35,078 nucleotides of DNA, from assembly GCA_021159185.1 (NCBI GenBank), contig JAGGSH010000037.1, forward strand, positions 1 to 35,078. Direction: 5' to 3'. This stretch comes from a bacterium. Lineage in GTDB: Bacteria; Patescibacteriota; Minisyncoccia; Moranbacterales; UBA9337. The notes beneath the pieces are model-generated. The model did not search any database. It worked only from the letters and a program-made list of their open reading frames with translations, and was not told where the DNA came from. Positions 1-35,078 of this stretch are shown here, piece after piece. Numbering within the stretch: the stretch's first letter is position 1; every line of letters begins with the position of its first letter. A program made the position numbers and the translations under genes.

Positions 1-72
1 AATGACAAGTGAAAATAATTAACAAAAAATGCAAACAACGCTGTGAAATCTAACAGATTAACTTAAACTTTT

Positions 73-2556
73 ATGCTTAAATCTGAAATCTCAAAAAAGT
101 TAACCGCCCACGCCAAAAGAAGCTTGCAAGAAGCGGAAGAAATTGCCCGTTATTGCGATTCAAAAACTATCAATCCGGAGCATCTTCTTTTCGCGATTTA
201 TTTGGAAAAGGGAAGCTTGGGCAATAATCTGCTGGAAGAAATGAAAATTAAGAGAAATGTTTTTGACAAAATGTTCCCCCCTAAACATAGAAAAAAATCA
301 AAAAAAATAAAAGTAAAACCGGAATTTTCTTCCCAGCTTAAATCAACTGTCACGCGAGCTTATAATTTAGCCAGCCAGCTTAACAGCTCCTATGTCGGGA
401 CGGAACATTTAGTCCAAGCTTTAATGGAATCGCCCGATAAAAATATCCGGAAAATTTTTCATTCACCGGAAAAAACTTCACGGAATGAAAATGAAATAGC
501 CAATTTCGCTAAAAACAATATGAGCGACGACCCGATGCCCAATCTGTTAAAATTATTCAATTTATCCGGACTGCCTTTAAAAAAAGATAATTATTCAGAT
601 AACGACAACACCCCGTACCTGGATAAATTTTGTTCCGACTTAAATAAGGATGCCCAAAAAAACAGTTATGTCATAATCGGCCGCGAGAAAGAGATGGAAA
701 GAATAATTAATATTTTAGGAAGAAAAAATAAGAATAATCCCGTCTTGATCGGGGACCCGGGCGTGGGAAAAACCGCTATCGCGGAAGGCTTGGCGCAAAA
801 AATAAACTCGGGGAAAGTTCCTCCGCGGCTGTTGGATAAAAAAATATTAAATCTGGATATGGCGCTTCTCGTGGCAGGGACCAGCTTTCGGGGAGAATTT
901 GAAGAGCGCTTGAAAGAAATAATTTCCGAAACTAAAAGAAATAAAAACATCATTTTGTTTATTGACGAAATCCACACTATCGTAGGAGCGGGGAATATAA
1001 GCGGAGGATTGGACGCCGCCAATATTTTAAAGCCGGCTCTTTCCCGCGGAGACATCCAGTGTGTCGGAGCTACCACCATAGAAGAATATAAAAAATATAT
1101 TGAGAAAGACCCGGCCTTGGAACGCCGGTTTCAGCCAGTAAAAATATCCGAGCCCGCAGCAAAAGAAACTGAAAAAATAATTAATGGAATTAAGCGCCGG
1201 TACGAAAAATTTCACAGCGTTACTATTGAGCCAGAAGCTATCAAGCAAGCGGTAAATTTAAGTATTCGCTATATTCAGGATCGGTTCCTGCCCGACAAAG
1301 CTATAGATGTCGTTGATGAAGCCGCTTCCTGCGTTCGCCGCAACAGCCAATTTTCCATTCTGGCGAAAAAATTAAATCGCTTAAAAACAGAACGAGATAA
1401 AGTTCGGCAAGAAAAAAATAATTTGGTCGGCGCTGAAAATTACGAAAAGGCCGCGATGCTAAAAGAGGAAGAAACCAAACTAAACGCTAAAATAAAACTC
1501 TGCCAAAAAAAGCAAAGAGAGTTAGAAAAACAAAATCCCGCCATTATTACCAAATCTGATATTGTTAGAATAATTTCTCGCATGGCGGGGATACCTTTAA
1601 AAAAATTATCTCGTTCAAAATTCGGAAAATTTAAAAACTTAAAAAGAAATTTAAATGCCCGCGTAATCGGACAGGAAGAAACTATTGAAAAAATAATCGG
1701 CGCCGTTCTGCGTTCCCAAAGCGGAATTTCCAGCCCTGAACGCCCATTGGGATCATTCCTTTTTTTAGGGCCTACCGGAGTGGGAAAAACCTTAACCGCT
1801 AAAACTTTGGCGCGGGAGCTTTTTGAAAATTCCCAATCGCTGGTGCGGATTGATATGAGCGAATTTATGGAACGCCACAGTGTCGCCCGCTTGCTCGGAT
1901 CGCCCGCCGGCTATGTCGGTTATGGAGAAGGCGGAAAACTCACGGAAAAAATACGCCGCCAGCCATACAGCCTAATTCTTTTTGACGAGATTGAAAAAGC
2001 CCACCCGGATGTTTTTAATATCTTGCTGCAAATTTTAGAAGAAGGGATTTTAACCGACGCCGAGGGCCGGGCGGTAAATTTTAAAAACACTTTCATAATC
2101 CTCACTTCTAATTTGGGAACGGCGAAATTTACCCAAGCCGGCCAAATTGGATTCGGATCTGACCGAGAGAAAAAAGCTTCTTCCAAATTCAACTTTATTA
2201 AAAACAAAGTGCTGGAAGAATTAAAAAAACAAGTTAAACCCGAATTCCTTAATCGCTTGGACCATATCGCCGTTTTCAAAGCGCTGGGAAAAGCGGAAAT
2301 TAAAAAAATCACCCGCTTGGAAATGAAAAAATTAAAAAACCGCCTTAGCCAGCAAGGAAAAAATTTAACTTATTCTGAAAAAGTGATCAGCTTATTGTCC
2401 CGGAAAAGTTTAGATCTTGAACAAGGAGCTAGAACCGTCCGTAAAAATATTCAAGAACTGGCGGAAAACAAAATCGCCGAAGCGCTGATAAACAACAAAA
2501 TAAAAAACAGAAAAATCAAGCTGGATGTTAAAGAGAAAAAGATAATAGTAAGATAA
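73..2556 (+). CDS. clpC: ClpC-type AAA+ protein unfoldase
   Basis: 827 residues, a normal length for ClpC/ClpB. Two Clp N-terminal repeats (about 5-140) are followed by a variable linker. The first AAA+ module has Walker A GDPGVGKT at 227-234 and the Walker B acidic pair near 298-299. A UVR-like helical motif (NYEKAAMLKEEE, about 456-467) lies between the modules, which favours ClpC over ClpB because ClpB has a much longer coiled-coil arm there. The second AAA+ module has GPTGVGKT at 566-573 and then LFDEIEKAH, with the usual C-terminal D2-small domain. The family uses ATP to unfold proteins and thread them into ClpP; no clpP is in the window, so the partner is not visible. The ATG at 73 gives the full N domain, and no strong Shine-Dalgarno precedes it. 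Confidence 0.93.
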   Translation: MLKSEISKKLTAHAKRSLQEAEEIARYCDSKTINPEHLLFAIYLEKGSLGNNLLEEMKIKRNVFDKMFPPKHRKKSKKIKVKPEFSSQLKSTVTRAYNLASQLNSSYVGTEHLVQALMESPDKNIRKIFHSPEKTSRNENEIANFAKNNMSDDPMPNLLKLFNLSGLPLKKDNYSDNDNTPYLDKFCSDLNKDAQKNSYVIIGREKEMERIINILGRKNKNNPVLIGDPGVGKTAIAEGLAQKINSGKVPPRLLDKKILNLDMALLVAGTSFRGEFEERLKEIISETKRNKNIILFIDEIHTIVGAGNISGGLDAANILKPALSRGDIQCVGATTIEEYKKYIEKDPALERRFQPVKISEPAAKETEKIINGIKRRYEKFHSVTIEPEAIKQAVNLSIRYIQDRFLPDKAIDVVDEAASCVRRNSQFSILAKKLNRLKTERDKVRQEKNNLVGAENYEKAAMLKEEETKLNAKIKLCQKKQRELEKQNPAIITKSDIVRIISRMAGIPLKKLSRSKFGKFKNLKRNLNARVIGQEETIEKIIGAVLRSQSGISSPERPLGSFLFLGPTGVGKTLTAKTLARELFENSQSLVRIDMSEFMERHSVARLLGSPAGYVGYGEGGKLTEKIRRQPYSLILFDEIEKAHPDVFNILLQILEEGILTDAEGRAVNFKNTFIILTSNLGTAKFTQAGQIGFGSDREKKASSKFNFIKNKVLEELKKQVKPEFLNRLDHIAVFKALGKAEIKKITRLEMKKLKNRLSQQGKNLTYSEKVISLLSRKSLDLEQGARTVRKNIQELAENKIAEALINNKIKNRKIKLDVKEKKIIVR

Positions 2557-2561
2557 ATGAT

Positions 2562-2727
2562 TAATTTACAATTCACAATTTACAATCAATTTTCAATGAA
2601 ACAATTTCTAAATAATTAATTTTTGGATTTTAAATTGTAATTTTGACTTTTGACTTTTGTGTAATTCATTGATCATTGAAAAATTGTAAATTCACTGAAA
2701 ATTGTGAATTGAAAATTGAAAATTATT
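2562..2727. repeat. AT-rich imperfect palindrome made of GAAAATTGA-type words
   Basis: Intergenic stretch built from short words. The left side has TTTACAATTCACAATTTACA and TTTTCAATGA; the right side has their complements (TCATTGAAAAATTGTAAATT, GAAAATTGTGAATTG). The two halves therefore fold back on each other imperfectly. The same words occur inside recG (near 20780-20850), and a related palindrome lies at 25831-25955. Confidence 0.7.
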
Positions 2728-2749
2728 AAAGTCGCTATGCTTTAAATTT

Positions 2750-3496
2750 ATGCAAATCCTTCAAAGCCGTATCACGCCAGTTAAAATAAAAGACTTTATC
2801 TTGGACACTTTCTTCCCCATCTCCTGCCTGTCCTGCGGAAAACCCGACGAATGGATTTGCGAAAAATGCTTAAGCAAAATACCTTTAAAACGCGAACAAG
2901 TCTGTCCTATTTGCGAAAAAGCCACCACGCCCGACGGGCGTGTTTGTTTTAACTGCGGAAAAAAACATTCCATAGACGGCATTTTAACCGCCGCGTCTTA
3001 TAAAAATAAACTGGTGTCCGGAGCAACGCATTATTATAAATACCGTTTTATAGAAGATTTAAATATTCCTCTGGGAAATCTTTTGGCTAAAGCATTTCTT
3101 AAATCTGACCTGCCCATTCCCGATTTGATTATTCCCGTTCCGCTTCATAAGCGGCGATTGCGCTGGCGGGGATTTAATCAAGCCGGACTTTTAGCTAAAT
3201 ATTTAAGTTCTAATCTTACTCCCGGATTTAAAATTCCAATACCGGATAATTTAATTATCCGCCAAAAACATACGCCGCCTCAAATGAAAATCAAAAATCG
3301 CGCGCGAAGAAGAAAGAATATGCAAGACGCTTTTAAAATTAACTCCAGCCAGAGAAAAAGTATAAAAGAAAAAAGAATTCTGCTGGTTGACGATATCGCC
3401 ACCACCGGTTCCACCTTTTTTGAATGCGCCAAAGTTCTTAAAAAATTCGGCGCCAAAGAAGTTTTTGGAATAGTCATCGCCCGGCAGGGAAGTTAA
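2750..3496 (+). CDS. comF: ComF-family phosphoribosyltransferase-like protein
   Basis: 248 residues, the usual size for the ComFC/GntX family. The N-terminus has two four-cysteine clusters (C26, C29, C37, C40 and C52, C55, C66, C69) that look like zinc ribbons. The C-terminal half is a type I phosphoribosyltransferase fold with the PRPP loop ILLVDDIATTGST at 210-222. In naturally competent bacteria ComF proteins are needed for uptake of transforming DNA; the exact reaction is not known. The neighbouring genes give no competence context. A weak -10-like TATGCT (2736-2741) lies 8 nt before the ATG. It is convergent with typA. Confidence 0.9.
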   Translation: MQILQSRITPVKIKDFILDTFFPISCLSCGKPDEWICEKCLSKIPLKREQVCPICEKATTPDGRVCFNCGKKHSIDGILTAASYKNKLVSGATHYYKYRFIEDLNIPLGNLLAKAFLKSDLPIPDLIIPVPLHKRRLRWRGFNQAGLLAKYLSSNLTPGFKIPIPDNLIIRQKHTPPQMKIKNRARRRKNMQDAFKINSSQRKSIKEKRILLVDDIATTGSTFFECAKVLKKFGAKEVFGIVIARQGS

Positions 3497-3511
3497 GGTA
3501 ATTTCCCCTAT

Positions 3512-3574
3512 GTCATTCCGGAATTTTTTCTGAAGCGACAGCGGAAGAAAAAATATCCGGAATCTACGCATGAC
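3512..3574. repeat. CCGGAAT palindromic repeat, copy 1
   Basis: Begins GTCATTCCGGAATTTTTTCT and ends GAAAAAATATCCGGAATC..CATGAC, so it can form a long imperfect hairpin. Near-identical copies lie at 34720-34772 and, in part, at 34640-34712. The GTCATTCC..GGAATGAC ends resemble common dispersed bacterial palindromes. Confidence 0.75.
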
Positions 3575-3590
3575 AAAATAAAGCGAGTAA

Positions 3591-3620
3591 TAAAAAATAG
3601 AGACATCTATAGATGCCTCT
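3591..3620 (-). terminator. Rho-independent terminator after typA
   Basis: On the minus strand, AGAGGCATCTA pairs with TAGATGTCTCT (one wobble pair) and is followed by ATTTTTT. It lies about 20 bp beyond the typA stop, in the gap between convergent comF and typA. Confidence 0.7.
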
Positions 3621-3642
3621 ATGAATGCCTCTAAAATATTTT

Positions 3643-5433
3643 TTACTTTTTCCTTCCCTCCTTCACTCTCTCGTTTTCGGTCAGATATTTTTTTCGCAAG
3701 CGGATATTTTTCGGGGTGATTTCCAGATACTCATCATCGCCCATTATGCCCATCCCCCGCTCTATGGTTAATTCCGTGGGCGGCGTTAAGCGAATAGCTT
3801 CGTCCGATCCCGATGACCGCATATTGCTCAACTGCTTGCCTTTTATCGGATTCACCGTCAAATCACTTCCCTTGGCCGCGTTTCCGATAACCATTCCCTC
3901 ATAAACTTCGGTGGCGGCTTTGATATATAAAGTCCCTCTATTTTGCAAATTGTAAAGAGAAAACCCCAGCGCTTTGCCCGACGCCATGGAAACCATAGAA
4001 CCAACTTGGCGTTTTTTAATTTCTCCGACATATGGCTTAAATCCGATTACTCGAGCATACAATATTCCTTCTCCGCAAGTATCAACGATAAATTCATTCC
4101 TGTAGCCAAGCAGTCCGCGCGTGGGAATTTCAAAAATAATTTTCACGCCGGCGCGTTCCGGTTTCATTTCTATCATATGGCCGCGGCGTTTGGAAAGTTT
4201 TTCAATCACAGATCCGGACATTTTTTCTGGAACATTTATAGTCACTTCTTCAAACGGTTCGTATTTCTCACCGTTTTCTTCTTTTATAATTACCTGCGGC
4301 TGGGAAATCTGGATTTCATAACCTTCCCGTAACATATTTTCAAGCAATATCGCGATGTGCATTTCTCCCCTTCCGGAAACTTTATAATGGTCAGACGCTG
4401 AAAAATCAATTTTTAAGCCAACATTAATTTCCAATTCTTTTTCCAGCCTTTCTCTTAATTGGCTATTAGTCACAAAAGTTCCATCCCTTCCGGCGAAAGG
4501 CGAATCATTGATCAAAAAATCCAGAGATATGGTAGGCTCGTCAATTTCAATAGCCGGCAAAGCCTCTTGATCGGAATTTTCGCAAATAGTTTCCCCGATA
4601 TCAACATCTGGAAGTCCGGCAATCATAACAATGTCGCCGGCGCCGGCTTCTTTGATTTCTTCTCTTTTAAGTCCCTTGAAAGTAAACAGTTTTGAAATCT
4701 TTCCCTCTCTGGTTTCGTTTTTGGTATTTTTAATAATCACGGTCGCTCCCTCTTTTATTTTTCCCTCGTAAATTCTGCCGATAGCCAAGCGTCCCAAAAA
4801 ATTATCATAACCGAGATTAAACGGCTGAACGCGCAACGGCTTTTTTTCACCTTCTGCGTTGGAAGCGCAAATCACTTTTTCCAAAATAACATCCAGCAGC
4901 GGAGTAAGGTCTTTTGAATCATCGTCTAAACTACTTTTAGCGATGCCTTCCCGCGCGATAGCGTAAAGAGTGACAAAATCAAGCTGCTCGTCGTTCGCGC
5001 CCAAATCCAAAAATAATTCAAAAATCATTTCCTGCACCTCATCCGGCCGAGCCGCCTCTTTGTCTATTTTATTAATTACCACGATGGGCTTCAATCCCAG
5101 CTCCAGCGATTTTTTCAAAACAAATTTCGTTTGCGGCATCGGTCCCTCTTGAGCGTCAACCACTAAAATCACCGAATCAATGGAACGCAAAACCCGCTCC
5201 ACTTCGGAACCAAAATCGGCGTGGCCGGGAGTGTCCACAATATTTATTTTAGTGCCCTTATAGAGCACGGAAGTATTTTTTGAATAAATTGTAATGCCTC
5301 GCTCCTGTTCCAGCGCGTCGCTGTCCATACTGTCGCCTTCTTCAGACATACCGGTTTGCCGCATCAGCGCGTCGGTTATGGTAGTCTTCCCATGGTCAAC
5401 ATGAGCAATAATGGCAATATTTCTAATTTCCAT
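3643..5433 (-). CDS. typA: Translational GTPase TypA/BipA
   Basis: 596 residues from the chosen start. The protein begins MEIRNIAIIAHVDHGKTT, with the G1 loop HVDHGKTT, the G3 motif DTPGHADF and the G4 motif NKID, followed by the EF-G-like domains II, III and V and the BipA C-terminal domain. TypA is a ribosome-binding GTPase linked to stress and cold growth and to 50S assembly. The reading frame stays open upstream to 5535, but that extension encodes PLNPPFTKGE, the translation of a well-known dispersed repeat (5477-5509), so the ATG at 5433 is preferred. A purine-rich GAGGAAAGAG lies about 17 nt before it. It is followed by a terminator. Confidence 0.95.
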   Translation of the reverse strand: MEIRNIAIIAHVDHGKTTITDALMRQTGMSEEGDSMDSDALEQERGITIYSKNTSVLYKGTKINIVDTPGHADFGSEVERVLRSIDSVILVVDAQEGPMPQTKFVLKKSLELGLKPIVVINKIDKEAARPDEVQEMIFELFLDLGANDEQLDFVTLYAIAREGIAKSSLDDDSKDLTPLLDVILEKVICASNAEGEKKPLRVQPFNLGYDNFLGRLAIGRIYEGKIKEGATVIIKNTKNETREGKISKLFTFKGLKREEIKEAGAGDIVMIAGLPDVDIGETICENSDQEALPAIEIDEPTISLDFLINDSPFAGRDGTFVTNSQLRERLEKELEINVGLKIDFSASDHYKVSGRGEMHIAILLENMLREGYEIQISQPQVIIKEENGEKYEPFEEVTINVPEKMSGSVIEKLSKRRGHMIEMKPERAGVKIIFEIPTRGLLGYRNEFIVDTCGEGILYARVIGFKPYVGEIKKRQVGSMVSMASGKALGFSLYNLQNRGTLYIKAATEVYEGMVIGNAAKGSDLTVNPIKGKQLSNMRSSGSDEAIRLTPPTELTIERGMGIMGDDEYLEITPKNIRLRKKYLTENERVKEGRKK

Positions 5434-5476
5434 AATTTTATGTTTTATCTCTTTCCTCTCCCCCTTTCTTTTTTTC

Positions 5477-5509
5477 TCCCCCTTTGTAAAAGGGGGATTA
5501 AGGGGAATT
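5477..5509. repeat. CCCCCTTT..AAAGGGGGATTAAGGGG dispersed palindrome
   Basis: A short G/C-run palindrome (CCCCCTTTGTAAAAGGGGG then ATTAAGGGG) just upstream of typA. On the minus strand it reads as PLNPPFTKG, a peptide seen often in spurious translations of this repeat type. It explains the false N-terminal extension of typA. Confidence 0.7.
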
Positions 5510-5634
5510 TTTATCTTTTCCTCTCGCCTTTCCATATGTCATTCCCGCGCAGGCGGAAATCTACGCCTTTTCCTGTCTCACGCTAAAGTTAATTCCTCCC
5601 GACTTCCCGTCCGCCGAAGCAAACACGAAAGCGG

Positions 5635-5663
5635 ATTAAAAAAAGCCCGCACGCAGTGGCTTT
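5635..5663 (-). terminator. Possible rho-independent terminator
   Basis: On the minus strand AAGCC (5658-5662) and GGCTT (5643-5647) form a short stem with a 10-nt loop, followed by TTTTTT. It could end the transcript of the glycosyltransferase gene whose stop is at 5816. The gap of about 150 bp makes this only moderately certain. Confidence 0.5.
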
Positions 5664-5815
5664 AACTATTTTCCACCATACACCAAATATAAAATAAAAT
5701 CAAGCCCTAGCTGAAAATAAAAGAATTCAGGGATTTAAACAGGGATTCAAGGAAATAAAAAACTCGGTAATATTTTTTCAGAAAATTCCACTGGAGAAAA
5801 AAGATAATTCAGAAA

Positions 5816-7684
5816 CTATGGAGTTTTAAATATCAGCATTGTTTTCCCCACTTTCTCAATAAAATAATCATCAATTAAGGTATATTTTTTGTCATCTGCC
5901 AGTTTATCATTATAAACATTATTTTGATACTCAAAAACAGATATCGCAATATAGGAATCGCTGGGAATCCATCCCCATTCTATTTTATAAGGTTCATATC
6001 CCTCACCTAAATAATATTCAAGAGGAACATTTGTGAAAATTCCGGCATATATTTTTTCTATATTATTATCCTTTGCCCATTTTGCCAATCTTTTAACATC
6101 TTGCCCTCCCCAGTCATAATTTGAATCAGTAGCAATCATATATCCTTTATCTGTTCCACCCTCAAAATAATTATAATAACTGAGGTAATGAGGAAAAGAT
6201 AATAATGTGGATATTAAAATTACTATCGCCAACCCGCTGAAAACATATTTAATTTTTAGTATATTTAAAAGTTTTTTATTCCAATGTGTATCCATTGCCT
6301 TTGCGGTTAATAGCGTTATAGCGATAATCACGGGCAGAATATGCCTTAGCCCAATTTGTAAATTTGAAGAGAGAGTAACAACTAAATACAAGTAAGAAAA
6401 TACTAAAAGAAAAAAGGATAAGGGATTTTCTATAAACAAGAGAAATTTCTTTTTTAAATTATTTTTACGAGTAAAAAAATTCCATACTACAAATAGTAAA
6501 CCTATAAAGTTCAAAGCAAGCAATCCTATTGAGAGTTTTGTTAAATAGAGAATAAGAAAATATAATGGGCCCGCCCCTTCAGATCCATAAACCTTACCCA
6601 TAAAATATGTAGATTGCCAAGCGCCTGCTATTCTTCCAAATACCATTATCACTCCATTGACATATTCAACCAATCCTTTGGTTAGCGGATTGTTAATAAT
6701 AAAAGCCACCAAAACTTCCGCGCCTATAGACGGAAATTTTTCTGGGTAAATACTAACTGTCTGGGAAATCATTTCATTATCACTCATGTTAAAAACATGG
6801 AATGCGTAAAAAGCGGATATAACTAAGAATACCGCGGTGACAAGAGAGGCATATCTTACTATATATTTGCCGATTTTTTTCCAACTCTTTTGAATAAAAG
6901 CAATGTAAATAAGCCCACTTATAAAAGTAGCGGGAATAATAATAATTGAGGAAAATTTAGAAAGAAGAGCAAGAGAGAAAAATAAAACCATCAGTAAAAA
7001 CCAGCTTAAATTGACTTTTTTCTCTACATATTTTTTCAAATATATCGCAAAACAAACTATTGCTACCATTTGAAGAATTGATGACATAAAATCCATAACA
7101 ACCAAAGACCCTTGCGCAATATTTAACTGTGAAATAACTATGAGAAACAATCCCATCAAGGATGCTCTCTTACTCCAGATTTTTAATAGAAGAATAAAGA
7201 GTAAAAACAAGAAGATGGCATTAAAGACAATCACTGATAGTCTAGCCCAAAAAGTAATTACATCAGGACTATTATCAGGATGGAATAAAAATACTCTCCC
7301 CCAATCCCATTGCGAATTTCCAACTTCTAGTTTTTTTGGAAATTCATAGCTTTTAAGTGGATATTGCCATCTCGTGTATTCAGACTTAAAATTAACTTCA
7401 TCAGAAATTTTTGGAAAAGTGGGATTTAAAAATAAAAGAGGTAAAGCTGAAATATCTTTTATAAGAGGCGGATGTTCCGGATTAATAAAATATCTCCCCG
7501 TTTTTAAATAGTAATAACCTGCTGAAATATGAGATAATTCATCAGATGTAATTGCATCTCCGGTATATTTTAAATTATTCCAGTTAAAACCTTCCACCGA
7601 TAAAAAAGCTACAAACACGAAAGTAAGAGATAAGAATATTGCTAATAGCTTATAATGATTTTTTATTTGCATATAATTTTTCAT
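5816..7684 (-). CDS. GT39/PMT-type membrane glycosyltransferase
   Basis: 622 residues with many hydrophobic segments. The first membrane helix (about 13-30) is followed by an outer loop with D48-E49 and an EHPPL motif (70-74), typical of the dolichyl-phosphate-mannose/ArnT-like GT39 superfamily, in which the early acidic residues form the catalytic site. A soluble tail starting near SNYDWGGQD is also typical. The family moves a sugar from a polyprenyl-phosphate carrier to lipid or protein outside the membrane; the substrate here cannot be told. The frame is open from a TTG at 7744, but the extended -10 at 7727-7735 lies inside that stretch, so the ATG at 7684 (preceded by AAGAAGAG) is chosen. 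Codons are AT-richer than in neighbours such as typA. Confidence 0.85.
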   Translation of the reverse strand: MKNYMQIKNHYKLLAIFLSLTFVFVAFLSVEGFNWNNLKYTGDAITSDELSHISAGYYYLKTGRYFINPEHPPLIKDISALPLLFLNPTFPKISDEVNFKSEYTRWQYPLKSYEFPKKLEVGNSQWDWGRVFLFHPDNSPDVITFWARLSVIVFNAIFLFLLFILLLKIWSKRASLMGLFLIVISQLNIAQGSLVVMDFMSSILQMVAIVCFAIYLKKYVEKKVNLSWFLLMVLFFSLALLSKFSSIIIIPATFISGLIYIAFIQKSWKKIGKYIVRYASLVTAVFLVISAFYAFHVFNMSDNEMISQTVSIYPEKFPSIGAEVLVAFIINNPLTKGLVEYVNGVIMVFGRIAGAWQSTYFMGKVYGSEGAGPLYFLILYLTKLSIGLLALNFIGLLFVVWNFFTRKNNLKKKFLLFIENPLSFFLLVFSYLYLVVTLSSNLQIGLRHILPVIIAITLLTAKAMDTHWNKKLLNILKIKYVFSGLAIVILISTLLSFPHYLSYYNYFEGGTDKGYMIATDSNYDWGGQDVKRLAKWAKDNNIEKIYAGIFTNVPLEYYLGEGYEPYKIEWGWIPSDSYIAISVFEYQNNVYNDKLADDKKYTLIDDYFIEKVGKTMLIFKTP

Positions 7685-7726
7685 TATACTCTTCTTTTTT
7701 ATTATCAGTAAAGTTTTTTTAAAAGA

Positions 7727-7735
7727 ATTATACCA
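7727..7735 (-). promoter_or_regulatory. Extended -10 promoter of the GT39 gene
   Basis: The minus strand reads TTCTTGGTATAAT (7727-7739), an extended -10 (TGG-TATAAT). The same 13 bases occur at 8107-8119 before the next gene. No good -35 is visible. Transcription would start about 35 nt before the ATG at 7684. Confidence 0.65.
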
Positions 7736-7914
7736 AGAAAACAATCAATGGATTAACTATATCTACTACATGCCCACTACATAACTTCTTAGCTTATTTA
7801 AAGTATTTTTGTGTTTTTTAGTAAAATTTTCCACAAAATCACTACATGGATTACACTCAAACCGCCAACACCAAAAAACATCAACAATTTCTAAAAATTA
7901 TAACAACCCGCCTC

Positions 7915-8100
7915 CTACCTCTCCCAATCTCCAATAATAATTCTCTTTTTCTTTTCGTCTATTGTCAACTGAAGTTTTTGGCGGTTCTTCCACCTCCAAC
8001 GGCGGACAACATCAATAGGAAGAGTTATCGTGTAACTTCTTCCGTTTGAAGACTTGGTAAGAGAGCGAACATTTTTTTCTTGTATTTTTCTTCTGCCCAT
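7915..8100 (-). CDS. Small AbrB/SpoVT-like DNA-binding protein
   Basis: 61 residues from the ATG at 8100, with a run resembling the swapped-hairpin AbrB fold (SYTITLPIDVVRRWRWKNRQ about 22-41, then a beta-strand pair ending in IIIGDWER). Such proteins bind DNA as dimers; they are either transition-state regulators or antitoxins. No toxin gene is next to it. The frame is open to 8196, but the promoter TGGTATAAT ends only 6 nt before the ATG at 8100, which fixes the start and implies a leaderless mRNA. It sits between two GT39 genes, so it might regulate one of them (inference). Confidence 0.75.
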   Translation of the reverse strand: MGRRKIQEKNVRSLTKSSNGRSYTITLPIDVVRRWRWKNRQKLQLTIDEKKKRIIIGDWER

Positions 8101-8106
8101 AATTTT

Positions 8107-8138
8107 ATTATACCAAGAATCCCTGTTTTTAAACAGGG
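8107..8138 (-). promoter_or_regulatory. Leaderless promoter with palindrome over the -35 region
   Basis: TGGTATAAT occupies 8107-8115 on the minus strand; after it come 6 nt and then the ATG, so transcription would begin at about the A of ATG. Just upstream, CCCTGTTT and AAACAGGG (8121-8138, TT centre) form a perfect palindrome over the -35 area. It is a candidate operator, possibly for the AbrB-like product itself (inference). Confidence 0.6.
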
Positions 8139-8236
8139 ATTTCTTATTCGTCTCAGGGAAAAAACAGGGATTTGGAGAAATTAAATTTGACAACACTCCC
8201 CTTAAGGAAAATCTACCCTAAAAAATAAAATTCGAC

Positions 8237-9841
8237 CTACCTATACTTATAAACATAAAAAGTGTCATAATTTTCATAATCGTAATAGTCTTTCCCCGTC
8301 TCAAAATCTTTTTTCACAACCTTTTTTAAATATGAACTTGTATGCATTAACTGTTCATTGGCAAAATGCTTGATACTATCCCCTGCTCTATAAATAGCTA
8401 CACTATTCGGTTTAGGATTTTCCAATTTTTCAGCGTACAAATATTTAACATTCGGAATTACTTTATTATTTTGATAACTGGCAGGATCATATTTCATAAA
8501 AAATGGCATTTCTATTCCAAAAGTAGAAATATTTCTTGAAACATAATATTGATCATGATCATATTTCAATGCGGTTTCAAATGCTTCCGGCAATCCATAA
8601 TTATAATAATTTGCCGCCTTAATAGGATAAACAAAAAAATAATTATAATAAAACAAAGATACCTCCACTAGAAAAAAGAGAGATAATATAACAAGAATAG
8701 ATTTATACTTTTCTTTAAATAAACTATATATTTGCCAAATTCCCGCGACTGTTAATATCGCCAAAAAGGGAATGATATGAATAGATCTTGTCGCCTGCGC
8801 TCCCTCTTCTATAATAGTCAGACTGCTAGCAAGTGGAAATATAATAATCATAAAAATTATAAACTTTGCGAATTTTGAACTTTTGAATTTTTTTATAAAA
8901 TATGCCAACCCCAGCAATAAAGGAAATGCAAATGATGTAAATAGCATACTGCTCACTCCGCTGGAATGCCTTAAATTATAATCCCCGCTTTGAAAAAGAA
9001 ATTGCGGACTAAAATGATTGATATAGTTGCTAATAAAATATCCGGCAGTAGAAAAAATACTGGGACTAAAATTGCTTATTGATACACTTCCCGCCCTATC
9101 AATTATTCCGCCTGAACTAATTATATTGTCATAATATATCAGAAATGTGAAGAGTGATGCGCTAAATACTAAAATCAGAATAGTCACTCTTCTTTTGAAA
9201 ATTTCTTTTCTCCATAAAATAGCCATCGCAAGAGCTGTAATTGGAAGCATTAATCTAGCTGTTGAGTAAGCAAAAAAACTGACTATCATTGAAATACAAA
9301 ATACCAGAAAATACCATTCATTTTTTGTTTTTATGAACTTTGCGAAAAACACCATTGCCAAAATGATAAAAAAGACAAAAGACATCGCTTCAAATCCGAT
9401 TCTACTAAAGAAAAAATGCCAAGGCATTACTGACAATACTAAACCTCCCAATAAAGCTAAGCCTTTATTTTTTGTCAGAATATTAAGAAAGTATATAAAA
9501 AGCAGTATTGATCCTATTCCGAATAAAGCCGATGTTAATCTGACAGAAAAAACGCTAAGCCCAAAAATTTTTACTACCGGAGCCATCGCGTAAACTTGAA
9601 CGGGATTTTTATAATCTCCCAGCGCTTTAAAAAATACCGGAAAAGAAAAACCATGCTCATCTTTTCCGGTTTCTATAATACTAAAAGCGTTATATCCAAA
9701 AGACGCTTCGTCAGAAAAAAATCCGGGCGGAGACATAGTTAATCCGACAAGCCTGATAAAAAATGTAAGCGCCAGCAATACCAATATTGTCCCGCTGAAC
9801 ATCTTTTTGTGGTTAATTTCCATTTTTAAATTGATATACAT
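8237..9841 (-). CDS. GT39/PMT-type membrane glycosyltransferase
   Basis: 534 residues, strongly hydrophobic, with about a dozen candidate membrane spans. The first span (about 17-34) is followed by SPPGFFSDEASFGYNA, where D44-E45 occupy the place of the GT39 catalytic acidic residues. The C-terminal 120 residues are soluble. It probably transfers a sugar from a lipid carrier on the outer face of the membrane; donor and acceptor are unknown. It overlaps the preceding gene (9813-10277) by 29 bp if the ATG at 9841 is used; the ATGs at 9823 and 9802 are alternatives. It is only distantly like the 5816-7684 protein, so the pair is unlikely to be a recent duplication. Confidence 0.8.
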   Translation of the reverse strand: MYINLKMEINHKKMFSGTILVLLALTFFIRLVGLTMSPPGFFSDEASFGYNAFSIIETGKDEHGFSFPVFFKALGDYKNPVQVYAMAPVVKIFGLSVFSVRLTSALFGIGSILLFIYFLNILTKNKGLALLGGLVLSVMPWHFFFSRIGFEAMSFVFFIILAMVFFAKFIKTKNEWYFLVFCISMIVSFFAYSTARLMLPITALAMAILWRKEIFKRRVTILILVFSASLFTFLIYYDNIISSGGIIDRAGSVSISNFSPSIFSTAGYFISNYINHFSPQFLFQSGDYNLRHSSGVSSMLFTSFAFPLLLGLAYFIKKFKSSKFAKFIIFMIIIFPLASSLTIIEEGAQATRSIHIIPFLAILTVAGIWQIYSLFKEKYKSILVILSLFFLVEVSLFYYNYFFVYPIKAANYYNYGLPEAFETALKYDHDQYYVSRNISTFGIEMPFFMKYDPASYQNNKVIPNVKYLYAEKLENPKPNSVAIYRAGDSIKHFANEQLMHTSSYLKKVVKKDFETGKDYYDYENYDTFYVYKYR

Positions 9842-10277
9842 TTATGTTTTCATAGCCAGCTACTAATTGCAACTCTTCAAAAATGAGATCTTTTCTATCC
9901 TTAATATCTTTCCTGTCTTCTATTTGGCCTCGTAATATTGTGTTTGAAATTATTAAACCCTTCTTATCACTTTTAATATCAGAAAATTTTTCTGTTCTGT
10001 GCCATTGTATAAATCCGTATCTCATTCCTTTTTTAGCTCCCTCGCCTGGGAACGTTTCATATAAATAGGCGTAAACTCCAGCAAAAATTATCGCCGCGAC
10101 AAACCCAATTAAGTTAATCCACGGCATATTTCCCATCATCGTTTCCGGAGCTGCCCAGATATTCGTCGGCGGAATTTGGTAAACCCGATTAAAAAGCCAG
10201 ACGAAAGTAAGCCAGCCGAAAGCGGCGCTTGTTATCCATACAATAACCCCCGAAAGCAATATTTTTCCCGTGTCCAT
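9813..10277 (-). CDS. Small membrane protein with a foreign-looking C-terminus (possible chimera)
   Basis: 154 residues. The first 90 hold two or three membrane segments (about 5-30, 52-75) and end in MRYGFIQW. The remaining 60 residues are hydrophilic and end in FEELQLVAGYENINVYQF, which reads like the soluble tail of a GT39-type glycosyltransferase. The switch near residue 92 suggests a deletion that joined two genes, or a remnant of a lost glycosyltransferase. The tail also contains a repeated EDRKDIKDRKD encoded by a short DNA repeat. The start is firm: AGGAGGTGAG lies 4 nt before the ATG. The function is unknown. It overlaps the downstream GT39 gene. Confidence 0.65.
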   Translation of the reverse strand: MDTGKILLSGVIVWITSAAFGWLTFVWLFNRVYQIPPTNIWAAPETMMGNMPWINLIGFVAAIIFAGVYAYLYETFPGEGAKKGMRYGFIQWHRTEKFSDIKSDKKGLIISNTILRGQIEDRKDIKDRKDLIFEELQLVAGYENINVYQFKNGN

Positions 10278-10318
10278 AATCTCACCTCCTTTCTTGATCT
10301 TGTTTTGTGTTTTTTGTT
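10278..10318 (-). promoter_or_regulatory. Strong Shine-Dalgarno leader module, copy 1
   Basis: The minus strand has AAAAAACACAAAAC, then AAGATCAAG, then AAAGGAGGTGAG just before the ATG at 10277. The GGAGGTG matches the 3' end of 16S rRNA fully. The same arrangement (ACACAAAAC, about 12 nt, AAAGGAGG) precedes the genes starting at 27264 and 28202. Confidence 0.6.
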
Positions 10319-10342
10319 TTTCTATATTTTCTAACAGTAAAA

Positions 10343-10648
10343 TTAAATCGCTTTTTCTTGCTTTAATTTCTTTGCTTTTTTCGCTTTGCCCCGATTATAG
10401 CCGCCGATTTCGCCATTGACCCGTATCACCCTGTGGCAAGGAATTTTGGGATCATAATTTTTGCTTAAAATATTGCCAACAGCCCGATAAGCCCGCGGCG
10501 AATTAGCTTTTTGGGCGATTTCTTTATAACTCATCGTTTTTCCTTTGGGAATTCTTTTAACTGCGCGCAAAACTTTTTCCCGGAAGCTAACAGCCGCGCG
10601 ATAAGCCGGACGACCCGGCCTTTTTCCAAAACAAGAATGCTTTTTCAT
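10343..10648 (-). CDS. ogt: O6-methylguanine-DNA methyltransferase, catalytic domain only
   Basis: 101 residues, covering only the DNA-binding and active-site domain of the Ogt/MGMT family. The acceptor motif is intact: IPCHRVI with the alkyl-accepting C71, so this is not an ATL protein, where the Cys is Trp. The helix-turn-helix RAVGNIL carries the arginine finger R55. The protein repairs O6-alkylguanine by moving the alkyl group to its own cysteine. The usual N-terminal domain is missing, as in many minimal forms; the basic tail KAKKAKKLKQEK may aid DNA binding. It lies 19 bp downstream of the unknown gene 10668-11363 and is probably co-transcribed with it. Confidence 0.88.
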   Translation of the reverse strand: MKKHSCFGKRPGRPAYRAAVSFREKVLRAVKRIPKGKTMSYKEIAQKANSPRAYRAVGNILSKNYDPKIPCHRVIRVNGEIGGYNRGKAKKAKKLKQEKAI

Positions 10649-10667
10649 AATTTTGATGGTTTAGAGC

Positions 10668-11363
10668 TTAATTCTCACTGCTTGTATTTCGATTCTCCCA
10701 TTCAGACACTTCCCAAACATAATAATACTTTTTAGGGTTATGTTCGCCAATTTCATTTACTCTATAGAAATTTAAACCGTTCACATTTTCATAGCGGCCT
10801 TGCTCTTCCCAAACAACTGGCATAAGTTCTCTGTAAAAATGTCCCCATTCAATAACTGCATTTTGAACATCTTCTGAAAAATTGCCCCAAGAATCAGCAC
10901 CGCCTTTCCACCAAAATCGAGAAAGCGGTTTCGGCAATTGAAATACGAGTAATAAATTTTGACCGTTAGTTTTGAAATCTAAATCATATTCCTCTAATAA
11001 TTCTCGCGCATCCTTTCCGTACGCGATCGTAAAATAAGGCAAGTCAAAATTCTTTTCTAATAAATAATCAACGATTTTTTGAGAGATTTGGTGGCGCTCA
11101 CTTCTGTATTGTTCTAATAATGTTAGGAATGTCTGTTTAAACTTTTCTGAAAGTTCAGCGCAAAACGTTCTTGTTTTATCAAGACAGCGTTTTGTTTCTG
11201 CATTAAGTTTTTGTTCCTCAACCATCTCTCTAATATTGGGTAATTTTCCCTCTATTTCACTTTTAATCTCATTATAAGTTTTAACATCCCAGATATCTTC
11301 GGGGTTCTTAAAACCTTCAAGATGCCTTATTTTTTCAAACTGATTCGGGTTTGTAAATCTCAT
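10668..11363 (-). CDS. Unrecognised protein, 231 residues
   Basis: No family recognised. The protein is soluble, acidic and rich in aromatic residues (FWWKGG near the middle, YYYVWEV near the end), with a helical charged part from about 30 to 115. There is no signal peptide or membrane segment. The uniform codon use and full length suggest a real gene. It is the first gene of a likely two-gene unit with the O6-methylguanine methyltransferase, and lies 363 bp to the left of the defence island, so a stress or defence role is possible but unproven. Confidence 0.6.
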   Translation of the reverse strand: MRFTNPNQFEKIRHLEGFKNPEDIWDVKTYNEIKSEIEGKLPNIREMVEEQKLNAETKRCLDKTRTFCAELSEKFKQTFLTLLEQYRSERHQISQKIVDYLLEKNFDLPYFTIAYGKDARELLEEYDLDFKTNGQNLLLVFQLPKPLSRFWWKGGADSWGNFSEDVQNAVIEWGHFYRELMPVVWEEQGRYENVNGLNFYRVNEIGEHNPKKYYYVWEVSEWENRNTSSEN

Positions 11364-11688
11364 AGCTGATTATTTATTAAAAACTCCAAAAATAAAAATT
11401 TATTGCGCATAATGGACAACAATGCCAAGCCCCGCTTTGCCGCGAGGCAACATCTTCCAAAATCGCTGAAAGTGACAACTTGGCGGTGCTGTCTGGATGA
11501 AATTCTAACCTTTTTTGAGTCCGCCAAAGGCGGATAGACGCCATCCAGAGGATTTTGCGGATTGAACCCCTGCCTACCGGCAGGCAGGCCACCCAGCGTT
11601 TCCGCCCCAACCGCGTCTGCGGCGCGGAGTTCGCAAAAGGGCAAAAATTCCTTCCCCCAGACCCCCTTCCTTTTTGCCCTTTTGCTTA
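11364..11688. other. GC-richer stretch without a convincing gene, carrying palindromes
   Basis: Several overlapping reading frames on the minus strand show no recognisable protein and have biased composition. It contains GTCCGCCAAAGGCGGATAG (about 11518-11536) and CCTGCCTACCGGCAGGCAGG (about 11570-11589), both members of the dispersed palindrome families seen elsewhere in the window. It separates the AT-rich defence island from the genes to its left. Confidence 0.5.
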
Positions 11689-11726
11689 TTCGCTCGCTTC
11701 GCGAGCGCGGCGGCGGGGATTTTTAA
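11689..11726. repeat. Left boundary repeat of the defence island
   Basis: Reads ATTCGCTCGC, TTCGCGAGCGCG, GCGGCGGGGATTTTTAA and stops at the stop codon of the PycTM-like gene. Its imperfect inverted partner (TTAAAAATCCGCGCGCGC, TTGCGAAT) is at 16425-16450. The copies differ by small gaps in the GC run. CGCTCG..CGAGCG also makes a local hairpin here. Confidence 0.4.
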
Positions 11727-12227
11727 TTACACTAAAAATAATAACACAACAAAAAAGGCTAAAACAACAAAACTCTTTGTACTCTTCTGAACATTCTTCA
11801 TTTTCTGATCTGCTATTACAGAATTTGTATAAATCTGCTCAATAATTTGTTTCTTTGCTTCATCTTCGGTTAACTTTGTAATCATTTCTGAATAATCAAC
11901 AAATTTCATACTTGCTACATGACTAAAATAAAATAAAGACTTATCTGTAAAATCATTTTTTAATCTTGGAAATATAGATTTAAAAAGGAAAAATATGCCG
12001 ACTAAAAAAGAAACGATAACACCCAGCAAAATAAAAATATAAAAACAGGTTAACCATTTTTGATAAATATGAAAAAGTTGCAAAATATCTGCTTTTTGTG
12101 AAATTACTAATCCAAAAACCAATGAATAATAAGCTGACAAAAAAGCAGTTTTTTTATCTGAAAACTTTATCCATTCACTAACACGGTTTAGTTCTGATTG
12201 TAAAAATTGTAAATTAAAGTTTTCCAT
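11727..12227 (-). CDS. pycTM: PycTM-like membrane effector of a Pycsar-type defence operon
   Basis: 166 residues. An N-terminal helix ends in SEWIKFSDKKTAFLSAYYSLVFG, which matches the WxxFADxKA-then-membrane pattern of Pycsar effectors (PycTM family). Membrane segments are at about 26-43, 58-84 and 152-166, with a charged helical region from 112 to 150. In Pycsar a cyclase makes cCMP or cUMP after phage infection, and the ligand makes PycTM disrupt the inner membrane and kill the cell. The gene is last in a minus-strand operon, 6 bp after the second cyclase gene, which is the expected context. The family call rests on the motif and neighbours, not on a database search. Confidence 0.75.
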   Translation of the reverse strand: MENFNLQFLQSELNRVSEWIKFSDKKTAFLSAYYSLVFGLVISQKADILQLFHIYQKWLTCFYIFILLGVIVSFLVGIFFLFKSIFPRLKNDFTDKSLFYFSHVASMKFVDYSEMITKLTEDEAKKQIIEQIYTNSVIADQKMKNVQKSTKSFVVLAFFVVLLFLV

Positions 12228-12233
12228 ATTTTT

Positions 12234-12950
12234 TTAAACATTAAAATACCATGTTGTATGGTGAACTTTTTGATAACCATTATTCAATGTTTTGTATTCA
12301 TAATACCAAATCCATTCATTATTATGTTTTAAAGTATTTAATGGATCTCCTTCTTTATTTACAGAATTAAAAACATGATCGCTGATCCATATGTTTTTCG
12401 GAGATTTAGCCAATTCTGATAATTCAACAGCAACATACAAAGCTATCCCTATCCAAATCAAATCTTGTTTAGTTTGATCATCTCCAGCTTTTCCGCTTTT
12501 TGCAACCATTATTGGTCCCTGCGCAATACCTATACCAAAGTCAATCTTATTTTTATTATTTTTAACTAAAATAGTGTTAATTTCATTCACAAAACCTTTT
12601 ATTTCCATAGCCGCTCTAACTGCTTTTGATGCTGCATTATCACCAACAAAGAAAGCCAGAATTCCATCACCGTTAAAACTTCTCAAATGTCCATCTCTTT
12701 TTTCAATGCAATGAATCACTGCGCGCAAAAATGATTTATGGATTTTTACGCTCCAAAAATCTGTTGCATCAGTTAAAATTTTTCTTGACTTTCTCATATC
12801 AATATAAAATATTTTTGCATGTTCTATTTTTTTAACGGTATTACCAAAAGTTAAATCATTTTTCTTTGGCACAGAATAAGTTATCGAACGATTATATGAT
12901 TCGTTCAAATATTGCTTTATTTGTTCTAACGCTTCTTGATTTGTTGCCAT
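12234..12950 (-). CDS. Class III cyclase-domain protein, second of two (probable Pycsar cyclase subunit)
   Basis: 238 residues, one cyclase homology domain. The metal-binding aspartates are present: D51 in FYIDM and D95 in NGDGI. The base-reading region reads QDLIW. The transition-state pair (Asn and Arg in G..VN.A.R) is replaced by Y172 and E176 (WIGIALYVAVEL), so a homodimer may be inactive or altered. The start is 2 bp after the stop of the first cyclase gene and the stop is 6 bp before the PycTM-like gene, so the three are one operon. It may be a regulatory or complementary half of a heterodimer with the 12953-13762 product (inference). Base composition is AT-rich compared with the flanks. 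Confidence 0.78.
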   Translation of the reverse strand: MATNQEALEQIKQYLNESYNRSITYSVPKKNDLTFGNTVKKIEHAKIFYIDMRKSRKILTDATDFWSVKIHKSFLRAVIHCIEKRDGHLRSFNGDGILAFFVGDNAASKAVRAAMEIKGFVNEINTILVKNNKNKIDFGIGIAQGPIMVAKSGKAGDDQTKQDLIWIGIALYVAVELSELAKSPKNIWISDHVFNSVNKEGDPLNTLKHNNEWIWYYEYKTLNNGYQKVHHTTWYFNV

Positions 12951-12952
12951 AA

Positions 12953-13762
12953 TTACTCTGAATTATCTGTTTTATCTAATTTCAAAATATTTTCACAATA
13001 TTCTATGCCGTGTTTTTTACACCAACCTGATGTATCTATTTTATAAGCCTTGTCGAAATCAAATTTTGGATCGTCTAAATCTATACGATTCCAGAATTTC
13101 TTTTTTTCTCCATTGGGACATCCACAACTTTTTAAAACTAATTCCGAACCGTCCGCCAGAAATACACCAAACACTCTTTCAGAAGCAATAAGCTCATTTT
13201 CATTTCCCAAAGAGGCCAATTTAGCAGCCATATTGACAGGTTTTCCTGCCCACACTTCATTTTGTTTTAGTGTTTTTCCCTCAATTTTTCTCAATCCCAA
13301 TCTTTTCACCAAAACTGTTTTCATATCCATTCCTATATGACAAGAAACTTTCTTATCATCTCCAAGATTAACTTCTGTGCTTAAAATATTTACCGAAAAT
13401 GTTTTAAAAGTTATTGCCGCACAGAAAGCATGATAAATTTTACTTTTTTCAAAAAGACCAAAAGCTCCATCACCCTTAACATCAATATAAGATGCGTCAA
13501 AATGGTTTAATATTTTTACCGCGGTGTCTGTAAAATATTGATAAATACTTGCGGTAAATTTATCTTGCTTTTGCGCGCTTAATTGAGTGGAGTTTTTCAT
13601 GTCTATAAAGACACATACCACATCGTCAATTCTAAACCATTTATTTGTTTCTAAAGGAAAATCATCTCCTTGAGGAATCTTGTCTTTTGGCTCTATCTTT
13701 TCTCCTTCTTGATACCTCTTTTGAGCTTCATTTATAATATTTTGGATTTCTTCAATAAACAT
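12953..13762 (-). CDS. pycC: Class III nucleotide cyclase, first of two (probable PycC-like)
   Basis: 269 residues. An N-terminal helical part (1-45) precedes the cyclase domain: VFIDMKNST with metal-binding D54, VKGDGAF with D98, and GKPVNMAAKLASL with the transition-state N177 and a Lys (K181) where Arg is usual. A C-terminal region carries CGC (213-215) and WCKKHGIEYC (247-256), possibly zinc-binding. The substrate-reading position is NEVW instead of the YDIW of adenylate cyclases, which fits a non-adenylate substrate. In Pycsar the product would be cCMP or cUMP. It is the first gene of the cyclase-cyclase-PycTM operon and is divergent from the lexA-methyltransferase gene across 93 bp. A TATAAT lies only 2 nt before the ATG, so its promoter is unclear. 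Confidence 0.82.
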   Translation of the reverse strand: MFIEEIQNIINEAQKRYQEGEKIEPKDKIPQGDDFPLETNKWFRIDDVVCVFIDMKNSTQLSAQKQDKFTASIYQYFTDTAVKILNHFDASYIDVKGDGAFGLFEKSKIYHAFCAAITFKTFSVNILSTEVNLGDDKKVSCHIGMDMKTVLVKRLGLRKIEGKTLKQNEVWAGKPVNMAAKLASLGNENELIASERVFGVFLADGSELVLKSCGCPNGEKKKFWNRIDLDDPKFDFDKAYKIDTSGWCKKHGIEYCENILKLDKTDNSE

Positions 13763-13794
13763 AGATTATAAATTTAAGTGGAATATTTTAAATT

Positions 13795-13833
13795 TTGACT
13801 TTCTATTTTCTTTCTATTATACTATAAGTATAA
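13795..13833 (+). promoter_or_regulatory. Promoter and palindromic operator of the lexA-methyltransferase gene
   Basis: A -35 TTGACT (13795-13800), a 17-bp spacer and a -10 TATACT (13818-13823) form a near-consensus promoter. A perfect 17-bp palindrome TTATACTATAAGTATAA (13817-13833) covers the -10, where a repressor would block transcription. Autoregulation by the LexA domain is the natural reading. The site also lies 55-71 bp from the start of the divergent cyclase operon, so shared control is possible. It differs from the CTGT..ACAG and GAAC..GTTC boxes. Confidence 0.7.
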
Positions 13834-13855
13834 AGTTAATAAAAAATAAAGTCAA

Positions 13856-15385
13856 ATGTTTATGCTTACAAAAAGACAAAAACAAGTTTTAGATTTTATA
13901 TCCTCATATTACAAAAAGAAAGGGTACTCCCCTTCTTTAGAAGAGATATGTAAAAGATTTAAACTTGCTTCTGTTTCTACCGCCCATTTTCATGTTAAAA
14001 AACTGCAAGATTTGGGATTTATAAACAAACAAGACAACAAGCCGAGATCAATCAACATTTGTGAAAATGAAAAAATGGTTAATATACCGCTGCTTGGTTT
14101 AATTGCCGCTGGACAACCAATAGAGGCAGTTGAAAATAAAGAAATAATAGCAGTGCCAAAAAGCAAAATGTCTCATGCTGGGAAATTTTACGCTTTGCGA
14201 GTAATTGGCGACAGTATGATTAACGAAAATATAAATGACGGCGATTTAGTTTTAGTCAAACAACAAGATACTGCTGAAAATGGGCAGAAAGTTGTTGCGC
14301 TTATAGATAATTATGAAGCAACCTTAAAAAAATTTTATAGAGAAAAAAATCATATAAGGCTACAACCCGCAAACAAAACTATTGAACCAATTATTATAAA
14401 AAGTGATAGGGAGTTAACAATACAAGGTATTGTTATTGATGTGATAAGAAATGAGGAAGATTTGCAGGCGGAAAAACTTTTTGAAAGTAAGGAAATAAAA
14501 AGAAATAAAACACTTCCTTTAAATAAGATTATTTTGGGCGATGCCGCAGAAGAATTAAAAAAACTGCCAAATGAAAGTTGCGATGTGATTATTATTGATC
14601 CCCCTTATAACATTGGGAAAGATTTTGGAAATAACCAAGATAAACGCGAATTAAAAGAATATATTAGTTGGTGTAAAGAATGGATAAATGAATCAATTCG
14701 CGTAATGAAACCAACAGGCACGATGTTTATTTATGGATTCAGTGAAATACTAGCTTACCTTTCTGTGGAGATTCCAATTAATAAACGCTGGCTTATTTGG
14801 CATTATACAAACAAGAATGTTGCTTCGCTGAATTTTTGGCAAAGAAGCCATGAAGCGATAATTTGCGCTTGGAAAGATAAACCTATCTTTAACAGAGATG
14901 ATGTAAGAGAACCATATACCGAAGGATTTATCAATGGAGCAGCCGGGAAAAAAAGAAAAGCAACAGTTGGTCGTTTTAGCAAAGGAGATAAAGAGACTAT
15001 TTATAAAGCACACGAAAATGGGGCACTTCCAAGAGATGTAATAAAGGTGCCTGCGCTTGCTGGTGGCGCTGGTATGACAGAACGATGGTTTTTGTGTAAG
15101 ACATGTGACGATGTATTTCCTCCAAATGAATTAAAAAATCATCGTGACCATGAAATTATAAAACACCCAACACAAAAACCGCTGGAATTAACACGAAAAT
15201 TGATTAAATCAGCACGACCCGGCAAAGAAGGGGTTATTCTCGTGCCATTTTTGGGAAGTGGCTCTGAATGTGTAGCCGCAAAAGAACTTGAACAAAATTA
15301 TATTGGATTCGAAATAAATCCGGATTATGTGCGCATAGCTAAAAAATGGCTTAAAGAAACAAAAGTAATGAAAACATTATTTTAA
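13856..15385 (+). CDS. LexA repressor fused to adenine-N6 DNA methyltransferase
   Basis: 509 residues in one uninterrupted frame. Residues 3-68 are a LexA winged helix (LTKRQKQVLDFI.. start). Residues 75-198 are an S24 autoprotease with cleavage site A85-G86, nucleophile S120 (GDSM) and base K158 (EATLKKF). After a short linker (199-222) comes a beta-class methyltransferase: motif IV DPPY at 248-251, a target-recognition region, HPTQKPLEL at 437-445 and the SAM loop FLGSGSE at 465-471. C414/C417 with H429/H432 may bind zinc. DPPY indicates N6-adenine. The domains suggest a self-repressing methyltransferase released by RecA-type cleavage (inference). The 3' end overlaps the convergent restriction gene by 9 bp. 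ATGs at 13856 and 13862 are both possible starts. Confidence 0.92.
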   Translation: MFMLTKRQKQVLDFISSYYKKKGYSPSLEEICKRFKLASVSTAHFHVKKLQDLGFINKQDNKPRSINICENEKMVNIPLLGLIAAGQPIEAVENKEIIAVPKSKMSHAGKFYALRVIGDSMINENINDGDLVLVKQQDTAENGQKVVALIDNYEATLKKFYREKNHIRLQPANKTIEPIIIKSDRELTIQGIVIDVIRNEEDLQAEKLFESKEIKRNKTLPLNKIILGDAAEELKKLPNESCDVIIIDPPYNIGKDFGNNQDKRELKEYISWCKEWINESIRVMKPTGTMFIYGFSEILAYLSVEIPINKRWLIWHYTNKNVASLNFWQRSHEAIICAWKDKPIFNRDDVREPYTEGFINGAAGKKRKATVGRFSKGDKETIYKAHENGALPRDVIKVPALAGGAGMTERWFLCKTCDDVFPPNELKNHRDHEIIKHPTQKPLELTRKLIKSARPGKEGVILVPFLGSGSECVAAKELEQNYIGFEINPDYVRIAKKWLKETKVMKTLF

Positions 15386-16069
15386 TTTTTGATCTATTTC
15401 CTGTTTCTTTGGCAAAAATGCTTCTTGTGTAAATACAACAAATCCATTATCAAATGCTTCTGTCCTTGTATCCTCCAAAAATCTTAAATAAGGTCTGCGA
15501 TATTCCCCGTCTTTCTTTTTCGGATCAGACAAACAAGTAGGTACCTCGTAAAAAATATCAATCGCCTCTCCTTCTAACGATCCTTTGCGTGGCAATGGCC
15601 TGTTACTTTTTACTCCGGCAAAGCTGGTTTTCTTTACTTGATAATTAAGGAAGTGTCCTCTGTATTCTACGCGAATATCAGCCCCTTGATGATCCAGTTC
15701 GGCTGACATAAATACAGATCCCTCGCCAAAAACTGATTCAGCTGCATATCCAGCATGTATTTGGGTTATTAATCCTGTCCATGTTCTGCAAATTCTTGCT
15801 TTTAAGCCACGCGAGAAACAATCTTTGCACATTGTTGTTTTTATACGAAACTGCTCTGCTGCTAATCCCTTTTCTTTTAAATACCTCTCGTAAAACTCAT
15901 CAAATGTAAGAAATTTTTTCTCATCCCAATAAACAGTATAAAGTAATTCAATTGCTTGAATATCTTTTGGCAAGTCCATTTCTACAATTTTGATATGACT
16001 ATACCGCCTGCGATACTCTGCAAGTGGAACTGTTTTTAAAAAATTTGTAAATTCTTGTAATTTCGTCAT
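15377..16069 (-). CDS. Probable restriction endonuclease of the LexA-methyltransferase system
   Basis: 230 residues. No exact family recognised, but a PD-(D/E)XK-like core can be read: E111, then D126 and D131 (ELDHQGADIRVEY), then a strand with Q144-V-K146 (LNYQVKKT), where Gln stands in place of the usual Glu. C81, C84 and C94 could bind metal. The gene is convergent with and overlaps the methyltransferase gene by 9 bp, and it is preceded 2 bp upstream by an XRE controller gene, which is the classic type II restriction layout. The target would be the sequence protected by the fused methyltransferase. The function is inferred mainly from position plus this motif. Confidence 0.68.
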   Translation of the reverse strand: MTKLQEFTNFLKTVPLAEYRRRYSHIKIVEMDLPKDIQAIELLYTVYWDEKKFLTFDEFYERYLKEKGLAAEQFRIKTTMCKDCFSRGLKARICRTWTGLITQIHAGYAAESVFGEGSVFMSAELDHQGADIRVEYRGHFLNYQVKKTSFAGVKSNRPLPRKGSLEGEAIDIFYEVPTCLSDPKKKDGEYRRPYLRFLEDTRTEAFDNGFVVFTQEAFLPKKQEIDQKLK

Positions 16070-16071
16070 AG

Positions 16072-16299
16072 TTATTTTTTATTTAAGAACCAATCCAATT
16101 TCTTTTTATACAATTTTGCAAACATTTCTAACTCAACAATATCTAACCGACGTTCACCACGTTCAACTTTTGATACAAATGATTGTGGCTTATTCAATTT
16201 TTTTGCAACATCAATCTGTGTCAAGCCAGATTCTTGACGGGCTTCATATAGATTTTGCAAAACAAGCTTATATTTTGACGAATAAATTGACTTACTCAT
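16072..16299 (-). CDS. XRE-family controller protein (C-protein-like)
   Basis: 75 residues, nearly all one helix-turn-helix domain of the Cro/CI type (about 12-68; TQIDVAKKLNKPQSFVSKVERGERRLDIVELEMFAK). The size and the place 2 bp upstream of the restriction gene match the controller proteins of type II restriction systems, which delay endonuclease production until the methyltransferase has acted. Its promoter carries an inverted repeat (CCTATT..AATAGG, 16318-16343) that could be its operator. The -10-like TATGCT ends about 8 nt from the ATG, so the mRNA is nearly leaderless. Confidence 0.85.
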   Translation of the reverse strand: MSKSIYSSKYKLVLQNLYEARQESGLTQIDVAKKLNKPQSFVSKVERGERRLDIVELEMFAKLYKKKLDWFLNKK

Positions 16300-16303
16300 A
16301 TAT

Positions 16304-16349
16304 TTTTAGCATATATCCTATTGTAGAATATCCCAAAATAGGTTATAAT
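16304..16349. promoter_or_regulatory. Divergent promoters with an inverted repeat
   Basis: Minus strand: TTGGGA, a 17-bp spacer and TATGCT, directed at the XRE-restriction operon. Plus strand: TTGTAG (16321-16326), a 17-bp spacer and TATAAT (16344-16349), directed away from it towards a candidate small RNA. The arms CCTATT (16318-16323) and AATAGG (16338-16343) overlap both promoters. A bound controller could therefore switch the two directions. Confidence 0.6.
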
Positions 16350-16356
16350 GTTTTCA

Positions 16357-16427
16357 GGGAGTTCCTTTCTGTCGCCCGCGCGAATAGGTGCGGCAGGTCA
16401 AGCGCAACTCCTTTGTTTTCTTTTTTA
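16357..16427 (+). ncRNA. Candidate structured small RNA beside the restriction operon
   Basis: About 70 nt, starting 7 nt after a good TATAAT. GGAGTT (16358-16363) pairs with AACTCC (16406-16411). Inside this, CTGTCGC (16369-16375) pairs with GCGGCAG (16390-16396), with one G-U pair. The closing arm is followed by TTTGTTTTCTTTTTT, a terminator-like U tract. There is no reading frame of note. It is not tmRNA, SRP RNA or RNase P RNA by sequence. It could be a regulator of the restriction genes, an antitoxin-like RNA, or a chance fold. Confidence 0.45.
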
Positions 16428-16450
16428 AAAATCCGCGCGCGCTTGCGAAT
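16425..16450. repeat. Right boundary repeat of the defence island
   Basis: TTAAAAATCCGCGCGCGC then TTGCGAAT; read on the minus strand it resembles the left boundary at 11689-11726. The stretch that follows to 16579 (GC-mixed) shows no gene. Confidence 0.4.
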
Positions 16451-16579
16451 CTGCTTGAAAAATTTGAGAAAAATTAAAAAGCCCGCGCTACAAGTGATAA
16501 ACGGGGCGAAACATTGGACGGTTTGCCGGCAAACAGGGATTTAATCCGTCCCGCAATATCGGCGCGGCGATCTAAAACT

Positions 16580-16669
16580 TGGCGGAGAGACAGGGATTCG
16601 AACCCTGGGAGCCCTTGCGAGCTCAACACCTTAGCAGGGTGCTGCTTTCAGCCGCTCAGCCATCTCTCC
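16580..16669 (-). tRNA. tRNA-Ser(GCU)
   Basis: On the minus strand the acceptor GGAGAGA pairs with TCTCTCC. The anticodon loop CTGCTAA has anticodon GCT, a long class II variable arm follows, and the T arm is GGGTTCGAATCCC. Discriminator G and CCA are encoded (16580-16583). It reads serine AGC/AGU codons. Confidence 0.95.
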
Positions 16670-16894
16670 GTGTTATTTAATTTTTTCTAAAAAATTTGAT
16701 AATAAAAATTTTCTCCTTTCTCTGCCCTTACCTGTTTTTAAAAATTCCTCTTCGCGCAAGGCATCCTTTTTCTCCATAAAGGCTTCATAATAAATAAGTC
16801 GCCATGGAATTCCTCTAGATGTAAACAATGCCTTCCCTCGATTGTGCACCCCCCCGAGGCGGGTCCGCCTTGGGCGGAGGCCATCTCTCCGTGT
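16659..16894. repeat. 15-bp direct repeat of the tRNA-Ser 5' end flanking an insertion
   Basis: GCCATCTCTCCGTGT occurs at 16659-16673 (5' end of tRNA-Ser plus flank) and again at 16880-16894. Between them lie the tail of a GIY-YIG gene and GC-rich palindromes (CCCGAGGCGGG and CCGCCTTGGGCGG, about 16852-16879). This looks like an insertion that duplicated or split the tRNA leader. Confidence 0.6.
16673..16849 (-). pseudogene. C-terminal remnant of a GIY-YIG nuclease-like protein
   Basis: On the minus strand the frame gives HNRGKALFTSRGIPWRLIYY then EAFMEKKDALREEEFLKTGK and ends FLEKIK-stop at 16673-16675. This matches the second half of the short GIY-YIG (URI-type) endonuclease family, ending in the usual KRE-K-LKTG stretch. 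The N-terminal half with the GIY and YIG strands is absent and is replaced by GC-rich palindromic sequence. There is no start codon or promoter, so it is a broken gene. Confidence 0.75.
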
Positions 16895-16932
16895 AAAACC
16901 AGCTTATCAGAAAATCAGGTAAATATCAATCA

Positions 16933-16961
16933 TTGCCTTAAATTTTTAAATCATTTATAAT
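16933..16961 (+). promoter_or_regulatory. Promoter of the DUF389 gene
   Basis: TTGCCT (16933-16938), a 17-bp spacer and a perfect TATAAT (16956-16961). Transcription would start about 24 nt before the ATG at 16992. Confidence 0.65.
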
Positions 16962-16991
16962 GAACTTAATAAAAAATAAAATTAAAAAAAT

Positions 16992-17702
16992 ATGGCCTTA
17001 GTATTGTTTAATAACTTAAGCGAAAAAGATAAATCCAACGCCATTGAGAATTTAATCACCGAAAGCACGCCCCGGCAAGATTTTTTCTTGATGGTAATCT
17101 TGTCAGTTTTAATGGCAACCTTTGGAATTTTAATCAATAACACAGCCGTTATTATCGGAAGTATGCTTATCGCTCCCATTCTTTATCCTATTTTAAGCTT
17201 GTCCTTAGGAATAGTAATGGCCGACTTTAAATTGATTTCCCGTTCCTTTTATACCCTGTTGAAATCAATGGTTTTTGGAATAGCCGCCGCCGCGTTAATC
17301 GCTTTGTTTTTCGCCCAAGGGTATGAAACATCGCTAGTTGAACCGTCGTTAATTTATGTAATGATTGCTATCATTGCGGGGTTAGCCGCTTCTTTCGCGC
17401 TGATAAAACCCCAGCTTAGCGAGACTTTGCCCGGCATTGCCATTTCCGTCACGCTCATTCCTCCACTGGCGGCAACCGGCATAGGCATCGCTAAATTTGA
17501 TTGGAATCTCATAAGTAATTCTTTTGTTCTTTTCATGGTTAACGCTATCGGGATTATTTTCGCCAGTATGATTGTTTTTTCCCTAATGCATCTCTATATC
17601 AAAAGAGTGGAAGCCAGAAAAGCTATAAAGAAAGAAGAAAAAGCGGTCAAGCAAGAAAAAGAAAACGCGGAAAAAGAAAAAGAAAAAAACAGCAGTTTAT
17701 AG
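16992..17702 (+). CDS. DUF389 family membrane protein
   Basis: 236 residues. A short soluble start, then five to six membrane helices from about 30 to 205. The segments NNTAVIIGSMLIAPILYPIL and GIAISVTLIPPLAATGIG are typical of DUF389. The protein ends in a very charged Lys/Glu tail (about 206-233). The family is widespread in bacteria and archaea; its transport or signalling role is not established. Only the membrane domain is present, without the extra N-terminal domain of longer members. It has its own promoter and ends before a large hairpin structure. Confidence 0.85.
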   Translation: MALVLFNNLSEKDKSNAIENLITESTPRQDFFLMVILSVLMATFGILINNTAVIIGSMLIAPILYPILSLSLGIVMADFKLISRSFYTLLKSMVFGIAAAALIALFFAQGYETSLVEPSLIYVMIAIIAGLAASFALIKPQLSETLPGIAISVTLIPPLAATGIGIAKFDWNLISNSFVLFMVNAIGIIFASMIVFSLMHLYIKRVEARKAIKKEEKAVKQEKENAEKEKEKNSSL

Positions 17703-17725
17703 AAAATAAAATTATTCTTGAATTT

Positions 17726-17806
17726 AAAAAATACCTATTTTCCTCCAAAGGCGCTTGTGTCCGCCTTTGGAAGAAAACAGCCTCGGGCTGAAAATAGGTA
17801 TTTTTT
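17726..17806 (+). terminator. Three-way-junction hairpin with a T tract after DUF389
   Basis: A perfect 17-bp outer stem (AAAAAATACCTATTTTC at 17726-17742, GAAAATAGGTATTTTTT at 17790-17806) encloses two further hairpins: TCCAAAGGCG/CGCCTTTGGA (17744-17753, 17762-17771) and CAGCC-TCG-GGCTG (17778-17790). The right arm supplies a T run. The inner hairpins belong to the dispersed palindrome families, so the structure looks like a terminator into which two mini-elements were inserted. Confidence 0.6.
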
Positions 17807-17809
17807 ATT

Positions 17810-17898
17810 TGGCGGAGGGAGTGAGATTTGAACTCACGAGGCCTATAAGACCTGCCGGTTTTCAAGACCGGTACATTCAACCACTCTGTCATCCCTCC
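17810..17898 (-). tRNA. tRNA-Ser(UGA)
   Basis: On the minus strand GGAGGGA pairs with TCCCTCC. The anticodon loop CTTGAAA has TGA, a long variable arm follows, and the T arm is GAGTTCAAATCTC. Discriminator G and CCA are encoded (17810-17813). Confidence 0.95.
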
Positions 17899-17949
17899 AT
17901 ACTTTATTTATTTTTTTAGTATTTGATTTTTCAGCCAAAGACTGATTCC

Positions 17950-18051
17950 TGTTTGTTTCCAATCGCTCCGCTCTTGGACAAACAGATAACAAGACCGGCG
18001 TATTTCTATCCGCCTTGGGCGGAAAGCCGCTCTGCCACGCTTCCGCCAAAA
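17950..18051 (-). pseudogene. Decayed tRNA (Ser-like) with palindromic insertions
   Basis: The minus strand begins GGAAGCGTGGCAGAGCGG, a typical class II tRNA 5' end. It is interrupted in the D loop by CCGCCCAAGGCGG, then continues with AATACGCCGGTCTTGTTATC (anticodon-arm-like) and CTGTTTGT..ACAAACAG, another palindrome. No T arm or matching 3' acceptor follows. It is best read as a dead tRNA gene. Confidence 0.5.
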
Positions 18052-18072
18052 GCATATCAGCTAGAAAGATAA

Positions 18073-18101
18073 TTGTAAATATGTTAAAATAAATTTATTA
18101 A
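18073..18101 (+). promoter_or_regulatory. Promoter of the 18125-18655 gene
   Basis: TTGTAA (18073-18078), a 17-bp spacer and TATTAA (18096-18101). The same -35 hexamer is used before dedA and before the last gene of the window. Confidence 0.5.
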
Positions 18102-18124
18102 AGCTTTAACTTAAAAAAAATTAT

Positions 18125-18655
18125 ATGAATATGGACTTAAAAAACAATAAACAACTGGAACAACCGGAAGATTTTATGATTGATGAATATTCAGAAGATG
18201 TCTTGGCGCATTGGCAAGGGCCCGAATACGAAACTTATTCAAGAGATCGGAGATGGTATTTAATCGCCGCTTCAATTTTTATAGCTATCATAGTTTACGC
18301 GCTCATAACTGACAGTCCCATTATGGCCATCACTTTTATTTTAATCGGGATTGTGGGATATATTCATCTCCAAAAAAAACCGCGGGTTTTGGATTTTACA
18401 ATTTCCCGCGACGGAGTTTTCGCCGGAAATGAAATTTATGAATTTGACCAAATAAAATCCTTCTGGATATTTTACGAACCTCCCCACACTAGAATTTTAA
18501 GTTTGCATACCAAGGGAAGCCTCGCCCCTTATGTCCATATTCCCATTCATCAAGAAAACCCGTCTAAAATCAGAAAAGCTCTCCTCAAATCTATTCCGGA
18601 AAAAAAGCAGAGTTTCACAATCATTGACACACTGGAAAGATTGCTTCATATTTGA
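18125..18655 (+). CDS. Two-helix membrane protein with PH-like domain, unknown role
   Basis: 176 residues. An acidic N-terminus (to about 38) is followed by two close membrane helices (about 44-61 and 65-80) and then a soluble beta-rich domain (RVLDFTISRDGVFAGNEIYEFDQIKSFWI..) that resembles a bacterial PH-like fold. Proteins of this layout are common in Patescibacteria; their role is unknown. It is followed after 11 bp by tRNA-Arg on the same strand. Confidence 0.75.
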   Translation: MNMDLKNNKQLEQPEDFMIDEYSEDVLAHWQGPEYETYSRDRRWYLIAASIFIAIIVYALITDSPIMAITFILIGIVGYIHLQKKPRVLDFTISRDGVFAGNEIYEFDQIKSFWIFYEPPHTRILSLHTKGSLAPYVHIPIHQENPSKIRKALLKSIPEKKQSFTIIDTLERLLHI

Positions 18656-18666
18656 CCGTAGAATAT

Positions 18667-18740
18667 GTCCCCGTAGCTCAGCTGGATAGAGCGTTGGCTT
18701 GCGGAGCCAGAGGCCGGAGGTTCAAATCCCCCCGGGGACA
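18667..18740 (+). tRNA. tRNA-Arg(GCG)
   Basis: Acceptor GTCCCCG/CGGGGAC, D arm GCTCAGCTGGATAGAGC, anticodon loop TTGCGGA with GCG, T arm GGAGGTTCAAATCCCCC, discriminator A. CCA is not encoded; the next bases are already the stop codon of the convergent aminotransferase gene. Confidence 0.93.
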
Positions 18741-19577
18741 CTAATAATTTTCCGCGAATTCTTGAAAAATTTTCATCAATTTTCTTGTAATCCGCCCCGC
18801 TTTGCCGCAACCGATTTTCTTTCCATCTACTTTTACTACTGGTACGATGTCTTTATTGCTGGCGGTTAGAAACATTTCATCGGCTGAAAATAATTCATCG
18901 GTTTTTATTTCCTTCTCCCGCACGTTAAAACCATTCTCTTTAGCCAATTTTATAACCAACTTCCTGGTAATTCCGAATAAAATATTTTTTTGGGGAGTAA
19001 TCAGCTTGCCGTTTTTAATGATGAAAAAATTGCTAGTGGACGCTTCCAGCGCTTTCCCTTTACTGGTATAAATTATTTCCAAAGCTCTTCTTTTGTTTTT
19101 TTCTCTTTGGTTCTTTATAGCCGCAATATAATTGGTAATTTTCGCTTCGGGTATATCGCGCAGATATTCAAGCGTAATTACACTTATTCCTTTCGTAAAA
19201 CATTCCCGCGGAAGCGGTTGGAATTTTTCTATCAAAATATAGAAAGTTTCCCTGCCCTCAAAATTAAAACCATTTTTGCTCATCCCGCCCGTTAAAACCA
19301 TTCTTATTACGGATTCTCTAAATCCGTTGTGTTTCAGAAGTTTTGTTATAATTTCCTGAAAATTTCTTTTACTTGCCGGAACCTTTAAATTCAATTCTTT
19401 GGCGGAATTTCGCAATCTTTCCCAATGATCCCCCAAAAGAAACGGCTTTCCGTTTCGCGTCCGCATTACGTCAAAAACGCCGTAGCCGCGAAGAATACCC
19501 AGATCATAAGGGCTTATTTTAATTTTGTCTAAAGCGATAATTTTGCCGTTAAAATAACCATACTTTTTCTTTGCCAT
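18741..19577 (-). CDS. Class IV PLP-dependent aminotransferase (IlvE/Dat/PabC family)
   Basis: 278 residues, a normal length for fold-type IV enzymes. The PLP-binding lysine is K146 in AKITNY, the cofactor-binding glutamate is E178 in LEASTSN, and GYGVFDVMRT and FLTASNKDIVPV match the family. The group includes branched-chain amino acid and D-amino acid aminotransferases and aminodeoxychorismate lyase; sequence alone does not settle which one. The gene ends directly against tRNA-Arg with no gap, and its start region is shared with divergent recG. Confidence 0.85.
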   Translation of the reverse strand: MAKKKYGYFNGKIIALDKIKISPYDLGILRGYGVFDVMRTRNGKPFLLGDHWERLRNSAKELNLKVPASKRNFQEIITKLLKHNGFRESVIRMVLTGGMSKNGFNFEGRETFYILIEKFQPLPRECFTKGISVITLEYLRDIPEAKITNYIAAIKNQREKNKRRALEIIYTSKGKALEASTSNFFIIKNGKLITPQKNILFGITRKLVIKLAKENGFNVREKEIKTDELFSADEMFLTASNKDIVPVVKVDGKKIGCGKAGRITRKLMKIFQEFAENY

Positions 19578-19664
19578 AATTTTAATAGAATTAAAAAATT
19601 ATATATTTTGCGAAATTAACATTCATATTATTATATCTAACTTTATGTAAAATACAAGATAATG

Positions 19665-19670
19665 TATACT
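19665..19670 (+). promoter_or_regulatory. Leaderless-type -10 of recG
   Basis: TATACT followed by 6 nt and the ATG at 19677, so transcription would start at or next to the start codon. No clear -35. Confidence 0.5.
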
Positions 19671-19676
19671 GGCGCT

Positions 19677-21881
19677 ATGATTAATTTAGAAACTAAAATA
19701 GAACAACTTCCTAAAACGGGAATTAAGCAAGCTGGCAAATTGCGTAAATTGGGAATAGAAAAAATCAGTGATTTAATTTTTCACTTTCCTTTTCGCTACG
19801 ATGATTATTCCCAAATTGAAAATATTTCTAAAATTTATCAAGGGCAAGCGACTACTATTGCGGGAAAAATAATCAGCGCCAACACCAGTCGGACATGGAA
19901 AAAAAGAATGGCAGTCACCGAGATATTAATCCGGGACGGCTCGGGAACAATCCGCGCCGTCTGGTTTAACCAGCCTTATCTCAGAGATTCGCTAACTGCC
20001 GGCAAACAAATCCGCCTTAGCGGAAAAGTTTCTTCCGATGCCAATGGGTTGTTTTTTTCCAACCCCGCTTGGGAAATGGCCGCGCGCGAACCTACTCACA
20101 CGGGGCGGCTAGTTCCTGTTTATCCGGAAACGGAAGGGCTGACTTCCCGCTGGCTGCGCTGGCAAATTCAAATGGTTTTCAAAAGCGGATTTCAAATCGC
20201 CGACCCTGTCCCCGCCGCAATTACCAAAAAGCTCAATATTCCCCCTTTGGAAAAAGCTCTGAAATTTATCCATTTCCCTAAAACTAAAAACGAATATCTA
20301 ATCGCCCGCAAAAGATTCGCTTTTGAAGAAATGCTTTTGATCCAGCTTAAATATCTGCAGATAAAATCTTCTTGGAAAAATGAAAGTTCAATAAAAATAA
20401 AATTCGATGAAAAGCTGATTAAAAATTTTGTGTCTTCCCTGCCCTTTCAACTTACCGGCGCCCAGAAAAAATCCAGCTGGCAAATTCTTCAAGATATGGG
20501 AAAGCCCCGCCCGATGAATCGCCTGCTTAACGGCGATGTCGGCTCGGGCAAAACTATCGTGGCCGCGCTGGCCACCTTGCAAACTGCGGAAAACAAATAT
20601 CAGACCGTCATAATGGCGCCCACCGAAATTCTCGCCCGCCAGCACTTTGAAGAATTTTGCAAACTGTTTGCTAATTATAATTTTAAGATAGCTCTACTAA
20701 CCAGTTCTTACAAAATAACAAACAAGAATCACGACCCTAATTCAAAAATTAAAACTGCTAAACCAGCTAAATTCTCTTCATTGAAAAATTCAGAAATTGA
20801 AAATTCATTGAAAATTAGAAAATTGAAAATTGAAAATTTTAACTCGCATACAAACTATAAAACTATAAAAAGAGAAGAACTATTAGATAATCTACAAACG
20901 GGCAAATTTGATATCCTTATCGGCACCCACGCCGTCATCCAAAAGGATGTCCGCTTTAAAAATCTGGCTTTAATTATTGTGGACGAACAGCACCGTTTCG
21001 GCGTCGCGCAACGCGCTTATCTCCAACAAAAAACTTCTGAAATAAATGACGGCATAAAAAATAAAGCGCCGCATTTTCTCACTATGACCGCCACTCCCAT
21101 TCCCCGCACTTTGACAATGGCTTTTTTTGGAAACTTAGATATTTCCTTTCTGGATGAAATGCCCAAGAACCGCAAAAAAATAATAACCAAAACCGTTCCC
21201 TCTCGGGACAGGACTAAAATTTATGAATTTGTCCGGGCGGAAATTAAAAAGGGCCGCCAAGCTTTCGTGATTTTGCCATTAATTGAAGAATCCGGAGCAA
21301 TGGCTGAAGTAAAAGCGGCGGTAAGCGAACATAAAAGATTGTCAGAAATAATTTTCCCGGAATTTAAAGTCGGGCTTTTGCACGGGAGGATAAAACCCAA
21401 AGAGAAAGAAAAAATAATGCGGGATTTCCAAAATAAAAAATGCGACATTTTGGTTTCCACTTCCGTGGTGGAAGTGGGCATTGATATCCCTAACGCTACC
21501 GTAATGCTTATTGAAGACGCCGATCGCTTCGGGCTTTCCCAATTGCACCAATTCCGCGGACGGGTGGGACGGGGAAAATTCCAATCTTATTGCTTTTTGT
21601 TCGCCGAAAAATCCTGCCAGCGCCTGAAAATCCTGGAAAAAAACAGCGACGGATTCAAAGTGGCGGAAAAAGATTTAGCCATTCGCGGCCCGGGAGATTT
21701 TCTGGGAACGCGCCAATCGGGCCTTCCCGACATCGCTATGGAAAACATCGCCAACGCGAAACTTATTCAAATTTCCAAAGAAGAAACCCGAAAATTATTG
21801 GCTTCGGATCCCCGCCTTGCCCGCTATCCCCTTCTACGGACCGCTCTCGCTAAATTTGAAGAAAAAATACATTTGGAGTAA
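19677..21881 (+). CDS. recG: ATP-dependent DNA helicase RecG, with an in-frame repeat insertion
   Basis: 734 residues from ATG 19677; an upstream in-frame ATG at 19662 overlaps the -10 box and is less likely. The wedge/OB domain (about 55-150) is followed by the helicase core: motif I GDVGSGKT (286-293), DEQHRFG, TATPIPRT, and motif VI QLHQFRGRVGRG. RecG remodels stalled forks and Holliday junctions. Between LLTSSYK and the conserved FDILIGTHAV lie some 45 extra residues (about 345-400) rich in Lys/Ile/Asn, coded by GAAAATTGA-type repeats (20705-20870); the usual family has only a short loop there. The reading frame is kept, so the enzyme is probably active. Confidence 0.95.
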   Translation: MINLETKIEQLPKTGIKQAGKLRKLGIEKISDLIFHFPFRYDDYSQIENISKIYQGQATTIAGKIISANTSRTWKKRMAVTEILIRDGSGTIRAVWFNQPYLRDSLTAGKQIRLSGKVSSDANGLFFSNPAWEMAAREPTHTGRLVPVYPETEGLTSRWLRWQIQMVFKSGFQIADPVPAAITKKLNIPPLEKALKFIHFPKTKNEYLIARKRFAFEEMLLIQLKYLQIKSSWKNESSIKIKFDEKLIKNFVSSLPFQLTGAQKKSSWQILQDMGKPRPMNRLLNGDVGSGKTIVAALATLQTAENKYQTVIMAPTEILARQHFEEFCKLFANYNFKIALLTSSYKITNKNHDPNSKIKTAKPAKFSSLKNSEIENSLKIRKLKIENFNSHTNYKTIKREELLDNLQTGKFDILIGTHAVIQKDVRFKNLALIIVDEQHRFGVAQRAYLQQKTSEINDGIKNKAPHFLTMTATPIPRTLTMAFFGNLDISFLDEMPKNRKKIITKTVPSRDRTKIYEFVRAEIKKGRQAFVILPLIEESGAMAEVKAAVSEHKRLSEIIFPEFKVGLLHGRIKPKEKEKIMRDFQNKKCDILVSTSVVEVGIDIPNATVMLIEDADRFGLSQLHQFRGRVGRGKFQSYCFLFAEKSCQRLKILEKNSDGFKVAEKDLAIRGPGDFLGTRQSGLPDIAMENIANAKLIQISKEETRKLLASDPRLARYPLLRTALAKFEEKIHLE
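20705..20870 (+). repeat. AT-rich mini-element inside recG
   Basis: Contains TCATTGAAAA, GAAATTGAAAATTCATTG and AGAAAATTGAAAATTGAAAA, the same words as the intergenic palindrome at 2562-2727. It adds about 45 codons without a stop. Confidence 0.65.
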
Positions 21882-21885
21882 GTTT

Positions 21886-21990
21886 TTTCTTTCCGCCGGC
21901 TTTTTCTTTTCCGCCAACTTCTTTTGCCGGTTTTTTCCGCCAGCTTTTTTTTGTTAGCTTTTTTTCCGCCAACTTTTTCCCGCCAAACAA
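21886..21990. repeat. Degenerate tandem CCGCC(A/G)(A/G)CTTTTT units after recG
   Basis: Six or seven imperfect units alternating CCGCC(R)RCTTTTT and T runs directly after the recG stop. The T runs may act as a weak terminator. There is no coding frame. Confidence 0.55.
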
Positions 21991-21998
21991 GAAATATG

Positions 21999-22057
21999 AC
22001 TAAAAAATTTATATACCACTACGGTGCGATCGCAATCTAGTGGTATATAATTTTTGT
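21999..22057. repeat. 59-bp palindromic repeat, copy 1
   Basis: TTTATATACCACTA pairs with TAGTGGTATATAA around the centre CGGTGCGATCGCAATC. Nearly identical to copy 2 at 22142-22199: one A is missing and the centre GCGATCGC is changed to GCGGTCGC in copy 2. Both copies have the same orientation. Confidence 0.8.
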
Positions 22058-22141
22058 GTTTTGTTTTTTAAAAAAATTATTTTTAAGTCTCCAACTTGAC
22101 TTCAGTTTAATTCTGATTTAGCTCTCAAAGTTTTATATGCT

Positions 22142-22199
22142 ACTAAAAATTTATATACCACTACGGTGCGGTCGCAATCTAGTGGTATATAATTTTTGT
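22142..22199. repeat. 58-bp palindromic repeat, copy 2
   Basis: Same sequence as copy 1 apart from one deletion and one A-to-G change. The copies are separated by 84 bp of AT-rich sequence without a gene. TATATAAT in each arm could act as a -10 box. Confidence 0.8.
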
Positions 22200-22284
22200 A
22201 TTATTCCCGACTTCCCGCCAAAGGCAGACAGGCCTACCTGGCGCAACCAGAGAATGGCAAAAGATATGACATTTCTAAATGTAA

Positions 22285-22465
22285 TTGACAAAAAAATAAA
22301 AAAATAAATATTGTAATCCTAATAGTTTTTTGATATCCTTTCTCATAGAAGTGGTGTGAATTGGTTAATTACAGCTTTAATTCTACTACTTCTTTATTTA
22401 TCCACCACAGTTTTTTAGTATAGAGCCAAAAAAAACTTGACAAAGCCGGAATTTTTGTTTAATAA
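22285..22465 (+). promoter_or_regulatory. Two promoters and a structured leader for the 22651 gene
   Basis: TTGACA (22285-22290) with an 18-bp spacer and TATTGT; and TTGACA (22437-22442) with a 17-bp spacer and TAATAA (22460-22465). Between them AGAAGT (22347-22352) and ACTTCT (22388-22393) close an imperfect hairpin. The leader to the ATG at 22651 would be about 180 or 330 nt long, unusual for this genome. Confidence 0.5.
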
Positions 22466-22650
22466 TTTAAGCAGTTATTTCAAATATTTCATTTATCATT
22501 CCCGTGAAGCTTGTCCTCAACTTGATTGGGAAACGGGAACTAGACATTTACATCTGAGAAGGGGGTGGAGACACACAATAATTTACGCGAATCCATTATA
22601 GGGTATTGTTTTTTTTGATTTTTTCTTTTTAACAAAAAAGGGAGAGCAAT

Positions 22651-22893
22651 ATGCCACAATTTGCCATAATTTCCAACAAAAAAGCAGTCAGAAAACACTA
22701 TGATCTATGGAAGTGGGCGGGAGAAAAAGTTATAATTCTTCCAGAAACACTCACTGAAATTCCAGAATTTGGTGGAAAAAAGAGGGTAGATTTCTTGCCC
22801 CTTTCAGCACCTATGGAAGAAATCAAAGAGCCTCTTTCCATAATAACAGACTTTCTCATCCCTCTAAGCACAAGCTGTGAGGCCATTTTATAA
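22651..22893 (+). CDS. Small unrecognised protein, 80 residues
   Basis: Begins MPQFAIISNKKAVRKHYDLWKWAGEK; soluble, with mixed charge and a hydrophobic stretch near the end (IITDFLIPLSTSCEAIL). No family recognised. It is supported as a gene by AAAGGGAGAG 5 nt before the ATG, upstream TTGACA promoters and a strong terminator 26 bp after the stop. The long structured leader suggests control after transcription. Confidence 0.6.
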   Translation: MPQFAIISNKKAVRKHYDLWKWAGEKVIILPETLTEIPEFGGKKRVDFLPLSAPMEEIKEPLSIITDFLIPLSTSCEAIL

Positions 22894-22918
22894 CTTCGGT
22901 TTGTTATGAAACCTAACC

Positions 22919-22954
22919 GCCCTTGTTTGGTAATTACTAAATAAGGGCTTTTTT
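22919..22954 (+). terminator. Strong rho-independent terminator
   Basis: A 30-nt nearly perfect hairpin (GCCCTTGTTTGGTAA / TTACTAAATAAGGGC, two wobble pairs) followed by TTTTTT. It ends the 22651 gene; the stop codon of convergent mpg lies in its T tract. Confidence 0.85.
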
Positions 22955-23477
22955 ATCCCAAACAGAACCTCCACAAATAATGCTTGCATTTTCCAGCGTA
23001 ATCTATTCCGACGCGTTTGGATTTTTTAATTCGCGGTTTTTTGATTTTAATCCCTTTTTCAATCCAAAGCTTTTTCCCCTCGGTTAAATCCCAGCCGTTA
23101 AATTTCCGATCAATTTTAAGAAACCGGCACAGCTTTCCCGGCCCATCCAATATCATATTCCCTCCCTCAACTGCGATTCCCCTGATAAGCGCCGCCGCCG
23201 GAAAATTTTTCTTCTCCGTCACAACATTCAAACAATGGTGCATTCCGTAAACCATATACACGTAAGCCCGGCCGGCTTCCCCGTACATAATTTCCGTTCG
23301 GGGCGTTCGGCCTCTGGAAGCGTGGCAGGCCAAATCATCTTCGCCGATATAGGCTTCCGTTTCAACTATCATTCCTTTTATTATTTTCTTTCCAATCTGC
23401 CTGACTAAAAAACAGCCCAATAAATTTTGAGTTACTTTTAAAGTATCTTGCTGATAAAATCTTCGCCTTAAAGCCAC
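22953..23477 (-). CDS. mpg: 3-methyladenine DNA glycosylase (Mpg/AAG family)
   Basis: 174 residues, a short version of the family (usual length about 180-200). The active-site stretch VETEAYIGEDDLACHASRG contains the catalytic Glu of VETEAY, and YGMHHCLNVVT with ALIRG is the base-pocket part. The enzyme removes alkylated and deaminated purines, leaving an abasic site. The start is a GTG at 23477, with no clear ribosome site. With the O6-methylguanine methyltransferase elsewhere in the window it gives the genome two alkylation repair routes. Confidence 0.92.
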   Translation of the reverse strand: MALRRRFYQQDTLKVTQNLLGCFLVRQIGKKIIKGMIVETEAYIGEDDLACHASRGRTPRTEIMYGEAGRAYVYMVYGMHHCLNVVTEKKNFPAAALIRGIAVEGGNMILDGPGKLCRFLKIDRKFNGWDLTEGKKLWIEKGIKIKKPRIKKSKRVGIDYAGKCKHYLWRFCLG

Positions 23478-23614
23478 GACAAAAAATAAAAAACAATAAA
23501 CTTAAAAAATGATAAAGCCCTAAATTTTATTTACAATTTGCGGATACGCAATATCGCGTCAATTAAGAGTAAAATTAGGCTTTGGATAATGTATCGCGCC
23601 GTAAAATTACAAGA

Positions 23615-23648
23615 GGGACTTCTTTATACGACCGTGTGAAGATGTTCC
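23615..23648. repeat. 34-bp ACGAYCGT palindrome, copy 1 (downstream of the PaaX-like gene)
   Basis: GGGACTTCTTTATACGA then CCGTGTGAAGATGTTCC: imperfect arms around ACGACCGT. Copies 2 and 3 are at 24317-24350 and 24449-24482. Confidence 0.75.
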
Positions 23649-23708
23649 TTTTGCTGTTCTTGTTTCTACGGCCATCTTCCATAATTTTCTCTTCAAACAG
23701 CGCGAAGA

Positions 23709-24254
23709 TCATAGTTTAAACCTTCTTCTAAGAAATCTGTCATTGCTAATCATTGCCGCTTCCACTAGATGAATATATCGCGCCATACCGAAAAAATCAA
23801 CCAAATGCTGAATTTCCCGCGCGCATTTATAGGGATATACCCACACCGAATGCTGCAATTCGTAAAATCCCAGCCGTTTAATATAAAAGCGGAATATGTC
23901 GCGCGCGGCGCGATTTTTTTCCGGCACGTCAAAAATTACCATTCGCCACTTTTCGTCCCACCGGCGCGGTTTTTTAATTTTAAGAAAATCAAGGCTGTGC
24001 CGCTCCGCTATTCTTTTCCCTTTTTTCGTCAAGAGAACGCGCATTGTTCCATCATTATTTTTTCTCATTTTAACCGCGCCGTGATCGCGCAATAATGTTA
24101 TTGATCTTTTAAATTGTTTCTTGTTAATATTTTTCCAATCCCTTTTCGCCGCGCGGATAATATAAGAACTTTGCCGCGGAGATCTGGAAAGCCCCAGCGC
24201 CAGCCCTGTTAAAAGAAGTACTAAAATCTTTTTTTGCACAACGCCAATATTCAT
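23709..24254 (-). CDS. PaaX-like regulator with Cas2-like C-terminal domain
   Basis: 181 residues. The N-terminal half (about 8-90) is a winged-helix-like DNA-binding region. The C-terminal half (about 100-170; WRMVIFDVPEKNR, YELQHSVWVYP, LVDFFG) is the ferredoxin-fold domain shared by PaaX repressors and Cas2, with D109 at the Cas2 metal position. Genes of this kind are common in Patescibacteria and are often labelled Cas2, but there is no CRISPR array or other cas gene here, so a transcription role is more likely. An upstream TTG at 24266 also opens the frame; ATG 24254 is preferred. Three matching 34-bp palindromes flank the gene. Confidence 0.82.
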   Translation of the reverse strand: MNIGVVQKKILVLLLTGLALGLSRSPRQSSYIIRAAKRDWKNINKKQFKRSITLLRDHGAVKMRKNNDGTMRVLLTKKGKRIAERHSLDFLKIKKPRRWDEKWRMVIFDVPEKNRAARDIFRFYIKRLGFYELQHSVWVYPYKCAREIQHLVDFFGMARYIHLVEAAMISNDRFLRRRFKL

Positions 24255-24316
24255 TAGTATTTTCAAGAAATTAAAAAAATTAACTGTTCCCAGCTTAACA
24301 CATTATCCGCAATCAA

Positions 24317-24350
24317 GGAACATGTCCGCACGATCGTGTAAAGAAGTTCC
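24317..24350. repeat. 34-bp ACGATCGT palindrome, copy 2 (upstream of the PaaX-like gene)
   Basis: GGAACATGTCCGCACGA then TCGTGTAAAGAAGTTCC, extended by AA..TT outside. It lies 63-96 bp upstream of the PaaX-like start, a usual operator distance. Confidence 0.78.
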
Positions 24351-24362
24351 TTAATTCACTTT

Positions 24363-24575
24363 CTATTTATAATTTTTATTTACATTCAAAATAAAAAATA
24401 AAATCACTAAAAATAAAACCATTAAGAAATAAAGAAAAACAACCATAAGGAACATCTTTATACGATCGTAAGAAGAAGTGCTTTTGATAAAATATCCCAT
24501 AAAAATAATTCCAATAGCGCCGCTTATGCTTACTTTGCCGTAAAATTTGCCTGCTAAACTGGCAGGTGATAACAA
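24363..24575 (-). CDS. Possible small membrane protein (doubtful)
   Basis: 70 residues from a TTG at 24575, only 5 bp after the GT4 gene stop. It has two hydrophobic segments (about 15-31 and 41-64). No family recognised. The first codons fall in CCTGCCAGTTTAGCAGG, a palindrome-like element, and the middle is coded by the third 34-bp palindrome. No Shine-Dalgarno is evident. It may be a real operon partner or a fortuitous frame. Confidence 0.3.
   Translation of the reverse strand: MLSPASLAGKFYGKVSISGAIGIIFMGYFIKSTSSYDRIKMFLMVVFLYFLMVLFLVILFFILNVNKNYK
24449..24482. repeat. 34-bp ACGATCGT palindrome, copy 3
   Basis: GGAACATCTTTATACGA then TCGTAAGAAGAAGTGCT. It lies 132 bp from copy 2, within the doubtful 24363-24575 frame. 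Confidence 0.75.
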
Positions 24576-24580
24576 TGTCT

Positions 24581-25816
24581 TTAATTTCTATATCTTGCCA
24601 ATGATTTATAAACCTCCAGCATTTTATCGGCGCAGACCGCGTCCGTATATTTTGCCCGGGCGATTCTTTTGGAATTTCCGGCGAATTTTTTTCTTAAATC
24701 TTTATCCGCCGCTAATTTATTCACCGCTTCCGCGAATTCGTTTTTATCATTTTCAACCAAAAAGCCATTAATACCTTCTTCCACTAAATCCTTGGCGCCG
24801 GGCGCCCTCACCGCCACAATCGGCAATCCGCTATACATTGCCTCGCTGATTACCATTCCCTGCGTTTCCGACAATGAAGCGTAAACGAAAATATCGGCGG
24901 CGGCGTAATAATTTTTAATTTCTTTTTTTCCAACCAGCCCGGCAAAAATAATCCGAGTTTTGTCAGCCTGAGGCTGGTCCGCCTTGAATGAAAGCTTCGC
25001 CTGCCCCATAAGCTTGTCCTTTAGAGAACTTTGCCAGCCCGAGGCTGGTTCGCCTTGGGCGAAAGCTTTGAGCTTTTTTAACAGATAGCCTTCTCCCGCC
25101 ACTAAAAATTTTACCCGATTGTTTGATTTTAATATCTTAATAACCGATTCAAATAAAAACTCCGCGTTTTTTTCTTCCGTCAGCCGCGAGACTAAAAGCA
25201 ATAATATTTCATCGCTTCTTATCCCATATTTTTTTCTGATTTTATCCCCGTCCGGATTTTGATAAACATCCTCATCAACACCTGTCGGAATAACCGCAAT
25301 GTTTTTGTTTTCCACACCCCAATTTTGGATTATTTTTTTAACGGATTTCGTGGGCGCGACTACTTGGCCGGCTTTATTGGCATAGCGGACGGCTTTTCTG
25401 ATTATCCAGCGCGCGGCCAATTTGTCGGGAATAAACGGAACAAAATTCGTGTATCTATCATAAAGCGTGTGCCAAGTGAAAACCAGCGGAATGTTTTTCC
25501 GCCGCGCCCATTTCAGCGCCGCCCTTCCCAAAAGATTGGGATGCTGGGAATGGATAATATCCAGATCAAGATTCTTTAATACTTGGCTGATTTTTTTGGA
25601 ATGAGCAATCGGCAAGGGAAAACTGATTTTATACTTTAAATCCATAGAAGGATAGCGAAACACTCTGGAATTTTTGTCGGTATATCCTTTTGAAAAAGGG
25701 GCAAAAATGTAAACTTGATGGCCTCTTTTTTCAAACTGCCGGCGAAAACTTTCTATGGATCCCGCCACCCCGTATGGATTAGGCAGATAATTATTGGTGA
25801 AAATGGCAATTCGCAT
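24581..25816 (-). CDS. GT4-family glycosyltransferase with in-frame palindrome insertion
   Basis: 411 residues from ATG 25816 (MRIAIFTNNYLPNPYGVAGSIESFRRQFEKRG). Upstream frame to 25843 is rejected because the family starts at this strand. It is a GT-B fold: the acceptor domain with HSQHPNLLG and FTWHTLYDRY, and the donor domain with VSRLTEEKN and the E..G..ISEA pattern (ETQGMVISEAMYSGLPIVA). The family makes lipid-linked or cell-surface glycans. Residues about 248-285 (between LLKKLKAF and TRIIFAGLVG) are an extra segment coded by two copies of a GC palindrome; other members have a loop of about ten residues there. Confidence 0.9.
   Translation of the reverse strand: MRIAIFTNNYLPNPYGVAGSIESFRRQFEKRGHQVYIFAPFSKGYTDKNSRVFRYPSMDLKYKISFPLPIAHSKKISQVLKNLDLDIIHSQHPNLLGRAALKWARRKNIPLVFTWHTLYDRYTNFVPFIPDKLAARWIIRKAVRYANKAGQVVAPTKSVKKIIQNWGVENKNIAVIPTGVDEDVYQNPDGDKIRKKYGIRSDEILLLLVSRLTEEKNAEFLFESVIKILKSNNRVKFLVAGEGYLLKKLKAFAQGEPASGWQSSLKDKLMGQAKLSFKADQPQADKTRIIFAGLVGKKEIKNYYAAADIFVYASLSETQGMVISEAMYSGLPIVAVRAPGAKDLVEEGINGFLVENDKNEFAEAVNKLAADKDLRKKFAGNSKRIARAKYTDAVCADKMLEVYKSLARYRN
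24964..25068 (-). repeat. Two copies of a CAGCCTGAGGCTGG-CCGCCTT element inside the GT4 gene
   Basis: Copy 24964-24997 and copy 25035-25068 each consist of CAGCC(T/C)GAGGCTGGT, CGCCTT and AAAGCTT. The core CAGCC..GGCTG matches the second inner hairpin at 17778-17790. The reading frame is preserved across both. Confidence 0.7.
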
Positions 25817-25830
25817 ATTTACAAAAATAT

Positions 25831-25955
25831 AAAATTCAAACATACAAATTCCAAATAAATCTCAAATTCAAATACCTAAATTCAAAACATTTTGGATTTT
25901 GGAAATTGTAATTTTGAATTTATTTAGTATTTGAAATTTTGGATTTGGAATTTTC
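25831..25955. repeat. AT-rich AAATTCAAA palindrome between GT4 and hydrolase genes
   Basis: The left side (AAAATTCAAACATACAAATT, CAAATTCAAATACCTAAATT) is complementary to the right side (AATTTTGAATTTATTTAGTA, TTTGAAATTTTGGATTTGG). It is about 125 bp long and no gene lies in it. Confidence 0.7.
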
Positions 25956-26008
25956 TAAACTGTTATCATTTATTTGAAACTTTAATTTGCCTCCTATGAA
26001 AATTGGAT

Positions 26009-26854
26009 TCAACTACTTTCTATAAAGTCGGCTATCTCCTTTAAAACATCTTTGTTTTTAATGTCGGATATGAAAGTATGGTAAGCCCTTTTAATATATT
26101 TTTTCTTTTTAATTTTTGACCCGATTTGAGCGTAAATTTTCTCCATACTGTCTTTAGCCACTATGCAGTCGCTGGAAGATTGCAATAAAAAACAGGGCTG
26201 AGTTATTTTGGAAAGGTTTTTTCTTGATTTTTTCACCAGCTCGGCGACTTCAAAAACGCTGTCAATGGGATAAGTGCGGTAGGAAATAAGGCGAGTGATG
26301 GTGGTTCTGGAACCGAAAGTGGGAGGATAAAATTTCTTATTATATTTCTTAAAAATTCTCATAATTTTCAAGAAAAGCGCGGTTATTTTTTCCAATTTCA
26401 GCTTTTCCAATTTCATCTGGTAAGGAGTTGCCATTAGAACCAAGCCGGAAATTTCCGGATGCTTTTTAGCCAATAATATAGCTATGTTAGCGCCAATGGA
26501 CGTTCCGCCTACGAAAACTTGATTATGATTTTTTCTAAGTTTTTTATAAGCTCGGTTAATATCTTCCACCCATTCGCTCCATTTTATGTTTTCCAAATTT
26601 TTGGGGACGGTCCCGTGCCCTTTCAACATAGGTCCGTAAACCGTCCAACCATTTTCGTTAAGATATTTCCCCAGCCGCCTCACTTCGTAAGGCACGGAGG
26701 TCCAACCGTGAATTAAAAGAACCGCCTTGCCGTTAGCGCCTTCAAAATAAAACGGTTTGTTTAACAAATGCTGTTCCTTTTTGTAAAGCAGTTGCGGATC
26801 AGTAAACAAAACGCTTTTCGTTTTACGCAATATTTTTTTAACTCTCTCACGCAT
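26009..26854 (-). CDS. Alpha/beta hydrolase (monoacylglycerol lipase / carboxylesterase type)
   Basis: 281 residues. Oxyanion HG (49-50) in LLIHGWTSVPYEVR, nucleophile S119 in GGTSIGA, acid D229 in QSSSDCIV and base H259 in AYHTF make a complete triad. HGxTSxPYExR is the Est30/YvaK-type signature. It likely hydrolyses short or medium acyl esters in the cytoplasm; there is no signal peptide. The basic N-terminal helix (1-13) may touch the membrane. It stands alone on its strand between repeats. Confidence 0.88.
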   Translation of the reverse strand: MRERVKKILRKTKSVLFTDPQLLYKKEQHLLNKPFYFEGANGKAVLLIHGWTSVPYEVRRLGKYLNENGWTVYGPMLKGHGTVPKNLENIKWSEWVEDINRAYKKLRKNHNQVFVGGTSIGANIAILLAKKHPEISGLVLMATPYQMKLEKLKLEKITALFLKIMRIFKKYNKKFYPPTFGSRTTITRLISYRTYPIDSVFEVAELVKKSRKNLSKITQPCFLLQSSSDCIVAKDSMEKIYAQIGSKIKKKKYIKRAYHTFISDIKNKDVLKEIADFIESS

Positions 26855-26989
26855 ACTAAAAATCTTAGCCTTTTTTCAGGTTTTGGGCAAGAAAAAACCG
26901 CCAAGTGTTAATAAGGCTTGGTATAATTTTGTAAAACTCAAAAAGATAATATTTTCTCTAAAAAAACATTATTCTTTGGAAAATAAAAC

Positions 26990-27022
26990 AAGAGCTGGTA
27001 GTTGCAATAACCGCCAGCTCTT
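26990..27022 (-). terminator. Terminator of the 28460-27028 operon
   Basis: A perfect 9-bp stem AAGAGCTGG / CCAGCTCTT with a 15-nt loop, 5 bp after the stop at 27028; on the minus strand TTGTTTTATTTT follows. Further on, CCAAG..CTTGG (about 26901-26921) with TTTTTT could be a second weak terminator. Confidence 0.75.
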
Positions 27023-27027
27023 TTGAG

Positions 27028-27264
27028 TTAACATTTTCGTTTTCTTTTTTTGGCCGCCACGATTCTGGTGGCCTTTTTTCTCACACTCTCTACGCCGCGG
27101 CTATAATCTATCTTCTCCAGATCTTCCACGCTAAGTTCTGGAAAAAGCTCCGCTAGCGCGTCTTTGCGCCTTTGAACCATTCTCTGCCTCTCTTTTTCTT
27201 TTCTTTCATACCAATCATAATCGCACTCTATCTTGGACCCCATATAATCTGTGCCCCAACTCAT
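27028..27264 (-). CDS. Small charged protein, 78 residues, unknown
   Basis: Begins MSWGTDYMGSKIECDYDWYE. A long Arg/Lys/Glu helix (about 18-40) is followed by LAELFPELSVEDLEKIDYSRG and a very basic C-terminus (KKATRIVAAKKRKRKC). No family recognised. It is supported by a full Shine-Dalgarno (AAAGGAGGTGAG) 4 nt from the ATG and by a terminator just after the stop. The basic tail suggests nucleic acid binding, but that is only a guess. Confidence 0.7.
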   Translation of the reverse strand: MSWGTDYMGSKIECDYDWYERKEKERQRMVQRRKDALAELFPELSVEDLEKIDYSRGVESVRKKATRIVAAKKRKRKC

Positions 27265-27299
27265 TTTCTCACCTCCTTTTGATTCTAGGTTTTGTGTTT
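27265..27299 (-). promoter_or_regulatory. Strong Shine-Dalgarno leader module, copy 2
   Basis: AAAAAACACAAAACC, TAGAATC and AAAAGGAGGTGAG precede the ATG at 27264. The stop codon of the upstream phosphoesterase (TAG) lies inside the module, so its last codons (KKHKT) are coded by it. Confidence 0.6.
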
Positions 27300-28202
27300 T
27301 TTTATCTGATAACTTCCATCATCAAATAGATTTAGAATTAAAAATCCTCCTCCGATGCCGAACATCCCCCAAGGAGCCGGAACTAGAATTAGTTTATACA
27401 TTTTACAAAACTGCCTAAAAGGTTTGTAAAACGCTCTAGTGAGTTTCGCAGAAAATTCCGCGTGCAAGTGCCCATGGACTATCGCGGTTATTTTTCTATG
27501 GTGAGAGTCAATGATCTTTCGTATAGCAGTCCTCGGCAAAATAGCTGTCGGGTCATGAAGAAGTAAAAAGTTAAGTCTAGACTGAGATTTCCACAGTGCA
27601 TTAGCAACATAAGATTCTTGCTTCGCTTTAAGGTCTTTTAAAAAAGGATTACTACCTTCATCCACATTCCGCACTAAATTAGTGGAAAAGTAAATGAATT
27701 TTGCCGGACCGATGTCCATTTCTCCGAAAGGAGGCCCAATCAGTTTTTCAGCTGCTTCTACACTTGCGACTGAAACCCCACCCTGCTCGGTTCCGATTTT
27801 AACACCGGTTTTTCCGCTGACATCAAAACGATAACCCACATCGTGATCGCCCCAAATTAACAATCGCGGAATGTCTGGAAATCTATTTAGAATATTTTCA
27901 AACTCACGATATTGCTTAATGGTTTTAGGAGTCAACATTCCGCTTTCATTAGCGCCGGGAGTATAATCTCCCAAACCAAGCATGTAGTTGTATGGACCAT
28001 GATTATAAGCATTCCTTACTATTTTAATGAACCTTTTTTGAGTGACTTCATCCCAATGCTTTAAAAACTTTCCCACCATCTTATCAGAAAAACGCGACAG
28101 CAGAGAGCATATCGGCGGAAACCATTTTTCCTCCTCAATTTTACTATCCACCGAAAAATGAGAGTCAGCAAACAATAATATTCTAGCAATTCTCTTAGCC
28201 AT
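27285..28202 (-). CDS. Calcineurin-like metallophosphoesterase
   Basis: 305 residues. The metal-site motifs come in order: D13 and H15 in FADSHF, GD at 78-79 (GLGDYTPG), GDHD at 118-121, H216 in LLLHDP and GHLH at 244-247. This is the full set for a two-metal phosphoesterase. The substrate is not known. There is no clear signal peptide. It is the second gene of a three-gene operon with a small membrane protein upstream and a small basic protein downstream, each with a strong ribosome site. Confidence 0.85.
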   Translation of the reverse strand: MAKRIARILLFADSHFSVDSKIEEEKWFPPICSLLSRFSDKMVGKFLKHWDEVTQKRFIKIVRNAYNHGPYNYMLGLGDYTPGANESGMLTPKTIKQYREFENILNRFPDIPRLLIWGDHDVGYRFDVSGKTGVKIGTEQGGVSVASVEAAEKLIGPPFGEMDIGPAKFIYFSTNLVRNVDEGSNPFLKDLKAKQESYVANALWKSQSRLNFLLLHDPTAILPRTAIRKIIDSHHRKITAIVHGHLHAEFSAKLTRAFYKPFRQFCKMYKLILVPAPWGMFGIGGGFLILNLFDDGSYQIKKHKT

Positions 28203-28236
28203 TTCAGCGCCTCCTTTAATTTCAGGTTTTGTGTTT
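28203..28236 (-). promoter_or_regulatory. Strong Shine-Dalgarno leader module, copy 3
   Basis: AAAAACACAAAACCT, GAAATTA and AAGGAGGCGC precede the ATG at 28202. Compare the modules at 10278-10318 and 27265-27299. Confidence 0.6.
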
Positions 28237-28241
28237 TTGCT

Positions 28242-28460
28242 TTATTGCTTTCTTTTTGGCAGATAAATAGGAGAAACAAACATCGCGGAAAAGATAATTA
28301 TTATGGGTAAAATAATTTTCCAATCGCTTACAAAGCCCATAAGCGTAGCAGCGAAAAAACCTATAATTCCCAAGAATCCGATTATCATACTCACACTTCT
28401 CCAGAAACCTTGAACAACTGGAAATCCGCCTACTAAACGCATAGCTTTTATTATATTCAT
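28242..28460 (-). CDS. Small two-helix membrane protein, 72 residues
   Basis: Membrane segments at about 24-45 and 48-67 and a basic end (PKRKQ). No family recognised. AAAGGAGG lies 5 nt before the ATG. It is the first gene of the operon with the phosphoesterase, driven by the promoter at 28509-28537. Confidence 0.7.
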   Translation of the reverse strand: MNIIKAMRLVGGFPVVQGFWRSVSMIIGFLGIIGFFAATLMGFVSDWKIILPIIIIFSAMFVSPIYLPKRKQ

Positions 28461-28508
28461 GCCATCCTCCTTTTTCTGTTATATTCTTTTGTTAAAGATC
28501 AACAGATA

Positions 28509-28537
28509 ATACTACATTATTTCTTCTTATTTGTCAA
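28509..28537 (-). promoter_or_regulatory. Promoter of the 28460-27028 operon
   Basis: Minus strand: perfect TTGACA (28532-28537), a 17-bp spacer and TAGTAT (28509-28514). The -35 lies inside the last codons of dedA, so the two genes overlap in regulation. Confidence 0.7.
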
Positions 28538-29140
28538 GAAAAAATTATTGTTTTTAAAAATCCTCTTACCTCTTTGGCTTTTGTATAAATTTACGATTAT
28601 AAAACTGGCAACAGCCAATCCGATGGCAATCCAGCCCGCCCATTCAATATATTGCCTGATTTCTCTCCAGAAATAACCGTAAAAATATCCCATCGCCACT
28701 AAAAATCCGCTCCAGATAATTCCACCCAAAAAAGAATAGAATAAAAATTTCTTAAATTTCATTCCGGCAATTCCGGCCGCCACAAAAGTCACCAAACATA
28801 ACCCGGTAGTGGACTTCGCCAAAAAAATCGTTTTGCCTCCGTGCCCGTCAAAATATTTTTCCATTTTTAAAACTCGTTTCTCCGTAATGCCAATATATTT
28901 TCCTATTCTCCGAGAAAAAGACAATCCCCATTTTCTCCCTATTCCATATAACCCGACATCGCCGGCGATATCCCCTATTATTGACAGAACCAAGACTGCC
29001 CAAACATTAAGAGCGCCCAGCGACGCCAGCATAGCCGCCATAAGAGTTGTCACGGGACCTTCAATAAGCATCAACGGTAAAATAATCCAATAGCCGTGAT
29101 GGGATAAAAACTCAAAAATTTGCTGTCCGGTTAATTCCAT
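28517..29140 (-). CDS. DedA-family membrane protein (VTT domain)
   Basis: 207 residues with four or five membrane segments. An early GP-x-T/E loop (LIEGPVTTLMAAMLASLGALN), a re-entrant-type GDIAGDVGLYGIGRKWG, and FLAKSTTGLCLVTFVAAGIAGM are the DedA/SNARE-associated landmarks. The usual F.[GA]RF[VIL]PG.R motif is changed to LAKSTTGLC, so the key arginine is missing here. DedA proteins include flippases of undecaprenyl phosphate and other phospholipids. It has its own leaderless-type promoter. Confidence 0.82.
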   Translation of the reverse strand: MELTGQQIFEFLSHHGYWIILPLMLIEGPVTTLMAAMLASLGALNVWAVLVLSIIGDIAGDVGLYGIGRKWGLSFSRRIGKYIGITEKRVLKMEKYFDGHGGKTIFLAKSTTGLCLVTFVAAGIAGMKFKKFLFYSFLGGIIWSGFLVAMGYFYGYFWREIRQYIEWAGWIAIGLAVASFIIVNLYKSQRGKRIFKNNNFFLTNKKK

Positions 29141-29147
29141 AATAGTT

Positions 29148-29176
29148 ATTCTATATTAGAATTTTGTATTTTACAA
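29148..29176 (-). promoter_or_regulatory. Leaderless promoter of dedA
   Basis: Minus strand: TTGTAA (29171-29176), a 17-bp spacer, TAGAAT (29148-29153), then 7 nt and the ATG. Transcription would begin at the start codon. Confidence 0.6.
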
Positions 29177-29261
29177 TAAATGCTTTCAGTGCTTGATTAT
29201 TTTCTGATTTGTGCTATGGTTATTTTGTTGGCCAAAAGCCTTTATTTTTATATTGGCAAAT

Positions 29262-29333
29262 GGCCCCATCGTCTAGTGGTTAGGACATCAGGTTTTCATC
29301 CTGGAAACAGGGGTTCGATTCCCCTTGGGGCTA
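29262..29333 (+). tRNA. tRNA-Glu(UUC)
   Basis: GGCCCCATCGTCTAGTGG start, anticodon stem CAGG/CCTG with loop TTTTCAT (anticodon TTC), T arm CAGGGGTTCGATTCCCCTT, acceptor end TGGGGCT, discriminator A. CCA is not encoded. Confidence 0.95.
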
Positions 29334-29365
29334 CAAACTGCAAATTATATTTTGTCTCAGTAGTA

Positions 29366-29423
29366 TTCTGGAAACATAGGTGTTCCCTGCCTGCCGGCAA
29401 GCAGGGATTCCCCTTGGGGCTAC
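29366..29423 (+). pseudogene. Partial copy of the tRNA-Glu 3' end with a palindrome in its T arm
   Basis: CTGGAAACATAGGTGTTCC resembles the tRNA bases CTGGAAACAGGGGTTCG. It is interrupted by CCTGCCTGCCGGCAAGCAGG and then ends GATTCCCCTTGGGGCTAC (29406-29423), identical to 29317-29334 of tRNA-Glu. Confidence 0.65.
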
Positions 29424-29435
29424 TGTGTAAATTTT

Positions 29436-30551
29436 ATGATTATTCTTGGCATTGAAACATCCTGCGATGAAACAGCCATTTCTCTAATTGAAGCTGAAAG
29501 AGACAAATTAAAAACGCTTTCTAATATTATTTCATCTCAAGTAAAGCTTCACGCCAGATGGGGCGGCGTTGTCCCTAACTTGGCCGCGCGTGAACATTTG
29601 AAAAATATTATTCCGGTTTTGAAAACCGCCTTCAAAAAAGCCGGAGTAAAACCGTCAAATATAGATTTAATCGCCACCACCCAAGGGCCGGGACTTATTC
29701 CCGCTCTTTTAATCGGAGCCAACGCGGCTAAAACTCTTTCCTATGTTTGGAAAAAACCGCTTATCGGAATCCATCATATTGAGGGACACATCTACGCGAA
29801 TTTTATTCGCGTAGATCCAAAATTCAAAATTCAAAATTCAAAATTCCCTATCTTATGTTTGGTCGTTTCCGGCGGACACACGCAATTGGTTTTAATGAAA
29901 AAGCATTTGGATTATAAAATAATCGGGCAAACTCTGGATGACGCAGTCGGAGAAGCTTTTGATAAAACAGCGCGAATCCTAGGTTTAGGATATCCCGGAG
30001 GACCAGCCATAGCGGCTTATGCCGCGAAATGGAAATCAAAGAATTCAAAAAATAAAACTATACATAATACTTTATACAAAATACATGATACTAAACTGCC
30101 AAGGCCGATGATAAATAGTAAAGACTTTAATTTCTCCTTCTCCGGACTCAAAACCGCAGTTTTATACAAAGTGAAAAAATTAAAAAAGTTACCAGTTACT
30201 GATTACGAGTTGCTAGTTACCGGCATAGCCGCTGAATTTCAGCAAGCCGCCATTGATGTTTTGATTTCTAAAACCATTAAAGCCGCTGAAAAATACAATC
30301 CCAAAACAATTATGCTGGCAGGCGGAGTCAGCGCCAACCAAGAATTAAGAAAGCAGCTCAGCGAATTCATAGAAAAAAATCTTCCCTCCGCGCGCTACAT
30401 ACTGCCGGCCATAAGCTACTCCACGGACAACGCCGCCATGGTTGCCGCCGCCGGATACTTCCGCTGGAGAGAAATGCCCGCGGCGCGGAGAAAAAAAGCT
30501 TTGCGAAATTGGCAAACTCTCCAAGCTGACGCTAATTTAGAACTGGCATAA
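29436..30551 (+). CDS. tsaD: tRNA N6-adenosine threonylcarbamoyltransferase TsaD
   Basis: 371 residues, about 30 longer than usual. ETSCDETA at the N-terminus, metal ligands H114 and H118 in HHIEGH, SGGHTQL, and the C-terminal AGGVSANQELR with STDNAAM. TsaD adds the threonylcarbamoyl group of t6A to A37 of ANN-reading tRNAs with TsaB, TsaE and TsaC. The extra residues are three insertions: VDPKFKIQNSKF (about 126-137), SKNSKNKTIHNTLYKIHDTK (about 203-222), and KLPVTDYELLVTG near 250-262. All are coded by repetitive DNA (AAATTCAAAATTC, CATAATAC..CATGATAC, AGTTAC..AGTTAC). No catalytic motif is touched. Confidence 0.95.
   Translation: MIILGIETSCDETAISLIEAERDKLKTLSNIISSQVKLHARWGGVVPNLAAREHLKNIIPVLKTAFKKAGVKPSNIDLIATTQGPGLIPALLIGANAAKTLSYVWKKPLIGIHHIEGHIYANFIRVDPKFKIQNSKFPILCLVVSGGHTQLVLMKKHLDYKIIGQTLDDAVGEAFDKTARILGLGYPGGPAIAAYAAKWKSKNSKNKTIHNTLYKIHDTKLPRPMINSKDFNFSFSGLKTAVLYKVKKLKKLPVTDYELLVTGIAAEFQQAAIDVLISKTIKAAEKYNPKTIMLAGGVSANQELRKQLSEFIEKNLPSARYILPAISYSTDNAAMVAAAGYFRWREMPAARRKKALRNWQTLQADANLELA
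29817..29850 (+). repeat. AAAATTC tandem insertion inside tsaD
   Basis: Four AAAATTC units in a row, in frame, coding KFKIQNSKF at a loop where other TsaD proteins are shorter. It is the same word as in the 25831-25955 palindrome. Confidence 0.65.
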
Positions 30552-30597
30552 TTTGAAAAACCCTCCCGCAATTGGTAAGATATCGTTAGTGCGCTAT

Positions 30598-30672
30598 ATT
30601 ATTCCCGACTTTCTTTATATTCTGGATTCCCTGCCTCGTCGGCAGGCAGGCCGCCTACGCGGGAATGACATA
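30598..30672. repeat. ATTCCCG..CGGGAATGAC palindromic repeat
   Basis: Between tsaD and valS. ATTCCCGAC on the left and GCGGGAATGACA on the right enclose CCTGCCTCGTCGGCAGGCAGG. It belongs to the same families as 11570-11589, 29385-29404 and 34790-34832. The gap (30552-30749) holds no convincing gene. Confidence 0.65.
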
Positions 30673-30749
30673 AGGAGCGGATGGGAATGGCATAAGGGGA
30701 GAATGGGAATGGCAAAAGAATGTTTTGTAATTCAATATGTTTCTAAGTT

Positions 30750-33443
30750 ATGAAAGATTTGCCTAAAATCTACAATCCTCAAGAAATAGAAGATAAAATC
30801 TACAAGAAATGGGAAAAGTCGGGATATTTTAATCCTGATAATTTAGAATTGCCCGAAGACGCGAAAACTTACACTATCGTTTTGCCGCCGCCCAATATTA
30901 CCGACAAACTGCATCTTGGACATGTTTCCATGCTGGCTATTGAAGATTTATTGATTCGCTATCATAGAATGAAAGGATTTAGAACGCTTTGGATTCCCGG
31001 CACCGACCACGCCGCCATCGCTACCCAAAATGTGGTTGAAAAAAAATTATTAAGAGAAAAAGGATTGACTCGCCACGACTTGGGACGGGAAAAATTTTTG
31101 GAGGAAGTTCAAAAATTCTTAGAAAAAACACAGAAAACTATTTTGCGCCAGATTAAAAAAACCGGCGCCTCTTTAGATTGGTCTAGAGAAGCCTTTACGC
31201 TTGACCAACAAAGAGAAAAAGCCGTCCGTAAAATGTTCGTGGATATGTACGAAGCCGGAATAATTTATCGCGGCGAGAGAATTGTCAATTGGTGTCCCCG
31301 ATGCCATTCCACACTAGCTGACGACGAAATTGAATACAAAAAACAAAAAGCTGAATTTTACACTTTTAAATATTCCGGCGATTTTCCTTTCGCCATTTCC
31401 ACCACCCGCCCGGAAACCAAACTGGGCGACACCGCCGTAGCGGTAAATCCCAAAGACAAAAGATATAAAAAATATATCGGCCGGACTTTTGAAGTTGATT
31501 TTTGCGGAGTGAAGCTAAAATTAAAAATTATCGCCGACAAAAATGTTGATATGGATCTAGGAACCGGGGCGCTGGGAATTACTCCCGCCCATTCTATGGT
31601 TGATTGGCAAATGGCGGAAAAAAATAATTTGGATATCGTAAAAGTTATCGGCGAAGACGGAAAAATCCGCGCAGGCTTTAAAAATTATTCCGGAAAAACA
31701 GCTGCTAAAGCCCGCGGTATGGTGATTAAAGAATTGAAAAAACAAGACTTGCTGGAAAAAGAGGAAGAAATAGAAAATAATTTATCGCTCTGCTATCGTT
31801 GCAACACTCCCATTGAACCTCTGCCTTCCAAACAATGGTTTGTGTCGGTTGATAAAAAAATGAAAAGGCTTGGCAATAAATCCTTGAAAGAAAAAGCTAT
31901 TGAAGCGATTGAAAAAGAACGAATTAAATTTGTCCCCGAAAGGTTTAAAAAAAGATACTTAGATTGGATGGAAAATTTGCGCGATTGGTGCGTCAGCCGC
32001 CAGATTTGGTTCGGGCATAGAATCCCGGCATATTATAAATTAAAAACAAAAAGCGGAAAATTAAAAGCGGTAGAAAAGATTTATGTCGGCCTGGAGAAAC
32101 CAGCGGGCGAAGGTTGGATTCAGGATCCTGACACGTTAGACACCTGGTTTTCTTCCGGAATGTGGACTTTTTCAACTTTAGGCTGGCCCCAAAATTTTAA
32201 GGATAATAAAAAATCGGGAGATTTAAAAAAGTTTCATCCTACTCAAGTTTTGGAAACCGGCTATGAAATTCTAACGCTTTGGGTTTCCAGAATGGTTATG
32301 ATGTCGCTATTCGCTCTGAATGAAATTCCTTTTGAAAAAGTTTATTTGCACGGAATGGTTTTAGATGAACATGGGAAAAAAATGTCCAAATCAAAAGGCA
32401 ATGGAATTGATCCCTTAGATATGATAAAAAAATTCGGCGCTGATTCAGTCCGCCTAGCCATGCTTATTGGCAATACTCCGGGAAACGACATGAAAATATC
32501 GGAAGAAAAAATTGAAAGTTTCAGAAACTTTACCAATAAGCTTTGGAATATTAACAGATATATTGATCAGCATTATTTTAAGCATGCTTTCCCTGACAAA
32601 AAAGATATTTCAAGAAAAATTACAGAAAATACCAAGGCTGATAAATGGATTATAAATAAATTTATTGAGTTAATAAAAAGCACAGAAAAGGATATTAAAG
32701 AACATAGGTTTTCGCAAGCAGGCGAAAGACTCAAGGATTTTACATGGAATGATTTTGCTGACTGGTATTTAGAAATTAGTAAATTTGAAACGACTACAAA
32801 TAAAGGCATGTTTTTAAGAATGATATTAAATGACTTAATGCGAATGTGGCACCCGTTTATACCATTTGTAACTGAAAGTATTTGGGAGGGTCGGCAAGGG
32901 AATAAGCAGGAATTATTAATGATTGAAAAGTGGCCGACAATAAACACATACGAAAATATTATTGATGGTAAAGAGAATTTTGATTTGATAAAAGAAATTA
33001 TCATTGCCATCCGCAATATTCGAACTAAAAACAAAATCCCAGCCGGGAAAAAAATAAAAGTAATCGTACAGACCGACAAAGAAACTGCGACTTCGATCAA
33101 AGAAAACGAAATTCTCATAAAAAATTTGCGAACACATGTTGAAAAATTGGAGATTGCGGAATCAGGAAAAAAGCCGAAAAATTCCGCCCATCAATTTGTC
33201 GCCGGCATAAATATTTATGTTCCTTTGACCGGCCTTATTGACATTGAAAAAGAAAAAGCTAAAAACAAAAAAGAGCTGGAAAATTTGAAAAAATACGCTA
33301 ATGGATTAGAAAGAAAATTAAAAAATAAAAGCTTTTTAGAAAAAGCTCCTAAAGAAATAGTCCTTCAGGAGAAGGAGAATTTAAAAAAGGCTAAAGTGAA
33401 AATCCGGGAGATAGAAAAATATTTAGAAAGTTTAAAAAAATGA
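30750..33443 (+). CDS. valS: Valyl-tRNA synthetase
   Basis: 897 residues. PPPNITDKLHLGHV contains the HIGH-type motif HLGH (55-58), KMSKS is at 544-548, the editing domain lies at about 190-350, and the anticodon-binding part follows residue 620. The last 70 residues are a Lys/Glu coiled coil, the ValS tRNA-binding arm. It charges tRNA-Val, editing threonine. LNCYRCNT/CPRCH cysteine pairs (near 187 and 350) suggest zinc sites. The final ATGA overlaps the start of the next gene, so the two are translationally coupled. Confidence 0.96.
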   Translation: MKDLPKIYNPQEIEDKIYKKWEKSGYFNPDNLELPEDAKTYTIVLPPPNITDKLHLGHVSMLAIEDLLIRYHRMKGFRTLWIPGTDHAAIATQNVVEKKLLREKGLTRHDLGREKFLEEVQKFLEKTQKTILRQIKKTGASLDWSREAFTLDQQREKAVRKMFVDMYEAGIIYRGERIVNWCPRCHSTLADDEIEYKKQKAEFYTFKYSGDFPFAISTTRPETKLGDTAVAVNPKDKRYKKYIGRTFEVDFCGVKLKLKIIADKNVDMDLGTGALGITPAHSMVDWQMAEKNNLDIVKVIGEDGKIRAGFKNYSGKTAAKARGMVIKELKKQDLLEKEEEIENNLSLCYRCNTPIEPLPSKQWFVSVDKKMKRLGNKSLKEKAIEAIEKERIKFVPERFKKRYLDWMENLRDWCVSRQIWFGHRIPAYYKLKTKSGKLKAVEKIYVGLEKPAGEGWIQDPDTLDTWFSSGMWTFSTLGWPQNFKDNKKSGDLKKFHPTQVLETGYEILTLWVSRMVMMSLFALNEIPFEKVYLHGMVLDEHGKKMSKSKGNGIDPLDMIKKFGADSVRLAMLIGNTPGNDMKISEEKIESFRNFTNKLWNINRYIDQHYFKHAFPDKKDISRKITENTKADKWIINKFIELIKSTEKDIKEHRFSQAGERLKDFTWNDFADWYLEISKFETTTNKGMFLRMILNDLMRMWHPFIPFVTESIWEGRQGNKQELLMIEKWPTINTYENIIDGKENFDLIKEIIIAIRNIRTKNKIPAGKKIKVIVQTDKETATSIKENEILIKNLRTHVEKLEIAESGKKPKNSAHQFVAGINIYVPLTGLIDIEKEKAKNKKELENLKKYANGLERKLKNKSFLEKAPKEIVLQEKENLKKAKVKIREIEKYLESLKK

Positions 33444-34030
33444 GATGGGTTGAATCAATTTTGTGGGGAATAATCGCGGCGGCTGGCGCTTTATTTTTAG
33501 GAATTTTAATTTCAACACTGGCTCCTATTTTACTCGGTCCCGGAAAAGAGCTATCTATGGATTTCTCGTCGCCTCTAAATTTTATTTTGATTGCTTCCGT
33601 TTTAATGGAAGAGATTTTTAAATATCTGGTAATTGCTAACAGAATAGAAAAATTTTCTTATGAGCGATCACTGATAGCTAATTCTTTGCTAGTGGGATTG
33701 GGTTTCTCTTTGGTGGAATTAGCGCTAATTTACGGAAAGTTTCCCGCCAATCCAAATCCATCTTTTGAACTAAAAAATATAGCTGGACTGGTTTTAATTC
33801 ACATCTTAACAGCTGGAATAATCGGTTATTTTGTCGCTGTCCGCAAAACTGGAAAACATATAACTTTTATTAAAGCAATTATCATGGCATTCGCTATTCA
33901 CCTTTTTTATAATGCTTTGATTATATGGCAAAATGAGTTCACTGATTTTTTAATTTTTTCTTTTCTGGGCGCAATAACAGCTGTTATTGCGCTAAACACT
34001 ATGAATATTAACAAAAAACTTGCGAATTAA
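33440..34030 (+). CDS. PrsW-like intramembrane protease
   Basis: 196 residues and about six membrane helices. The active-site motifs of the glutamic-type PrsW/CPBP group are present: EEIFK (57-61), GLGFSLVE with E93, H121 in LIHILTAG, and HLFYN (154-158). PrsW cleaves anti-sigma factors in Bacillus; the target here is unknown. The ATG lies in the stop of valS (4-bp overlap). Confidence 0.85.
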   Translation: MRWVESILWGIIAAAGALFLGILISTLAPILLGPGKELSMDFSSPLNFILIASVLMEEIFKYLVIANRIEKFSYERSLIANSLLVGLGFSLVELALIYGKFPANPNPSFELKNIAGLVLIHILTAGIIGYFVAVRKTGKHITFIKAIIMAFAIHLFYNALIIWQNEFTDFLIFSFLGAITAVIALNTMNINKKLAN

Positions 34031-34048
34031 AAAAACTTACTTTATAAT
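34020..34048 (+). promoter_or_regulatory. Promoter of hsp20
   Basis: TTGCGA (34020-34025), a 17-bp spacer and TATAAT (34043-34048). A ten-codon frame (ATG 34058 to TAA 34090) lies in the leader. No CIRCE or other heat-shock operator is visible. Confidence 0.65.
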
Positions 34049-34102
34049 AAAGACGGTATGAAATTTATTTTAACAAATTTAATCATTTAATAATTTAATT
34101 AT

Positions 34103-34609
34103 ATGGCAAAAGAAAAAAGATCATTTTTTGAAAGATTAACCGGAGCAAAAAAAATTGAAGGCGATGAAAGAAATAATAAAACAATGAATATTGAAATGGA
34201 AGATGAGGAAACGGAAATAGCAATGCCCGCCGAAAATGCGTTAGGCGCTTCCACGGAAGAAAATCTTGCGGAAAGCAACGAGGGCCAGCTTACTATTGAT
34301 GTTTATCAGACCGAAAGTGATGTTGTAATTAAATCCACTATTGCCGGAGTAAAGCCGGAAGATTTAGATGTTTCCATTAATAACGATATGGTAACCATTA
34401 AAGGCGAGCGAACCAGCGAAGAAGAAGTAAGCGAGGAAAATTACTATTATCAAGAATGCTACTGGGGCGGCTTTTCCCGCTCGGTCGTTTTGCCGGTGGA
34501 TGTCGTTTCCGAGAAAGCGGAAGCCTCTTTGAAAAACGGCATCCTTACTATCCGACTTCCTAAAGCGTCTTCCAACAAGGCTAAAAAAATTCAAGTGCGG
34601 GGGTTCTAA
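34103..34609 (+). CDS. hsp20: Hsp20-family small heat-shock protein
   Basis: 168 residues. A variable acidic N-terminus (1-60) is followed by the alpha-crystallin domain (about 62-155): LTIDVYQTESDVVIKSTIAG, GVKPEDLDVSINNDMVTIKG, and the conserved end NGILTIRLPK. The C-terminal KKIQVRGF carries the short tail used for oligomer contacts. It acts as an ATP-independent holdase for unfolding proteins and would work upstream of ClpC-type machines. Confidence 0.93.
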   Translation: MAKEKRSFFERLTGAKKIEGDERNNKTMNIEMEDEETEIAMPAENALGASTEENLAESNEGQLTIDVYQTESDVVIKSTIAGVKPEDLDVSINNDMVTIKGERTSEEEVSEENYYYQECYWGGFSRSVVLPVDVVSEKAEASLKNGILTIRLPKASSNKAKKIQVRGF

Positions 34610-34639
34610 ATTACAATCTAAACTGTAAGAAATTATTAT

Positions 34640-34832
34640 TTGCAGTTTTGCTTTATGCCATTCCGTCCCGCTTAGCGGAAGGAGAGAAACGGAGAAAATA
34701 TCCGGAATCCGGACACATTGTCATTCCGGAATTTTTTGTAGCGGCAGTGGAGAAAAATATCCGGAATCTACGCTTAAAATGAGAGAAAGATTCCCGATCC
34801 CTGCCTGGCGGCAGACAGAAAGTCGGAAATGA
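34640..34832. repeat. Cluster of CCGGAAT / ATTCCCG palindromic repeats
   Basis: Holds one full copy (34720-34772) and one partial copy (34640-34712) of the element at 3512-3574, and a third palindrome, GATTCCCGATCCCTGCC..GGCAGACAG..GGAAATGACA. No gene is seen in 34610-34930. Confidence 0.65.
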
Positions 34833-34895
34833 CATAAAGAAAGCTTTACGAACCAATCTGGATTCCGGTCTTGATTTAAGATTGGAATTTTTTTC

Positions 34896-34924
34896 TTGTA
34901 AAAAATCACTGCTTAAAGTATTCT
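34896..34924 (+). promoter_or_regulatory. Leaderless promoter of the last gene
   Basis: TTGTAA (34896-34901), a 17-bp spacer, TATTCT (34919-34924), then 6 nt and the ATG at 34931. Confidence 0.6.
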
Positions 34925-34930
34925 TAAGCT

Positions 34931-35078
34931 ATGAAACTAAAATTCTCTATTGTTTTTGTTTCTGTTTTAATTTTACCGCATTTGTTTAGTGCTGGTTATT
35001 CTTTCGCGCAAGATAAAATTGAGGGAGAGTTTTTTGATAATTCCTTAAAAATTAAGAAAATTAATTTAACAGTAAAAG
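34931..35078 (+). CDS. Start of an exported protein (cut by the window end)
   Basis: 49 codons are visible. MKLKFSIVFVSVLILPHLFS is a classic signal peptide core; cleavage is likely after SFA or AQ (residues about 25-27), giving a mature protein that begins near QDKIEGEFFDNSLK. No family can be told from this part. The start is supported by the promoter 6 nt upstream. Confidence 0.7.
   Translation, partial: MKLKFSIVFVSVLILPHLFSAGYSFAQDKIEGEFFDNSLKIKKINLTVK

Follow-up and report, generated by a model that had tools for sequence, protein, structure and literature searches.

A LexA head fused to the methyltransferase of a TaqI-type restriction system in Patescibacteria, and its predicted role as an autorepressor and damage-responsive switch

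An open reading frame of 509 amino acids, at 13856–15385 on the forward strand, joined a LexA repressor to a DNA methyltransferase. It was situated in a window of 35,078 nucleotides (i.e., the whole stretch of DNA that was analysed), which is contig C11 of a patescibacterial genome with 936,727 bases in 42 contigs, 96% complete. Translation showed neither a stop nor a frameshift between the start and end of the frame, and comparison with relatives made the ATG at 13862 (MLTKRQK) the more likely true start. Three domains were matched with scores far over the Pfam cut-offs, all on the forward strand: a LexA winged-helix DNA-binding domain (LexA_DNA_bind, residues 2–64; residues 3–64 at 13862–14047; 60.9 bits), in which F45 belongs to the recognition helix; a LexA S24 autoprotease domain (Peptidase_S24, residues 78–194; 14087–14437; 109 bits); and a beta-class N6_N4 methyltransferase domain (N6_N4_Mtase, PF01555, residues 243–497; 14582–15346; 134 bits). 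Residues 2–199 also matched the NCBIfam lexA equivalog TIGR00498, scoring 197.6 bits where the cut-off is 110.95. Within the S24 domain were the cleavage pair A85-G86 (14108–14113) and both members of the catalytic dyad, S120 (14213–14215) and K158 (14327–14329), while the methyltransferase carried DPPY at residues 248–251 and then FLGSG, starting at residue 465. An earlier, sequence-only reading had described one frame with a full LexA followed by a complete beta-class methyltransferase, and catalytic residues in both halves at these positions; both descriptions were borne out. That reading had regarded a stop or frameshift between the halves as the flaw to look for, and the frame contained none; relatives share it in the same fused form.

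By sequence, the nearest solved structures were LexA (3k2z) and the m6A methyltransferase M.BceJIV, and the best matches of the predicted structure were likewise to LexA and to beta-class N6-adenine methyltransferases. Solved relatives of the LexA half included LexA on the RecA filament (8trg, 8gms). Prediction quality was good for the winged helix and, over the S24 domain and the bulk of the methyltransferase, fair; pTM was 0.52, such that the placement of the domains relative to each other is unreliable. Residues 86–94, beside the cleavage site, were disordered, as were residues 201–213 in a flexible linker at about residues 201–214 (14456–14497, forward strand; pLDDT <50). In comparisons with close relatives, dN/dS was approximately 0.05–0.15 in the winged-helix, S24 and methyltransferase domains. 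For the S24 domain, dN was 0.06–0.09 while dS was mostly 1.1–1.5; by these rates the domain is under purifying selection. That the frame might be an artefact, produced by chance read-through or by an assembly join of two adjoining genes, was given a negligible probability and rejected, because dozens of independent metagenome-assembled genomes (MAGs) carry the identical fused frame and dN/dS is low. The fusion was therefore interpreted as real and selected.

The 3' end of the methyltransferase overlapped by 9 bp with a convergent gene on the reverse strand (15377–16069), encoding a TaqI-family restriction endonuclease (102.8 bits). A PDB match of this endonuclease to cytochrome P450 was dismissed as chance. 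Directly upstream of the endonuclease gene, on the same strand, a small XRE-type HTH gene was read from the sequence (approximate ends 16074–16301); its product of about 75 amino acids was C-protein-like, and homologues were found beside the endonuclease gene in 15 relatives. A methyltransferase gene adjoining that of its cognate endonuclease characterizes a type II restriction-modification system, and a small HTH controller gene placed immediately before the endonuclease gene is the hallmark of control by a C protein. Judged by this gene order, the fusion gene is the modification half of a TaqI-type type II restriction system.

The recognition site of the TaqI family is TCGA. This tetramer occurred 13 times in the window against an expectation of 59 (ratio 0.22), and showed the strongest depletion among 12 palindromic 4-mers, both here and in relatives with a TaqI-family endonuclease; the depletion was weaker with other endonucleases. 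Among the relatives, the observed/expected ratio at fusion loci was 0.48 where the endonuclease belonged to the TaqI family and 0.87 where it was of another kind. The depletion suggests that the restriction system of the methyltransferase gene has probably been active in this lineage.

Upstream of the fusion gene and divergent from it, PADLOC identified a Pycsar-like defence set on the reverse strand (11727–13762), in which a single PycTM effector accompanied two cyclase-like genes (PycC, 191 and 328 bits). A Pycsar-like set with two different cyclases for one effector seems unusual. A gene with an Ogt-type O6-methylguanine DNA methyltransferase domain (10343–10648, reverse strand) was also present near the defence genes.

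The fusion gene was preceded by a sigma-70-type promoter on the forward strand (TTGACT, 17 bp, TATACT; 13795–13823). Its mirror image (TTGACT, 17 bp, TATACT; 13827–13855, reverse strand) was situated 3 bp from the forward -10 box; this divergent promoter faces the Pycsar genes, and it and the promoter of the methyltransferase gene overlap. A similar reverse promoter element accompanied 24 of 79 fusion promoters. At this locus, both promoters might be shut by a LexA dimer bound to the operator, or the two might compete.

A predicted operator, TTCTA-N6-TTCTA, occupied the spacer between the -35 and -10 boxes (13801–13816, forward strand). It is an 11-bp direct repeat, which took the place of the simple palindrome that was sought first. 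Most fusion genes had an 11-bp direct-repeat operator beside the -10 box, and a perfect match to two half-sites was present in 62 of 78 fusion promoters, compared with 0 of 159 other genes of the same loci. The half-site varied with residue 45 of the recognition helix. Where this residue was F, Y or H, the half-site was TTC(T/G)A (45 of 45); where it was E or Q, the half-site was TTCGG, CTCGG or TTAGG (23 of 24), making an agreement of 68 out of 69. In a LexA tree, residue 45 and half-site class each changed eight times, with weak branch support and only one pair on fully supported branches, which leaves the count of independent changes uncertain. Boxes also differed where two fusions occurred together: genome G265 had one fusion with F45 and TTCTA (L033) and another with E45 and TTCGG (L052), while a single contig (L088) bore both H45 with TTCTA and E45 with TTCGG. 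Given the operator in the promoter and its covariation with residue 45, it is nearly certain, on computational grounds, that the LexA half represses its own methyltransferase gene by binding the direct repeat, and the autorepression proposed from the sequence alone thereby gained computational support. Since the endonuclease side has a controller-type HTH gene of its own, the methyltransferase gene is predicted to be the only one of the two under the fusion operator.

A further element, the 9-mer TGTGGATAA, which corresponds to the DnaA-box consensus, preceded 49 of 79 fusion genes (L075–L119, L036, L038, L039, L043, L049, L051, L052 and L058) and 0 of 159 controls. Its orientation was constant and its distance to the first operator half-site nearly so, at 20–26 or 11–12 bp upstream, and it hints at replication coupling of these promoters. 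The element was absent upstream of the window's own fusion gene, and it also precedes unrelated genes such as nrdR and those for pilins, where a TATAAT follows after about 30 bp. For these two reasons, cell-cycle control through a DnaA box was dropped from the core claim.

At least 66 LexA-methyltransferase fusions were found, nearly all patescibacterial. Among 380 patescibacterial genomes there were at least 21 fusions in 20 genomes, which is a lower bound because scoring was limited to about four candidates per genome at most. A scan of named genomes identified 46 further loci of the window's subfamily (one being the G265 locus); nearly all were in Patescibacteria, which also accounted for nearly all named close relatives of the fusion. 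The two exceptions, from Ignavibacteria and Omnitrophota, were both on short MAG contigs that may be misbinned. A convergent TaqI-family endonuclease abutted the fusion in 35 of the 46 subfamily loci, and nine more had a different convergent open reading frame of 200–269 amino acids. Methyltransferases under a LexA head came from three Pfam families, PF01555, D12 and m5C (the last, PF00145, at L049), and the adjoining endonucleases from at least eight: TaqI, MamI, BglII, HindIII, ScaI, BsaWI, EcoRV and MvaI/BcnI. On this distribution the fusion is a recurrent module of Patescibacteria across several methyltransferase families, and no single curiosity.

The same methyltransferase was found without LexA in other phyla and on viral contigs, where 80 of the 80 matches kept covered the methyltransferase part alone. 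Fusions on plasmids or phages were not found: among the plasmid matches listed, each covered one half, and the sole phage match to span both halves, in Marinitoga phage MPV1, consisted of two separate genes, the first CI-like and the second a methyltransferase. Two variant arrangements were also recorded. In L074, a frame of 1129 amino acids starting from 5004 combined LexA and a beta-class methyltransferase with a further N6-methyltransferase or type IIG-like part, and a separate TaqI-family endonuclease was not found at that locus. In L057 (5461–6054) and L058 (5646–6236), stand-alone or truncated LexA genes that belong to the same lineage and share the operator adjoined methyltransferase and restriction-like genes.

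The catalytic residues of the autoprotease were conserved throughout. All 66 full fusions, from the three methyltransferase families, kept A85, G86, S120 and K158, while residue 45 varied freely in the same proteins. Several relatives (L034, L121, L122 and L125–L128), some of them in Saccharibacteria, had kept the winged helix and wholly lost the S24 domain; a mutated or broken S-K dyad was seen in none of the fusions and relatives. This all-or-nothing pattern, together with the invariant residues, argues for a protease in use, as a prediction from conservation that falls short of proof of cleavage. Since the S24-less relatives retain a similar operator, cleavage appears to be dispensable in some such systems.

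Type II restriction endangers its host whenever methylation lags. The preferred interpretation, given a probability of roughly 0.66, is that the locus encodes a TaqI-type type II system whose methyltransferase is its own damage-cleavable repressor, within a feedback loop that acts against self-restriction. The LexA half, bound to TTCTA-N6-TTCTA in the promoter, would keep expression of the methyltransferase at a set level. The trigger would be RecA on single-stranded DNA, arising, for example, when the endonuclease cuts at under-methylated TCGA in the host genome. The LexA half would then cut itself at A85-G86, releasing the DNA-binding head and opening the methyltransferase promoter. Such damage-triggered self-cleavage is predicted from what is known of the family and from the catalytic residues, which every full fusion has kept. 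The remaining C-terminal part, made up of the S24 domain and the methyltransferase, would stay active, and so the old enzyme would be spared while new enzyme was made. The endonuclease would be expressed from its own promoter with its controller-type HTH gene; being outside the fusion operator, it would not follow, and the ratio of methyltransferase to endonuclease would rise until the breaks were repaired and repression returned. In a naive host, the empty operator would allow synthesis of the methyltransferase first.

Damage-triggered cleavage is likely to raise the methyltransferase over the endonuclease. Of the damage response that the sequence-only reading had envisaged, its plausibility was upheld, both by the catalytic residues in 66 of 66 fusions and by a RecA gene in the window's genome, while cleavage and methylation themselves retain the standing of predictions. 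Imbalance of restriction-modification systems and post-segregational killing do induce SOS (PMC3874152). The model could also carry a cost, in that methyltransferase raised during phage-induced damage would shield phage DNA too.

Other explanations of the fusion were weighed against this interpretation. The LexA half could be a plain autorepressor, consisting of a DNA-binding head and a dimerisation body in which self-cleavage is vestigial or irrelevant, and providing homeostasis of the SsoII/EcoRII type. This would account for an operator in the promoter; the S24-less relatives, with their similar operator, show that a winged helix alone suffices, and autorepressing methyltransferases are known (PMC3874152, PMC12707154). 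This explanation is nonetheless unlikely, given that the A-G pair, S and K are kept throughout the 66 fusions although residue 45 varies, and that where the function was dropped the whole domain went with it, rather than the dyad being mutated. If the protease is in use, its trigger might be something other than damage and RecA, such as a phage antirepressor, a peptide or a cofactor, and the fusion would then sense phage and switch off or reprogram the defence island. S24 repressors outside SOS can respond to other inducers, the gene is situated in a defence island beside Pycsar, and the divergent promoters towards Pycsar overlap that of the methyltransferase. However, the fused part is a full match to the LexA equivalog and not of the phage CI or C2 type, and LexA bound to a RecA filament (8trg, 8gms) is among its solved relatives; this explanation was considered quite improbable.

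The fusion might instead be the SOS master repressor of the cell, with an appended methyltransferase and many repair genes as targets. No other protein of the window's genome matches LexA nearly as well: the second LexA-like protein, of 222 amino acids with a C-G cleavage pair and S and K present (L002, 629–1297; contig C25 of G000), falls below the lexA equivalog cut-off. However, the gene of that protein has its own palindrome, AGTGATATAATATCACT, over the -10 box; in other genomes, fusions coexist with canonical LexA. Searches of the genome for the fusion operator with its -10 box gave one perfect copy in 937 kb and otherwise background level, and the operator was absent from the upstream region of recA. 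A multi-gene SOS regulon under the fusion was therefore not in evidence, and the role of host SOS repressor was rejected as very improbable. With a single exact copy of its operator in the genome, the fusion is better interpreted as a private switch than as the host's SOS LexA. A patescibacterial SOS network has reportedly been described by Sanchez-Osuna et al. in 2017.

Among known systems, the fusion comes closest to regulatory methyltransferases that bear an N-terminal HTH, of which it would be a variant with a LexA autoprotease head. M.EcoRII, M.SsoII and M.Ecl18kI resemble the fusion in having an N-terminal DNA-binding head on a type II methyltransferase and an operator that overlaps its own promoter, through which such enzymes autorepress (PMC3874152; PMC12707154, Fig. 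4B). Unlike these, the fusion has a complete LexA with an intact autoprotease for its head, such that repression could be released by cleavage; LexA heads occur on several methyltransferase families, the window's own being PF01555 and not of the m5C family to which the SsoII/EcoRII type belongs, and the endonuclease is encoded in a convergent unit of its own, alongside a controller-type gene. In this last respect the locus is comparable to the C-protein-controlled systems PvuII and Esp1396I, where the endonuclease gene is immediately preceded by a small HTH gene, the methyltransferase has a separate unit, and the timing of restriction is controlled (PMC3874152, PMC12707154); here, however, the methyltransferase has its own LexA repressor rather than relying on the C protein.

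With LexA of the SOS response, the fusion shares the winged helix, the S24 domain with A-G, S and K, and a predicted operator in its own promoter. Canonical patescibacterial lexA promoters in this dataset had an 11-bp direct-repeat box, and the alphaproteobacterial LexA box, GTTC-N7-GTTC, is a direct repeat with the geometry of the fusion operator (PMC8565304). It differs from SOS LexA in carrying a methyltransferase and having a single private operator, and in the letters of the subfamily box, where TTCGG gave way to TTCTA as residue 45 changed. In function, the fusion may be likened to the restriction alleviation of EcoKI by ClpXP, which spares the host genome upon damage or at unmodified sites. 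Type I alleviation destroys the R subunit via ClpXP, and LexA cleavage is not needed (PMC11109961), whereas the route predicted here, for a type II system, is more methyltransferase through a LexA switch. No report of LexA, or any other self-cleaving head, on a methyltransferase was found in the full-text literature searched, although prior notice is possible; a 2025 review of restriction-modification does not mention LexA. The reviews found on these systems name promoter methylation, N-terminal HTH domains, antisense RNA and C proteins as regulators, and no damage-cleaved switch.

A wider interpretation is that a swappable LexA head, placed on unrelated type II methyltransferases, makes restriction-modification systems private sensors of self-restriction, each with an operator code of its own, and that through the mirror-image promoters the same damage signal opens the divergent Pycsar genes at this locus. 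This was proposed tentatively and is on balance doubtful; if true, a single cleavage would both shield the genome and arm a second defence. The feedback of damage on the balance between methyltransferase and endonuclease is little understood. If the preferred interpretation of a damage-cleavable repressor is correct, it would couple the supply of methyltransferase directly, at the genetic level, to DNA breaks, a coupling found repeatedly on different methyltransferases alongside at least eight families of restriction enzyme. The code relating residue 45 to the half-site, and the genomes with two boxes, would offer orthogonal, testable LexA switches, and the whole points to regulated DNA-damage biology in a mostly uncultured bacterial group.

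Follow-up and report, generated by a model that had tools for sequence, protein, structure and literature searches.

The described arrangement that comes closest to the locus analysed here is that of REP sequences and RAYT genes. In the published account (PMC2817692), RAYT genes are always flanked by two inverted REPs and co-evolve with them, REPs are scattered in the genome with an abundance usually above 100 copies per genome, and orthologous RAYT genes keep their place while the REPs change yet stay palindromic; a GTAG tag is known for REPs from a further report (PMC3733652). The present locus, a PaaX_M gene with a set of short palindromes, lies in a window of 35,078 bp, which is the whole of contig C11 from a genome of 936,727 bp in 42 contigs (G000). 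Here too the gene is bracketed by two cognate palindromes, this being the case for 80 of 105 loci compared to 7 of 230 control genes, and here too cognate copies are dispersed in intergenic DNA (43 sites in G000, 28 of which are of a resident gene's type). The palindromes also co-vary with the protein (r 0.33, 0 of 2000 permutations; core class, 0 of 200), and at orthologous positions they change their arms yet stay palindromic, as REPs do (PMC2817692). In contrast to REP/RAYT, the partner is a winged-helix/Cas2-fold protein of the PaaX_M family and not a Y1 (HUH) transposase of family PF01797, the unit is a 36-bp near-perfect palindrome with an (A/G)CGNNCG(T/C) core and no GTAG tag noticed, and the copies number tens (57 places in G000) rather than the hundreds typical of REPs. 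Since the defining transposase is absent, the system would work like REP/RAYT but is not a member of it. We found no published description of a PaaX/Cas2-fold palindrome system in the open-licence papers searched, and we know of no established role for the PaaX_M genes of Patescibacteria.

On the side of the protein, the PaaX repressor (TIGR02277; E. coli structure 8a39) shares with the window protein a winged helix, a Cas2-like PaaX_M domain and the WDxKW motif. The E. coli PaaX site, TGATTC(N27)GAATCA, spans 39 bp (PMC9493321), and hence a palindrome of 36 bp lies within reach of such a dimer. Unlike the repressor, the window protein scores 30.2 bits, far below the TIGR02277 equivalog cut-off of 264.55, ends, when aligned with E. 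coli PaaX, after the Cas2-like domain and thus without the C-terminal (phenylacetyl-CoA-binding) region, and has an Asp113 and a Gln138 that the E. coli protein does not; its neighbours are not paa genes, and E. coli paaX is without such palindromes, none having been found in the 9001 and 3101 bases searched as a control. CRISPR Cas2 (TIGR01573) is alike in its ferredoxin-like fold with the motif FDIPE...R...LQxSVF, and against the NCBIfam cas2 model (cut-off 24.5) the window protein scores 24.1, with two of five members tested lying above the cut-off (28.3 and 25.8). It differs from the present system in that the latter has an extra winged helix and dispersed single palindromes rather than a repeat-spacer array, whilst the palindrome-bearing genomes show no association with Cas1. 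IS200/IS605 and its single-gene relatives consist of a single small gene between hairpin-forming ends, and one small gene between palindromic ends is also found here; however, there is no Y1 match, and each locus has its own diverged gene and ends instead of identical gene-plus-ends copies.

The window gene and its palindromes

The mechanical open reading frame of the window gene extends to a TTG at 24266, whilst the orthologue in another locus (L016) indicates that the ATG at 24254 is the likely true start. Its flanking genes encode a methylpurine-DNA glycosylase and a glycosyltransferase; an imperfect 39-nt direct repeat (85%) lies within the latter, at 24959-24997 and 25030-25068. The protein matches Pfam PaaX_M with 84.3 bits (cut-off 24; 6.4e-24), and its AlphaFold model (pLDDT 88.2, pTM 0.60) exhibits a helical/winged part at the N-terminus and a ferredoxin-like domain at the C-terminus. 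A fold search with the model matched the C-terminal domain to E. coli PaaX (Z 9.7, 82 residues, 2.8 Å) and to many Cas2 chains, the latter at Z 8-9 over about residues 104-185, whilst a PDB sequence search with the protein gave no relative and PHROGs only weak matches. Seven residues, G83, W103, D104, D113, R122, Q138 and S140, are invariant in all 69 sequences compared, and D113 would, judging from the motif, be the equivalent of the metal-binding Asp of Cas2. Several members of the family with a long N-terminus have palindrome cores GCAATTGC or GCATATGC.

Table 1. Features of the window at and near the PaaX_M gene
Feature	Position	Strand	Description and source
PaaX_M gene	23709..24254	-	181-aa winged-helix + Cas2-fold protein; ORF list, Pfam, AlphaFold model
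Palindrome 1, downstream bracket	23614-23651	.	centre ACGACCGT; repeat + inverted-pair search
Palindrome 2, inner upstream bracket	24316-24353	.	centre ACGATCGT; repeat + inverted-pair search
Palindrome 3, outer upstream bracket	24448-24485	.	centre ACGATCGT; repeat + inverted-pair search
Dispersed palindrome, other arm type	22012-22047	.	agrees with the C6 paralogue's palindromes at 32/36
Dispersed palindrome, close copy of the preceding one	22154-22189	.	C6 type, 33/36

The first-pass annotation of this DNA had described three 34-bp palindromes with the centre ACGA(T/C)CGT, one after the gene and two before it, that occur nowhere else in the window. The three elements are present with this centre and in this arrangement (Table 1), their length being about 36-38 bp and best described as 36 bp: the arm match rate is 0.70 at position 18 and drops towards background beyond about 42 bp. 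They form one 38-nt direct-repeat family (71-79% identity to the reference copy) and were also detected as inverted pairs with complementarity of up to 84%. The absence of further copies from the window holds for palindromes with the same arms, but two palindromes of the same architecture and with other arms are found there (Table 1, last two entries). Beyond the window, a pattern search of G000 gave 7 matches compared to 0 with the reversed control pattern, and copies of the window type lie at C1:26932, C5:36217 and C6:8617/8683, among others. Known RNA families were rejected as an identity of these elements, as no Rfam family reached its gathering score between 21800 and 24700 and only two sub-threshold chance matches were returned.

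Bracketing across paralogues, loci and genomes

G000 encodes five PaaX_M genes, each adjoining its own near-identical palindrome set. Four of them are bracketed on both sides and the fifth (C21) is cut upstream by the contig end; the C9 paralogue has two copies of CATCATTTAGAAACGATCGTTTCTAAATGATG, one per side, and there are three copies at the C6 gene, two at C2, four at C21 (downstream) and three at the window gene. The arms agree within a locus and differ among paralogues, all of which share the core. In a sister species (G001), the orthologue of the window gene (64% identity) has the same methylpurine-DNA glycosylase neighbour and four palindrome copies.

A first set of 105 loci was assembled from 25 family loci and 80 of 423 relatives from named genomes, mostly Parcubacteria, Moranbacteria and related lineages; one record named Micavibrio sp. 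(L065, DYDB01000001.1) bears a Patescibacteria-type PaaX locus and is probably a misnamed bin. A matching palindrome pair was present in 81 of the 105 loci (77 after duplicate removal). Pair counts, the within-locus similarity and the half-site statistics lean towards the result, the pairs having been chosen partly by palindromy and similarity; this bias is smaller in the control-gene, co-occurrence, permutation and shuffled-partner tests. With one palindrome upstream and one downstream in 73 of the 77 pairs, the elements are found after the gene as often as before it. A first pair test, positive for 51 of 105 loci and for 0 of 59 shifted controls, was too strict, missing the L016 locus with its four copies. 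The final test again comprised 105 loci, namely the family and named loci without duplicates or short flanks and 12 loci of the order that lay outside the training of covariance model R1. Here, the 80 bracketed loci, which include that of the window, paired matching palindromes across the gene better than 99.9% of 2,100 shuffles, and 78 did so better than all of them; three of the seven passing control genes, taken from the same loci, lie within 350 bp of the PaaX gene. Among the loci new to R1, 9 of 12 passed. The proposal that the palindromes belong to the gene family, to be judged from the flanks of homologues, was thus borne out by this bracketing and by palindrome sequences that track the protein. 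Among the 25 loci below the null, some may fail because a start codon or contig end cuts the flank (L088, L074), others have no convincing pair (L040, L072, L079, L084, L094, L100, L101 and L104, for example), and L125 and L126 fail yet bear matching asymmetric repeats. At L125 (G021 C1), three copies of the asymmetric relative CACTCTTCCACGGCCGACGTTGAGTGAGTG lie around one PaaX_M gene, with the same asymmetry in all.

The R1 model, built from 59 palindromes of gene-linked loci, was applied to 110 genomes of the order, 50 of them with PaaX_M genes, and to 286 of the phylum, 90 of them with such genes, the copy number per genome being 0 to 11. In the order, 43 of 50 genomes with PaaX_M had palindromes, compared to 7 of 60 without it (p 7e-16), so that genomes lacking the gene mostly lack the palindromes too; in the phylum, with at most 24 candidates scored per genome, they were found in at least 47 of 90 genomes with the gene and at least 8 of 196 without it (p 1e-20). 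The gene is present without a palindrome at threshold in 7 of 50 genomes of the order and, among the at most 24 candidates scored per genome, in 43 of 90 of the phylum, where this scoring lowers the sensitivity and misses are hence not absences. A viral origin was rejected: of 24 candidate stretches from a viral scan, 1 was a relative, and this was without a palindrome match.

Dispersed copies and their change over time

As to whether the element always sits beside this gene family, as had been asked when it was first described, 14 of the 57 sites listed for G000 do adjoin the five PaaX_M genes and 43 lie elsewhere. Many copies without a link to the gene had been named as the mark of a plain mobile repeat; copies elsewhere are indeed many, but 28 of the 43 are of a resident gene's type (at least 26/36), with 10 of the C6 type, 7 of C21, 6 of C9, 5 of C11 and 0 of C2. 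The remaining 15 are orphans matched by no resident gene. G000 sites in L161, L168, L171, L172, L155 and L157 have the orphan arms CA(C/T)TTAT..ATAAGTG, which none of the five genes fits. Three of the 57 sites overlap a predicted open reading frame and another three are found where a contig ends; the remaining 51 comprise 32 co-directional, 13 convergent and 6 divergent sites, close to the background of intergenic bases (14,848 : 4,513 : 3,284 in the same order). There is hence no promoter preference, and the sites are not placed like operators.

Exact copies were found in several genomes. The upstream bracket ATATACAAATTGTGACGATCGTCACAATTTGTATAT of a locus in G352 recurs letter-perfect at three unrelated places (C4, C6, C38), and G089, G109 and G325 each have a bracket with one identical 36-bp solo copy, in G109 up to the orientation of the core. 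In G085, one 36-mer occurs in four copies that differ at most in orientation and in a fifth with 1 mismatch, all with unrelated flanks; these copies (L175, L176, L177, L178, L184) have no cognate PaaX_M gene in the assembly, and their partner may have been lost, be absent from the bin or belong to another family. The palindrome extends past 36 bp by at least 5 extra pairs in 21 of 285 sites, where about 1.7 would be expected. Such extensions are site-specific and reach up to 12 extra pairs (L237, L238, L244, L245, L009 and others), and could stem from insertion into hairpins or from fold-back copying.

G001 is a genus mate of G000, with mostly about 60-90% identity between the proteins encoded beside the sites. 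At this distance of the nearest relative, no insertion event was seen, nor any empty site or target duplication. At least 8 dispersed positions beside orthologous genes hold a palindrome in both genomes, often with different arms, both of which have changed together: site L162 in G000 reads TCTACCATTAAGTCACGATCGTGAGCTAGTGGTATA and its G001 counterpart L196 GGTACCATTTTGTTGCGACCGCAACAAAATGGTACC, the latter form being the type of the resident G001 gene (L212). For one site pair of G001 (L198), the window lacks a palindrome counterpart at the orthologous position. Just upstream of murA there are two copies of the window type in G000 and one in G001 (L211). A window-type palindrome also lies in frame within miaA in both genomes (L158:1518-1553, G000 C5; L209:1501-1536, G001 C31), in a variable loop whose length exceeds that seen in some solved MiaA structures; it is possibly an old in-gene insertion that has been kept.

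The consensus half-site reads, from the centre outwards, (T/C)CG(T/C), seven variable AT-rich positions and then TG. The co-variation of half-site and protein distances (Mantel test) was obtained over 74 loci, with 8 duplicates and three loci with unlikely cores (L093, L102, L112) left out, and the core class clusters on the protein tree with 28 changes compared to 35.1 when shuffled. Of 206 non-palindromic pairs, 62 are common to both bracket copies of the same locus, compared to 12.3 (maximum 24) with shuffled partners. This level of shared asymmetric pairs, five times that of the shuffled set, points to copying and not to independent selection.

Possible roles of the protein and rival explanations

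We favour, with moderate confidence, a REP/RAYT-like system with a different partner protein as the explanation for these findings: the palindromes appear to behave as a copied, intergenic, REP-like population whose copying would be driven by the protein. The PaaX_M protein likely binds the palindrome as a homodimer, probably with a winged helix on each half-site and the conserved core covered by the Cas2-like dimer; at the upstream copies, such binding would also make the protein a repressor of the gene that encodes it. With less certainty, the protein may assist in placing exact copies of 36-bp palindromes at further intergenic positions and in converting resident palindromes to its own type, in which case the gene and its brackets would be the master unit within a population of repeats that turns over slowly; such a copying step is suggested by the exact copies and the shared asymmetries. 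The candidate for a catalytic residue is Asp113, conserved within the Cas2-type motif FDIPE. More tentatively, the Cas2-fold protein may itself be the copier, and the REP/RAYT arrangement would then have been invented twice and independently; here, a winged-helix/Cas2 dimer with the conserved Asp would nick or otherwise process the 36-bp palindrome and copy it, arms included, into intergenic places and over resident sites. Were the copying true, it would represent a new enzyme class for short palindromic repeats and possibly a side branch in the history of Cas2, and a copier of this kind would be widespread in Patescibacteria and account for their solitary "Cas2" or "PaaX" genes, which have no obvious function in CRISPR or with phenylacetate; binding alone would still provide the target of a phylum-wide regulator family. 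As every gene indicates which DNA it would target, binding, specificity and cleavage can be tested for many protein-site pairs together.

The first-pass annotation had instead pictured a regulator with its own operators. The binding part of this claim is likely to stand, but copies that lie equally after the gene, are dispersed and show no promoter preference do not suit operators, and a private set belonging to one regulator was rejected on account of the five paralogues and of the dispersed and downstream copies. The main rival is a plain, dedicated DNA-binding protein, either an autoregulator or a nucleoid organiser, whose dispersed sites evolve slowly by point mutation under selection and without copying. 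PaaX is after all a known repressor family with an E. coli site of 39 bp (PMC9493321), the upstream copies of the window lie at an operator-like distance, those at murA are placed just upstream of the gene, and the stability of the dispersed positions conserved between G000 and G001 also suits a fixed binding site. We nevertheless consider this rival rather unlikely, as exact 36-bp copies with unrelated flanks and asymmetries common to several copies are hard to obtain by point selection on operators, and as the sites are equally present downstream of the gene and have no preference for promoters.

Compared to the copying system that we favour, the remaining alternatives carry little weight. 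It is improbable that these are ordinary REP-like repeats moved by a Y1/RAYT transposase, Cas1 or an insertion sequence, with the PaaX gene as passenger or binder: whilst 57 of the 110 order genomes have Y1 transposases, which are weakly associated with palindromes (p 0.02), the palindrome-rich G000 and G001 are without a PF01797 Y1 match, on which ground RAYT/Y1 was rejected as the mover, 22 of 27 genomes with Y1 and without PaaX_M have no palindromes, and 16 of 20 with PaaX_M and without Y1 have them. G000 does have a Cas1 gene (C5:41897-42670), but Cas1 is found in 13 of the 110 genomes, 42 of 50 palindrome genomes have no Cas1 match, and a link at the level of genomes was rejected for lack of association (p 0.25); moreover, the brackets follow the PaaX_M gene. 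Incidentally palindromic RNA-level elements, either terminators or mRNA-stabilising hairpins, would agree with the ability of palindromes to form hairpins and with the many sites downstream of genes. This reading is nonetheless very improbable, given that the flanks inspected contain no consistent T-run, that conservation is highest in the core, the would-be loop of the hairpin, and that the sites track a DNA-binding protein and not gene 3' ends. Chance matches in AT-rich intergenic DNA, for which the AT-rich flanks speak and nothing more, have next to no probability and are already refuted by the shuffle and control-gene nulls, by the shifted controls (0 of 59 against 51 of 105 loci) and by the identical perfect 36-mers.
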